Shown here: positions 1 to 48,254 of the stretch, one piece after another
How the letters are laid out: the number at the start of each line of letters is the position of its first letter
Numbering within the stretch: the stretch's first letter is position 1
Assembly (NCBI GenBank): GCA_025454795.1
Contig: JALONT010000023.1
Span: forward strand, 1 to 48,254
Length of the DNA stretch: 48,254 nucleotides
Direction of reading: 5' to 3'
Source of the DNA: Bacteroidales bacterium
GTDB taxonomy: Bacteria > Bacteroidota > Bacteroidia > Bacteroidales > VadinHA17
Position numbers and translations under genes: made by a program
The notes under the pieces: model-generated
Seen by the model: only the letters and a program-made list of their open reading frames with translations
The model's database searches: none
Told to the model about the DNA's origin: nothing

Positions 1-2700
1 GGGTATTGAAAACAGTACAACAAATGGATAAAGGTATGACTGGTATAAAGCCACCATTATCAGATAAACAAGCACTATTGCAGTAAGCAGGGCAAAACCA
101 AGAGAACCAAATGCATCATCCTGGTACTTCATTTCACTGTCATAGCTGACAGAAACTCCAGGAGGCAAGGACAAACCGGCTATCTTCCTTTTAATCTCAT
201 TGCCAACATCTCCCGAAGCGCGTCCAAGTACCTGCGACCCAACAGAAACCGATGATATCCTGTCATACCTTTCAAGACTTGTATTCCCTGATCCGATGCG
301 AACAGAAGCAAACTGTGATAACTTGACAGGAGAACCTGCTGAGTTGAATAATACAAGGTTCGAAACATCTTCAGGGCTTCGCCGGTTGAAGTTATCATAT
401 ATTATATTAATATCATATTCATGAGATCCGTCTATGTATTTGGCATCGGTATTACCGCTGAAGGCAGTCGCCATCACTGGTCCCACTATTGCCAGCGATA
501 ATCCAAGGTCTTTCATTTTATCGTTGTCAATATCAACCACAAGTTCATTTGCGGCCTCTTCAAGGGATGAACTTATATCATTGGTTCCGGGCGTTTCCAT
601 TACCAGCTTCCTTATCATACTGGCGTACTTGTATAATGAATCAGGATCGGATGATTTTATAATGATCTGAATGGGACTGTCATCCGTTCCTCCCATAAAA
701 GGATTCATAAGCACTGTTTTGATCCGGGCACCGGCTATTTTTGAATTTAATTCGTTTTTAATCATGTTTGCATAAGCATTCGCTGTCACATCACGGAATT
801 CCTTATCAACAAGTTTGACATTGATCTCCGCCTTAAAGGCGCTGCTTTTTTCTCCGCCGGTAAGAAGTCCTGAACTTGATGATCCCACTTTAGAAAAAAC
901 TGATTTAATTTCGGGTTTGGAAAGAAGAATGCCTTCTGCTTCAAGAACCTTAAGATTGGTTTCTTTGAGAACTGCATCCTTCTGAAGTTCAATCTGAATT
1001 ATAAATTCGCCCGCATCCCCCAGCCCAAAGAATTCAGAACCGACAAAGCCGGCAGGAATCAGGGCAATGGATCCAAAAAACAACAGAGCAACTATAAGAA
1101 AAGTGATTACCTTATGTCTGAAGGCCCTGATCAGTATTGAGTGAATGACCCTGGCAAGTGCATCAACCTGAGACTCGAACCAGAGAAAAAAACGGCCGGA
1201 AAGCCTTTCTTTATTCATGTGGGTAAGTTTGCCCAGTCGGGAAGTAAGTAATGGAACAACTGTAAACGCAACCACCAGACTGAGCAGCGTAGTAACAACA
1301 ATCACAACCGCAAAAGGGCTCAACAGAGGTGAAATTATACTGCTTGATAATCCTATCGGAAGGAATACTACAACATCTACAAGTGTTATTGCAACTGCAG
1401 TAAATCCGATTTCTGATCTTCCATCAAGCGTGGCTCGAACCTTATCCTTCCCCATCTCCATATGCCTGTAAATGTTCTCAAGAACTACGATCGCATCATC
1501 CACCAGTATTCCGATTACCAGAGACATAGCCACAAGCGTGATGATATTCAGAGTATATCCCATGAGATACATTCCGGTAAAAGAAACAACAAGCGATATC
1601 GGGATCGCAACCATTACTATAAAAGCGTTCCGTAACCCATGAAGGAATACCAGCATTACAAGAGCGACAAGTATAACGGCATACGAGAGGTCGTGCATCA
1701 CCGAATCAACGGCTTGTTCGGTGAAGACTGATGAATTAAACGGGACATCAAACTTCAGGCTGACGTTTTTATAAGATGATTCCAATCTTGATAGTTCAGT
1801 CAACACCTCATGACACACTTCCACCGTATTTGAACCAGATTGTTTCTTAATGCTTAGCCCTATTGAATTCACGCCGTTGATCCTTGCAATCATGCTGGTT
1901 TCCTTATCAGTATCGAGCACTTCTGCAATATCTCTTAATCTTATTTTCGCACCATTCATATCACTTAACACCACAAGATTCTCAATGTCACCTATCGTTT
2001 CAAACCGGGCCGACAGCCTTATGACCATCTGCGATTCATCGTTTTTTATTTTACCGGTAGGGAAATCCATATTCTCCGATTGAACAGCCTGTAAAACTTG
2101 CATTATCGAGAGATTATATGATTCCATTTTCCCTGCATCCAGGTTTACACGGATCTCCCGTTCATCACCTCCGACGATGTCGATTTCTCCGACTCCCTTA
2201 ATCTGGGCAAGCTCAGGCTGAATGTTGTATTTTACAAGGTCGTAAAATTCCGTAGACGGCATTGAGGCAGTAACCCCGATATTCATTACCGGCAGATCAT
2301 TTACCGAAATCCTTGATACCATCGGATCCAGTGCTGTTTCAGGCAGCTGAAATTCAGTTGCGTCAATCCTGCGCTGTGCATCCAGGGTGGCATCATCGAC
2401 ATTTGCACTCAGTTTCAGGGTTATTACTATTATTGAGACACCCTCGTTTGAAAATGAACGGATGTTGTCAATACCTTCAACTGAAGTTATTGCATCCTCA
2501 AGCTTTTTTGTTACACTGTTCTCCACTTCGGAAGGTGATGCACCGGGGTATACGGTGACTACTGTAAATACCGGTGATGCGAAATTTGGTGCAAGCTCAT
2601 AATTAAGGTTCTTATAGCTTGCAAAGCCCAGGAATACAAGTACCGCAAAGACCACCACTATAAGGGTGGGGCGGCTGACTGCTATCTTAGTGATATTCAT
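1..2700 (-). CDS. RND-family efflux pump (AcrB-like), 3' end outside window
   Basis: Inner-membrane proton-driven pump of a tripartite efflux system. The frame opens with ATG at 2700 and stays open for 900 codons to the window edge, so roughly the last 120-150 residues of a normal ~1030-residue pump are missing here. Visible features: an N-terminal membrane segment (MNITKIAVSRPTLIVVVFAV), the periplasmic start YPGASPSEVE typical of the HAE/RND family, a central block of membrane helices with GILVDDAIVVLEN (the paired Asp of the TM4 proton relay), and a second periplasmic domain followed by a further helix block near the edge. It lies 11 bases after the adaptor gene and is the last gene of the tetR-tolC-adaptor-pump operon. 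The substrate cannot be read from sequence; the aspartate pair favours drug- or lipid-type HAE pumps over metal pumps, but only weakly. Confidence 0.93.
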   Translation of the reverse strand, partial: MNITKIAVSRPTLIVVVFAVLVFLGFASYKNLNYELAPNFASPVFTVVTVYPGASPSEVENSVTKKLEDAITSVEGIDNIRSFSNEGVSIIVITLKLSANVDDATLDAQRRIDATEFQLPETALDPMVSRISVNDLPVMNIGVTASMPSTEFYDLVKYNIQPELAQIKGVGEIDIVGGDEREIRVNLDAGKMESYNLSIMQVLQAVQSENMDFPTGKIKNDESQMVIRLSARFETIGDIENLVVLSDMNGAKIRLRDIAEVLDTDKETSMIARINGVNSIGLSIKKQSGSNTVEVCHEVLTELSRLESSYKNVSLKFDVPFNSSVFTEQAVDSVMHDLSYAVILVALVMLVFLHGLRNAFIVMVAIPISLVVSFTGMYLMGYTLNIITLVAMSLVIGILVDDAIVVLENIYRHMEMGKDKVRATLDGRSEIGFTAVAITLVDVVVFLPIGLSSSIISPLLSPFAVVIVVTTLLSLVVAFTVVPLLTSRLGKLTHMNKERLSGRFFLWFESQVDALARVIHSILIRAFRHKVITFLIVALLFFGSIALIPAGFVGSEFFGLGDAGEFIIQIELQKDAVLKETNLKVLEAEGILLSKPEIKSVFSKVGSSSSGLLTGGEKSSAFKAEINVKLVDKEFRDVTANAYANMIKNELNSKIAGARIKTVLMNPFMGGTDDSPIQIIIKSSDPDSLYKYASMIRKLVMETPGTNDISSSLEEAANELVVDIDNDKMKDLGLSLAIVGPVMATAFSGNTDAKYIDGSHEYDINIIYDNFNRRSPEDVSNLVLFNSAGSPVKLSQFASVRIGSGNTSLERYDRISSVSVGSQVLGRASGDVGNEIKRKIAGLSLPPGVSVSYDSEMKYQDDAFGSLGFALLTAIVLVYLIMVALYQSYLYPFVVLFSIP

Positions 2701-2711
2701 TGTCTTGGTAT

Positions 2712-3776
2712 TTAATGGATTATTGATATTTTAGAACCGTTTACAAGGTTTATCTGGCCGGAAACGACAATTACATCTCCTTCCAGCAAACCTGTTTCTA
2801 CGGTAACAAGCTTGTTATTCATCGAGCCAGCTTCAATGCTTTTCAGAATAACGGAATCGGCGCTGACAACAAAGACTTCAGGATCCTGTATGCTGCCTGT
2901 AATAGCCCTTCTGGGTATCACCAGTTGCTTCTTTTCCGATTCTAATCTGAAGATGCCGGTACCAAACATTCCGGGCCGGATTGTGCTGGCCGGGTTGTTA
3001 AGCACTTCGATTTCTGTTGCATAACGTTTTGAGAGATCAGCGCTTGTCTCAATTGCACTCACTTTGCCATGGTAATCAATTCCTGCAAAAGGTCCGGCTG
3101 TCACTTTTACATTAATTCCTTTGAATATCTGTGCAACCTGTTCACCGGTCAGTTTCAGGATTAATTTGACCCTGTCTGTTTCGACTATATCGAATAAAGG
3201 TGTTCCAGGGAAAAGAAAGCTGCCTTTTTCGATGTGCCTTTTCGATACAAAACCGTTGAACGGAGCTTTGAAAAAAGAGTTCAGATATTGTGTTTCAGCA
3301 TTAACAAAAACCGAACGTGAATGGAGGTAATTCTGTCTTGCTGATTCTGATTGCTGTACCGTTACAGCATCGCCTTTTGATAGTTCTTCAAACCGGTTCA
3401 AATCCTTTTCAGCTTTTTGCAGGCTGTATTCTGCCAGTTCAAACTGTGATTTAAGTGCATTATTATCAGTAAACCCCAGGATCTGCCCTGCTTTTACATA
3501 ATCTCCGGTCTCTGCACAGACGTTCAGAACCCGGCCCTGTGTTTCCGAAATAACAGAAATCTCACGGAAGGGCTGAAATGTCCCATTTTCCACGAATTCA
3601 GCAGATATCACTTTCTTCTTTACAGTATCGGTTATAACCGGAACAATTATGTTCACTTCCGACACCATCTTTAGCTGCTCACTGAAATATTGTTTATTTG
3701 AAATGAGCCTTACTGTCCCTGCAATCAATAAGATTGTGATTACAGAGATACTGATCAGGATACTTTTTCTTTTCAT
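2712..3776 (-). CDS. RND efflux periplasmic adaptor subunit (HlyD/MFP family)
   Basis: Membrane-fusion protein of 354 residues that would bridge the RND pump and the TolC-like channel. The N-terminus has a single uncleaved anchor or signal helix (about residues 5-25), then a split barrel-sandwich (lipoyl-like) domain seen as SVISETQGRVLNV and, after a coiled hairpin (about 110-150), FKAPFNGFVSKRHIEKGSFL. A beta-barrel and a membrane-proximal domain follow. The ATG at 3776 gives a standard signal-anchor start. It sits between the tolC-like gene (21 bases upstream) and the RND gene, so function follows from both family and context. No cargo-specific motif is visible. Confidence 0.92.
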   Translation of the reverse strand: MKRKSILISISVITILLIAGTVRLISNKQYFSEQLKMVSEVNIIVPVITDTVKKKVISAEFVENGTFQPFREISVISETQGRVLNVCAETGDYVKAGQILGFTDNNALKSQFELAEYSLQKAEKDLNRFEELSKGDAVTVQQSESARQNYLHSRSVFVNAETQYLNSFFKAPFNGFVSKRHIEKGSFLFPGTPLFDIVETDRVKLILKLTGEQVAQIFKGINVKVTAGPFAGIDYHGKVSAIETSADLSKRYATEIEVLNNPASTIRPGMFGTGIFRLESEKKQLVIPRRAITGSIQDPEVFVVSADSVILKSIEAGSMNNKLVTVETGLLEGDVIVVSGQINLVNGSKISIIH

Positions 3777-3797
3777 GGCATTGTTATTTTGATTTTT

Positions 3798-5141
3798 TCA
3801 GAATTCTAATAATTCGCCCCTTACTTTTCTAAGATCCAACTCAGCATTTTTGAGCTGGAGTAAGGCAGTTAAATAGGAGAGCCTGGCCTCGGTCACATTA
3901 TCTTCTGCAAGAATCAGGTCGGAGAGAGGAACAACCTGTCGTGTATATCCCAGCAGGTTAATATTATATACTTTCATGGCAGTCCTGATGTTCTCTTCCT
4001 GCCGCGAAATAATATTAACGCTGTTCTTATACTGTGAAATGGCATCGGAATACTCCTTCGACAGATACTTTTTTGCATTGTCAAGGGTATTGCGTAATTG
4101 CAGCAGTTCAGTTTCAAAACGAGCCGAGCTCCACCGTTTATCAAATCCGTTAAATATCGGAATGTGGAGGCTCACTCCGATCACCCCGACTTTATAGAAC
4201 TTATCTGCTCCTCCTTTCAGGAAGTCGAACTGGTTACGCTGACCCTGAAAATAGTATTGACCATAACCTGTCAGGGAAGGAAGAGACTCCTGCAACTTGC
4301 TCTTTTTCGACAGACTGGTTATTTCAATCTGAGCCTCAATAATCTGGATACCTGGTTTATTTGCCGGGTCAAATATTTTATCAGGGATATACAGGCTTCC
4401 TGCAGCAAGTGAATCGGTCAGAATTATACTGCTGTTCAGATCCAGTCCAACCAGAAAGCATAACAAGCCAAGTTGCTTTTTATGAAGATACTGAAGATTA
4501 TCGATATGGCTCTGAATATTTGCCCGGTTAACCACCACCCTGTCATGATCCACTTTTCGGATCATCCCGTTGTCACTCTGGCTCCTGGTTATATCTGCCA
4601 GCCGGTCCATGTTGGCAAGATTCCCTGTCAGATGCTCCACCTGCTTTTCTGTGTACTTGCACAGGAAGTAAACCTGTGTGACCTGGTAAACGACCTCTTC
4701 CTTTTGCATGAGGGTTGATATTGCACTGAGATTTTCCATACTTTTCAGAATTTTCAGTGAGGTGAAATAACTTTGATTGTACAGTATCTGGCTTGCCCTG
4801 AAACCACTGCTCCAGTCGAATTTTGTGCCAATCTCGACAGGTATCGGACCACTTTGCCCGAAGATCTCTCCGGGTACGATCAGCTTGGGTATAGCGAAGT
4901 TATTACTAAAGGTACTGTACCCATCCAGCTGGGGGTAAAAGTTGCTCCGGGCCTCAGAAAGTTGTGATTTCCTCTTCGACTGTTCAAGTTCTGAATTACG
5001 AACCTCCACATTCCTTTCGATTCCCATTTTACATGCCTCTTTCACAGAAAGACACATTACAGTATCCTGTGAAAAGGCAATTACGCAAACGGCAGCCTTT
5101 ATGAGGACTGCAATGCATGTGATAATAATTTTTCTTTTCAT
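3798..5141 (-). CDS. TolC-family outer-membrane efflux channel
   Basis: Outer-membrane factor of 447 residues with an N-terminal signal peptide (about residues 1-25) and two repeats of the alpha-helical OEP domain rich in Ser/Asn/Gln/Leu (for example ARSNFYPQLDGYSTFSNNF and LILAEDNVTEARLSYLTALL). It would form the exit duct of the pump encoded downstream. It is the first structural gene after tetR, and the 84-base gap in between carries two copies of the TetR operator, so this gene heads a separately controllable transcript. Start ATG at 5141 is supported by the signal peptide. Length is normal for the family. Confidence 0.9.
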   Translation of the reverse strand: MKRKIIITCIAVLIKAAVCVIAFSQDTVMCLSVKEACKMGIERNVEVRNSELEQSKRKSQLSEARSNFYPQLDGYSTFSNNFAIPKLIVPGEIFGQSGPIPVEIGTKFDWSSGFRASQILYNQSYFTSLKILKSMENLSAISTLMQKEEVVYQVTQVYFLCKYTEKQVEHLTGNLANMDRLADITRSQSDNGMIRKVDHDRVVVNRANIQSHIDNLQYLHKKQLGLLCFLVGLDLNSSIILTDSLAAGSLYIPDKIFDPANKPGIQIIEAQIEITSLSKKSKLQESLPSLTGYGQYYFQGQRNQFDFLKGGADKFYKVGVIGVSLHIPIFNGFDKRWSSARFETELLQLRNTLDNAKKYLSKEYSDAISQYKNSVNIISRQEENIRTAMKVYNINLLGYTRQVVPLSDLILAEDNVTEARLSYLTALLQLKNAELDLRKVRGELLEF

Positions 5142-5154
5142 GGCTCTGAATATT

Positions 5155-5174
5155 AAACCGACTGTTTGGTATGT
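5155..5174. promoter_or_regulatory. TetR operator copy 1 (before tolC-like gene)
   Basis: The near-palindrome AAACCGACTGTTTGGTATGT matches the two other copies in this locus (consensus ACCGACNGNNYGGTATG). It lies 13 bases upstream of the tolC-like start codon, inside its probable leader. That it is the binding site of the adjacent TetR protein is an inference from repetition and location. Confidence 0.75.
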
Positions 5175-5190
5175 TAAAGAACAAAATAAT

Positions 5191-5210
5191 ATACCGACTG
5201 CCCGGTATGT
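5191..5210. promoter_or_regulatory. TetR operator copy 2 (before tolC-like gene)
   Basis: The most symmetric of the three copies, ATACCGACTGCCCGGTATGT, with half-sites ATACCG and CGGTAT. It lies 36 bases from copy 1 (start to start) in the tetR-tolC gap, so two dimers could bind about three to four helical turns apart. Confidence 0.78.
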
Positions 5211-5225
5211 AAATTATTAAAAAAA

Positions 5226-5834
5226 TTAAACTTTTATCTGTTCATAAAGTGCATCCCACTGATGTTTTAATTTTTTAACCATATCTTCCAGGGCTACTCC
5301 CCTCATGATCATGTTAATACCTAATCCGTCACTGACATAGACAAAAATTTCCCCGAGTTTTTCATCAGAAAGAGTAGTTTTTATTTCACCTGACAAACGT
5401 GCGGTTCTAATTATCTTTATCCAGTTTTGCAATTCGATTTTAAACGGTTCCTCAATATTTTTTCTATATTCAGGAAGCAGTCTGAGAGCATCAAATACCA
5501 TGGCAAAGTGATTAATAGTGATTTCACTTTCTCTGAATGCATGCCCAAAAAGTTTAAAATACTCCTGTGTAAGACGAATTGTATCATTGAGATAGTCGTT
5601 GTAAAATTGTTTTAAGGAATCCTGTGAATATGTACTGAAATCTCTTTCAAGTGCTTTATGAAATAGTTTAAGCGACTCGAGAAATACCTCTTCTTTGCTT
5701 TTAAAGTAATGATAGAATGCACCTTTTGACATCCCGGTTTTTTCAACCAGCTCTTTCATAGTTACTTCCTTGAAGCTTTTCTGGAGGAAGAGCCGGGAAG
5801 CTATCAGGGCAATATATTCTTTTGTATCCGACAT
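5226..5834 (-). CDS. TetR/AcrR-family repressor of the efflux operon
   Basis: Protein of 202 residues with an N-terminal TetR helix-turn-helix (about residues 22-50, TMKELVEKTGMSKGAFYHYF, the family signature) and a variable helical ligand domain. TetR regulators normally bind a palindrome near their own promoter and release it on ligand binding. Here the same 20-base motif occurs directly upstream of its own start codon and twice before the next gene, so autoregulation and control of the pump are both expected. The gene is co-directional with the pump genes rather than divergent, which means the regulator can also be co-transcribed with its targets. The inducer is unknown. Confidence 0.93.
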   Translation of the reverse strand: MSDTKEYIALIASRLFLQKSFKEVTMKELVEKTGMSKGAFYHYFKSKEEVFLESLKLFHKALERDFSTYSQDSLKQFYNDYLNDTIRLTQEYFKLFGHAFRESEITINHFAMVFDALRLLPEYRKNIEEPFKIELQNWIKIIRTARLSGEIKTTLSDEKLGEIFVYVSDGLGINMIMRGVALEDMVKKLKHQWDALYEQIKV

Positions 5835-5854
5835 AAACCGACCGTTTGGTATGA
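5835..5854. promoter_or_regulatory. TetR operator copy 3 (before tetR)
   Basis: AAACCGACCGTTTGGTATGA abuts the tetR start codon (ATG at 5832-5834, minus strand) and lies just downstream of the predicted -7 element. Bound repressor would sit over the transcription start or leader of its own gene. Confidence 0.75.
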
Positions 5855-5884
5855 CAAATATATAAAAAAATTTTATAAAACAAA
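5855..5884 (-). promoter_or_regulatory. Bacteroidota-type promoter for tetR
   Basis: On the minus strand TTTG (5881-5884), an 18-base spacer and TATATTTG (5855-5862) fit the phylum's primary sigma consensus TTTG-N19-TAnnTTTG. The AT-rich setting makes chance matches possible, but the fit to operator 3 supports it. Confidence 0.55.
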
Positions 5885-5953
5885 AAAAATTGAACTATTT
5901 TTTAAAATTTATGGAATTTTTTACATAGTTCCTTATATTACCAATTTACCAAT

Positions 5954-7084
5954 CTAAAGTTGCCTGCCCGTAAGCAGTTTTAACATATTCCCCATCATCT
6001 TTCGTTTGCTTACTTTGTCGCTCAATATGCCCAGATACAACATCGCAGCATTCCTGGGAGGGATCGTTTTTTTAGTTTTTTCAAGCAGAGTCAGAGCTTC
6101 GTTTTTGCAGGTAGTAACACACAGGCCACATCCAATACATCGAACAAGGTCAATAATTGCTTTCTTATTTTCAATTTGAATAGCATCCATCTGACATCTC
6201 TTAACACAAATCGTGCAGCCATTACACAATTCTTGCTCCACTTTTGCATAAAAATTATGCGCAATTAATTCAGCAGGCTTCCTGTATTTTTTTGCGGAGG
6301 TCAGAACGCCACAGCAACATCCGCAACAAAGGCAAATACAAAATGGTTGAAGTGAATTCCCGGGCTGCAGGACCAATCCTTCCCGTTCAGCCCGGTTAAT
6401 GATTTCCATGCACTCGTCTTTAGTTATTGTTCTGGCCTTTCCCCTGTCTAAATAACTTTTCGCATCAAACATCAGACAAACTTCGATATTTTTAGTTTGT
6501 TTGCAGGGCTTACCAAGTATTGCCTCCCCTTCCTTGCATACGCAATTTGCCACCTGTATGGACTTGTCTGTCTTCTCCACAATCTCCCGCATATTATCGT
6601 ATGTGGCGATATTGAATTTAGGGACAATAGCCTTCATATGGGGACTTGTACGTAACTGCGGCAATGAAGACTTAAAAAATTCGTCATTAAAACCCTCATC
6701 GAAGTACTGATGAACCAGCTCCATCATCTCTTTGCTTAAGTCACCCAACTGATGTTCAAACATCCCAATGGCAAGCATTGCATTACTATATTTGAATGGC
6801 TCAATTTTGGACCTGTTAATAGAACCTTTCATAAACATATCATGAAGTATTGTTGCTACCTTATCGTGCTCGCACGAAATCCCGAATTTTTTCCCAAGTC
6901 TTTTCCTTACCGTTTCCACGGAAGCATTTCCCAGACTCAGGCAAAGAGCCACCTTTACCTCGATGGGTGTAAAAAGCAATTGCAGAATCCTTATTTCTAC
7001 CCCTGAATTTGTTTTAGGATACCCAATGGGCAGCTTATCGAGATGTTCCTGTAACTGATAGTAATATGTATTTTCTGAATCCAT
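5954..7084 (-). CDS. 4Fe-4S dicluster protein with extra Cys-rich segments
   Basis: Protein of 376 residues. The C-terminal third holds two classical ferredoxin motifs, C287-x2-C290-x2-C293-x3-C297 and C316-x2-C319-x2-C322-x3-C326, enough for two 4Fe-4S clusters. Upstream are more cysteines: C181 and C183 with C194 and C203, and a very dense block CICLCCGCCCG at 249-259 that could hold another metal centre. The first ~150 residues look helical and may form a winged-helix-like domain (FTPIEVKVALCLSLGNASVETVRKRLG is split here as FTPIEVKVALCLSLG then NASVETVRKRLG), suggesting a redox or metal sensing or electron-transfer role. No membrane segment or signal peptide is seen, so it is probably cytoplasmic. 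No partner gene adjoins it. The specific function is not known to me. Confidence 0.85.
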   Translation of the reverse strand: MDSENTYYYQLQEHLDKLPIGYPKTNSGVEIRILQLLFTPIEVKVALCLSLGNASVETVRKRLGKKFGISCEHDKVATILHDMFMKGSINRSKIEPFKYSNAMLAIGMFEHQLGDLSKEMMELVHQYFDEGFNDEFFKSSLPQLRTSPHMKAIVPKFNIATYDNMREIVEKTDKSIQVANCVCKEGEAILGKPCKQTKNIEVCLMFDAKSYLDRGKARTITKDECMEIINRAEREGLVLQPGNSLQPFCICLCCGCCCGVLTSAKKYRKPAELIAHNFYAKVEQELCNGCTICVKRCQMDAIQIENKKAIIDLVRCIGCGLCVTTCKNEALTLLEKTKKTIPPRNAAMLYLGILSDKVSKRKMMGNMLKLLTGRQL

Positions 7085-7116
7085 GGCTTAATGATACGAA
7101 ATAAAGTATAAAGGTC

Positions 7117-7154
7117 AAAAAAAAGCCTTGGTGTGAAAGCACCAGGGCTTTTTC
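7117..7154. terminator. Bidirectional terminator-like hairpin, scar copy A
   Basis: Stem GCCTTGGTG / CACCAGGGC (9 pairs with one wobble), loop of about six bases, A-run on the left and TTTTTC on the right. It is immediately followed by CTTTGTAGTGGAGGGAGGATT, which resembles the 3' end of the tRNA-fMet gene at 24257. This hairpin-plus-tRNA-end order is the same as at 17063-17116. Confidence 0.6.
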
Positions 7155-7194
7155 TTTGTAGTGGAGGGAGGATTATTTCATGATCCATTTTGGG
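7144..7194 (+). repeat. tRNA 3'-flank repeat, copy A
   Basis: Contains CTTTGTAGTGGAGGGAGGATT, one base different from the end of the initiator tRNA gene and its flank at 24252 onward, then TCATGATCCATTTTGGG, which recurs in copies B and C. Probably a relic of an old insertion at the tRNA gene (inference). Confidence 0.55.
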
Positions 7195-7290
7195 AGCTTA
7201 ACAAGTCATAAACCTCGCAAATCTGACAGCGGAACGATCTTAAGCCCCCCTTGGGGGGTTTGGGGGTAGGAAAGTGAGGTGCAAAGCAGA

Positions 7291-7356
7291 AGGATTATTA
7301 CATGATCCGTTTTGGGGGGTGCTTTCGCACCAAGGCTTTTTCTTTGTAGCGGAGAG
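7291..7356 (+). repeat. tRNA 3'-flank repeat, copy B
   Basis: AGGATTATTACATGATCCG followed by TTTTGGGGGGTGC, a short hairpin GGTGC-tttc-GCACC, then GGCTTTTTCTTTGTAGCGGA. The same blocks occur in copies A, C (about 16922-16978) and D (17089-17116), here with the hairpin shortened. Same orientation as A and D. Confidence 0.55.
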
Positions 7357-7526
7357 TGATGAAAATATCTAACCTAAGAGTGGTAGATGATATTAAAAAA
7401 ATATTTGAGTTTTTAGAGACCAAGGTATCTGGTTTATAGGCTAATGTGGAAAATCAGGAGGTGATTACCATAGTTGCCGGACTAAATTGAACATATATTA
7501 TCAGAAAATTGCAATAGGATACTTTT

Positions 7527-8483
7527 TTATAGCCTTTCAATCCATTTTGAAATTACTTCAGCACTTCTTATAACAGTTGATTTCCCATGCGACCCTCCTT
7601 TAATGAGTTCAAAACGTTTATTCTGACCTTTCCAGACTGAAAAAATCTCATCACATCCTGACCTGTCAACAATATTGTCATTTTCGCCATGCAGAAGCAG
7701 TAATGGGATATCTGCCTCCTTTGCATTTTCAACCATAGCATCCATTAATCTTTTTGATTCAGCCATGCAACGCATGCTGAAATATTTTACAAGAAGAGAA
7801 TCATTATTCCTTAATTCCGATTCAATCCTGTCCGATTTATCCATAATTGCAGAAGGATCTCCTGCCATATTAACCACAGGCGAATGAGGAGCAAATACAA
7901 AATATCCGATATACTTCATGTAGACAAAAAAACCCGGACTCATTCCTTTTGCAGGTTTTAGTCTGTAAGGCGGGTTGACCAATATCAGGCCATCAATGCT
8001 GCGTAGTCTCGCAGCCAATTCAAGGGCAAAAGCGCATGACATACTGTGTCCAAATAAAATGATCTTTTTATCAGCATAAAAAAATGAGCTGTCTCCTTCT
8101 ATAATTTCGCAATAATCTTCAATAATTGATTCCGGGCTTGTGTCTCCTCTTGAACCCTCAGAATAACCTGTACCTCGTGGATGAATCACAACTATACGAT
8201 TCTTGTTATTGCTTAATAATTCAATTATATCTTTTTCGCTTTTGTGATTTATACCTGTTATTCCAGAGATGGCATAAATATTATTCTTAAAATCGCCAAC
8301 AGGAGCAAACTCATAAACAAAGATTTTTAGCCCATCTTGTACTGTGATAAAGTTACTTTCCTCATTCTCTGCAGGTATGGGACGATCAGGGTTTTTCATT
8401 CCGGTACAATAGGTTAACAATATAAATATTGAAAGAAAAACTGTTATTAATAGGAGGAAAAATCTCAGATAAATCTTCTTCAT
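7527..8483 (-). CDS. Alpha/beta-fold hydrolase, membrane-anchored or exported
   Basis: Protein of 318 residues. A hydrophobic N-terminus (residues 4-26, ending LLTYC-T) looks like a signal anchor or a weak lipoprotein signal. The core is an alpha/beta hydrolase: HPRGTGYSEG (101-110) for the early loop, nucleophile elbow GHSMS with Ser147 (the last Gly of GxSxG replaced by Ser), acid candidates Asp269 or Asp273 in HGENDNIVD, and His299 in GGSHG. The family includes monoacylglycerol-lipase-like esterases; the substrate is not predictable. It stands alone, with repeat-rich DNA downstream and a pseudogene upstream. Confidence 0.85.
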   Translation of the reverse strand: MKKIYLRFFLLLITVFLSIFILLTYCTGMKNPDRPIPAENEESNFITVQDGLKIFVYEFAPVGDFKNNIYAISGITGINHKSEKDIIELLSNNKNRIVVIHPRGTGYSEGSRGDTSPESIIEDYCEIIEGDSSFFYADKKIILFGHSMSCAFALELAARLRSIDGLILVNPPYRLKPAKGMSPGFFVYMKYIGYFVFAPHSPVVNMAGDPSAIMDKSDRIESELRNNDSLLVKYFSMRCMAESKRLMDAMVENAKEADIPLLLLHGENDNIVDRSGCDEIFSVWKGQNKRFELIKGGSHGKSTVIRSAEVISKWIERL

Positions 8484-8487
8484 TGTA

Positions 8488-8720
8488 TTAGGTATTTTTC
8501 TTCCTGGTTTTCATTTCCATTGGCAGGATACTACTAAAGACAAATCTATTAACAGGTGTGTCAGCTCCAAATCTCTCTCTAAGTTTAACCATAGTACCAT
8601 TTGGTTATTCAATTTCAGATGGTTTTCCATCCCATACATCCCTTGTCAATGAATATGTTGATTCGTTTGGGAAGGAATAGTCTGAATTTTGTAAATTGTA
8701 TTTTTCATTACTGTTTAATA
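8488..8720 (-). pseudogene. C-terminal remnant of a 2-dehydropantoate 2-reductase-like gene
   Basis: Reading the minus strand in the frame that ends with TAA at 8488-8490 gives YSLTRDVWDGKPSEIE, then a stop codon, then NGTMVKLRERFGADTPVNRF and a tail ILPMEMK. These blocks (D-x2-xGKPSEIE, NG, TPVN) are what I recognise from the C-terminal domain of ApbA/PanE-type ketopantoate reductases, whose usual length is about 300-340 residues. Only about 75 residues remain, with one in-frame nonsense codon at about 8600, and the frame is lost again above 8710. No intact copy is in the window, so pantothenate synthesis cannot be judged from it. Confidence 0.65.
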
Positions 8721-8821
8721 ATTTTCATATGCAATGTATATCGACTTTGGAGGAATTTTAAATATCCAAATTTCAGTTTGTTGTATCCAATTTACAGATT
8801 AAGTGCATTTTTCTCAACCTG

Positions 8822-9637
8822 TTACAGGTTGGCCCTTTTTTTATTCCTTAAAATGGTAATTAAAATGCCGATAAAGAATGTCAGCGTTACCCAGATCCAA
8901 AAACGTGGCTGAGATACGTTATTTTGCATAATCAATGGGGGAATAAGGGGAATAAAAGCATTTGCCAGACCATGGGCATAAAGTCCTGAAAATGGTCTGT
9001 TACCTGATATTTTTCGGATCCATGAAAGAATGAAGGAATATCCAACCATAAGGAGAATAAAACCTCCGAAATTCATATAAGTCTGACTTGTACCTGTTAT
9101 GAACCATAAGGGGAGATGCCAGAAAGCATGTATAATCCCTAAAATCATGTTTGCGAACCATATTCCGTATTTACTTTCGAGAATAGGAAGAGCATAACCC
9201 CTCCAGCCAAATTCTTCCTGACCTCCGCCCAAAAGGATCATAATTAATAAATATGGTATAAAAACCCATACAGAAGGTAATAACATTGGCAATCGTTCTT
9301 CCCCGAACAATTCAGGGAGAGACTAGGCAATAAATGAACTGCCTCCGAAAATAAATATTGGAAGAATGTAAACTTTCCATCCTAAATGGAAATCAAGAAA
9401 ACTCCTGAGATAATTTTTCGAAGAACCCTTGCCTTTTTCCTTATGTAAAGCAAAAAGCGCTCCCACAAGAGGCCCATAAACACCTATCATAATTACAGGG
9501 ATTGTCAGGATTGAAAATAATTTATCTGAAACAGGAATGATTTTGAGGCTGCCCAGGATAAGAGGAGTCCAAACAATCCATGACCAAATGAATGTAGTTA
9601 AGAAAAAACGGAAAGGGAAACGAACATTATTATTCAT
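8822..9637 (-). pseudogene. CPBP-family intramembrane metalloprotease broken by one nonsense codon
   Basis: The frame from ATG at 9637 to the stop at 8822 encodes 271 positions with a single in-frame TAG at codon 105 (9323-9325). Before it are two or three membrane helices (for example SWIVWTPLILGSL). After it, in the same frame, lie all CPBP/CAAX-protease motifs: E141-E142-x3-R146 (EEFGWR), H170-AFW-H174, and H222-x3-N226. The family cleaves or modifies membrane peptides, often in bacteriocin immunity or stress. Because frame and motifs are otherwise perfect, the break is recent, or is a sequencing error, or is read through; the second part could also start internally at TTG 9310, but that product would lack the first helices. 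Confidence 0.8.
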
Positions 9638-9686
9638 AATTTCTTTAATTAATTTTTTTATTTATATTTTTTGAATCACATGAATT

Positions 9687-10283
9687 TTAACGAACAGGTG
9701 TCAGGTAAAAAATAAGACTCCCGTTTATACTTACATTAAAGAATTTGTAATCAGTATTTATTGTTTTAAGCCAATAGAATTGAGGGCCTAACCGAATACC
9801 CCATCTCTTAGCTACGAACCATTCCTTATCGATACTCATATTTAGGCCAAATCCATTTCCGCCATCATCTCCAAAAGATTGCGACCATTTTTTTGCGAAC
9901 GAAACCATACTATAAGCTCCCAAAACAGTTATTTTAATATCAACTGGTGTACGATAACTAAAACCAAGTCCGAATGCATCAAGATTTATATAATTATAAT
10001 CTCCGAATTTTTGCTTATTTAAGCCTCCAAATTCCCCAATCTGAATAGCGAACTTATCAGTAATACCCCAACCAATTGCATGATTTTTAGTTACTACAGA
10101 AAAACCATTACTGTTAATATTTGAATACTCTGTTGTATATCCAGGACCAATACTAAATTTTGCAAACAATCCTTTTTGTGCATTGACATTAGATACTGAA
10201 ATAAATGAAAAGCAATACAGCATAAATATTTTGCCACAAATACCAAAACACATCTTTGATTTTTCCTTCATTATAAATTGCAT
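9687..10283 (-). CDS. Outer-membrane beta-barrel protein, porin-like
   Basis: Protein of 198 residues with a signal peptide ending near NVNA-QKG (about residue 35) and alternating beta-strands rich in Gly and aromatics, ending with a strand that finishes in an aromatic-containing segment (NGSLIFYLTPVR), as in small outer-membrane barrels. The first ATG (10283) precedes a second ATG at codon 5 (MKEKSK), which gives a more ordinary signal peptide and may be the real start. The function is unknown; such proteins are common singletons in Bacteroidota. Confidence 0.7.
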   Translation of the reverse strand: MQFIMKEKSKMCFGICGKIFMLYCFSFISVSNVNAQKGLFAKFSIGPGYTTEYSNINSNGFSVVTKNHAIGWGITDKFAIQIGEFGGLNKQKFGDYNYINLDAFGLGFSYRTPVDIKITVLGAYSMVSFAKKWSQSFGDDGGNGFGLNMSIDKEWFVAKRWGIRLGPQFYWLKTINTDYKFFNVSINGSLIFYLTPVR

Positions 10284-10483
10284 AAAATCATGGTATTAAG
10301 TTAATTTTTTCTTGTTATTTCAATTAAATCAAGTGACGACTATTCAGGTCAAATGGCTACAGTAGTGTCTTTTGTTATCTGTCTTCATTTTTAAAAGAGT
10401 GGTTAAATAATTGTTTTAGCGGGCTTATAAAGTAGATCCATTTTGGATATGTCCTGCTAATGGTAATAGAATTGTCTTTTTGT

Positions 10484-11113
10484 TTAATAACTTCTCACAC
10501 TTGTAAAATATGGCATCGCCCTGCTAGCTTCCCTCATGAGATCATCAACCAATCTGGCTGGACTTCCTAATGAGGATGAAAGTCTATGGTCATAGTTCCA
10601 TATCATTTTAGCTGATCTGCTATCATGAATTGACAAAGAAGCAACGGCTTCATTTGTCGTACCCCACTCTCCAATAAGGACTGCCATAGCAATTGCAGCC
10701 CCCTCCGACATTGGTTTCGAGAAAGAATAATTTGATGTCAGGATACCATCAACGCCAAGAATATTGCACATATCATTTGGTGTCAGGACTTTTCCATTAT
10801 AAAATCCGGCATTCGATAGCTTTGCATTGGTAGTTTCAACATCCTGGATATCAACAAAGATAGTTCCCTTCATTTTTCTTTTAAGCATCCAGCTATACAT
10901 TTCTCTCTGGAAATTGACTGATTCAGTTTTTTGCTGTTCAATCAAAGCGTTAACATCGACTTTTTTTCTTGCAGCAATAGATACTTTTGGAGGTATTATG
11001 GCTATGATCTTATGACTACCTGCAAGGTATCTTGCATCAGGAGCATAAAATACCTTAGCGCAACTCTGTAATAAAAATGCTGCGACGATTAAGAGAACTA
11101 ATGATTTTTTCAT
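10484..11113 (-). CDS. Putative lipoprotein of unknown function
   Basis: Protein of 209 residues with a lipoprotein signal peptide (lipobox LLQSC, Cys18), so probably membrane-attached and facing the periplasm. The mature part has alternating alpha/beta character and a glycine/alanine-rich hydrophobic patch (SEGAAIAMAVLIG, about 138-150). The conserved-looking block NILGVDGILTSNYSFSKP resembles periplasmic lipoproteins that assemble around nucleotide- or envelope-stress systems, but I cannot assign a named family. It lies between the TonB receptor and the barrel protein on the same strand with gaps of 105 and 200 bases. Confidence 0.7.
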   Translation of the reverse strand: MKKSLVLLIVAAFLLQSCAKVFYAPDARYLAGSHKIIAIIPPKVSIAARKKVDVNALIEQQKTESVNFQREMYSWMLKRKMKGTIFVDIQDVETTNAKLSNAGFYNGKVLTPNDMCNILGVDGILTSNYSFSKPMSEGAAIAMAVLIGEWGTTNEAVASLSIHDSRSAKMIWNYDHRLSSSLGSPARLVDDLMREASRAMPYFTSVRSY

Positions 11114-11218
11114 GATGATTGAGTTTAAATTATTTTGATTTTACTGTTTACCAGGTAGATAGGGAAGAAGCATAACAATATTTTGGTATGTATTAAACCT
11201 GTTTTTAAATCCCCATTA

Positions 11219-13654
11219 TTAAAAATAGACCCGGTACATTAAGTTTGGGAAAAATCCAAAAGAAGTAGTATAGCCTACATTACCTGGTTTACTCGCATCA
11301 TAATATTCTGCCATTCTGGCCTGACTGTTTGTAAGGTTCATCAGATCGAGGAAAATTTCGTGTGTAGCCCCGGGTTTGTTGAACTTGTAGCTAACCGATA
11401 AATTCAATAGAAAGATATTGTCAAGTTTATCGTTATACGCTTTGCTATAGTCAAAATATCTGTCGTTTTCGGGTTCAACAGCTACATTTCCCTGAGCATC
11501 TCTTATTAATGGGATATACCGTTGGCCGCCTTCAAGGAATATTTTTGTATTTAATGCCAGGGTCTGGTTTTGTTTTTTACCACGGTTTTTAAACTCTTTC
11601 CCAAATAAAATATTCACAATATATTTGTTATTATATCGGGTATTTCGCCACACTCCTTCCAACGATTTGTATTTCGAATCGAATAGCGAACTATTCAGTA
11701 AAAAGTAGAAGTTTTTCTCAAAAAACCGTTCGATTGAAATTTCCACACCGTAGTTTTTACCGCTGCCTTTATTTACCAGTTCAACATACTTATAATCGAT
11801 GCCTTCGTTAATAGTGGCATAATAACTGGTATCGTTGTTTTCGACTGGTAAATTGTAAAGAAACTGGTAGTATACCTCAATTTTCCCTACTAAATTTTCA
11901 GTAAAGCGTTTTTCATAGCCTAATACATAATGATTGGCTTTTAACAATCCAAGTTTCTTATTTGGCTGAATGAAATTACCAGTGCCCTGTTCAATTTTTG
12001 TATAATAGTTTTGTATCCTTTCAGTTGTGCTGTGCATTCCGTATCCGGCATGAACTGAGTTTGAATTATTAATTTTCCAGTTTACACTTAATCTTGTTTC
12101 AAGAGTGCTTTTATTTTTGCTTAAAATATTCATGTTATGTAGACCGGCCACAATATCAATTTTCTCATTTAAGCTGTGTTTCCAGCTTATAAAATTATTT
12201 ATAGTGCTTACATTTATTTTAAAATCATTTATGTTCACCAGGGCAGCCTCTTCATTATTATACATGTTCTGATTGTAATTGAAGCTATATAACGTATATT
12301 TTGTTCCTATCTGGATTTTATTCTTTGGATTGACTTTATTACTATAAATAATTGCGCCCCTGATTGCTGAATTAACAATACTACTTTGAATCATGTGCAT
12401 TTTGGGAGAGATGGAATCAACTGTAAAATCATTTTCAATGTTGTACGTCCTTATAGTATCAGTCTCAAATATGTCATCCATGGCACCAGTTCCTGAATAA
12501 TTGAAAGAAGTCTTGACAAAACTTTTACTATTGAGCGACAAAGTGTGATTTATTCCGAGGTTTGCTAGATAATTTTTCTTAAAGAAATCTTTGCTATTGA
12601 GAGAACTTACAGTCGGTCTGCCCGGAGTGGAAAGACCTGTTGGCCCCATGTTTTCCATTGAAAATCCACTCTTTCCACCTAATCCGTACAGAGAGAATGT
12701 ACCTGTTCTTTTAGTTGGCAGTAATATTTTAAAAGTCGCATCCTGGTAATTGACAACTCCGGGTACATCAATAATACCCAACTGATTAATCAGGGAAATA
12801 GCAGAGTATCTGTAATTAAAAAGGTACGAGCCTGCATATCTGTTTCTAAAAGGACCTTCGATTGTAAAATCTGTTCCCATTAACCCAATACCTCCTGTCA
12901 TTTCAAACTTCTCATTGTTTCCGGATCTGAGTTTCACATCGTAAACACAAGATACAACATCACCATATTCTGATGAAAAGGCACCGGTATAAAAATCGGA
13001 TGTGGCTAATAAATTATTGTTCAAAGCTGTAAGCGCTCCAAACGAAGAATTCTGATCATCCATATGGTACGGACTTGAAATCTCTGCTCCATCCAATCGC
13101 CATTGCATATATTTGGGTGAGTTCCCCCGTACTATAATATCACTACTTCCCTTTGGCGTACTGGCCACTCCTGCAAAGGAGGAAACTACGCGGGCAGGAT
13201 CATCCATACCACCTGTGAAACGCTTAGTTTCTTCAAGAGTAATAGGATGTGTACTTAACTGCATCATTTCATTTACTGCTTCTCCTTTTTTCTTATATGC
13301 TTTAACAACAACCTCATCCATTTTTGTGACAGACTCCTGCATACTCAAATCCAGGACAACCTCTTTACCGGAATTTACTACTATATCTGAAAAGGTTTTA
13401 GCTTCATAACCCAGGTAGGATATTTTTACCGCTATTCTACCTATTGGTACTTTTCCCAGTCTAAACTCACCGTTCGCATCAGTTGCCGCACCTATTAATG
13501 GGTTGGTACCGATTATTGTGACTGTAGCACCTATTAGCGGTAATTTACTGTCAACATCTACAATGGTTCCTCTTACTATTTGTGTGAGGTTTTGACTAAA
13601 AGCGAGTGTAGTGAACACTGCAATTATTAGTGTTGTTGAAATAATTTTTTTCAT
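11219..13654 (-). CDS. TonB-dependent receptor with CarboxypepD-regulatory N-terminal domain
   Basis: Outer-membrane active transporter of 811 residues. Signal peptide at residues 1-20 (ending TLAFSQ); a carboxypeptidase-regulatory-like beta-sandwich at about 25-110 (VRGTIVDVDSKLPLIGATV ... GEFRLGKVPIG); plug domain at about 125-250; then a C-terminal 22-strand barrel ending in MYRVYF, a typical terminal aromatic signal. No SusD-like partner follows, so this is not a classic polysaccharide-utilisation pair; peptide, cofactor or metal uptake are equally possible. It is 42 bases after the small gene at 13697-13900 and separated from the LuxR gene by a strong terminator, so it forms its own unit. 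Confidence 0.9.
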   Translation of the reverse strand: MKKIISTTLIIAVFTTLAFSQNLTQIVRGTIVDVDSKLPLIGATVTIIGTNPLIGAATDANGEFRLGKVPIGRIAVKISYLGYEAKTFSDIVVNSGKEVVLDLSMQESVTKMDEVVVKAYKKKGEAVNEMMQLSTHPITLEETKRFTGGMDDPARVVSSFAGVASTPKGSSDIIVRGNSPKYMQWRLDGAEISSPYHMDDQNSSFGALTALNNNLLATSDFYTGAFSSEYGDVVSCVYDVKLRSGNNEKFEMTGGIGLMGTDFTIEGPFRNRYAGSYLFNYRYSAISLINQLGIIDVPGVVNYQDATFKILLPTKRTGTFSLYGLGGKSGFSMENMGPTGLSTPGRPTVSSLNSKDFFKKNYLANLGINHTLSLNSKSFVKTSFNYSGTGAMDDIFETDTIRTYNIENDFTVDSISPKMHMIQSSIVNSAIRGAIIYSNKVNPKNKIQIGTKYTLYSFNYNQNMYNNEEAALVNINDFKINVSTINNFISWKHSLNEKIDIVAGLHNMNILSKNKSTLETRLSVNWKINNSNSVHAGYGMHSTTERIQNYYTKIEQGTGNFIQPNKKLGLLKANHYVLGYEKRFTENLVGKIEVYYQFLYNLPVENNDTSYYATINEGIDYKYVELVNKGSGKNYGVEISIERFFEKNFYFLLNSSLFDSKYKSLEGVWRNTRYNNKYIVNILFGKEFKNRGKKQNQTLALNTKIFLEGGQRYIPLIRDAQGNVAVEPENDRYFDYSKAYNDKLDNIFLLNLSVSYKFNKPGATHEIFLDLMNLTNSQARMAEYYDASKPGNVGYTTSFGFFPNLMYRVYF

Positions 13655-13696
13655 AACTATCAGAAATATTTAATTATTGAATAACTTCTTAATGTA

Positions 13697-13900
13697 TTAT
13701 TCTTCCACCGGATTGACCGATATTAATTTCAGGTTTAGATCCCTTATGATATTTAAAACTCCATGCATATGAGCTTCGTCTTTTAGATTTCCAATAAGAA
13801 TGGTACTGTCTCCTTCATAACTAATTATCATACCTTCAAAGCTGATGTGCCATTCTTTATCAAGATGTCCCTGAATTTTTATAATAGTCTTACCTTTCAT
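13697..13900 (-). CDS. Small conserved-looking protein, function unknown
   Basis: Protein of 67 residues with alternating strands and one C-terminal helix (GVLNIIRDLNLKLISVNPV). The compact beta-rich layout and the DEAHMHGVLNIIRDL block look like a real folded small protein; I have an impression of similar small proteins next to regulators in Bacteroidota but cannot name a family. It is positioned between the LuxR/MalT-type gene (beyond a terminator) and the TonB receptor, 42 bases from the latter, suggesting co-transcription with the receptor. Confidence 0.65.
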   Translation of the reverse strand: MKGKTIIKIQGHLDKEWHISFEGMIISYEGDSTILIGNLKDEAHMHGVLNIIRDLNLKLISVNPVEE

Positions 13901-13942
13901 GTTTTATTGATTAAATTCTCAACAAAGGTCGGACACACCCAT

Positions 13943-13970
13943 CAAAAAAAAATCACCCTCGAGGGTGATT
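13943..13970 (-). terminator. Rho-independent terminator of the LuxR/MalT-type gene
   Basis: A perfect 20-base palindrome AATCACCCTCGAGGGTGATT at 13951-13970, followed on the minus strand by a run of eight or nine T. It lies 35 bases beyond the regulator's stop codon. Confidence 0.85.
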
Positions 13971-14005
13971 TGATGGAGTGATTTTGAGCCATTGGGTTAA
14001 CTATA

Positions 14006-16675
14006 CTATATCAGGCCTATATCTTTTACTTTAGAAACAGCTTTTGAACGGCTGTCAACTTCCAGTTTCAGAAATATATTCTTTAAATGCGTTTTAACGG
14101 TATTTAACGAGATAAAAAGTTTATCAGCAATTTCTTGATTTGACAAATTATTAGCAATGTTCTTAACTATCTCTATTTCCCTAATACTCAATATTTCTAT
14201 GTGACACATATTCACTGCTTTATGATGCTTTTCAGTAGCAATCTTAATGTTTTCGATAAATTGAGGCGGTATTTTTTCGATAAAAGCAGGTTTCTTAAAG
14301 ATTACTGTGAGTAAATCTTCAATTTCACCGATATTATGTATAAAAAACATAACCAGATTCTCTGGCGAAGCATCTTCTAATGCATCGATCAGCTTCTCGT
14401 ATGCTTTATCGATGTTGTTTGTCAATTTATAATAAATTGCATAGATAATTTTTACGGCAATTAATCTTTCTATTCTTTTGCTGGTATATGTAATATCGTG
14501 CAATTGGAAAAGTATGCTACCAGCTTCTTTATTTTGTCCCTGTATAAGAAGATAATAAGCGTATGACAGGTATACTGCCTCATTTAAGTGATCAATTTTA
14601 TCTGTTGGGGAAAGTTTTAATTTATTAACAATTAATTTTGCCTTTTCTTCCTGATTCATGTTAAGATAAAGCATCAATTTTAAAGATTGTAACATATTAT
14701 ACAGATAAGGCAAAAGTTGATTGTTTTCGCAAAGCTTCTCCGCTTCAAGAATCATCAGTTCTGATTCCTTTTCTTCACCCCGGGTACTCAATACCAAAGA
14801 ATTGAGCAGGAGTACTGATATTCCAAGCATAATATCTTTACTTTCTTTGTACATCTTGTATGCTATCTGCGCAGATTCATATGCTTCATCAATGTTGCCC
14901 CACATATAAAGAGTATTGCCAATGGTGACGTGTAATCCGGCATATGACCAATCCGAGTTGACAATGTCAGAATATCCATTATCATTCATATATGTTATAA
15001 ATTCTGAGCATTTTTCATAAGCTGAGCGATAATGCCCAAGCTGTTGTTCGCTATCTGACATCCGTTGTGCAACAGTGGAGATAAGATGTATGTTACGCGA
15101 TTGTTTCCCATATTTGAAAGCTTCATTGAAGGAATTTATACTTTGTGACAGATCACCCAGACTAAATTGAGCCATGCCAAATGCAAACCATCCCCATCCC
15201 AGCCATAATGATTCTTCAGTTCCCAGGTTGTCAAGTGCAATTTTAAAATATGCAATTGTTTTTTCAGGATTATTTAACTGGGAATGTAAATATGCAGAAG
15301 CAACTGCAATTTTACCAAATAAATTCTTTTTATCTGCGTGAATATTTTTATCGTAATTGCTTTCAAAAACTTTTTCAGCATCATTTAGAAAGATTGCTCC
15401 TTTCTGAACCTGCCCGGAAATAATCAGAACCCATGCATAATATAAACAAAAGTTTGCACTTTTCTTAATCAACTCTTCCGGCAATAAGCTTCCATAGTTC
15501 AAAATAGCTACATGATGACCTTTCTCCCACATTTCTTCAACCACGCTACCAATCAGTTGTAAGCTTCTTTCATGATTTTGAACTGCTATTGCATGCCTAA
15601 TAGCAAAATCAAACATTTTGTGTTGATCAAACCAGTTACTCGCTTTATTGTGAAGTTCAATAATAGCCGTTTTGTCACTTAGATTAAGTCTCTGTTTTAA
15701 CAGGTCCGCGAAGAGGTGATGATATCTATACCAATTCCTATCAGTATCCAGAGGAATAACAAACATGTTATTTTTCTCCAGAGTCTCAAGAATTAACTGG
15801 CTGTCATTTCTGTTTAAAACAGCGTTGCATAAAGGAGCCGACATATGCTCCAGTATTGATGTTTGCAGTAAAAATTCCTTGATGTCATCTGTCTGGATCT
15901 TCAGCACCTCCTCCATCAGATAATCCATGATGTAGCGGTTATCTCCCTTTAAATCCCGGATGAATCCGGAAATATCTTCCCGTCCCTGCATTGACAAGGC
16001 TGTTAATTGCAATCCTGCAATCCAGCCTTCAGTTTTTGCTTCAAGGGAATAAACATCATCAACAGATAAGCCTAGTTTTAACTTCTTATTGAACAACACG
16101 AAAATATCATTTGCAGAAAAACTAAGATCTGATGAACGTAACTCAACCAATTGATGCTGGCTTCTTAGCCTTGAAACAGACAGTGCCGGGTCGGAACGGG
16201 TAAGGATTAAAATATGGATGTTACCGGGAATATGCTCTAATAAATAGCTTACTAATTTTAATACCTCGTTACTCTTAATCAAATGAAAATCGTCGAGTAC
16301 TAATACAAAGTTTTGATTGATATTGATTATTTCGTTGATCAACAGGCCGGCAATTGATTCACCCGATGGTCTGCTTGGCGAATTTAACAGTTTGAGGGCA
16401 TCCTGACCAAATGTTGTATGAATACTTTGAATTCCTGAAATTATATAGCTTAAAAAATCTACCGGGTCATTATCACCAGTGTCGAGTGAGAACCATGCTG
16501 TCGGGATTTTATTATGATCAATCCAGTCGCTCACAACTGTCGTTTTGCCAAATCCGGCGGGAGCAGAAACAAGAATCAACTTTCGACTAAGCCCGGCGTT
16601 CAACTTCTCAAATAGTTCTGATCGGTGGACTATGTTATTTCCTGCGGGAGGAATATGTAGTTTTGTTAATAGCAT
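14006..16675 (-). CDS. MalT/LAL-type LuxR-family ATP-dependent transcriptional regulator
   Basis: Large signal-integrating activator of 889 residues. An N-terminal STAND NTPase module has Walker A APAGFGKTT (38-46) and a Walker B region LVLDDFH (about 122-130). A long helical TPR-like region spans about 400-800, and a C-terminal LuxR helix-turn-helix covers about 825-889 (LSIREIEIVKNIANNLSNQE ... VKTHLKNIF). In MalT relatives a ligand binds the TPR or sensor part, ATP drives oligomerisation, and the HTH activates target promoters. Nearby candidates for control are the small gene and TonB receptor downstream, although a terminator separates them. It ends the accessory segment next to the mobile element. 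Confidence 0.9.
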   Translation of the reverse strand: MLLTKLHIPPAGNNIVHRSELFEKLNAGLSRKLILVSAPAGFGKTTVVSDWIDHNKIPTAWFSLDTGDNDPVDFLSYIISGIQSIHTTFGQDALKLLNSPSRPSGESIAGLLINEIININQNFVLVLDDFHLIKSNEVLKLVSYLLEHIPGNIHILILTRSDPALSVSRLRSQHQLVELRSSDLSFSANDIFVLFNKKLKLGLSVDDVYSLEAKTEGWIAGLQLTALSMQGREDISGFIRDLKGDNRYIMDYLMEEVLKIQTDDIKEFLLQTSILEHMSAPLCNAVLNRNDSQLILETLEKNNMFVIPLDTDRNWYRYHHLFADLLKQRLNLSDKTAIIELHNKASNWFDQHKMFDFAIRHAIAVQNHERSLQLIGSVVEEMWEKGHHVAILNYGSLLPEELIKKSANFCLYYAWVLIISGQVQKGAIFLNDAEKVFESNYDKNIHADKKNLFGKIAVASAYLHSQLNNPEKTIAYFKIALDNLGTEESLWLGWGWFAFGMAQFSLGDLSQSINSFNEAFKYGKQSRNIHLISTVAQRMSDSEQQLGHYRSAYEKCSEFITYMNDNGYSDIVNSDWSYAGLHVTIGNTLYMWGNIDEAYESAQIAYKMYKESKDIMLGISVLLLNSLVLSTRGEEKESELMILEAEKLCENNQLLPYLYNMLQSLKLMLYLNMNQEEKAKLIVNKLKLSPTDKIDHLNEAVYLSYAYYLLIQGQNKEAGSILFQLHDITYTSKRIERLIAVKIIYAIYYKLTNNIDKAYEKLIDALEDASPENLVMFFIHNIGEIEDLLTVIFKKPAFIEKIPPQFIENIKIATEKHHKAVNMCHIEILSIREIEIVKNIANNLSNQEIADKLFISLNTVKTHLKNIFLKLEVDSRSKAVSKVKDIGLI

Positions 16676-17099
16676 TTCGCCAAAATAATAAATATTTGTA
16701 TTACAGAGATATTTCTCCTTGATGAAAATCAGCAGTTTGCTGCTCTAACCAGGGGGGAAGACTGGTCTCCTCCGATGACAGAGTGTGATCCTGTAAGTTT
16801 TGCTTAACAAATCGAAGCAAAGCGGAGATCCCGGCAGAAGAGTCGGAAGAAAAAGCTTTGCTGTGAGTTAATTATCAAAGTGGGTTTAAGCCCCCCTATA
16901 GGGGGTAGGGGGTAAAAAATGGGAGGATTACGCTCCCTGCGGTCGCGTGATCCGTTTTGGGGGTGCTTAACAAAGAAAAACCCCTGTCAGCCTCCTCCGT
17001 CGGCTGGCGGGTTTTTTTATTTCTTCACTTACGCATTCAAACTGCATTTGATGCTCCGTTCGAAATAAAAAACCCCGGCGCTACGCGCCAGGGCTTTTT
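16676..17099. other. Gene-free repeat-rich region left of the mobile element
   Basis: No gene is supported. The first ~200 bases show nothing recognisable. From 16880 there is a C/G-run inverted repeat (CCCCCCTATAGGGGG), repeat copy C (GGGAGGATTACGC at 16921, then GTGATCCGTTTTGGGGG to about 16963), and two terminator-like hairpins. The frame at 16957-17169 lies wholly in these repeats. Confidence 0.6.
16975..17018. terminator. Terminator-like hairpin in repeat copy C
   Basis: Left arm CCCCTGTCAGCC (16981-16992) and right arm GGCTGGCGGG (17002-17011), flanked by an A-run on the left and seven T on the right, so it could act in both directions. Confidence 0.6.
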
Positions 17100-17100
17100 C
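17063..17100. terminator. Terminator hairpin next to attL (displaced tRNA flank)
   Basis: Arms CCCCGGCGC (17073-17081) and GCGCCAGGG (17085-17093) with an A-run on the left and CTTTTTC on the right. On the minus strand this is what should follow the tRNA-fMet gene; here it follows only the duplicated tRNA end at attL, as expected if the mobile element separated the tRNA from its native terminator. Confidence 0.65.
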
Positions 17101-17116
17101 TTTGTAGCGGAGGGAG
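17100..17116. repeat. Putative attL core (duplicate of tRNA-fMet 3' end)
   Basis: CTTTGTAGCGGAGGGAG is identical over 17 bases to 24252-24268, which covers the last 12 bases of the tRNA-fMet gene and five bases beyond. It defines the left edge of the mobile element; the integrase operon begins 272 bases inside. Confidence 0.75.
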
Positions 17117-17242
17117 CGCTAAAATTCGCTTGTTTCTTATATATTCCACTTTTACGCCTAATTACATAAAACTAAAGAAAACCAATAAGATACGCTTATT
17201 GAGTGTAAAAAGAAGTAAAGATATGTTAATAAATAATTGGCA

Positions 17243-17266
17243 AATGTTTCCAATATGTTTCCAATT
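17243..17266 (+). repeat. Element-end repeat, left copy
   Basis: Contains two tandem units TGTTTCCAATA / TGTTTCCAATT. It matches 24188-24211 at 23 of 24 positions. It lies 127 bases inside attL and overlaps the -33 region of the predicted promoter. Probable arm-type integrase or excisionase binding site and possible operator (inference). Confidence 0.65.
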
Positions 17267-17270
17267 AGTT

Positions 17271-17279
17271 TACCTTTGC
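17271..17279 (+). promoter_or_regulatory. Predicted -7 element of the integrase operon
   Basis: TACCTTTGC fits the Bacteroidota TAnnTTTG consensus exactly. The -33 box is not clear, because the repeat at 17243-17266 occupies that position. The structured leader at 17307-17372 follows. Confidence 0.5.
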
Positions 17280-17306
17280 AATGTGGAAACACTGATATGA
17301 AATATT

Positions 17307-17372
17307 AATGCTTCGGATTCCGGGATCAGTAATGACCGGGAGGTATCAGTACCTCCACAAATCCGAGGCATT
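17307..17372 (+). ncRNA. Three-way-junction leader hairpin before the first element gene
   Basis: Outer stem of 13 pairs (17307-17319 AATGCTTCGGATT with 17360-17372 AATCCGAGGCATT, one wobble). It encloses a small hairpin GG(a)TCA-GTAA-TGACC (17323-17337) and a perfect hairpin GGAGGTA-TCAG-TACCTCC (17339-17356). The outer stem is followed by TTAATTTT and the ATG at 17388. It could be an attenuator, a protein-binding leader, or a processed RNA. No known riboswitch class is recognised. Confidence 0.6.
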
Positions 17373-17387
17373 TTAATTTTATAAGCT

Positions 17388-17780
17388 ATGAATTTAAAAA
17401 AAGAATTACAGGAAATCTATGAGAGGGAACCAATAGAATCTCTTTTGCCTCAAAATCTTTCATATCGCCTGCTCAAAGAGCTATCTAATATATGCAATGA
17501 AATTTTGCAGTATTATGCCGCTGAAAATGATGAACCGGCGCCTAAGCAGGCTATTGACATAATATCAACACTTGTTATGTTTTTTCTAAAATGTGAAGAG
17601 CCGAAGAGAATTAGAGAAACGACTGAAACCACTTTTACAGAAATGGCAAAAACATTAACAATAGCTATAGAAAGCGAGTTATTAAGGCGAACGGGGCTAA
17701 TTGAATTTGATAAAATGCCTACGCCGAGGACTATTCTTTATTCAGGTACGATACGATTAACTCCCGGAAAAAATAATTGA
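17388..17780 (+). CDS. Orphan protein, first gene of the mobile element
   Basis: Protein of 130 residues, acidic and mostly helical, without signal peptide or membrane segment (the hydrophobic stretch IISTLVMFFLKC at about 63-74 is probably a buried helix). The start ATG follows the structured leader by 15 bases, and the stop is one base before the integrase start, so the two are translationally linked. I do not recognise a family. Its position suggests a role in regulating integration or in replication control, but nothing in the sequence proves this. Confidence 0.75.
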   Translation: MNLKKELQEIYEREPIESLLPQNLSYRLLKELSNICNEILQYYAAENDEPAPKQAIDIISTLVMFFLKCEEPKRIRETTETTFTEMAKTLTIAIESELLRRTGLIEFDKMPTPRTILYSGTIRLTPGKNN

Positions 17781-17781
17781 T

Positions 17782-19146
17782 ATGGCAACAACGAAATTAT
17801 TACTTCAACAACCGTACAAACAGAGTGGCAGTAAAACGCTTAACCCTCAGGAAACACGACTTTATGTATTCCTAATCATTGACCGTACGCACATGATTAA
17901 GATTAAGACTGAGCATGTGATATTTCCCCAACAGTGGGATTTTAGAAACCAGCGGAAGCAGGATAAACTTGCTGGCGCACTTGAATTTAACAAAAAGCTT
18001 GTATTGCTTAAAGAGGATATTTTAACCAAGTATCAGGAGCTTATAACTGATTACCCTGACATGTCATTTGAGCAGGTCGCACGCACCATGAAGGATTATG
18101 GTAAGACCAAAGAAATACCATTCCTAAATAAGGATAAGGATTTTTTTCAGGTATTGGATGAATTTATTTTGTCCTTGGAAGGAGAAGTCACTCCTCGGAC
18201 AATTCAAAAGTTTGGAACTCTTAAAAACAGTTTACTGGAACTTGGAAAGAGCAACAAAGAATATGAAACTTTAACTTTCAGCATGATTAACCACCAGTTC
18301 AAAGATGCTTATACTAAGTATCTAAGGAACCAAAAGCCAAGAGGAAGGCAGAAAACAAGACCTGAGGGCGAGCAATTTGGTTTATTGAACGATACCATAG
18401 GAAAATATATAGAATGTCTTAAAACGTTTCTTAGGTGGGCTGAACAAAGGAATTATAACCAGTATTCTACTTATAAGGAGTTTTCCAACTTTACCAAGGC
18501 GAATCGCAAGCGTAAGAAGCAGGGACATGACATTGTTACTTTGACATTGCAGGAGCTAAAACACTTTTACGCTTTTGACTTTTCAGGCAAACCAAGTTTA
18601 GAACGTGTCAGGGATCTGTTTTGTTTTGGAGCTTACACCGGGCAAAGATGGAGCGATATAGAGCGCCTTGACAAACTGGAAATACATGACGACATTTGGT
18701 GCTTCACAGCGTATAAAACTAAAAAGGAAACTGAGATTGACCTGATAGGTTATGCAGCCCCGGCGCTTGAAATACTTAAGAAATACGATTACCAGCTACC
18801 AAAGATAAGCCTGACAAAGTTTAACCTGTATATTAAGAAAGCCGCCGAAGATGCTGGCATAAATACCATGGTAAAGATCAGGCGCTATGTCGGTGACAAA
18901 GAGATAGAAATTTCCAACCCGAAATTTGAATTTATCGGCAGCCACACCGCCCGTAAAACATGCGTTTCAATCCTTCTGAATAACTACAACATGAACGTTA
19001 CCCATGTCTTGCAAATAACCGGACATTCAGATTTAAAAACGCTGCAAAAATATATCAATACCGACAGAACAGCCCGCCGGGAGGCTATAAGCAGAACCAA
19101 AAACAGCAACGAACCATTAACCATTGTAAAACAGAAAGCAGGATGA
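17782..19146 (+). CDS. int: Tyrosine recombinase / phage-type integrase
   Basis: Site-specific recombinase of 454 residues that would insert the element at, and excise it from, the tRNA-fMet 3' end. Domains in order: N-terminal arm-binding beta domain (about 1-110, Bacteroidota type), SAM-like core-binding domain (about 118-235), catalytic domain (about 250-440). Catalytic set visible: Arg289 (TGQRWSDI), Lys312, His388-x2-Arg391 (SHTARKT), His415 (TGHSD) and Tyr424 (LQKYINT), so it should be active. The C-terminus overlaps the next gene by four bases (ATGA). The tandem GTTTCCAAT units near both element ends are candidates for its arm-type sites. Confidence 0.95.
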   Translation: MATTKLLLQQPYKQSGSKTLNPQETRLYVFLIIDRTHMIKIKTEHVIFPQQWDFRNQRKQDKLAGALEFNKKLVLLKEDILTKYQELITDYPDMSFEQVARTMKDYGKTKEIPFLNKDKDFFQVLDEFILSLEGEVTPRTIQKFGTLKNSLLELGKSNKEYETLTFSMINHQFKDAYTKYLRNQKPRGRQKTRPEGEQFGLLNDTIGKYIECLKTFLRWAEQRNYNQYSTYKEFSNFTKANRKRKKQGHDIVTLTLQELKHFYAFDFSGKPSLERVRDLFCFGAYTGQRWSDIERLDKLEIHDDIWCFTAYKTKKETEIDLIGYAAPALEILKKYDYQLPKISLTKFNLYIKKAAEDAGINTMVKIRRYVGDKEIEISNPKFEFIGSHTARKTCVSILLNNYNMNVTHVLQITGHSDLKTLQKYINTDRTARREAISRTKNSNEPLTIVKQKAG

Positions 19147-19664
19147 AAAAGAAACCTATTCCGAGAGTAGAAAAATATGTTCGTAAGGACGGAACCCCCG
19201 TTCATCGAGAGTATCATCGGTTCAGTGATATTCCATTACCGTCCAAAGAAGAACATGACGAATCTTATACTAAGGCACTTCTTAAACTGACCCCAAAGAG
19301 GGATTTGGCTCAATTAGAGAAGCATTTCAAAGGCGGTGACAAGTCCCCTAAACCGGACGGCGTTCATAGCAAGATCTCGCTGCCTTACGATAGTCTTAGA
19401 CGGGTATATGCTTTTGTTATTATGAAGGCTGACACCGAGGGGCTTATAGATTTGGTATGTTTGGGAAAGACCAAGCTTATTGAATACATAAAAACGCAAC
19501 CCAAAATTAAGGCTTCGGGGAATACGATATATCAGACTATAAAAACTGGTTATAAAGAGGAATACGCTTTTAATTTCGAGGGTAATTATGCAAAAGCGAT
19601 AAAGGACTTTAAACCAGATTATGACTATGCCATGACAATATTCAAAGATATTTACCCAGATTAA
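19143..19664 (+). CDS. Orphan protein downstream of the integrase
   Basis: Protein of 173 residues, lysine-rich (start MKKKPIPRVEKYVRKDGTPV), mixed alpha/beta, no membrane segment. The start overlaps the integrase stop (ATGA), and a terminator follows directly, so it closes the integrase operon. The short N-terminal part reads like a basic tail that could touch DNA; the middle (about 75-125) looks like a helical domain. No family recognised; a recombination accessory or a cargo function are both possible. Confidence 0.75.
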   Translation: MKKKPIPRVEKYVRKDGTPVHREYHRFSDIPLPSKEEHDESYTKALLKLTPKRDLAQLEKHFKGGDKSPKPDGVHSKISLPYDSLRRVYAFVIMKADTEGLIDLVCLGKTKLIEYIKTQPKIKASGNTIYQTIKTGYKEEYAFNFEGNYAKAIKDFKPDYDYAMTIFKDIYPD

Positions 19665-19684
19665 TTTTGTCAGCTTTTTTGTCA

Positions 19685-19713
19685 GGGGTTACCGAGGGGT
19701 GACCCCTTTTTTA
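19685..19713 (+). terminator. Terminator of the integrase operon
   Basis: Stem GGGGTTACC / GGTGACCCC (one wobble) with a four-base loop and a run of seven T, 20 bases after the stop codon of the orphan gene. Confidence 0.85.
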
Positions 19714-19751
19714 TTGCCGTTTTTTGTACTTTCTAACAGACAAAAGCAGTC

Positions 19752-20036
19752 ATGGATATTTCACAACTTGAAAACGGAACCCTTCTAATTTGTAAAAAGG
19801 AAGATTTACTGGGATTTGCTGAAAGTTTAGCAAACAGGATGCTTAACTCAAAACCAGAGCCTCTGAGAGTACAGGAAACAGAGCAGCCTATCAGCCAGCC
19901 AGACGCTATAAAATTCCTTGGTAAGACCCGCCAGACGCTTACAGCATGGCGTAAGAAAGGAATCATAACAGGTCATGTACTTGGTGGGCGTGTGTATTTT
20001 CTGAAAAGTGAGCTATTGGAAGCACTAACAAAGTAG
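19752..20036 (+). CDS. Excisionase-like helix-turn-helix DNA-binding protein
   Basis: Protein of 94 residues. The C-terminal half (about 47-94) is a winged-HTH of the excisionase/HTH_17 type: PISQPDAIKFLGKTRQTLTA then WRKKGIITGHVLGGRVYFLK. In Bacteroidota elements such proteins bend DNA for excision or regulate element genes. The N-terminal half is a short helical extension. It lies between a terminator and the replication-type genes, so it may have its own promoter. The fold assignment is firm; its role as excisionase is inferred from integrase linkage. Confidence 0.85.
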   Translation: MDISQLENGTLLICKKEDLLGFAESLANRMLNSKPEPLRVQETEQPISQPDAIKFLGKTRQTLTAWRKKGIITGHVLGGRVYFLKSELLEALTK

Positions 20037-20041
20037 TATTT

Positions 20042-20122
20042 ATGGCAACCATGGCATTTATGTATATAGCGTATGCGCCGCTAAGAAACAGCATTGTAAA
20101 TCAGATATATAAAGATAAATAG
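20042..20122 (+). CDS. Possible 26-residue peptide
   Basis: ATG GCA ACC ... TAG encodes a 26-residue peptide (MATMAFMYIAYAPLRNSIVN then six residues) starting five bases after the HTH gene. Short, mildly hydrophobic, no homolog recognised. It could be a leader peptide or chance. Confidence 0.25.
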   Translation: MATMAFMYIAYAPLRNSIVNQIYKDK

Positions 20123-20133
20123 ACGTTATAAAT

Positions 20134-20155
20134 GGAAGCATATTGGAAACATTGC
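20134..20155 (-). repeat. Element-end repeat, internal inverted copy
   Basis: On the minus strand these 22 bases are identical to 24186-24207 and closely match the left copy. They lie 20 bases before the polymerase-like gene, inside its probable leader or promoter, so the same protein could act at the ends and at this control region or origin. Confidence 0.65.
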
Positions 20156-20174
20156 CACAAAAACGAACACTACG

Positions 20175-21515
20175 TTGATAAGTAAAAGATCATATTATCA
20201 GCTCATCCCGGAGAAGGTCTATCAGAACCTTTCAGTCATTGAGAATTCACTGAGGCCTGAGATAAAAGGATATTCAACTGATTACCTCAAAGAAATTATT
20301 TCTATTGTCGCCTGTCATGTGCGAAAAGATGACAAAGAAGATTCGCCATTAAGAGCTGAATATTTAAGACGGTTAGTGCCGTATGCTGAAAAATATCTTA
20401 ATGGATTAATAGAATTAGAAATTATTCAACGGTCACCATATTACATTCCCGGCCAAATAAGTTACAGATACACCTTCACACCGGATTATCAGAGCAAATA
20501 TATTTCATTACCTGTTAATAATGCAAAACTGATCCACCGGATTAAAAAGGCTCATTCTGAATTAGGCAAAGATGCAGTTAAGTTGATTTACGGTCATGCT
20601 TGTCAGGTTAGGTATTTAAAACAGTTGACGCTTGCAGACGGCTGGCAGGAACTTGTTGAGAGCTTCAAAGAAGATACTAACCAGTATAATGCCATACTCG
20701 CATCAGCCATGCGCATAGTTAACGGGGATATTTTTTACAGCCGGGATGCAACCGAGGGACGGTTTCACAGTAATATAACAAATATGAAACGGGAGCTGAG
20801 GCAATATCTAAGGGTAAACAATAAGCCCCTGACAAACATTGATATTAAGAACTCACAGCCATACCTCAGCACAATCATTTTGACTTATCCCTCAAAGGTT
20901 GCAGGGCTTGCAAAAAACATGGCTTTATCAATGTTGTTACAATCTTTGAAAGTATCACAAAATGAAGATGTTAAGCATTACATAAAATTGGTAGCTGACG
21001 GGCTGTTTTATGAAAACCTGATGCAAGAATTTAGCCTTACTAGGGATGAGACAAAAATACAGGTTCTAAGAATCCTATTTGCACCTAACCGACTGCCGAA
21101 AAATGGCATTAACAAAAAGTGCAGGCTGATTTTTAAAGATAGGTTCCCGACTGTTCACCGGATATTTTCAAAAGTAAGGGGAAGGGATCAGGGGACTAAG
21201 TTTGAAAACAGTAACAGGTTTGCTATCCTATTGGCCACAATTGAGAGTTATTTGATGCTGGATGTTATCATGAAGCGAATCTATAAAGAGCTTCCCGGTA
21301 CTATTGCAATTACCATTCATGACAGCATAATGACCGGAATCCTTACAAATGATGTCGAGGCTGTCCGCAAAATAATGGCTGATGAACTTACTTCTTTTGT
21401 CGGTTTTGCACCCAAAATTAAAATTGAAGATTATAACAGCTACTTAGAGAAGAAAGAAGAAGATAATAACTGTATAATACAATATGATGTTACAACCTCT
21501 GTAAGTCTCAATTAA
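20175..21515 (+). CDS. Minimal family-A-like (PolA/T7 RNAP-type) polymerase
   Basis: Protein of 446 residues, probably a template-dependent polymerase for element replication. Motifs in the order of DNA polymerase A: EGRFHSN (195-201, compare TGRLSSS), motif A LTNIDIKNSQP with Asp223, motif B-like R290-x3-K294 with Phe302 at the usual Tyr place, and motif C TIHDS with His382-Asp383. HDS rather than HDE is also the T7 RNA polymerase form. There is no 3'-5' exonuclease or 5' nuclease; the first ~180 residues are helical and unassigned. The start is uncertain: TTG at 20175 is the only standard start after the upstream in-frame stop (20097), and it overlaps a short 17-codon frame (20132-20185). 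DNA or RNA synthesis, or priming, cannot be told apart from sequence. Confidence 0.7.
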   Translation: MISKRSYYQLIPEKVYQNLSVIENSLRPEIKGYSTDYLKEIISIVACHVRKDDKEDSPLRAEYLRRLVPYAEKYLNGLIELEIIQRSPYYIPGQISYRYTFTPDYQSKYISLPVNNAKLIHRIKKAHSELGKDAVKLIYGHACQVRYLKQLTLADGWQELVESFKEDTNQYNAILASAMRIVNGDIFYSRDATEGRFHSNITNMKRELRQYLRVNNKPLTNIDIKNSQPYLSTIILTYPSKVAGLAKNMALSMLLQSLKVSQNEDVKHYIKLVADGLFYENLMQEFSLTRDETKIQVLRILFAPNRLPKNGINKKCRLIFKDRFPTVHRIFSKVRGRDQGTKFENSNRFAILLATIESYLMLDVIMKRIYKELPGTIAITIHDSIMTGILTNDVEAVRKIMADELTSFVGFAPKIKIEDYNSYLEKKEEDNNCIIQYDVTTSVSLN

Positions 21516-21561
21516 TCAATATTTTAGTGAAATATAATTTTTGGTCAAAAAAAATGACGAA

Positions 21562-21756
21562 ATGAAGAAAAAAAGACGGGATTACAGTAAGATAAAATAT
21601 GATGATATTCCGCAAAAAGTGGAGCCTGAGAGGGTGCGAATTAAAAGCCGGATTATAATTAACCGGGACGAGTTTAAAAAGACCTCACATGAAAAGGAAT
21701 TGTTGAAGCTTGCAAAAAGGAAATTCAAAAATGACACTATCAGAAAAGCTAATTGA
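21562..21756 (+). CDS. Small very basic protein
   Basis: Protein of 64 residues from ATG 21562 (a TTG at 21541 would add seven). About a third of residues are Lys or Arg, suggesting nucleic-acid binding. No family recognised. It overlaps the next small frame by 26 bases, so translation may be coupled. It lies between the polymerase and the packaging genes. Confidence 0.5.
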   Translation: MKKKRRDYSKIKYDDIPQKVEPERVRIKSRIIINRDEFKKTSHEKELLKLAKRKFKNDTIRKAN

Positions 21757-21856
21757 GGCACTCTTGTCTGGGACAATATCAGTTCCGACATATATTTTTT
21801 TCATTCAGGAATATAGGAAGCAACTATTAATATTAATGGATTTATCTAAAAATTAA
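21731..21856 (+). CDS. Small overlapping frame of 41 residues
   Basis: ATG at 21731 to TAA at 21856 encodes a 41-residue peptide beginning MTLSEKLIEALLSGTISVPT, predicted as one or two helices. It overlaps the basic protein's end in another frame and stops three bases before the next gene's start, a spacing typical of tightly packed phage genes. No homolog recognised. Confidence 0.45.
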   Translation: MTLSEKLIEALLSGTISVPTYIFFIQEYRKQLLILMDLSKN

Positions 21857-21859
21857 ATT

Positions 21860-22492
21860 ATGAAAACAATTGAGAACGTTTGCGTTTACAGGAACTTGGA
21901 GTATGAGCAGTCAATCAGATCACAAATTGAAGCATCTGGGAAGGTGCTTAGCACTCTCCTGAATGAGTGGTTAAAACTTAACATTGGTGATTGTACCGAC
22001 ATTAACGAACTGGTGATGCGCCCGGAGCGTGTCTATAAAAATGCAATTGATAAGCTGGTTGAGGTTCCAGCAATAAATGGAAGGTTCAGTGTTAAAAAAG
22101 AATCTCATTTGAGCACGCTTGACTTGCCAGATCCTTCACCATTGTACGCAAGTGCAAGGACAATCCGTATGTATCCATACTGTAACGCCAGAGATTTATG
22201 GAACGTGTTTGAAAATGAACTTATAATGAATGAAACCGAGGCTCAGATCTTAGCAGGAGCACAATCAATATTTACCAGTGACCCTGATAAGGCGAAACTC
22301 GCAAAAGACTTTAATAAACTTTGTGATCTACTGAACAGCTTAAACAAGCGACTTAATGGCGAAATCTTACCAGCCACCCCGTGGACTTATAATTGGTGCA
22401 GGGGAAAGTTTGTTTTGAAACAGCAATCATATAACGGTTTACAAGAAGTATCACCTGATGTTGATTTCCTGAGGCGTGTAGTTCAGGGATAA
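21860..22492 (+). CDS. Orphan protein upstream of the terminase genes
   Basis: Protein of 210 residues, soluble, helical with an acidic N-terminal region and a Trp/Tyr-rich C-terminal part (TPWTYNWCRGKFVLKQQSY, about 177-195). No metal or nucleotide motif and no signal peptide. It immediately precedes the TerS-like gene (24-base gap). I cannot assign a family; by location a packaging accessory or replication partner is possible. Confidence 0.75.
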   Translation: MKTIENVCVYRNLEYEQSIRSQIEASGKVLSTLLNEWLKLNIGDCTDINELVMRPERVYKNAIDKLVEVPAINGRFSVKKESHLSTLDLPDPSPLYASARTIRMYPYCNARDLWNVFENELIMNETEAQILAGAQSIFTSDPDKAKLAKDFNKLCDLLNSLNKRLNGEILPATPWTYNWCRGKFVLKQQSYNGLQEVSPDVDFLRRVVQG

Positions 22493-22516
22493 TAACAACG
22501 ACAAAACAATGGCATA

Positions 22517-22822
22517 ATGAAAAAAGCGAATAACCCGCAAAACTTAAAACCTTTCAAAAAAGGTGTATCCGGAAACCCGGCGGGACGCCCGCTAACTATT
22601 CCTTCCATCGACATACTTCTGAGTGAAGTATTCACTGAAAAGGAAAGAATTTCTATTCTTACTTCATTAAAGAAACAGGCTCAGAAAGGGAACATCCGGG
22701 CAATAGAGATAATACTTGACAGACTTTATGGCAAGGTTAAGCAGCAAACAGAACTTTCAGGCTCTATTGCAGCTTCACCAATTACAGGTATTCAAATAAT
22801 CATTGATGATAGCAAAGCTTAA
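22517..22822 (+). CDS. DUF5681-type protein, probable small terminase subunit
   Basis: Protein of 101 residues. The N-terminal FKKGVSGNPAGRP (about 13-25) is the DUF5681 signature, found in many phages and prophages directly upstream of the large terminase. The helical middle (RISILTSLKKQAQKGNIRAI) may be the oligomerisation or DNA-recognition part. In small terminases this protein selects the packaging site. Its end overlaps the large terminase start by 20 bases. It is shorter than many TerS proteins (130-180), so it could be a TerS-like accessory. Confidence 0.75.
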   Translation: MKKANNPQNLKPFKKGVSGNPAGRPLTIPSIDILLSEVFTEKERISILTSLKKQAQKGNIRAIEIILDRLYGKVKQQTELSGSIAASPITGIQIIIDDSKA

Positions 22823-24122
22823 ATTACAGCCTAAACAGGTTCAGGCAGTCGGATATTGGACTGATGATATTTCAGAGGAAATCCTTTATGGCGGCAGTAA
22901 AGGCTGCGGAAAGAGTTTTCTGGGGTGTGCTTTGATATTCTCTGATGCTTTGATGTATCCGGGAACGTCTTATTTCATTGCAAGGCATAATCTGAATGAC
23001 TTAAAGAAATACACTACGCCGTCAGTTATTGAAATGTTTTCAAATATGGATTTGGCTTTTACGGATTACGTTACATACAACGGGCAGGACAGTGTTTTCA
23101 CTTTGCATAATGGCTCAAAAGTCTTTTATATTGATTGTGCTTTCCGACCGTCCGACCCTGTTTATCATCGGTTCGGCTCTTTACAGTTTACACGTGGTTG
23201 GTTTGAGGAGACAGGGCAAATAGATTCACTTGCAATAGATAACTTATCGGTTGCGGCTGGACGTTGGAAAAATTCAGAGTATGGATTAAAGCGGAAGATA
23301 TTACATACCTGCAACCCGAACAAAGGTTATGCTTACAATAACTTTTACTTACCCGATAAAAACGGCACGTTACCAGTTCACCGGAAATTCATTCAGGCAC
23401 TTCCAATTGACAATAAATACTTGACAAGTGATTATCTGGATTCACTCGGCAGGCTTCCAGAGAATGAAAGGGAACGGCTGAAATTTGGGAACTGGGAATA
23501 TGACAGCGACCCGAATACATTAATCGGGTATGATACAATCAATGATCTTTTTACAAATGACTTTGTTAAGGGCGGTAAAAAACGGATTGTGGCTGATATT
23601 GCGAGGTATGGAAGTGACCGAGCTTTGATAACGGTCTGGGATGAGTTTATATTGATTGACTATCTGGCTTTCAATATATCATCCATGGTTGAAATTCAGA
23701 ACGCAATCAGCGCTTTTAAGATCAAATATGCAGTTCAAACATCTGATATAATTGTTGATGAAGATGGGATTGGCGGCGGGGTTGTGGATCATCTGAGATG
23801 TAAAGGATTCCTGAATAATGGCAAACCGACAAAGGCAACCTATCAGAATCAAAAGTCTGAATGTGGTTATAAGTTAGCTGAAAAAGCGGGTCTGATTTGG
23901 GTTAAGTGCGAACTCCCAGACAGGGAAAAAGAGATGATCCGGCAGGAACTTGGAATGTTAAAGACTTATGAATCAGATAAAGACGGTAAGTTAAGGATAC
24001 TGCCAAAGGAAAAGATTAAAGAACATATTGGACGTTCCCCTGACTGGTTGGATGTGTTTATAATGCGGATGTTTTTTGAGACAGCGATCAGAATTGAATC
24101 CCATCAAAAATGGCATTTATAA
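22803..24122 (+). CDS. Phage terminase large subunit (packaging ATPase-nuclease)
   Basis: Protein of 439 residues, normal length for TerL. ATPase half: Walker A GGSKGCGKS (30-38), Walker B with catalytic Glu in GWFEETG (132-138), coupling motif HTCNPN (168-173). Nuclease half (RNase H-like): Asp265 in VADIARYGSDR, Asp319-Glu320 in IIVDEDGIGGG, and Asp414/Asp417 in SPDWLDVFIM. All active-site parts are present, so a functional motor is expected. TerL normally docks on a portal and cuts concatemers; no portal gene is here, so it would have to use one from a helper phage. A terminator follows at 24157. Confidence 0.93.
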   Translation: MMIAKLKLQPKQVQAVGYWTDDISEEILYGGSKGCGKSFLGCALIFSDALMYPGTSYFIARHNLNDLKKYTTPSVIEMFSNMDLAFTDYVTYNGQDSVFTLHNGSKVFYIDCAFRPSDPVYHRFGSLQFTRGWFEETGQIDSLAIDNLSVAAGRWKNSEYGLKRKILHTCNPNKGYAYNNFYLPDKNGTLPVHRKFIQALPIDNKYLTSDYLDSLGRLPENERERLKFGNWEYDSDPNTLIGYDTINDLFTNDFVKGGKKRIVADIARYGSDRALITVWDEFILIDYLAFNISSMVEIQNAISAFKIKYAVQTSDIIVDEDGIGGGVVDHLRCKGFLNNGKPTKATYQNQKSECGYKLAEKAGLIWVKCELPDREKEMIRQELGMLKTYESDKDGKLRILPKEKIKEHIGRSPDWLDVFIMRMFFETAIRIESHQKWHL

Positions 24123-24156
24123 TAGTTTTTTCTTCCATGTGTGTTTTTAGGTTTGA

Positions 24157-24182
24157 GGCTCTCAGAAATGGGAGCCTTTTTT
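24157..24182 (+). terminator. Terminator after the terminase gene
   Basis: Stem GGCTCTC / GGGAGCC (one wobble), six-base loop AGAAAT, then six T. It ends the element's late transcript. Confidence 0.85.
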
Positions 24183-24185
24183 ATA

Positions 24186-24211
24186 GCAATGTTTCCAATA
24201 TGCTTCCAATT
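24186..24211 (+). repeat. Element-end repeat, right copy
   Basis: The first 22 bases (24186-24207) are identical to the inverted copy at 20134-20155. Positions 24188-24211 match the left copy (17243-17266) in the same orientation with one mismatch. It lies 41 bases inside attR, at the right distance for an arm-type integrase site. Confidence 0.65.
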
Positions 24212-24215
24212 TCAA

Positions 24216-24250
24216 TAAAAAAAGCCCGTAAGTTGTTGACTTACAGGCTT
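24216..24250 (-). terminator. Terminator of tRNA-fMet (element-supplied)
   Basis: On the minus strand AAGCCTGTAAGT - CAACA - ACTTACGGGCTT followed by a T-run, directly after the tRNA 3' end. Because it lies inside the element border, the element appears to bring a replacement terminator for the tRNA. Confidence 0.7.
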
Positions 24251-24256
24251 CCTTTG

Positions 24257-24328
<72 letters not shown>

Positions 24329-24360
24329 ATATGTTATCCAATTCTCTATTTCAAAAAACC

Positions 24361-24484
24361 TGAGCCCAGCGAGTGCCGAAAATCAGCAAGCTCTGCTTGC
24401 TTAGATTTTCGAGCATCCTCGAAAAACCAGTCAAATCAAAGATTTGACGTTTTTCGGGACTCCCACTGCTCCACCCCACAATAT
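24361..24484 (-). pseudogene. Broken second tRNA-fMet copy split by a hairpin pair
   Basis: TGAGCCCAGCGAG at 24361-24373 and CCACTGCTCCACCCC within 24459-24484 correspond to the anticodon arm and the 5' half of the intact tRNA next door, with the same ACAATAT flank. Between them are two hairpins (24377-24456). The T arm and 3' end are missing, so it cannot function. Confidence 0.65.
24377..24456. repeat. Pair of REP-like hairpins inside the tRNA relic
   Basis: Hairpin 1 (24377-24411): CGAAAATC-a-GCAAGC ... GCTTGC-tta-GATTTTCG. Hairpin 2 (24420-24456): CGAAAAAC-cag-TCAAATC ... GATTTGA-c-GTTTTTCG. Two palindromes with similar outer ends separated by eight bases look like a BIME/REP-type unit; a RAYT transposase is encoded in the same window. 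Confidence 0.6.
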
Positions 24485-24689
24485 CAATTGTGGGTGCAAA
24501 TTTAGCATTTAAAAAGGGAATACCAAAAGAAATAGATTCTTTTTGAAGAAGTCCGAAGTCAAAAGTCGGAAGTCCGAAGGAAAAAGCTTGAAGCCAGAAG
24601 TTGGAAAAACAAGCAGGTGCACAATATTCATAATAAAACTATTAAGACTTCTGACTCCTGACTTCCAGCCATTTTTAAATTTTAATTTG

Positions 24690-24698
24690 TAATTTTGC
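24690..24698 (+). promoter_or_regulatory. Predicted -7 element for superoxide reductase gene
   Basis: TAATTTTGC fits TAnnTTTG and lies 17 bases before the ATG at 24715, giving a very short leader. A clear -33 box is not seen in the AT-rich upstream DNA. Confidence 0.45.
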
Positions 24699-24714
24699 CA
24701 TAAACTAATACGCC

Positions 24715-25098
24715 ATGCCAAGAGTATTTAAAGCCACTGAAATAGAAAAAGAGGATAAAGAGATAAAACGCGACTATCTCGACCGTCACATGCCTCATGT
24801 GATTTGTCCCGACCATGTGAAAAGAGGAGAGAAATTTGCTGTAAAGGTAAAGCTGGGTGAAGAGTATCCTCATCCAGATGAGTATGACCATTTTATCAGC
24901 ATGATACAACTATGGAACAGGGAAACGCTTCTTGCTGAAGCACGCTATACCGCAGGTGTTTATGGAAGCCTGCCATCAAATGTAGAAATTGATTTTTATA
25001 TCATTGCACCCGATGTTTCAATGAACCTCTCTGCTATGTCGGTCTGTACCAAACATGGATTATGGCAGAGCGAGGACAAAGCTGTTAAAGTTGTTTAA
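24715..25098 (+). CDS. Superoxide reductase (neelaredoxin / class II desulfoferrodoxin type)
   Basis: Protein of 127 residues with the catalytic mononuclear Fe(His)4(Cys) site: His25 (RHMPHV), His53 and His59 (YPHPDEYDHF), Cys111 and His114 (CTKHGLW). The N-terminal desulforedoxin domain is missing, so it is the single-domain form. It reduces superoxide to hydrogen peroxide in the cytoplasm without releasing oxygen, as expected in an anaerobe or microaerophile. The position taken by Lys in archaeal enzymes is Arg24 here. It stands alone, the first intact gene right of the mobile element. Confidence 0.88.
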   Translation: MPRVFKATEIEKEDKEIKRDYLDRHMPHVICPDHVKRGEKFAVKVKLGEEYPHPDEYDHFISMIQLWNRETLLAEARYTAGVYGSLPSNVEIDFYIIAPDVSMNLSAMSVCTKHGLWQSEDKAVKVV

Positions 25099-25198
25099 AG
25101 TGACTACCGGGGACCAGCATGCGGCAACCGGCTATCACAGGATTTTTATTTTTTCAAAGCCGGAAACCGGAAGCAGACAACCTTTTGCCGGATATTAT

Positions 25199-25207
25199 TA
25201 TCTTTGC
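25199..25207 (+). promoter_or_regulatory. Predicted -7 element for M23 peptidase gene
   Basis: TATCTTTGC fits the phylum consensus exactly and lies 21 bases before the start codon. No convincing TTTG at the correct distance. Confidence 0.45.
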
Positions 25208-25228
25208 GAGCCTATTATATTGTAGCTA

Positions 25229-26092
25229 ATGGCAAAAAACGACAAGAAAAAACAAAACTGGCGCGATAAATACAGATTCTCTGTCATTAACGACACTACA
25301 TTTGAAGAGGTCTGGAGGGTAAGGCTTACACAATATAATGCTTTCCTTCTGATAACTTTTTTGGTGCTCTTCATAATAGGTGCCACAACCTCTTTGATCG
25401 CCTTCACAAATCTGAGAGAATTTATTCCGGGTTATCCGGATGTTACCATCAGAAGAAACATACTCATGAGCGCCATCAGGCTTGATTCCCTCGACAGGGA
25501 ACTTGCTTTGAGAGATAAATACTTTGCAAACCTGAATGCCATAATTTCCGGCAAGACACCCACCGACTTCTATTCTGTACAGGATACCACCGGAAACTAT
25601 AAAGCCATATCATTCAATAACATACCGGAAGACTCTGAATTAAGAGCAAAGGTTGAAAATGAAGAGAGATATAATCTGACACTGGGTCCGTCATCACCTG
25701 AATCTGTAACCAGTCTTGCAGGGCTCCACTTCTTCCCGCCTGTTAAAGGGATAATTTCGGGCAGATTTGATATGCGAACAAAACACTTTGGCACCGACAT
25801 AGTTACAAAGCCAAAGTCCCCTGTGTCTGCAGCTCTTGACGGTACTGTGATCTTTACAGGATGGACCATGGAGACTGGTTTTGTGATTGAGCTTCAGCAC
25901 CCCAACAATATCGTTTCAGTTTATAAACATAATGCAAACCTGCTGAAAGAAACAGGCGACCTTGTTCGTGCAGGAGAACCGATATCAATTGTTGGTGATT
26001 CCGGAGAGATGTACACATCGGGCCCCCACCTCCATTTCGAAATCTGGTACAAGGGAAGCCCCCTGGATCCCGAAAAGCATATTTTATTCTGA
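25229..26092 (+). CDS. M23-family murein endopeptidase-like protein
   Basis: Protein of 287 residues with a cytoplasmic N-tail, one membrane helix (about 38-60) and a periplasmic LytM/M23 domain (about 165-280). Zinc ligands are intact: His186-x3-Asp190 (HFGTD) and His267-x-His269 (HLHFE). Intact ligands suggest active cleavage of peptidoglycan crosslinks; some relatives act as amidase activators. It is followed by dxr after six bases, an arrangement that suggests joint transcription of envelope and isoprenoid genes. Confidence 0.9.
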   Translation: MAKNDKKKQNWRDKYRFSVINDTTFEEVWRVRLTQYNAFLLITFLVLFIIGATTSLIAFTNLREFIPGYPDVTIRRNILMSAIRLDSLDRELALRDKYFANLNAIISGKTPTDFYSVQDTTGNYKAISFNNIPEDSELRAKVENEERYNLTLGPSSPESVTSLAGLHFFPPVKGIISGRFDMRTKHFGTDIVTKPKSPVSAALDGTVIFTGWTMETGFVIELQHPNNIVSVYKHNANLLKETGDLVRAGEPISIVGDSGEMYTSGPHLHFEIWYKGSPLDPEKHILF

Positions 26093-26098
26093 AAACAG

Positions 26099-27268
26099 AT
26101 GCCGGAAAGAATTGCATTGCTGGGATCGACAGGTTCTATAGGAACGCAGGCTCTTGATGTTATTTCAAGATTTCCGGATAAATTTATAGTTGAAGTCCTT
26201 ATAGGAGGAAGTAATATAAACCTTCTCACGAGTCAGGCAAGAAGATTTCTTCCCTCTACTGTTGTCATCAGCAATAAGAACCATTATCAGAAACTTAATG
26301 AAAACCTTCGGGGTACCGGAATAGAGGTATTTGCCGGTGAGGAAGCCATGGAACAGGTTATCGCCGGATCAAAAGCTGACATTGTTTTAGCGGCTATCGT
26401 CGGATATTCAGGACTCAGACCCACGATTGCAGCAATAAAAGCCGGGAAAAAAATTGCGCTCGCCAATAAGGAGACACTCGTAGTTGCAGGAGAGATAATT
26501 AGTAAATTGATTTCAGATTCCGGAAGCACGATAATTCCTGTCGACTCGGAACATTCTGCAATATTCCAGTGCCTGTCAGGCGAAGAGAGAAACTCTGTTG
26601 AGAAAATCACGCTTACAGCATCGGGTGGCCCATTCTTGAATTTGTCATCTGAAATGCTCGCAAAAGTCAGACCTCAGGATGCCCTCAGACATCCTAACTG
26701 GAATATGGGTGATAAGGTAACCATTGATTCAGCTTCTATGATGAACAAAGGATTGGAGGTTATTGAGGCAAGATGGCTTTTCAACCTGAATCCGGAACAG
26801 ATAAATGTTATAATTCATCCACAATCGGTAATTCATTCATTTGTACATTTTAAGGATGGTTCGGTTAAAGCGCAGCTGGGGTTGCCAGATATGAGGTTAC
26901 CGATACTTTTTGCACTCAGCTATCCGCACAGGATTGATTCAGATCTTCCACGGCTCGATTTTAAGGATCATCCGACATTAACTTTTTCAGAACCTGATAA
27001 CAGGAAATTCAGGAATCTTTCACTGGCTTACCAGGCATTAAAAGAAGGAGGAAATAAACCGTGCATACTTAATGCAGCAAACGAAGTCGCAGTGAATGCT
27101 TTTCTTTCCGGAAATTCCGGTTTTCTGCAAATGTCAGATATTGTTGAATATACACTTGAAAACTCTCAATATGTTTCTTCTCCCGGCCTTGAGTCTCTTG
27201 AATCATCAGATAAAGAGGCACGGGTAACTGCAAAAAAATATATTAATAAACTCCATTCAGGGAAATGA
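26099..27268 (+). CDS. dxr: 1-deoxy-D-xylulose 5-phosphate reductoisomerase
   Basis: Second enzyme of the MEP isoprenoid pathway (DXP to MEP with NADPH), cytoplasmic. 389 residues, the usual length. N-terminal Rossmann motif LGSTGSIGTQAL (7-18); NKETLV; metal and substrate site VDSEHSAIFQ (about 148-157), SGGP and HPNWNMG (about 199-205), and the C-terminal NAANEVAV motif. Its end overlaps the rseP start by four bases, a frequent Bacteroidota pairing. Confidence 0.97.
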   Translation: MPERIALLGSTGSIGTQALDVISRFPDKFIVEVLIGGSNINLLTSQARRFLPSTVVISNKNHYQKLNENLRGTGIEVFAGEEAMEQVIAGSKADIVLAAIVGYSGLRPTIAAIKAGKKIALANKETLVVAGEIISKLISDSGSTIIPVDSEHSAIFQCLSGEERNSVEKITLTASGGPFLNLSSEMLAKVRPQDALRHPNWNMGDKVTIDSASMMNKGLEVIEARWLFNLNPEQINVIIHPQSVIHSFVHFKDGSVKAQLGLPDMRLPILFALSYPHRIDSDLPRLDFKDHPTLTFSEPDNRKFRNLSLAYQALKEGGNKPCILNAANEVAVNAFLSGNSGFLQMSDIVEYTLENSQYVSSPGLESLESSDKEARVTAKKYINKLHSGK

Positions 27269-28602
27269 CAATACTAATAAAAATACTTCAGTTTCTGCTG
27301 AGTCTTTCAATTCTTGTGATAATACATGAATTAGGACACTTCATCATGGCAAAACTTTTTAGAACAAGGGTTGAGAAGTTTTATCTGTTCTTTGATCCAT
27401 GGTTTTCCCTTTTTAAATTCAAAAAAGGAGAAACTGAGTATGGAATAGGATGGCTCCCGCTGGGAGGTTATGTTAAGATATCAGGAATGATAGATGAGTC
27501 ACTCGACAAGGAGCAAATGAAACAGCCTCCCCAGCCTTATGAATTCAGATCCAAAACATCCTGGCAGCGTCTGCTTATAATGACAGGGGGTGTGTTATTC
27601 AATTTCATCCTGGCAATACTTATTTATGTGTCGGTCCTTTTTACATGGGGTAAAACATACATTCCGACATCAAGCGTCAAATATGGGATTGTCACAGATT
27701 CGACAGGCCATTCAATAGGACTTATGAACGGCGATAAGATTCTTTCTGTTGATAATGAACCTGTTGAAGTCTTTAACGAGATCATTCAGGATATTCTACT
27801 GAATAACCGTAAATCAATCCAGGTTGAACGTAACGGAGCGAAACTGGATATCCCGATCCCGGCTGACTATGTTCCCAGCCTTCTCAAGGGCAGAGGCCTC
27901 ATTGATGTAAGAACACCCTTCAGCCCGATGATAATCGCATTCCCAAAAATGGAATCAAATGCAAGAAAAGCAGGAGTGCTCGAAGGGGATGAAATCACAG
28001 GTATCGATAGCATGCAATTTTCTTATTATGATGAGTTCCAGGAGTATGTGCGTGGAAACAGAACCAAAACAATGATCCTTCATATCATACGAAAAAGTAA
28101 TGGTCAAATGATGGATATCCCTGTAATGCCTGATGAAAAAGGCTTGCTTGGAATATTCCCGGTAAGAACGGTTGATATGTTTTTTGAGATGAAGACTATT
28201 AAATACGGATTCTTCCAGTCAATTCCTGCCGGTATAAGCAGGGGATTTGAAGAGATTGGCAATTATCTTAAACAGTTTAAGCTCATCTTCTCAAAGCATA
28301 CAAAAGCTTATGAATCTCTTGGCGGTTTTATTACTATCGGGAGTATCTTTCCATCGGAGTGGAACTGGCAGAGGTTCTGGGATTTGACCGCATTCCTTTC
28401 GATAATACTTGCGGTAATGAATATTCTGCCGATACCGGCCCTGGACGGAGGTCATGTTATGTTCCTGTTGTTTGAGGTTGTCACGGGCAGAAAACCCAGC
28501 GATAAGTTTCTGGAATATGCACAGATAGTAGGGATGGTCATTTTGTTTTCACTCCTTATTTTTGCAAACGGGAATGATATAATCAGGCTTATAAGGAAAT
28601 AA
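27265..28602 (+). CDS. rseP: Site-2 intramembrane metalloprotease RseP
   Basis: Membrane protease of 445 residues for regulated intramembrane proteolysis and signal-peptide clearance. Zinc site HELGH at residues 21-25 in TM1; a C-terminal motif ALDGGH (about 395) supplies the third ligand; two PDZ-like regions lie between (about 130-300), one with the GV.EGDEI-type ligand groove. Four membrane segments in all. Overlaps dxr by four bases. Confidence 0.95.
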   Translation: MTILIKILQFLLSLSILVIIHELGHFIMAKLFRTRVEKFYLFFDPWFSLFKFKKGETEYGIGWLPLGGYVKISGMIDESLDKEQMKQPPQPYEFRSKTSWQRLLIMTGGVLFNFILAILIYVSVLFTWGKTYIPTSSVKYGIVTDSTGHSIGLMNGDKILSVDNEPVEVFNEIIQDILLNNRKSIQVERNGAKLDIPIPADYVPSLLKGRGLIDVRTPFSPMIIAFPKMESNARKAGVLEGDEITGIDSMQFSYYDEFQEYVRGNRTKTMILHIIRKSNGQMMDIPVMPDEKGLLGIFPVRTVDMFFEMKTIKYGFFQSIPAGISRGFEEIGNYLKQFKLIFSKHTKAYESLGGFITIGSIFPSEWNWQRFWDLTAFLSIILAVMNILPIPALDGGHVMFLLFEVVTGRKPSDKFLEYAQIVGMVILFSLLIFANGNDIIRLIRK

Positions 28603-28606
28603 GATG

Positions 28607-28649
28607 TAAGACCGAAGTCAGAAGTCGGAAGTCGGAAGTAACTTCGGTC
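28607..28649. terminator. Inverted repeat with GAAGTC simple repeats after rseP
   Basis: AAGACCGAAGT ... ACTTCGGTCTT forms an 11-pair stem around tandem GAAGTCG units. There is no clear T-run, so it may be a weak terminator or just a repeat. Related GAAGTC units occur at about 24546-24600. Confidence 0.45.
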
Positions 28650-28677
28650 TTCCGTCTGGCATAATTATTTTTCAGGA

Positions 28678-28709
28678 TTTGTATATCATCAAACAATTTA
28701 TAACTTTGC
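28678..28709 (+). promoter_or_regulatory. Promoter of tatA
   Basis: TTTG (28678-28681), 19-base spacer, TAACTTTGC (28701-28709): a complete match to the Bacteroidota housekeeping promoter, 22 bases before the tatA start. Confidence 0.8.
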
Positions 28710-28731
28710 ATAAATTCTAAAATCAAAAGAG

Positions 28732-28905
28732 ATGGGAAAGATAGGATTGACAGAGATAATTCTGATTCTGCTGGTTGTGGTTCTTTTATTCGGCGGACGT
28801 AAAATTCCTGAGCTGATGAAAGGTATCGGTCAGGGTATGAAAGAATTCAAAAAAGCTTCAAAATTTAATCCCGAAGAGGAGAACAAGACGACAAATAAGG
28901 AGTAA
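28732..28905 (+). CDS. tatA: Sec-independent translocase subunit TatA
   Basis: Protein of 57 residues: short N-terminus, one membrane helix (about 5-21, [15 protein letters not shown]), the conserved FGGRKIPE hinge (20-27), then an amphipathic helix ([16 protein letters not shown]) and a charged tail. TatA oligomers form the pathway for folded, often cofactor-containing, proteins. The tatC gene is not in the window. Monocistronic, with a strong promoter and terminator. Confidence 0.93.
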
Positions 28906-28924
28906 TTCTAAATATTGTGCATAT

Positions 28925-28955
28925 AAAAAGGGGCTGTGAACAGGCCCCTTTTTTT
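28925..28955. terminator. Bidirectional terminator between tatA and mqnC
   Basis: AAAAAGGGGC-TGT ... ACA-GGCCCC followed by seven T on the plus strand and five on the minus strand, lying between two convergent genes. Confidence 0.85.
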
Positions 28956-28956
28956 A

Positions 28957-30054
28957 TCATACAGCTTCGTACTTCTGATTTCTTCTGACCGGGATAAACC
29001 CGGCTTCCCTTATTACCGACTGTATTTCCTTTGCGTTGAAACGGTTATCAGCACCAGCAGCACTTACCACATTCTCCTCAATCATAATCGATCCCAGGTC
29101 ATCGGCTCCGGCATGAAGCGACAACATCCCGGTTTCTTTCCCCACAGTAAGTATAGATGCCTGTATATGTCTGATATTGTTCAGAATAATCCGGCTTATG
29201 GCAATTATCCTGATATAATCCGGTCCGTTGTAGCTGCTCCTGATCCCGGATTTTTCCCTCAGCACCGTCCCCTCATCCTGGAATGGCCATGGAATAAACG
29301 TAATGAATCCGTAATAATCCTTCTGCTTCTCCTTCTGCAGGTCCCTTATTTTAATTAGGTGTTCTATCCTCTCCTCATTAGTTTCAATATGCCCATACAT
29401 CATTGTGGCAGATGTCGGAAGGTTTAAATTGTGAGCAACGCGCATCACCTCAAGCCATTCTTCAGATGTTGCTTTGGCAGGGGAAACAATCTTCCTTACA
29501 CGATCGGAAAGGATCTCAGCACCTGCTCCCGGAAGTGAATCCAGACCGGCTGAAATAAGCTGTGAAAGAACATCAGGGAATGTTGTTTTCTCCTTCTTAG
29601 CCAGAAATACTATTTCAGGTGGCCCAAGAGCATGCAATTTAAGTGACGGATAAAGCTGCTTCAGCTTCCTGAAGAGGTCAGTATAAAAATCAATTCCCAG
29701 ATCCGGATTCATTCCGCCCTGCAGAAGAAGCTGGTTCCCGTCGAGAGTGTACAATTCATCTATCTTCCTTATATAATCTTCTGTGGTTGTGATATAAGCA
29801 TCCGGAGATCCTTTTTTTCTGCAAAAATTACAGAATGTACATTGAGAGAAACAGATATTCGTAATATTCACATTCCTGTCGATCATCCATCCAGCCGTTT
29901 TCCCGGGATTATGATATTGTCTCAGGCGGTTTGCAATAAACATAAGCTCTTCAACCGGAGCCTGAGTATAAAGAGTCATCCCTTCCTCTGCATCAAGAGG
30001 AATGAGCTTCAATGCTTTATCATATATATTTTCCAGAACCATAGAATAAAACAA
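28957..30054 (-). CDS. mqnC: Cyclic dehypoxanthinyl futalosine synthase
   Basis: Radical-SAM enzyme of 365 residues in the futalosine route to menaquinone. Cluster motif C68-x3-C72-x2-C75 (CFSQCTFC), then GGMNPDL, TTFP/GLDSLPGAGAEIL and, near the C-terminus, GADDLGSIMIEENVVSAAG, which is the pattern I associate with MqnC rather than the sister enzyme MqnE. Cytoplasmic. No other mqn gene is adjacent, so the rest of the pathway must lie elsewhere if it is used. Convergent with tatA. Confidence 0.83.
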   Translation of the reverse strand: MFYSMVLENIYDKALKLIPLDAEEGMTLYTQAPVEELMFIANRLRQYHNPGKTAGWMIDRNVNITNICFSQCTFCNFCRKKGSPDAYITTTEDYIRKIDELYTLDGNQLLLQGGMNPDLGIDFYTDLFRKLKQLYPSLKLHALGPPEIVFLAKKEKTTFPDVLSQLISAGLDSLPGAGAEILSDRVRKIVSPAKATSEEWLEVMRVAHNLNLPTSATMMYGHIETNEERIEHLIKIRDLQKEKQKDYYGFITFIPWPFQDEGTVLREKSGIRSSYNGPDYIRIIAISRIILNNIRHIQASILTVGKETGMLSLHAGADDLGSIMIEENVVSAAGADNRFNAKEIQSVIREAGFIPVRRNQKYEAV

Positions 30055-30285
30055 AAGATCCAGAATATTGTTAATTTAGATATGCCAAAACTATTTAGAA
30101 CTTCATTCGTGGTCCTTCGTGTTATTTGTGGTAAAAAATATTTAACCACACACAAAGTGTACACAAAGTTACACAAAGTAGATACTCATCAATAAATATC
30201 AGCCCCGGGTAAAGGTAACGGTTTGGAAACGAAACAATCAATAATTTAATTAACTTTACAACTTCAAAAAATTACAGGAAAAAGT

Positions 30286-31743
30286 ATGAAACCCGAAATA
30301 AAAAAAATCTCACAAATATCTCCAGATCAGTCTGTTATCTGTATTCTTGGGAAGGATGAGATCCCTGAGAACCTGAGGCTGAGCAAAACAGAGAAGGAGT
30401 ATGCCCTGAAACAACTTAAGGGAAAAGAAGATCATGTTTTTATTAATTCCTACTTCAAGTGCACATACCTTGTAAAAGTAAAAAAGGAAGTTTCACTTTT
30501 CAGAGCGAAAGAGGAACTGCGTAGAACGGCTTCCGGAATAAAAAAACTGATTAAAGCCAATAACCACAGTGAACTGGTAATTACCTCGTTCAATGCATAT
30601 AAAGGAGCAATTGAAGATTTCACAGAAGGACTTCTCCTCAGTTTTTATTCTTTTGACAAGTACAGAACAAAAGATGAGGATGATAAAAAGACAAAATTTC
30701 CTTCAAGACTTCTCCTGTATGGTGATACGGATAAGGCAGAAATTAAATGGATAAACGACCTGACTGATGCTGCCTGGTTTGTCCGCGATCTGATAAATGA
30801 ACCTGTTAATCATCTCAATGCAACAGCACTTGCTTCAGCAATAAGTGAAACCGGAAGATCTGCCGGCTTCAAAGTTGAAATTCTTACAAAGGGAAAGATC
30901 GAAGCACTGAAGATGGGAGGCCTTCTTGCCGTAAATAAGGGAAGCGTCGATCCCCCGGTATTCTGCATCCTCGAATGGCATCCTGAAAAGTGTCTCAACA
31001 GGCAACCTGTCGTACTTGTTGGAAAAGGGATAGTATATGATACGGGAGGACTAAACATTAAGACCGGTAATTACATGGCCAACATGAAAGGTGATATGGC
31101 CGGTGCAGCTACCGTTACGGGTGTCCTCTATATTGCTGCAAAATTCAACATACCCCTACATATTATCGGATTGACGCCTGCAACGGATAACAGGCCTGGT
31201 GGGAATGCCTATACTCAGGGTGACATCATCACAATGCATAATAAAATGACTGTGGAAGTTGGAAATACAGATGCAGAAGGAAGACTTATTTTAGCGGACG
31301 CAATCAGTTATGCAGCTAAATTTAAACCGGAACTGATCATTGATATAGCTACGCTTACCGGGTCAGCAGCTGTCACTTTTGGCAATCAGGCAATTGCAAT
31401 GATGACTAATGCTGACAGAAAATATATCACTCTTCTCGAGGAAAGCGGCAATCTGGTTCATGAAAGGATTGCAGAACTGCCTTTCTGGGAGGAGTATGGT
31501 GAGATGATCAAATCTGATATTGCTGACATTAAAAATATCGGGGGACGTGAAGCAGGAGCGATAACCGCCGGCAAGTTTCTGGAGAAGTTTACAAAATATC
31601 CTCTCATTCACCTCGACATTGCCGGAACAGGGATACTTAAGAAAGATGATTATTACAGGTTGAAGGATGGTCCTGGTTCAGGATTAAGGCTGCTGGCAAC
31701 CTTCCTGCGGAAACTTGCAGCCGGTTATAAAAAACTGAAATGA
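30286..31743 (+). CDS. pepA: Leucyl aminopeptidase family (M17) protein
   Basis: Cytosolic dinuclear-metal aminopeptidase of 485 residues. The catalytic C-terminal domain shows GKGIVYDTGGLNIK (metal and substrate Lys/Asp), MKGDMAGAA, and the M17 signature NTDAEGRL. The N-terminal domain (about 1-170) is divergent. It heads the four-gene group pepA-pdxA-ruvA-sprA, overlapping pdxA by four bases. It follows a 230-base gap that contains short ACACAAAG-type repeats. Confidence 0.92.
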   Translation: MKPEIKKISQISPDQSVICILGKDEIPENLRLSKTEKEYALKQLKGKEDHVFINSYFKCTYLVKVKKEVSLFRAKEELRRTASGIKKLIKANNHSELVITSFNAYKGAIEDFTEGLLLSFYSFDKYRTKDEDDKKTKFPSRLLLYGDTDKAEIKWINDLTDAAWFVRDLINEPVNHLNATALASAISETGRSAGFKVEILTKGKIEALKMGGLLAVNKGSVDPPVFCILEWHPEKCLNRQPVVLVGKGIVYDTGGLNIKTGNYMANMKGDMAGAATVTGVLYIAAKFNIPLHIIGLTPATDNRPGGNAYTQGDIITMHNKMTVEVGNTDAEGRLILADAISYAAKFKPELIIDIATLTGSAAVTFGNQAIAMMTNADRKYITLLEESGNLVHERIAELPFWEEYGEMIKSDIADIKNIGGREAGAITAGKFLEKFTKYPLIHLDIAGTGILKKDDYYRLKDGPGSGLRLLATFLRKLAAGYKKLK

Positions 31744-32855
31744 CAATTATGGAGAAGAAACAGATAATAGCCGGAATAACACATGGCGACATTAATGGTA
31801 TTGGCTATGAGGTAATCATCAAGACCCTCATGGACAGCATGATAAATGACCTCTGCACACCGGTTGTTTACGGTTCTCCGAAGGTCGCTGCATACCATCG
31901 GAAAGCATTGAATATCAATAATTTCAGCTTCAATAATGTAAGGTCTGCAGAGGAGTCAAATCCAAAGAAGGCCAATATGGTAAATTGCCTTGATGATAAT
32001 ATAAGGGTAGAACTCGGAAAATCGACTGAACAGGGTGGTGAAGCTGCTCTCGTCTCACTCGAAAAAGCTGTTAACGATCTTATAAACGGAAAGATTAATG
32101 TGCTTATCACTGCCCCGATCGATAAGAAAAACATACAATCGGAGAGTTTTAAATTCAATGGGCATACTGAGTATCTGAAAGCAAAAGCTGGTGCCGATGA
32201 AGTCCTGATGTTCATGATAAGCGAAAATATGAGGATCGGTATGGCAACGGGACATGTTCCACTGAAAAATGTCTCCGGGATCCTGACAATTGAGACCCTG
32301 TTGAAGAAGATCAGGCTGATGAATAATTCTCTGATCCTTGACTTTGCGATTAGAAAGCCCAGGATTGCAGTCCTTGGACTTAATCCGCATGCAGGTGATA
32401 ATTCACTTCTTGGTATGGAAGAGACTGAAATCATTATCCCTGCAATGAACCTTGCTGAAAAAGAGGGGATAATGACCTTCGGTCCATTCCCGGCCGATGG
32501 TTTCTTCGGTGCAGGATCCTTTACAAAATTTGACGGTATACTTGCAATGTACCATGACCAGGGTTTAACTCCATTTAAAGCATTATCATTTGATTCAGGG
32601 GTTAATTATACAGCCGGACTTCCCTTTGTAAGAACATCGCCGGTACACGGTACTGCATTTTCAATTGCAGGGAAAGGCGAAGCTTCCGAAAATTCCTTCC
32701 GTCAGTCTATTTATCTTGCCTGCAGCATTTTCAGGAACCGACAGATATATGCCGAAATATCAAAAAATCCCCTGAAACATCAGCATATTGAAATTCATAC
32801 CGATAAAGTTGATGAACTTCCTCCCGATATTTTTAATCCGGAACAGACAATATGA
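31740..32855 (+). CDS. pdxA: 4-hydroxythreonine-4-phosphate dehydrogenase
   Basis: Pyridoxal-phosphate biosynthesis enzyme (DXP-dependent route), 371 residues. Motifs: GDINGIGYEV near the N-terminus, NGHTEYL, the metal His in ATGHVPL, GLNPHAGDN, and the metal site YHDQGLTPFK with HGTAFSIAG near the end. The start ATG at 31740 overlaps the pepA stop; a second in-frame ATG at 31749 (MEKKQ) is an equally good start. DXP, its pathway precursor, is also the Dxr substrate encoded 5 kb upstream. Confidence 0.95.
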   Translation: MTIMEKKQIIAGITHGDINGIGYEVIIKTLMDSMINDLCTPVVYGSPKVAAYHRKALNINNFSFNNVRSAEESNPKKANMVNCLDDNIRVELGKSTEQGGEAALVSLEKAVNDLINGKINVLITAPIDKKNIQSESFKFNGHTEYLKAKAGADEVLMFMISENMRIGMATGHVPLKNVSGILTIETLLKKIRLMNNSLILDFAIRKPRIAVLGLNPHAGDNSLLGMEETEIIIPAMNLAEKEGIMTFGPFPADGFFGAGSFTKFDGILAMYHDQGLTPFKALSFDSGVNYTAGLPFVRTSPVHGTAFSIAGKGEASENSFRQSIYLACSIFRNRQIYAEISKNPLKHQHIEIHTDKVDELPPDIFNPEQTI

Positions 32856-33433
32856 TCGACTATATAAAAGGAACTATAACCCAGGTTACACCGACCTTTC
32901 TGACTATTGAAACAGGAGGAGTAGGTTATTTTATCAATATTTCCCTGACCACCTTTTCAAAACTCGATGGAAAAAGCGAATATAAAATTCTTATCCATGA
33001 GGTAATCCGGGAAGATGCACACCTGCTTTTCGGATTTTCAGACAGGGAAGAGCGTGACATATTCAGGTTTCTTATTTCTGTAACAGGAGTGGGCGCCTCC
33101 ACCGCCAGGATGATGCTTTCATCATTAAGCCCCGTTGAAGTAGAAAGGGCAATTATAGGATCTGATGTCAACATTCTGAAAAGTGTCAAAGGAATTGGTT
33201 TAAAAACAGCCCAGCGGATCATTGTTGACCTGAAAGATAAGCTCGGTAAACAGTCCGGAACCGGTGAAATATTTACGTTAGCAGACAATACAAGACGCGA
33301 TGAGGCGTTATCAGCATTGGTGATGCTTGGATTTTCCAAAGGCGCTGTCTCAAAAGTCCTCGAGAAAATTGTAAGGGAAGAGAAAGATCTGACTGTCGAG
33401 GACATGATAAAGAGAGCACTTAAGAACTTGTAA
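32852..33433 (+). CDS. ruvA: Holliday junction DNA helicase subunit RuvA
   Basis: Junction-recognition subunit of the RuvABC branch-migration complex, 193 residues. Domain I OB fold (1-65), domain II with two helix-hairpin-helix motifs (SVTGVGASTARMML and SVKGIGLKTAQRII), short linker and C-terminal domain III (about 145-193) that contacts RuvB. Overlaps pdxA by four bases and precedes sprA by 17, the order known in Bacteroidota. Confidence 0.95.
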   Translation: MIDYIKGTITQVTPTFLTIETGGVGYFINISLTTFSKLDGKSEYKILIHEVIREDAHLLFGFSDREERDIFRFLISVTGVGASTARMMLSSLSPVEVERAIIGSDVNILKSVKGIGLKTAQRIIVDLKDKLGKQSGTGEIFTLADNTRRDEALSALVMLGFSKGAVSKVLEKIVREEKDLTVEDMIKRALKNL

Positions 33434-33450
33434 CACAGAATATAAGCCGA

Positions 33451-36400
33451 TTGGGATCAGGGAAATCATATAAAAATCTTCTGGTATTTTTATATCTTAC
33501 GCTGTTCGCTTCTTTATTTTTTCCTTCTGAAGCAAACGGCCAGATTTCCATTCAGTCTGATACCACCCGCAAATCTGTGCTCAGATTAAGGGATGTATCC
33601 GGAATACCCTGGGAACCAAAACAGAAAGCCCCGCTTTTTCTCGATAATCCTTCGAATATCAAATCATCTGTAATCTACGATCCCGATAAGAACGAATATA
33701 TCGTGTACCAGAAGGTAGGGTCATTCGATTACCGTACTCCCGTTCACATGAGTCCTGAGGAGTTCAGAAAATATGAGTATGCAAGGGCTATGCGAGACTA
33801 TTGGCAGTCAAGGATCTCAGGTGAGGAGGCAGGTTTCAGATCGACGCTTATCCCTCAGATCGAAATAGGAGGTGCTGCATTCGACAAAATCTTCGGGAGC
33901 AATACAATAAACATAATTCCCCAGGGTTCAGCTGAGCTGATCTTCGGGATAAATATCTCACGGACACAGAACCCGACACTATCCGAAAAGCTCAGGACAA
34001 TACCTACTTTCGATTTCAAGGAAAAGATCCAGATGAATGTTACCGGGACGATTGGCGATAAAATGCAACTGGGAGTCAATTACAATACCGATGCGATGTT
34101 TGAGTTTGAGAACAGAACAAAGTTGCAGTATGCCGGGAAGGAAGATGAGATAATTAAAAAAGTAGAAGCCGGAGATGTTACTCTGCCTCTTACAGGAACT
34201 CTTATTACCGGGAGTTACAGTCTTTTTGGTCTGAAAACAGAGATGCAGTTCGGTAAGCTCACGATGACAACAGTCCTTTCGCAACAGAAAGGCGAATCAT
34301 CGGTTATTCAGGTGGAGGGGGGTGCGCAACAGACAGAATTTGAGATCTTTGCTGATGAATATGAAGCTAACAGGCACTTCTTCCTGTCCCAGTATTTCAG
34401 GGATATTTTTGATAATGCGCTGAAGAGTATGCCAATAATAACCTCAGGTGTTAACATTGAAAGGATCGAGGTATGGGTAACCAACAAAACAAGTCGTTTC
34501 GAAGAGGCAAGCAACAGGAACATCGTGGCATTCATGGATCTGGCAGAAAACAGGAATCATATTTTCAATAATATACCTGCCTTTCAGGAAACAGCGGGAG
34601 CCCCGTTGTATCCTGATAACGGAGCAAACAACCTTTATGAACAGCTGAATAGTACTTACTCGGCTGTAAGGGATGTAGACCAGGTTACAAATGCCCTTGA
34701 GCCGTTATACCCCGGATTTCAGATAGGGCGTGATTTTGAGAAAATTGAAAATGCCCGCAAGCTTAATGAGAGAGAATTCACGGTAAATAAGCAGCTGGGC
34801 TATATCTCCCTGAACAGTGCATTGAATACTGATGAGGTACTGGCTGTCGCTTTTGAATATACTCTTAACGGTCAGGTTTATAAGGTAGGGGAATTTTCCA
34901 CCGATGGTATTACTGCACCACAAACACTTTATCTTAAACTGCTTAAAGGGACCACTCTTACTTCCAGGCTGCCAACCTGGGCCCTGATGATGAAGAACAT
35001 CTATTCACTTGGCTCCGGAAAACTTGAAAAAGCTGATTTCACGCTGCATGTTCTTTACCAGGATGATAAAACAGGGAATTCAATTAACTATCTGCCTGAG
35101 GGTAAACTTCAGGATCAGATACTCCTGCAGGTCATGGGTCTTGATAATCTCAATTCACAGCTCGACCGGGAACCGGATGGTTCCTTTGATTTCATTGATG
35201 GTGTAACCGTACTCGTTGACAGGGGAAAGATAGTCTTCCCCGTCATCGAACCTTTTGGAAGCCATTTGAAAAAAATGATCAATGATCCTGTCGTTGCTTC
35301 AAAATATATTTTCCAGGAACTCTATGATTCTACACAGACAGTAGCACGGCAGATGGCTGAGAAAAATAAATTCAAGATGGAGGGCACATACTCCTCTGAA
35401 TCCGGATCAGAGATACGGCTGAATGCAACAAATATTCCCCAGGGATCCGTTACTGTGACTGCGGGAGGTGTACCCCTCTCTGAAAACACAGATTATACTG
35501 TCGATTATTATATGGGTACTGTGACAATAATAAATGCTGCCCTTATTGAATCGCAGACTCCTATCCAGGTATCTCTTGAAAGTAACCAGTTTTTTGGTTT
35601 TCAGACAAAATCCCTTGTCGGTACACACCTCGATTATAAGATATCCGAAAACTTAGATATCGGCGGTACAATTCTGCATCTTACGGAAAGACCATATACC
35701 CAGAAAGTTAACTTTGGCGAGGAACCGATATCCAATACGATATGGGGATTGAATACATCTTACAGAACAGAGTCACATGCGCTTACAAAGTTTATAGATA
35801 AGATTCCTTTCCTGGAAACTAAAACTCCTTCTTCACTTTCATTCTTTGGTGAATTTGCACACCTGATTCCCGGGCATTCAAAAGCTATTTCAAATGCCGG
35901 CAATTCATATATCGACGACTTTGAGGCCAGCGAAATACCCCTTGATCTTAAATCATTCAATGCGTGGACGATTGCCAGTATTCCTCAGGGTCAGGATCTG
36001 ATATTTCCTGAAGCAAGATTCAACAATAAAATTGTAAGTGGTTTTAACAGGGCCAAAACGGCATGGTATGTAATTGATCCGCTTTTCCTGCGCAACGGAT
36101 CAACCACACCTGAGTACATTAAACAGAATCCCGATGAACAATCGAGCCATTTTGTGAGAGAGATATATGAAAACGAGATATTCCCTTATAAAGAAAGCCC
36201 AAGCGGGATTCCCACAAATATCTCTGTGCTTAACCTGGCATTTTACCCCGATGAAAGAGGTCCGTACAATTTCGATACTGATCCGGGTCTCTATTCTGAG
36301 GGTATAAATTCCGAAGGAAAGCTTAATGATCCAAAATCCAGGTGGGGTGGTATTATGAGGGAAGTTCTTACCAGCGATTTTGAAACGGCTAACATTCAGT

Positions 36401-39400
36401 ATGTCAAGTTCTGGCTGATGGATCCTTTTGTGGAAAACCCTGATCATGATGGAGGAGATATCTTTATAAACCTCGGAAATATTTCGGAAGACATTCTCCG
36501 TGACTCCAGAAAAAGCTTTGAGAACGGATTACCAGGCTCCCCGATTTTGACTAATATAGATACAACTGCCTGGGGCAGGGTACCTACTGTTCAGTCAGTA
36601 GTCAACGCTTTTGATAACGATCCTGAATCGAGACTTTACCAGGATGTTGGACTCGACGGTCTTATGAACAGGGATGAGAAAACTTTTCATGCAGATTACC
36701 TTCAGAAAGCTTCAGTGATTACTACACCTGATGTATATCAGGAAATCGCAAATGACCCTTCAGGTGATGACTTCCATTATTTCAGAGGATCAGATTATGA
36801 TTCTGAACAGCGGGGAATTCTTGAAAGGTATAAGAAATATAATGGACTTGAGGGCAACTCTCCGACATCAGAAATGTCGGATGAACCATATCCGACGACC
36901 GGATCTACGCTGCCTGATATGGAGGATATCAATCGCGACAATACTCTCAGCGAGACTGAAAGCTATTACCAGTACAGGGTAAGCATGCGTCCTGAGGATT
37001 TAAAGGTTGGAACGAATTATGTCGTTGATGAAATTGAATATGAAGCGACTATGGCCAATGGCACCAGGTCAAAAGTAAGATGGTATCAGTTAAAGATACC
37101 AATCACAGATTATAATAAAGTTGTTGGCACTATAAGTGATTTTAAATCCATACGGTTCATGAGGTTGTATATGCGCAATTTCAGAGAACCTGTCATCATA
37201 CGTTTTGCCAAGCTTGACCTTGTGAGGGCTGAATGGAGAAAATACAACATCTCTTTTATGGAGGGCGGAGAGAGAGTCACTGTACCTGAAGCTACTGATG
37301 GGACATTCGAGATAAGTTCGGTAAGCATTGAGGAGAATGCAGGTAAAGAGCCCGTGAATTATGTTCTTCCTCCGGGATTCGACAGGGTTACTGATCCCCA
37401 GAACCCACAGCTGCGTCAGCTAAATGAACAGTCGATGGTTCTCAGGGTACAGAATCTTGAAGATGGGGATGCGAGAGCTGCTTTCAGAAATGTGAATCTC
37501 GATATCAGGCAGTACCGCCAGCTCCGGATGGAGGTCCATGCCGAAGCAATAATAGGGCAGCCTCTGCAGGATAATGAGCTTACAGCCTTTGTCAGGATAG
37601 GGTCTGATTATAAAAGTAATTTTTATGAATACGAAATTCCCCTGAAACTTACTTCACCTGCGCATTATGATGGCAAATCTGATGGTGACAGGGCAATGGT
37701 ATGGCCAGAGGAAAACAGTTTTCAGATCGATCTGTCAATCCTTCAGGAAGCCAAGCAGGAGAGAAACAGGCAGATGCAGCTGCCCGGATCATCGCTGAGT
37801 GTATCAGATGTATTTGTTTATGTAAATGAAGGACACCGGATATCCATTTCCGGGAACCCGAACATGAGCAATGTGAAAGTCATAATGGTAGGTGTGAGGA
37901 ATCCTATCAAGACCAGGAATCCCGGAACTGACGATGGAACACCCAAATGGGGAGAAGTATGGGTTAATGAATTACGCCTCAGCGATTTCATTGAGGATGG
38001 GGGATGGGCTGCAAACGCACATATGCAGGCACGTCTGGCCGATCTGGGTACCATCGATATGGTAGGGCAGACAAGTACTCCGGGATGGGGAAGCATTGAC
38101 AAAAAGGTGAATGAGAGAAGCAAGGAACAGATTGTGAAGTATGACCTTTCATCAACTGTGGAGTTTGGAAAATTCTTCCCTGAAAAAATTGGAGTGAGAC
38201 TTCCTGTTTATGTGGGTTTCTCTGAGACAAGGATTAAACCTCAGTATAATCCCCTCGATCCGGACATTCCTCTTAATGATGCCATTAACAATGCCAGTGA
38301 CCAGGCTGTAAAGGATTCTATTAAAGCTATTGCAGAAGATTTTGCAAGGAGGAAAACAATTACCGTGAGCAACGCCGGAATTACAAAAAGAGGAGAAAAA
38401 CCTCGTGCCTGGGATGTTGCAAACCTTAGCGTGAATTATACGTATAATGAAATCTACCGGAGCAATACAAAAACAGAAACAGATCTTGAAAAAAACTATA
38501 AGGGAGGGTTCAGTTACGACTATGAAGCTCAGCCGGCCAATGTAATGCCTTTTAAAAATGTAAAATTCCTTGATGCCCCTGTTTTCAGGATAATCAAAGA
38601 TTTTAATTTTAATGTTTTTCCTAGAAGCCTTGCCTTCAGAACCGACCTGAGCCGATATTATAATGAAGTGAAAACCAGAAATATAAATAACCCGTATCTC
38701 CGTATAACTCCAACATTCAGGAAAGATTTTGAATGGAGCAGAATATACGATTTTAAGTATGATATTACACGTCAGCTGAAAGTAGATTTTACAGCAACTA
38801 ACCTTGCCCGTATTGATGAACCTGAAGGGGGAGTAGATAAGAAAAGATACAGTAATGAATATGACTTCTGGCGTGATTCTGTTATGACCAATATCAGAAA
38901 TTTCGGCAGGACCACCACCTATAACCATTTTATAAATGTGACTTATTCAATTCCTATTAATAAGCTTCCGTTGCTTTCATGGGCAAACGCCAATGCCCGC
39001 TTCGGATCTGATTATACCTGGCTGGCAGGACCCTTATTCCCCGACAGTCTCAACATTAACGTAGGGAATTCAATAAAAAACCATAATGAGCTCACATTCA
39101 CTCTAATGGCAAACCTCTCAACTCTTTACTCAAAGTCAAAATTTCTGAAGGGAATTGAAGCCAATACCCGTCCGGATGCAGCACAACGCATGAAGAAGCA
39201 GTATAAAACCATAACATATACCAGGGAAAATGTAACCTTCAGGACAAATGCCGTTCGGGGGATTATCCATAATCTCAGGACAAAGGATGTAAAAGTCAGG
39301 GTGCTTAAGCCATTAGGCGGGGAGATTAAGGGGAAGATAGATATAGTAAATGAAAACAGGGTGAATTTCACTGCTGCTGAACAGGTTGATAGTGCTCAGG

Positions 39401-40875
39401 TAGTCGTTGAAGGACGGGTGCAGGTAAAAAGAAGTCCCCTGATAGTTACGGGTGAGTATCTTATAAGGGCTTTGCTGGGGGTACGATCCGCCAGCCTGAC
39501 ATTTACGTCGTCACAGGGACAGTTTCTGCCGGGGTATATGCCAGGTACAAAATATCTGGGGATGTCTGATTACAATAATGTAATGGCCCCGGGATGGCCT
39601 TTCATCCTTGGATATAAAGATGACAGTTTCTTTGATAATGCGGTTTCAAATGGATGGCTATCAACGGATTCTCTTCTAAATACCCCGGCAACAAGCAACG
39701 ATAAATTCGACATATCAGCCAGGAGTATGATCGAACCTTTCCCCGGCATGAGAATAGATGTCAACGCTGACAGAAGATTCCTTGAGGGTGTAAGTTCTTA
39801 TTATGTAGCCAACCGCTTTGGAGAATTCCCCGACAGTACCCGTAACAGGATAGTCAACGGAAACTTCTCAATATCTATTATTTCCTGGGGAACTGCATTT
39901 GAAAAAATCTCAAAGGAAAATGAATATGTATCTGCCACCTTTGAAGCTTTCAAGAAAAATCTTGTGATCATTTCCGAACGCCGGGCAATGGAACGGGCAA
40001 AAATAGACCAGGGTTATGACCCTGATACCGATCCGGTTACGGGAGATCCGGTTGAGGGTCCATTTAAAAGCGGGTATGGAATGACTTCAAGAGAGGTTCT
40101 GATCCCGGCATTTATTGCCGCATATACAAAATCAAGTCCGGAGAAGGTTACCCTTGAGACATTCCCTTCGGCACTAAAGATGATGCCAAACTGGAGAATT
40201 TCATTTGACGGTCTCTCAAAATTTGAATTTGTTCAGAAGGCATTCAGGTCGGTGAACATTTCGCATCAGTACAGGAGCACTTACCAGATAGGAGGCTATA
40301 CAACAAACCTGAACTACTTCACTGATGGGGGCGGTATAAACGGCATCAGAGATCTGCAGAATAATTATATCCAGGAGTATGAAATAAATGTCGTTACCAT
40401 CAATGAACAATTCAGTCCGCTGATAAATATTGACCTGAACTGGAAAAACAGCCTTACAACCCGGTTTGAATGGAAAAAATCCCGTACCGTTTCCCTGAAT
40501 CTTACCAGCAACCAGATTGCAGATGCGCGGGTCAATGAGCTAATAATTGGAGCCGGGTATAGATTTGATGATGTACAGATTGTCCTGAATACCGGAGGTG
40601 GACAAAAGGCATTCAAGAGCGATCTGAATCTTCGGTTCGACTTGTCTATACGGGATAACAAAACGCTGGCCAGAAAACTTGTTGAAGATGTAAACCAGCC
40701 TGTTGTGGGTCAGAAGGTATTTACTACCGGGATAAGCGCCGATTATGTCCTGAGTGACAGGTTTAATCTACAGATCTTTGCAGATCATACAATGAACAAT
40801 CCTTTTGTGGCGAATACATTCCCCACTTCAAATACCAATTTCGGATTTAGCCTTAAGTTTACACTTGTCCAGTAA
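33451..40875 (+). CDS. sprA: Cell-surface protein SprA, type IX secretion translocon
   Basis: Giant outer-membrane translocon of the T9SS, 2474 residues, close to the family's usual ~2400. TTG at 33451 is the only start that retains the signal peptide (NLLVFLYLTLFASLFFPSEA). The protein has the repeated extracellular and barrel blocks of SprA/Sov, ending in a barrel strand (FGFSLKFTLVQ). In this phylum SprA carries folded or gliding-related proteins across the outer membrane with PorV/plug partners, none of which is in the window. It lies between ruvA and gcvH, as in other members of the phylum. Large antisense frames (for example 38152-38928) are shadows. Confidence 0.95.
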   Translation: MGSGKSYKNLLVFLYLTLFASLFFPSEANGQISIQSDTTRKSVLRLRDVSGIPWEPKQKAPLFLDNPSNIKSSVIYDPDKNEYIVYQKVGSFDYRTPVHMSPEEFRKYEYARAMRDYWQSRISGEEAGFRSTLIPQIEIGGAAFDKIFGSNTINIIPQGSAELIFGINISRTQNPTLSEKLRTIPTFDFKEKIQMNVTGTIGDKMQLGVNYNTDAMFEFENRTKLQYAGKEDEIIKKVEAGDVTLPLTGTLITGSYSLFGLKTEMQFGKLTMTTVLSQQKGESSVIQVEGGAQQTEFEIFADEYEANRHFFLSQYFRDIFDNALKSMPIITSGVNIERIEVWVTNKTSRFEEASNRNIVAFMDLAENRNHIFNNIPAFQETAGAPLYPDNGANNLYEQLNSTYSAVRDVDQVTNALEPLYPGFQIGRDFEKIENARKLNEREFTVNKQLGYISLNSALNTDEVLAVAFEYTLNGQVYKVGEFSTDGITAPQTLYLKLLKGTTLTSRLPTWALMMKNIYSLGSGKLEKADFTLHVLYQDDKTGNSINYLPEGKLQDQILLQVMGLDNLNSQLDREPDGSFDFIDGVTVLVDRGKIVFPVIEPFGSHLKKMINDPVVASKYIFQELYDSTQTVARQMAEKNKFKMEGTYSSESGSEIRLNATNIPQGSVTVTAGGVPLSENTDYTVDYYMGTVTIINAALIESQTPIQVSLESNQFFGFQTKSLVGTHLDYKISENLDIGGTILHLTERPYTQKVNFGEEPISNTIWGLNTSYRTESHALTKFIDKIPFLETKTPSSLSFFGEFAHLIPGHSKAISNAGNSYIDDFEASEIPLDLKSFNAWTIASIPQGQDLIFPEARFNNKIVSGFNRAKTAWYVIDPLFLRNGSTTPEYIKQNPDEQSSHFVREIYENEIFPYKESPSGIPTNISVLNLAFYPDERGPYNFDTDPGLYSEGINSEGKLNDPKSRWGGIMREVLTSDFETANIQYVKFWLMDPFVENPDHDGGDIFINLGNISEDILRDSRKSFENGLPGSPILTNIDTTAWGRVPTVQSVVNAFDNDPESRLYQDVGLDGLMNRDEKTFHADYLQKASVITTPDVYQEIANDPSGDDFHYFRGSDYDSEQRGILERYKKYNGLEGNSPTSEMSDEPYPTTGSTLPDMEDINRDNTLSETESYYQYRVSMRPEDLKVGTNYVVDEIEYEATMANGTRSKVRWYQLKIPITDYNKVVGTISDFKSIRFMRLYMRNFREPVIIRFAKLDLVRAEWRKYNISFMEGGERVTVPEATDGTFEISSVSIEENAGKEPVNYVLPPGFDRVTDPQNPQLRQLNEQSMVLRVQNLEDGDARAAFRNVNLDIRQYRQLRMEVHAEAIIGQPLQDNELTAFVRIGSDYKSNFYEYEIPLKLTSPAHYDGKSDGDRAMVWPEENSFQIDLSILQEAKQERNRQMQLPGSSLSVSDVFVYVNEGHRISISGNPNMSNVKVIMVGVRNPIKTRNPGTDDGTPKWGEVWVNELRLSDFIEDGGWAANAHMQARLADLGTIDMVGQTSTPGWGSIDKKVNERSKEQIVKYDLSSTVEFGKFFPEKIGVRLPVYVGFSETRIKPQYNPLDPDIPLNDAINNASDQAVKDSIKAIAEDFARRKTITVSNAGITKRGEKPRAWDVANLSVNYTYNEIYRSNTKTETDLEKNYKGGFSYDYEAQPANVMPFKNVKFLDAPVFRIIKDFNFNVFPRSLAFRTDLSRYYNEVKTRNINNPYLRITPTFRKDFEWSRIYDFKYDITRQLKVDFTATNLARIDEPEGGVDKKRYSNEYDFWRDSVMTNIRNFGRTTTYNHFINVTYSIPINKLPLLSWANANARFGSDYTWLAGPLFPDSLNINVGNSIKNHNELTFTLMANLSTLYSKSKFLKGIEANTRPDAAQRMKKQYKTITYTRENVTFRTNAVRGIIHNLRTKDVKVRVLKPLGGEIKGKIDIVNENRVNFTAAEQVDSAQVVVEGRVQVKRSPLIVTGEYLIRALLGVRSASLTFTSSQGQFLPGYMPGTKYLGMSDYNNVMAPGWPFILGYKDDSFFDNAVSNGWLSTDSLLNTPATSNDKFDISARSMIEPFPGMRIDVNADRRFLEGVSSYYVANRFGEFPDSTRNRIVNGNFSISIISWGTAFEKISKENEYVSATFEAFKKNLVIISERRAMERAKIDQGYDPDTDPVTGDPVEGPFKSGYGMTSREVLIPAFIAAYTKSSPEKVTLETFPSALKMMPNWRISFDGLSKFEFVQKAFRSVNISHQYRSTYQIGGYTTNLNYFTDGGGINGIRDLQNNYIQEYEINVVTINEQFSPLINIDLNWKNSLTTRFEWKKSRTVSLNLTSNQIADARVNELIIGAGYRFDDVQIVLNTGGGQKAFKSDLNLRFDLSIRDNKTLARKLVEDVNQPVVGQKVFTTGISADYVLSDRFNLQIFADHTMNNPFVANTFPTSNTNFGFSLKFTLVQ

Positions 40876-40932
40876 ACTCCTCTTATTGTTTCAAAAACTA
40901 TCAGTGGTTACAACTAATCAACAAAAAATCTT

Positions 40933-40940
40933 TATTTTTG
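40933..40940 (+). promoter_or_regulatory. Possible -7 element of gcvH
   Basis: TATTTTTG fits TAnnTTTG and lies 44 bases before the gcvH ATG. No TTTG at the expected distance, so the call is weak. Confidence 0.4.
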
Positions 40941-40984
40941 ATAAATAATTATTCTGCCAGACTAGAAATAAATACTATAGTGAT

Positions 40985-41359
40985 ATGAATGTACCGGGAG
41001 ATCTGCTTTACACAAAAGACCATGAATGGTTACGTATTGAAGGTGAAAAAGGTTATGTCGGAGTAACTGACTTTGCACAGGGTGAACTCGGAGATATTGT
41101 TTTCATCGAGATTGAAACAATGGGAGAGACCCTGAAAAAAGAAGAAGTATTCGGAACCATTGAAGCTGTAAAGACCGTTTCAGACATGTTTATGCCTGTC
41201 AGCGGCGAGATTCTGGAAGTGAATCCAGCTCTTGAAGAATCACCGGATGTGGTTAATAAAGATCCCTATGGTAAAGGATGGATGATCAGAATAAAAATAA
41301 ATGATCCGGCTGAAGCTGAAGGACTTCTTTCACCGGATCAGTATAAAGCGTTGTTATAG
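40985..41359 (+). CDS. gcvH: Glycine cleavage system H protein
   Basis: Lipoyl carrier of the glycine cleavage complex, 124 residues. Lipoyl-lysine Lys63 lies in [13 protein letters not shown], and the N-terminal DHEWLR and C-terminal [10 protein letters not shown] are typical. It shuttles the methylamine group between the P, T and L proteins; those genes are not in the window. The stop codon overlaps the infB stop on the opposite strand. Confidence 0.96.
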
Positions 41360-44314
41360 TGTTTTTTTGACCTCGACTTCCTGGTAGCCTTCCACAACGT
41401 CACCAACCTTTATATCATTGAAGCTCTGGATGTTCAGTCCACATTCATAACCACCAACCACTTCTCTCACATCATCTTTGAAGCGTTTAAGCGAGCCTAG
41501 TTCTCCGGTATAGATTACAATACCGTCACGAATGACGCGTATCCTGGTATTTCGTGTGATCTTTCCTTCCTTGACATAACATCCGGCAACAGTTCCCACC
41601 TTGGTGACCTTGAATACATCCCTGATCTCGAGAGTTGCTACTATCTCCTCCTTAACTTCAGGAGAAAGCATTCCTTCCATAGCCGATCTGATCTCCTCGA
41701 TAGCATTATAAATAATAGAATAGAGGCGGATATCGATCTCCTCCTTCTCGGCAAGCTTGCGTGCGTTGAACGAAGGGCGTACCTGGAATCCAACAATAAT
41801 CGCGTTGGATGCTGCTGCAAGCAGGATATCCGATTCGGAAATTTGCCCCACAGCCTTATGAATGATATTAAGCTGAATCTCAGGTGTTGAGAGTTTGATG
41901 AGAGAGTCGCTGAGAGCTTCAACGGAACCATCAACATCACCTTTTACAATAATATTCAACTCCTGGAAGTTACCGATTGCGATTCTTCGTCCGATCTCGT
42001 CAAGTGTAATATGTTTCTGTGTACGTAGCCCTTGTTCTCTTTGTAACTGTGCTCTTTTGGTAGCGATATCCTTTGCCTCCTTGTCGCTGTACATGATATT
42101 GAATTTATCTCCTGCCTGCGGTGCTCCATTCAGTCCAAGAATCAATGCAGGTGTGGCCGGGCCCACTTCTTCAATTTTGTGGCCTCTTTCATTGTACATG
42201 GCTTTAATATGTCCGAAACTGGCCCCGGCAAGCATTATTTCACCTACTCTGAGTGTTCCGGCTTTTACCAGGACTGTTGTAGTAAATCCTCTTCCCTTAT
42301 CAAGAGAGGATTCGACAATTGTTCCGATTGCTGGTTTATCAGGATTGGCTTTCAGGTCGAGCATTTCAGCTTCAAGAAGTACTTTCTCGAGAAGAAGCTC
42401 AATATTAAGCCCTGTTTTAGCTGATATCTCCTGAGATTGATATTTTCCACCCCAGTCTTCGACAAGGTAATTCATATTGGCAAGTGTTTCTTTTATCTTG
42501 TCGGGATTAGAGGTAGGCTTGTCTATCTTATTGATGGCAAACACTATAGGTACTCCTGCCGCTGAAGCATGATTGATAGCTTCAGTGGTTTGTGGCATCA
42601 CGCCATCGTCGGCAGCCACAACAATAATTGCAATATCCGTCAATTGTGCTCCGCGGGCACGCATGGCTGTAAACGCTTCATGACCCGGAGTATCGAGGAA
42701 TGTTATCTGACGGCCATCATCAAGCTTTACGGCATATGCACCGATATGCTGGGTTATACCTCCTGCTTCACCGGCAATCACATTAGTCCTTCTGATGTAG
42801 TCGAGCAGCTTTGTTTTTCCATGGTCAACGTGACCCATTACAGTAACTATCGGAGGTCTTGGCTGAAGATCTTCCTCTTTATCCTCCTCCTCTTTAACTG
42901 CTTCCAGCAGCTCGGCGCTTACAAATTCGATTTTGAATCCGAATTCATCAGCAAGGAGCGCCATGGTCTCAGCATCAAGACGCTGGTTGATCGAGACAAA
43001 CAAACCGAGATTCATACAGGTCGATATGATATCTGTTACAGGAATGTTCATCATGATAGCCAGCTCGTTTACTGAAACGAATTCAGTGACCTTCAAAACA
43101 TTCTTGTCCTGTTCGATCTTATCCTCCACCTCACGGTGCTTCTGACTTATTGCATCTCTTTTTTCCCTGCGGTATCTTGATCCTTTCGACTTCCCTTTGG
43201 TTGTCAGTCTTGCAAGGGTTTCCTTGATTTGCTTCTGAACGGCTTCATCATCAACTTCAGCCCTTATCGGCCTTTTCTTTAAAGGTCTCTTAAATCCGGG
43301 CTTATCTTTTTTGTCGACCTGCTGGTCAGTCTTGTTAACTGATACCTGCTCTTTTTCCTTGGTGATCCTCTTTCTCCTTTTCTTTCTCCTGAAGTCATTG
43401 TCGCCGTTCACCTTCACAGGCTGATAGGGTGTTGCTTTCTTTTTCTCCTCAACAGGCAGATCTATCCTGCCTACAACAGTAGGTCCGGATAATTTTTTGA
43501 AATCAGGTCTGAAAAGTTTTGTTTTCTCTTCAAAAGGCTCAATAATGATCTCATTATCAATTAAATCATCAGCAAGTATCTCTTCATCTATCTGTTCAAT
43601 AATATCATCGACAGTATCCTTGACTTTTTTACGGGATTCTTTTTTTAGCTCTTCCTTTAATGACTCTTTTTCTTTAAGCTTCTCTTTGAGTACCTCTTTC
43701 TTCGGAGACTTCGTTTCTTTTGTACCTGTATCGAGATCAATCTTGCCAACTATATGAATATCGATAGCCGCTTTTGCCTTTTTCTCTTCAGCTTCATCAA
43801 CAGTTTCTTTTTCAGGAGCGCCTTTTTTCTTCTCCGTCTCAGGGCTCTTTTTCCCTGGCTTATGTTCCGGTTCTTCTTTCAGAGGAGCCGGTTTCTCTGC
43901 TTTTTGTTTTGTTGTTTTGTCAAGGTCAATTTTGCCGACCAGCTTGACCTCGGATTTTTTAACCTCGGTCTTGATGTCAACGCTGGTTTTCGCACCTGAA
44001 GAATCTTTTATGAGTATTTCTTCGTCTCCTTCACCCTCTTCTGCTTCGCTTTTTTCTGAAAAATCGTTAATTGACACAGTCTCTTTTTTCCTGTGAAGAT
44101 CTTTCAGAATGAGTTTTTCTGATTCTTTTTTCGCACTGAGATCTGTACTGTACTCTTTCACAAGAAAAAGGTATGCCTCGTGCGGTAGTTTTGTGTTTGG
44201 GTTGGGATCAAGATCAAACCCTTTCTTGTGAAGAAACTCCACAATAGTGGATATTCCCACATTGAATTCACGGGCCGCTTTACTTAATCTCGTTGCCTTT
44301 ACGTCCTCTGTCAT
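41354..44314 (-). CDS. infB: Translation initiation factor IF-2
   Basis: GTPase that places fMet-tRNA on the small ribosomal subunit, 986 residues. IF2_N (about 1-60, [20 protein letters not shown]), a long charged linker (about 60-400) with three VGKIDLD-like repeats, a second IF2_N (about 410-470), then the G domain with [14 protein letters not shown] and NKIDK, and C-terminal domains II-IV. Last gene of the rimP-nusA-infB operon. The linker is Lys/Glu-rich and probably disordered, common in Bacteroidota. Confidence 0.97.
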
Positions 44315-44369
44315 AAATATTCCCTGACTTTATAATAACCTCCAGAACAATTCTATATTAATTATACTT

Positions 44370-45608
44370 TTAATCAAATTCCGCTCTCAGGATGTTAACC
44401 ACCTCTTTGACGGTCTCTTCTTCAAGATCAGTTCTTTTAACAAGATCACTGATGGAAAGGTTCAATACACTTCTTGCGGTATCGCAACCGATAGCCTTTA
44501 GTTCTTCGATTATCCAGTCTTCTATCTCATCGCTGAATTCCTCAAGATTAACATCCTCTTCATCCTCTCCTCCCGGCTCTCTGTAAACATCTATTTCATA
44601 TCCGGTAAGCTGACTTGCAAGCTTTATGTTGAGGCCACCTTTACCGATTGCCAGGGATACTTCGTTGGGTTTAAGATAGATCTCAGCTCTTTTTGTCTCT
44701 TCAACAAGCTTAATTGAAGTGATCTTTGCAGGACTGAGTGCTCTCTGAATAAAAAGCTGATTATTTGATGTATAATTGATTACGTCGATATTCTCATTAC
44801 GGAGTTCCCTTACAATGCCATGGATCCTTGATCCCTTCATACCGACGCAGGCGCCGACCGGGTCTATCCTTTCGTCGTACGATTCAACAGCAACCTTGGC
44901 GCGTTCCCCGGGCACCCTTACAATATTCTTGATTGTAATTAAACCGTCGAAGATCTCAGGAACTTCGAGTTCGAAGAGTCTTTCAAGGAAGACAGGTGAT
45001 GTACGGCTGAGGATTATAAATGGAGTGTTGTTCCTCATTTCAACCTTTATGACAACCGCCCTAATTGAGTCACCCTTGCGGAAATGGTCAGATGGAATCT
45101 GCTCGCTTTTTGGCAATATTAGTTCATTGCCGTCATCATCGAGAACAAGGATCTCCCTCTTCCATACCTGGTAAACCTCACCGGTAACGATCTCGCCGAT
45201 ACGGTCCTTGTATTTGATGTAAATATTATTCTTCTCAAGGTCGAGGATGCGTGCGGTAAGATTCTGGCGAAGTGACAGGATAGCCCTTCTTCCAAAGTCA
45301 AGAAATTTAACCTCATCCGAGACCTCTTCACCGACCTCATAATCATCATCAATCTTTTTGGCTTCTGAAAGCGGTATCTGGGTTATCGGGTCGGTAAGTT
45401 CGCTGTCATCAACAACCATCCTGTTTCTCCAAATCTCAAAGTCACCTTTATCAATATTGACGATTATGTCAAAATTATCGGCCGAACCATACTTCTTGGC
45501 AAGCATGCTCCTGAAAACATCTTCGAGAACGCTCATCATTGTAGGCCGGTCAATATTCTTCAGCTCTTTAAATTCCGAAAAGGTGTCGATCAAATTAACA
45601 TTTTCCAT
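44370..45608 (-). CDS. nusA: Transcription elongation/termination factor NusA
   Basis: RNA-polymerase-binding factor of 412 residues: N-terminal domain (about 1-130), S1 domain (about 135-205, RIGEIVTGEVYQVWKREILV), two KH domains (about 205-345, with VGACVGMKGSRIHGIV and LAIGKGGLNIKLAS) and a short C-terminal part with helix-hairpin-helix character. It modulates pausing, termination and antitermination. Between rimP and infB, the conserved order. Confidence 0.96.
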   Translation of the reverse strand: MENVNLIDTFSEFKELKNIDRPTMMSVLEDVFRSMLAKKYGSADNFDIIVNIDKGDFEIWRNRMVVDDSELTDPITQIPLSEAKKIDDDYEVGEEVSDEVKFLDFGRRAILSLRQNLTARILDLEKNNIYIKYKDRIGEIVTGEVYQVWKREILVLDDDGNELILPKSEQIPSDHFRKGDSIRAVVIKVEMRNNTPFIILSRTSPVFLERLFELEVPEIFDGLITIKNIVRVPGERAKVAVESYDERIDPVGACVGMKGSRIHGIVRELRNENIDVINYTSNNQLFIQRALSPAKITSIKLVEETKRAEIYLKPNEVSLAIGKGGLNIKLASQLTGYEIDVYREPGGEDEEDVNLEEFSDEIEDWIIEELKAIGCDTARSVLNLSISDLVKRTDLEEETVKEVVNILRAEFD

Positions 45609-45628
45609 CTGGTATAAGCCTCTTATAA

Positions 45629-46081
45629 TTACTTAATTGTCAAAATTACTCTTGTCGATTTTACCTGGTCAAAGTTGAAGGAAAACTCTTTGATTTCCTT
45701 GGTTTTGCCTTTAATCTTAACTTCAGTTTCAAGTTCAAATCCGCCACTGGTTACATTTCTTAATAAACCTGAGAACTTTGTTTCTTCGTTATCAACCACT
45801 TCGACTCTTCTTCCTTCGTTCTTGTAATACTGTTCAATAACGACGAAGGGCATGTCAAGTCCAGGTGATGAGACCTGCAGCTCGAAATCCTCGACATCAC
45901 GGTCGAGACTTTTCTCGATATGACGGTGAAGGGCAGCACATTCATCAATGGTTATTCCGTTCAGTGTATCAGCCAGGACCGTAATCCTGTTTGCGCTGCT
46001 CAACTTAACGGCTACAAGGAAGATCCCTGTTCCGGTAATGAACTCATTAACAAGCTTTTCTATTTTGTTCTTATCAATCAT
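45629..46081 (-). CDS. rimP: Ribosome maturation factor RimP
   Basis: 30S assembly factor of 150 residues with the two-domain RimP fold; the N-terminal alpha/beta part includes ITIDECAALHRHIEKSLDRD and the block FELQVSSPGLDMPF is the family signature. The C-terminal SH3-like domain follows (about 90-150). First gene of the operon, preceded by a complete promoter and a leader hairpin. Confidence 0.93.
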   Translation of the reverse strand: MIDKNKIEKLVNEFITGTGIFLVAVKLSSANRITVLADTLNGITIDECAALHRHIEKSLDRDVEDFELQVSSPGLDMPFVVIEQYYKNEGRRVEVVDNEETKFSGLLRNVTSGGFELETEVKIKGKTKEIKEFSFNFDQVKSTRVILTIK

Positions 46082-46102
46082 TTTTTATTTCAGATAACAA
46101 AA

Positions 46103-46121
46103 TAGGGGACTCTGTCCCCTA
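46103..46121 (-). promoter_or_regulatory. Leader hairpin before rimP
   Basis: Perfect inverted repeat TAGGGGAC-AGA-GTCCCCTA (minus strand), followed by TTTTG, 22 bases upstream of the rimP start and downstream of the promoter. It may be an attenuator or NusA-sensitive pause site controlling the operon (inference). Confidence 0.55.
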
Positions 46122-46145
46122 GCTCAATTCACCCTCAAATCGGTT

Positions 46146-46177
46146 GCAAAGGTATATATAGTTTTGGAATTAGCAAA
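46146..46177 (-). promoter_or_regulatory. Promoter of the rimP-nusA-infB operon
   Basis: On the minus strand TTTG (46174-46177), 19-base spacer and TACCTTTGC (46146-46154), an exact match to the Bacteroidota housekeeping consensus. Confidence 0.8.
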
Positions 46178-46356
46178 TTTTACAAGGAATAATTATCTTA
46201 TTGCACTCTTTGTGAAAACTTTGCGAACTTTGCGGTTATTATAACTGGTTGAAAAGGTTGAAAGGGGTTGAAGAGGATTGCTCCCCTCCCTGGAGAGCCT
46301 GCCCCGTTCCAGCGGGGGCTGGGGGTGAGTTATATTTTAAGTAGAAAGTAAAGCAG

Positions 46357-47298
46357 ATGACCGAAGGGATTTATACTAGAGAAGATCGTAAGCTTTTATC
46401 TCAATGTACGTTATGCCCACGTGAATGCGGTGTGAACAGATTTGAGGGTGGCGACGGTTACTGCGGGATGGATGCAGGGCTGAATATCGCCTCAATCTGT
46501 ATTCACCACGGCGAGGAGCCTGTGATAAGCGGACCCGATGGCATCTGTAATATCTTTTTTTCGGGATGTAACCTTCATTGTATCTATTGCCAGAACCACG
46601 AGATAAGTCATCCCGGAAAGGAAGTCATTCTGAGATCGCTTGAACTTGTTGAAGCACTTGACGAAATTGAAAAGATACTATCATCAGGGGTTAAGTCAGT
46701 CGGGTTCGTATCACCTTCGCACGTGGTACCGCAGGTAAAAGCGATCATAAAAGGATTGCATGCAAGAGGGCTGACCCCGGTGACCGTATACAATACAAAC
46801 GGATATGATAAGGCTAATGTAATTGAGAGCCTGGAAGGGCTGATAGATGTTTATCTTCCCGATTATAAATATGTCACATCGGAAATTGCACAGGAGTATT
46901 CCGACGCTGCTGATTACCCTGAGGTGGCTCTGAAAGCATTAAAAAAAATGTATTACCAGAAAGGCTCCACACTTCAACTTGATGAACGTGGGAGAGCGGA
47001 ATGCGGAATTCTCATCAGGCATCTTGTTCTGCCAGGACATGCTGAAGAGAGTAAGATAGTTTTAAGAAGCATTGCAGATGAGCTTTCAACAGGAGTACAT
47101 CTTTCATTGATGTCGCAATATCATCCCACACCATTTGTGATGAATCATCAAACTCTGAATCGTTCCCTGTATAAATCAGAATATGAATTAGTTGCTGAGG
47201 CAATGGAGAACCTTGGTTTCCGTAATGGCTGGATCCAGGATCTTGACAGCTACCTGAATTACAGACCTGATTTCAATAAGGAGCATCCTTTTGAGTAA
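46357..47298 (+). CDS. Radical-SAM protein, PflA-like activating-enzyme family
   Basis: Protein of 313 residues. Cluster motif C71-x3-C75-x2-C78 (CNLHCIYCQNH) starts a radical-SAM barrel; the N-terminal Cys set C17, C20, C24 and C36 (CTLCPRECGVNR...GYCG) is typical of the cytoplasmic group annotated as pyruvate-formate-lyase activating-enzyme homologs. Real targets in this group are mostly unknown. No glycyl-radical enzyme gene is nearby, so activation of a glycyl-radical partner is not shown. Stand-alone gene with repeat DNA on both sides. Confidence 0.88.
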   Translation: MTEGIYTREDRKLLSQCTLCPRECGVNRFEGGDGYCGMDAGLNIASICIHHGEEPVISGPDGICNIFFSGCNLHCIYCQNHEISHPGKEVILRSLELVEALDEIEKILSSGVKSVGFVSPSHVVPQVKAIIKGLHARGLTPVTVYNTNGYDKANVIESLEGLIDVYLPDYKYVTSEIAQEYSDAADYPEVALKALKKMYYQKGSTLQLDERGRAECGILIRHLVLPGHAEESKIVLRSIADELSTGVHLSLMSQYHPTPFVMNHQTLNRSLYKSEYELVAEAMENLGFRNGWIQDLDSYLNYRPDFNKEHPFE

Positions 47299-47366
47299 CC
47301 CACCTTCTTGCGGCGAAGGAAATTATTGAGTTTTAAGGCATTTTCCGGAGACCTTCTGGCAAAACA

Positions 47367-47987
47367 TTAACGTTTCCAGTTTATTGGATTATTGATGATA
47401 TATTTTCTGATCCGGATCAATTCAGAACTGCTACGGATGATTCGGTCGTAAAATCGGGATTGCCATTGAAAATCATATCCACATGATTTAATTGTTATTG
47501 TGCATATTCGTTTATATTGATTGATAATCGATCCAATTGAATTTGATTTCCAATATGGATTTTTCAATTTGATTGATTTTTTCGCAGATGTACCCGTATT
47601 GGATGATGATTCCGATGAAATACCCGCCATGGATGATGATACCACCGATGTAGAGACGCCCAATTTGGGCGTCTCTACGATAATGGGATCGGAATCGGTA
47701 TTGGAAACGGTATTCCGATTAATAATTATTATTCCATGAATATGATCCGGCATGATTATGAATTCATCCAATTCAATAAATTGAAAATGATCGGGTATTT
47801 CCTGCCACAATTTTTTCGCAATCATCCCGATTTCCGACAAAATCATTTCCCCGTTTTCCACATCACCGAAACTGGGGATTTTACATTTTGTACATATTGT
47901 AATGAAATATCTTCCGGGCGATGAATAATCATATCCTAGGTAACGGATTGATCCGATACGGTATTTGTTTCTGAACAGCGACGACAT
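47367..47987 (-). CDS. REP-associated tyrosine transposase (RAYT, TnpA_REP-like)
   Basis: Protein of 206 residues of the Y1/IS200-like HUH family domesticated with palindromic repeats. Motifs: GRYFITICTK near the N-terminus, His82-x-His84 in MPDHIHGIIII, a catalytic Tyr candidate Tyr158 (NQYKRI) and the conserved SRFYDRIIR...RKYIINNPINW C-terminus. A 40-60-residue low-complexity insert (about 92-140) separates the halves, and its DNA includes a perfect 29-base palindrome. No terminal inverted repeats of a full IS are seen. It probably mobilises REP-like hairpins. Confidence 0.9.
   Translation of the reverse strand: MSSLFRNKYRIGSIRYLGYDYSSPGRYFITICTKCKIPSFGDVENGEMILSEIGMIAKKLWQEIPDHFQFIELDEFIIMPDHIHGIIIINRNTVSNTDSDPIIVETPKLGVSTSVVSSSMAGISSESSSNTGTSAKKSIKLKNPYWKSNSIGSIINQYKRICTITIKSCGYDFQWQSRFYDRIIRSSSELIRIRKYIINNPINWKR
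47650..47678. repeat. 29-base perfect palindrome inside the RAYT gene
   Basis: Arms GTAGAGACGCCCAA and TTGGGCGTCTCTAC around one central T. In frame it encodes VETPKLGVST. Such GTAGAGACG...CGTCTCTAC hairpins resemble dispersed repeats in bacterial genomes, so this is a REP-like unit inside its likely transposase gene. Confidence 0.75.
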
Positions 47988-48254
47988 TTAAAAATCAATG
48001 CAACAGACAAATGCAAATTACAAAAAATATTGAAATCCGGATCAATTAATGATTTGTTAATTTTGGAACCACATGGAATCAAATCAGGATTTGAACTGTC
48101 TAATGGTAAAACAGTTTAAAAGATGGTCCCACAGACGTGTGCCGTCATAAAAGAAAATTATTAATTTAACGTGAGTTCGACATAAAAACAAAGTACTTGA
48201 TTTGACTTGGTGTTACTTGGTGACTTCGTGTCTTAGTGGCGAGAGAATTTTTGC
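47988..48254. other. Gene-free right end of the window
   Basis: No gene is supported. AT-rich, ending in a TTACTTGGTGACTTCGTGTC-type run that resembles the simple repeat near 30100-30180. Nothing else is recognised. Confidence 0.5.

Follow-up and report, generated by a model that had tools for sequence, protein, structure and literature searches.

The locus raises the question of whether a short integrated island that encodes its own polymerase and terminase, and in which no capsid gene is recognized, could be a phage satellite. In the window, i.e., the whole analyzed stretch of 48,254 nucleotides from a Bacteroidales contig, the island occupies 7.15 kb (17100–24268) and is bounded by exact 17-bp direct repeats CTTTGTAGCGGAGGGAG. 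The left copy (attL, 17100–17116) is matched exactly by the right copy (attR, 24252–24268), which overlaps the 3′ end of a tRNA gene, as in a previous sequence-only reading of this DNA that had noted clean direct repeats at the tRNA end. A match of at least 16 bp was found in none of 1913 pairs of random stretches of the same size taken from the window. The integration target is an intact tRNA-Met gene with the anticodon CAT (24256–24328, minus strand), identified by ARAGORN and Rfam (RF00005, 66.8 bits). By sequence, its anticodon stem contains three G-C pairs, as would fit an initiator tRNA.

According to flank alignments, the native hairpin-rich flank downstream of the tRNA (16960–17099, minus strand) is parted from it by the island. 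An empty site was recognized by eye at 11 of the 15 tRNA ends of relatives, including genomes of the same genus. The joined flanks of the island were compared with 15 loci, and they aligned across the junction to L135 (89% over 228 columns), L148 (89% over 219 columns), and L146 (74% over 422 columns), the only three loci of the empty type.

The island contains nine ORFs, all open and all on the plus strand. The first of them, orf130 (17388–17780), has no match in Pfam, PHROGs, or NCBIfam. It is followed by the gene of a tyrosine integrase of 454 aa (17782–19146; PF00589, 1.4e-9; PF13102, 2.1e-8) and by orf173 (19143–19664), which overlaps the integrase stop codon. No named family was matched by orf173; an in-house HMM that had genes of L075, L170, and L177 among its seeds groups orf173 with them, and related islands have a gene of about 200–360 aa at the same position. 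The next gene (19752–20036) encodes an Xis/AlpA-like HTH_17 protein of 94 aa (PF12728, 5.8e-7; excisionase phrog_66, 1.1e-5). Downstream of the polymerase gene lie orf71 (21541–21756), encoding a small basic protein placed by an in-house HMM with orf71 and three such genes as seeds, and orf210 (21860–22492); small genes 3′ of the polymerase occur in relatives too. The terminase genes close the series. Five of the nine ORFs lack an informative family match, one of the five being a polymerase by fold, and no credible named family was found for orf130, orf173, orf71, and orf210.

The integrase, the Xis-like protein, and the att repeats together identify the island as an att-flanked integrated element; the empty sites in relatives and related compact islands at other tRNAs agree with this part of the sequence-only reading. 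Its calls of an integrase, an excisionase-like HTH protein, and a DUF5681/TerS-like protein were likewise confirmed by Pfam and PHROG matches. Comparison of the nine ORFs with Pfam, PHROGs, and NCBIfam revealed no portal, capsid, tail, or lysis family and no conjugation, relaxase, or transfer family, as had been claimed for the DNA between the ends. In this respect the island differs both from a prophage, which would have a structural or lysis module between its att sites, and from a conjugative or mobilizable island.

The polymerase (20175–21515, 446 aa, TTG start) gave no match in Pfam. The AlphaFold2 model (pLDDT 85) shows the fold of family-A polymerases, as the sequence-only reading had supposed, without an exonuclease domain. 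Conserved aspartates sit at the positions that we take to be motif A and motif C; 28 of the 40 listed loci were used in this comparison beside P0005. Judged by the model, the protein has a family-A polymerase fold with catalytic aspartates and in both respects resembles the DNA polymerase I family. DNA polymerase I has HDE at motif C, whereas the shorter island protein has HDS.

The polymerase was found in 19 of 295 genomes of the class and in 13 of 117 genomes of the family, its own genome being counted in both cases. A search of viral contigs with the polymerase alone gave no match, and a search with its alignment gave three distant contigs. It is common to many islands with no recognized phage gene, and in some related islands other genes replace it. 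Since most loci of the polymerase family have no recognized phage gene, the polymerase alone is no marker of a satellite.

As for the terminase genes, the first (22517–22822) encodes a TerS-like DUF5681 protein of 101 aa (PF18932, 2.5e-9) with a PITGxQIIxD tail, and the second (22803–24122; phrog_2, 1.8e-23) a large terminase, TerL, of 439 aa, whose likely start is the ATG at 22806, as in relatives. The match of TerL with the Pfam terminase family (8.9e-4) is under the cut-off of that family. The protein nevertheless aligns end to end with TerLs of 436–438 aa, which agrees with the complete TerL of the sequence-only reading, and it is 69–80% identical to five other TerLs in the alignment; this supports a full-length, phage-like terminase, as far as sequence can tell. 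Pairwise dN/dS was 0.04–0.06 for the three computable pairs, these being values between lineages (dS 1.8–3.9) and not for the island's own branch. Satellite TerLs may form a single clade (61/78).

The reading frames of terS and terL are open and overlap. The PITGxQIIxD tail of TerS is common to the island and viral contigs, and the N-terminal parts differ. DNA similarity to the viral contigs L032 and L034 starts inside TerS and stops with TerL. These alignments relate the TerL cassette to phage DNA and place the border of the match within TerS. Both contigs were considered as possible free satellites; neither shows an integrase or a terminal repeat. The L032 TerL has an in-frame TAG at codon 362, with no portal within 630 bases past TerL, and the L034 contig stops 95 bases past TerL. 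In the viral contigs L033, L035, and L036, a portal gene lies after TerL, and in L033 and L036 capsid families were recognized as well.

TerL is rare in the genomes searched. At E 1e-60 it was found in 3 of 295 class genomes, its own counted; the two other matches, L045 and L046, were seen over about 4.2 kb only. At E 1e-20, two of the 117 family genomes gave a match; besides the TerL of the island, this was a 59-residue piece in G337 that contains a stop. A profile search of genome contigs with the TerL alignment gave no relative. L109 and L101 are one genome, and L109 was therefore left out of the 42-genome set. The host genome has a single further match of phrog_2, in an ORF of 320 aa whose kind occurs in almost every genome searched, and neither a second TerL nor a portal of PF04860, the sole portal family searched, was found.

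The resemblance of TerS-TerL to viral contigs with a portal after TerL could point to the remnant of a deleted prophage, and in the related locus L075 the contig ends in a tape-measure-like gene. The latter assignment rests on an in-house HMM with L075 itself as a seed, and PHROGs and Pfam give the gene no name. The continuation of the block into portal genes, which the sequence-only reading regarded as the mark of a prophage remnant, was in fact seen for the TerL cassette and was not seen for the integrase-HTH-polymerase block. A terminator-like hairpin (24155–24178, plus strand) lies at the end of the xis-to-terL unit, and a similar one (19684–19707, plus strand) separates the int transcription unit from that of xis, both by consensus match only. 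Between TerL and attR, the first hairpin is accompanied by a copy of the repeat TTGGAANNATATTGGAAA (24192–24209, minus strand). Two other copies were found at 17247–17264 (minus strand), a candidate integrase arm site, and at 20132–20149 (plus strand), just 5′ of the polymerase gene, a candidate regulatory or origin site. With up to two mismatches, these are the only three matches in the window; none of 100 shuffled sequences reached three, the pattern itself having been derived from the island. L188 also has a copy of TTGGAANNATATTGGAAA 3′ of xis, and L145 and L149 each have one at the right end. The hairpin and repeat before attR, together with the similar right ends of L145 and L149, suggest that this end evolved as such and did not arise by deletion. 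Because of the exact repeats, the empty sites, the nine open ORFs, and the occurrence of comparable compact islands at three tRNAs, a prophage remnant was rejected as extremely unlikely.

Related elements of Bacteroidales that target tRNA genes form a family, of which the island is a member. Their layout comprises an integrase, an orf, an HTH gene, an exchangeable replicase gene, and often orf210-like and TerS genes. Related compact islands are flanked by 49-bp repeats at tRNA-Pro and 42-bp repeats at tRNA-Arg. The same-genus genome G409 contains a sister island at the same tRNA, the proteins of which are 60% (integrase), 49% (Xis), and 42.5% (TerS) identical to those of the island; it has no TerL. 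DUF5681 was found in 7 of 117 family genomes, its own counted, with six above the cut-off. In six of the seven (G000, G350, G348, G409, G413, and G453) the gene lies in or beside an integrase-bearing island, and in the seventh, G444, it adjoins a tape-measure gene and tRNA-Met. TerS-like or head genes recur one at a time across the family: L172 has a DUF5681-like gene by in-house HMM, without a Pfam match, the L185 tape measure is named by PHROGs (8.2e-7), and L170 contains a prohead protease (PF04586, 5.8e-31) and no recognized capsid gene. A search of viral contigs with the integrase alignment gave no relative.

A scan of 77 further loci with the polymerase gene, duplicates of some loci included, revealed no TerL and no portal or capsid by in-house HMMs; these HMMs were built from 3 to 12 seeds, several genomes were represented twice, and many loci end at contig ends. 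The order integrase-HTH-polymerase-TerS-TerL, for which the sequence-only reading had proposed a search, was found nowhere else among the genomes searched. TerL is an add-on to the island family. The same reading had suggested a distinct satellite type defined by its own polymerase plus its own packaging motor; the satellite part is supported, but the combination does not define a type, since TerL was found in none of the 77 other loci and the sister island has TerS only.

This distribution could also be read as that of a self-replicating integrative island moved by transformation or generalized transduction, with TerS-TerL as recent cargo that has no role in transfer. Such a reading would suit the detection of TerL in this copy only and the many loci, mostly of Flavobacteriia, with integrase, HTH, and polymerase genes and no recognized phage gene. 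It fits poorly with the TerS-like gene of the same-site sister island and with four more genomes of the family in which DUF5681 lies in or beside an integrase island. Recent cargo would likewise hardly explain why terS and terL have remained open and overlapping with the viral tail kept, or why orf210-like genes occur together with TerS, both in several islands and in the viral contig L034. We therefore consider it rather unlikely.

The orf210 protein is 31% identical to a protein of L034, the only viral contig in which it was found; it was found in 1 of 295 class genomes, which is its own, and in no phage record. Pairwise searches gave no link of the island orf210 to L172, L184, and L186, and the links to these loci and to L177 come from small HMMs. 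An HMM built without the island orf210 finds it at 7.5e-6, and another finds L184 (4.6e-8), L172 (5.5e-7), and L177 (3.9e-6). The hhalign probabilities for L172 and L177 are low (15 and 22%), and for L187 no link was obtained.

From its sequence, the island is probably a satellite of the PICI kind: its complete terminase would package its own DNA, and a helper would supply the capsid, tail, and lysis functions. The integrase keeps it at the 3′ end of tRNA-Met, as seen from the att repeats, the empty sites, and the sister island. Upon infection by a helper phage, the Xis-like HTH protein would drive excision, and the polymerase, judging by its fold, may copy the circle, perhaps from near the repeat at 20132. 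The N-terminal part of TerS may recognize island DNA, with its phage-like C-terminal tail docking on TerL, which would pump monomers or concatemers into helper procapsids. The helper, plausibly a tailed phage of the type of L033, L035, and L036, would provide the portal, capsid, tail, and lysis proteins. TerL alongside TerS would free the island from the helper's terminase. If this is true, the TerS-TerL motor lets the island package itself with only the particle of the helper.

TerS-based interference is known for SaPIs, and the terminase pair, or TerS alone, might instead serve as an anti-phage device against helper packaging, with transfer being secondary. Defence-like cargo of relatives (a TIR_2 gene in L170 and, by inspection, restriction-modification-like genes in L076) and relatives with single phage morphogenesis genes would be compatible with this. 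A decoy, however, would not need a complete, well-conserved TerL, and hijacking and interference can coexist; interference as the main function appears very unlikely.

PICIs depend on the large terminase of the helper and have an Stl-type master repressor and capsid-size genes. Among the nine ORFs, four of which are without a named family, no match to Stl-type repressor or capsid-size families was found. The putative satellite differs from PICIs in its Bacteroidales host, in a family-A polymerase as the replication gene, and in its own full-length TerL, use of the helper's TerL being still possible. It resembles PICIs and SaPIs (PMC10690885) as a small att-flanked island with an integrase, a regulator, and its own replication gene. 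Some of these also have a TerS that redirects packaging, a role for which the TerS-like DUF5681 protein of the island, with its viral-contig tail, is a candidate. According to the same source, SaPIs either rely on the helper terminase as it is or contribute a TerS, and capsid-forming PICIs and the Streptomyces satellites MulchRoom and MiniFlayer contain both terminase subunits (PMC10690885); these also have portal and capsid genes, none of which was recognized in the island. PICMIs of Vibrionaceae are about 6 kb long, contain core proteins for excision and replication, use full-sized helper particles, and integrate next to fis, and their authors found no terS or other packaging-redirecting gene (PMC10803314); the island has TerS-like and TerL genes and the tRNA-Met site. 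VEIMEs and tycheposons are likewise elements that integrate and have been proposed to be satellites in marine bacteria, and a VEIME with TerL and without a capsid may exist. The Pseudomonas satellite AH14b (16.8 kb) is encapsidated in the helper capsid and has its own primase, its authors having found no terminase gene (PMC4936722).

Whether the islands form a separate Bacteroidota satellite family, with a common chassis and single bolted-on late phage genes, is evenly balanced. The proposed chassis would consist of an integrase, an orf, an AlpA-like HTH gene, an interchangeable replicase, an orf210-like gene, and TerS, and the add-ons would be TerS alone, TerS with a tape measure, a prohead protease, or the complete TerS-TerL motor. 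Judged by title, no paper on phage satellites of Bacteroidota was present among the listed matches in the open-access literature, and such a family would give a handle on them. In the sources consulted, satellites use the helper's motor, at most with a small terminase subunit added, or bring motor and shell together. An element with a motor and no shell would offer a natural experiment on terminase-portal mixing and on the reasons for which packaging genes are retained or lost in satellites. The compact family-A polymerase is worth assaying as a mobile-element replicase. Two human faecal scaffolds of 5 kb, H6 and H7, considered as small satellites and rejected, look by inspection like phage pieces.

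The island (17100-24268) is bounded by exact 17-bp repeats, identified by sequence comparison of its ends, and the right copy overlaps the 3' end of a tRNA-Met gene located on the minus strand. A match of at least 16 bp was reached in 0 of 1913 trials with random pairs of stretches of the same size as the island-end stretches, which confirms the att-like direct repeats proposed at the tRNA end by the sequence-only reading. All nine island ORFs are directed rightward. The integrase, HTH_17/excisionase-like protein and DUF5681 (TerS-like) protein were recognised using Pfam and PHROGs, and TerL by PHROGs alone, its Pfam match lying under the cut-off. No family match in Pfam or PHROGs was found for orf130 and orf210, and only weak matches for orf173 and orf71. 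For the island polymerase, a polymerase fold is predicted by modelling. Terminator-like hairpins, identified by consensus match only, lie between the integrase unit and the xis-to-terL unit (19684-19707) and at the end of the latter (24155-24178). An 18-bp repeat, TTGGAANNATATTGGAAA, a pattern taken from the island itself, has three copies in the 48-kb window (≤2 mismatches), one at each island end and one just upstream of the polymerase gene; three copies were reached in 0 of 100 shuffles. Judging by their position, these copies look like candidate integrase arm sites.

In same-genus genomes, the tRNA gene is directly followed by a hairpin-rich flank resembling the window DNA to the left of position 17100. 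By eye, 11 of the 15 tRNA ends inspected were of this empty type, and two more (L145 and L149) had a right end resembling that of the window. When joined computationally, the window flanks align across the junction with the loci L135 (89%, 228 columns), L148 (89%, 219 columns) and L146 (74%, 422 columns). The island is therefore an insertion at tRNA-Met. The remaining two ends (L139 and L144, from two sister genomes) are occupied by serine-recombinase-like elements, whose genes reach tRNA-Met on its left side, so unrelated integrases also seem to target this tRNA. In addition, second att-like copies located ≤300 bp from the tRNA in otherwise empty sites (L135:2011-2305 and L140:418-611) are possibly scars of lost islands.

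The integrase type of the window was found in 4 of the 117 genomes of its taxonomic family, its own genome included (the window, L186, L188 and L189). L186, from the same-genus genome G409, sits at the same tRNA-Met, and its 12-bp repeats (CCTCCGCTACAA, at 5766 and 13961) delimit an island of ~8.2 kb. Identity with the window proteins is 60% for the integrase, 49% for Xis and 42.5% for the TerS-like protein; an orf210-like gene is also present, and the position of the polymerase is taken by an HNH protein that matches AP2 weakly. TerL was not found in L186 by the queries used. Since this island, with the same tRNA and integrase type, has TerS without TerL, it seems that TerL was added to a chassis already equipped with TerS. 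L188 and L189, both cut by contig ends, carry genes that on inspection are replicative-helicase-like.

The window TerL shows 80%, 77%, 75%, 69% and 71% identity with that of the viral contigs L033, L034, L035, L036 and L037, respectively. In L033, L035 and L036, TerL is followed by a PF04860 portal gene (3.4e-34 or better), a PF05065 capsid gene is present in L033 and L036, and in L034 TerL is preceded by a terminase small subunit gene (phrog_606, 1.4e-49). DNA similarity to the viral contigs L032 (22624-24079, 78%) and L034 (22778-24080, 73%) starts within TerS and stops with TerL. Of 14 TerS-like proteins compared, 11 (the window, L032-L037 and L048-L051, with L048 and L049 being near-copies) precede a TerL of the window kind; all 11 end in variants of PITGxxIxxD and diverge in their N-terminal parts. 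The other three, found without TerL (L172, L176 and L177), have no such tail. These patterns suggest binding of the tail to TerL and a cassette that moves as TerS tail plus TerL, the DNA-reading part of TerS being exchanged. Pairwise dN/dS values of the window against viral contigs were 0.06 (L032, dS 1.8), 0.041 (L033, dS 3.9) and 0.064 (L035, dS 2.7), which are rough because of the high dS, and three other pairs were saturated. In the tree of 17 TerLs, the window grouped with L032 (support 81/79), and the grouping of all three candidate satellites in one clade received support of only 61/78. A 59-residue TerL fragment with an internal stop, 85% identical to the window TerL, occurs in genome G337 (C19:139868-140044, in L171), on a different contig from the tRNA-Arg island of that genome; it is possibly a remnant of a related terminase.

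Regarding known satellites, SaPIs are described as using the helper terminase or adding TerS, and capsid-forming PICIs as carrying both terminase subunits plus portal and capsid genes (PMC10690885, in part); for AH14b, the authors report finding no terminase (PMC4936722). The open-access literature searched, including parts of PMC11389934, PMC10803314 and PMC13376191 and with VEIME and tycheposon papers outside this scope, yielded no description of a satellite that has both TerS and TerL yet lacks a shell. For this reason the island, most likely a satellite, appears with its TerS, TerL and no recognised shell genes to have a form that is new within that literature. The HTH protein would drive its excision, the polymerase would replicate it, and its own terminase would package it into helper procapsids. 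The 6-kb satellite PICMI is described as being packaged in concatemeric form in full-sized helper particles (PMC10803314, in part), so an element of island size can travel without capsid remodelling.

The host genome (99% complete, 86 contigs) contains no second TerL like that of the island. Its other phrog_2 match is a 320-aa ORF, presumably PhoH; such ORFs were matched in most of the 42 genomes compared. PF04860, the only portal family searched, is absent from it. The lack of both a second TerL of this kind and PF04860 makes an infecting phage a more likely helper than a resident prophage.

Islands of the taxonomic family commonly run integrase, orf, HTH, (HNH), replicase, small orf, (orf210-like gene), TerS, individual members missing some of these. 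Matches to PF18932 occur in 7 of the 117 genomes, in six of them above its cut-off. The island L177 (G350) spans 7.9 kb, has 49-bp repeats at tRNA-Pro and carries DUF5681 (1.3e-12) at its tRNA-proximal end, and L176 (G348) has a DUF5681 match of 1.4e-8. In place of the polymerase, L187 carries an AAA_25 protein, a relative of the one in the viral contig L032, and L184 a 301-aa gene of no assigned family. The island L170 (G337), 9.3 kb long and with 42-bp repeats at tRNA-Arg, encodes a prohead protease (PF04586, 5.8e-31; 10520-11155), downstream of which lie a 107-aa gene and a TIR_2 gene, with no capsid gene recognised in the island; it is possibly a capsid-hijacking variant of the same chassis. 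Tape-measure-like genes lie near TerS-like genes in L185 (1-2070; phrog_1538, 8.2e-7), where DUF5681 is present beside tRNA-Met, and in L075 (12757-13959), the latter call resting solely on an in-house HMM seeded with the L075 gene. In L172 (G444), second-polymerase gene fragments and a DUF5681-like gene (5864-6793) adjoin an intact integrase-polymerase element, possibly representing tandem islands. Distant relatives of the island polymerase occur in huge uncultured phages (LR756501-LR756504, LR756511 and LR745206) and in the Hymenobacter plasmid NZ_CP060788.1.
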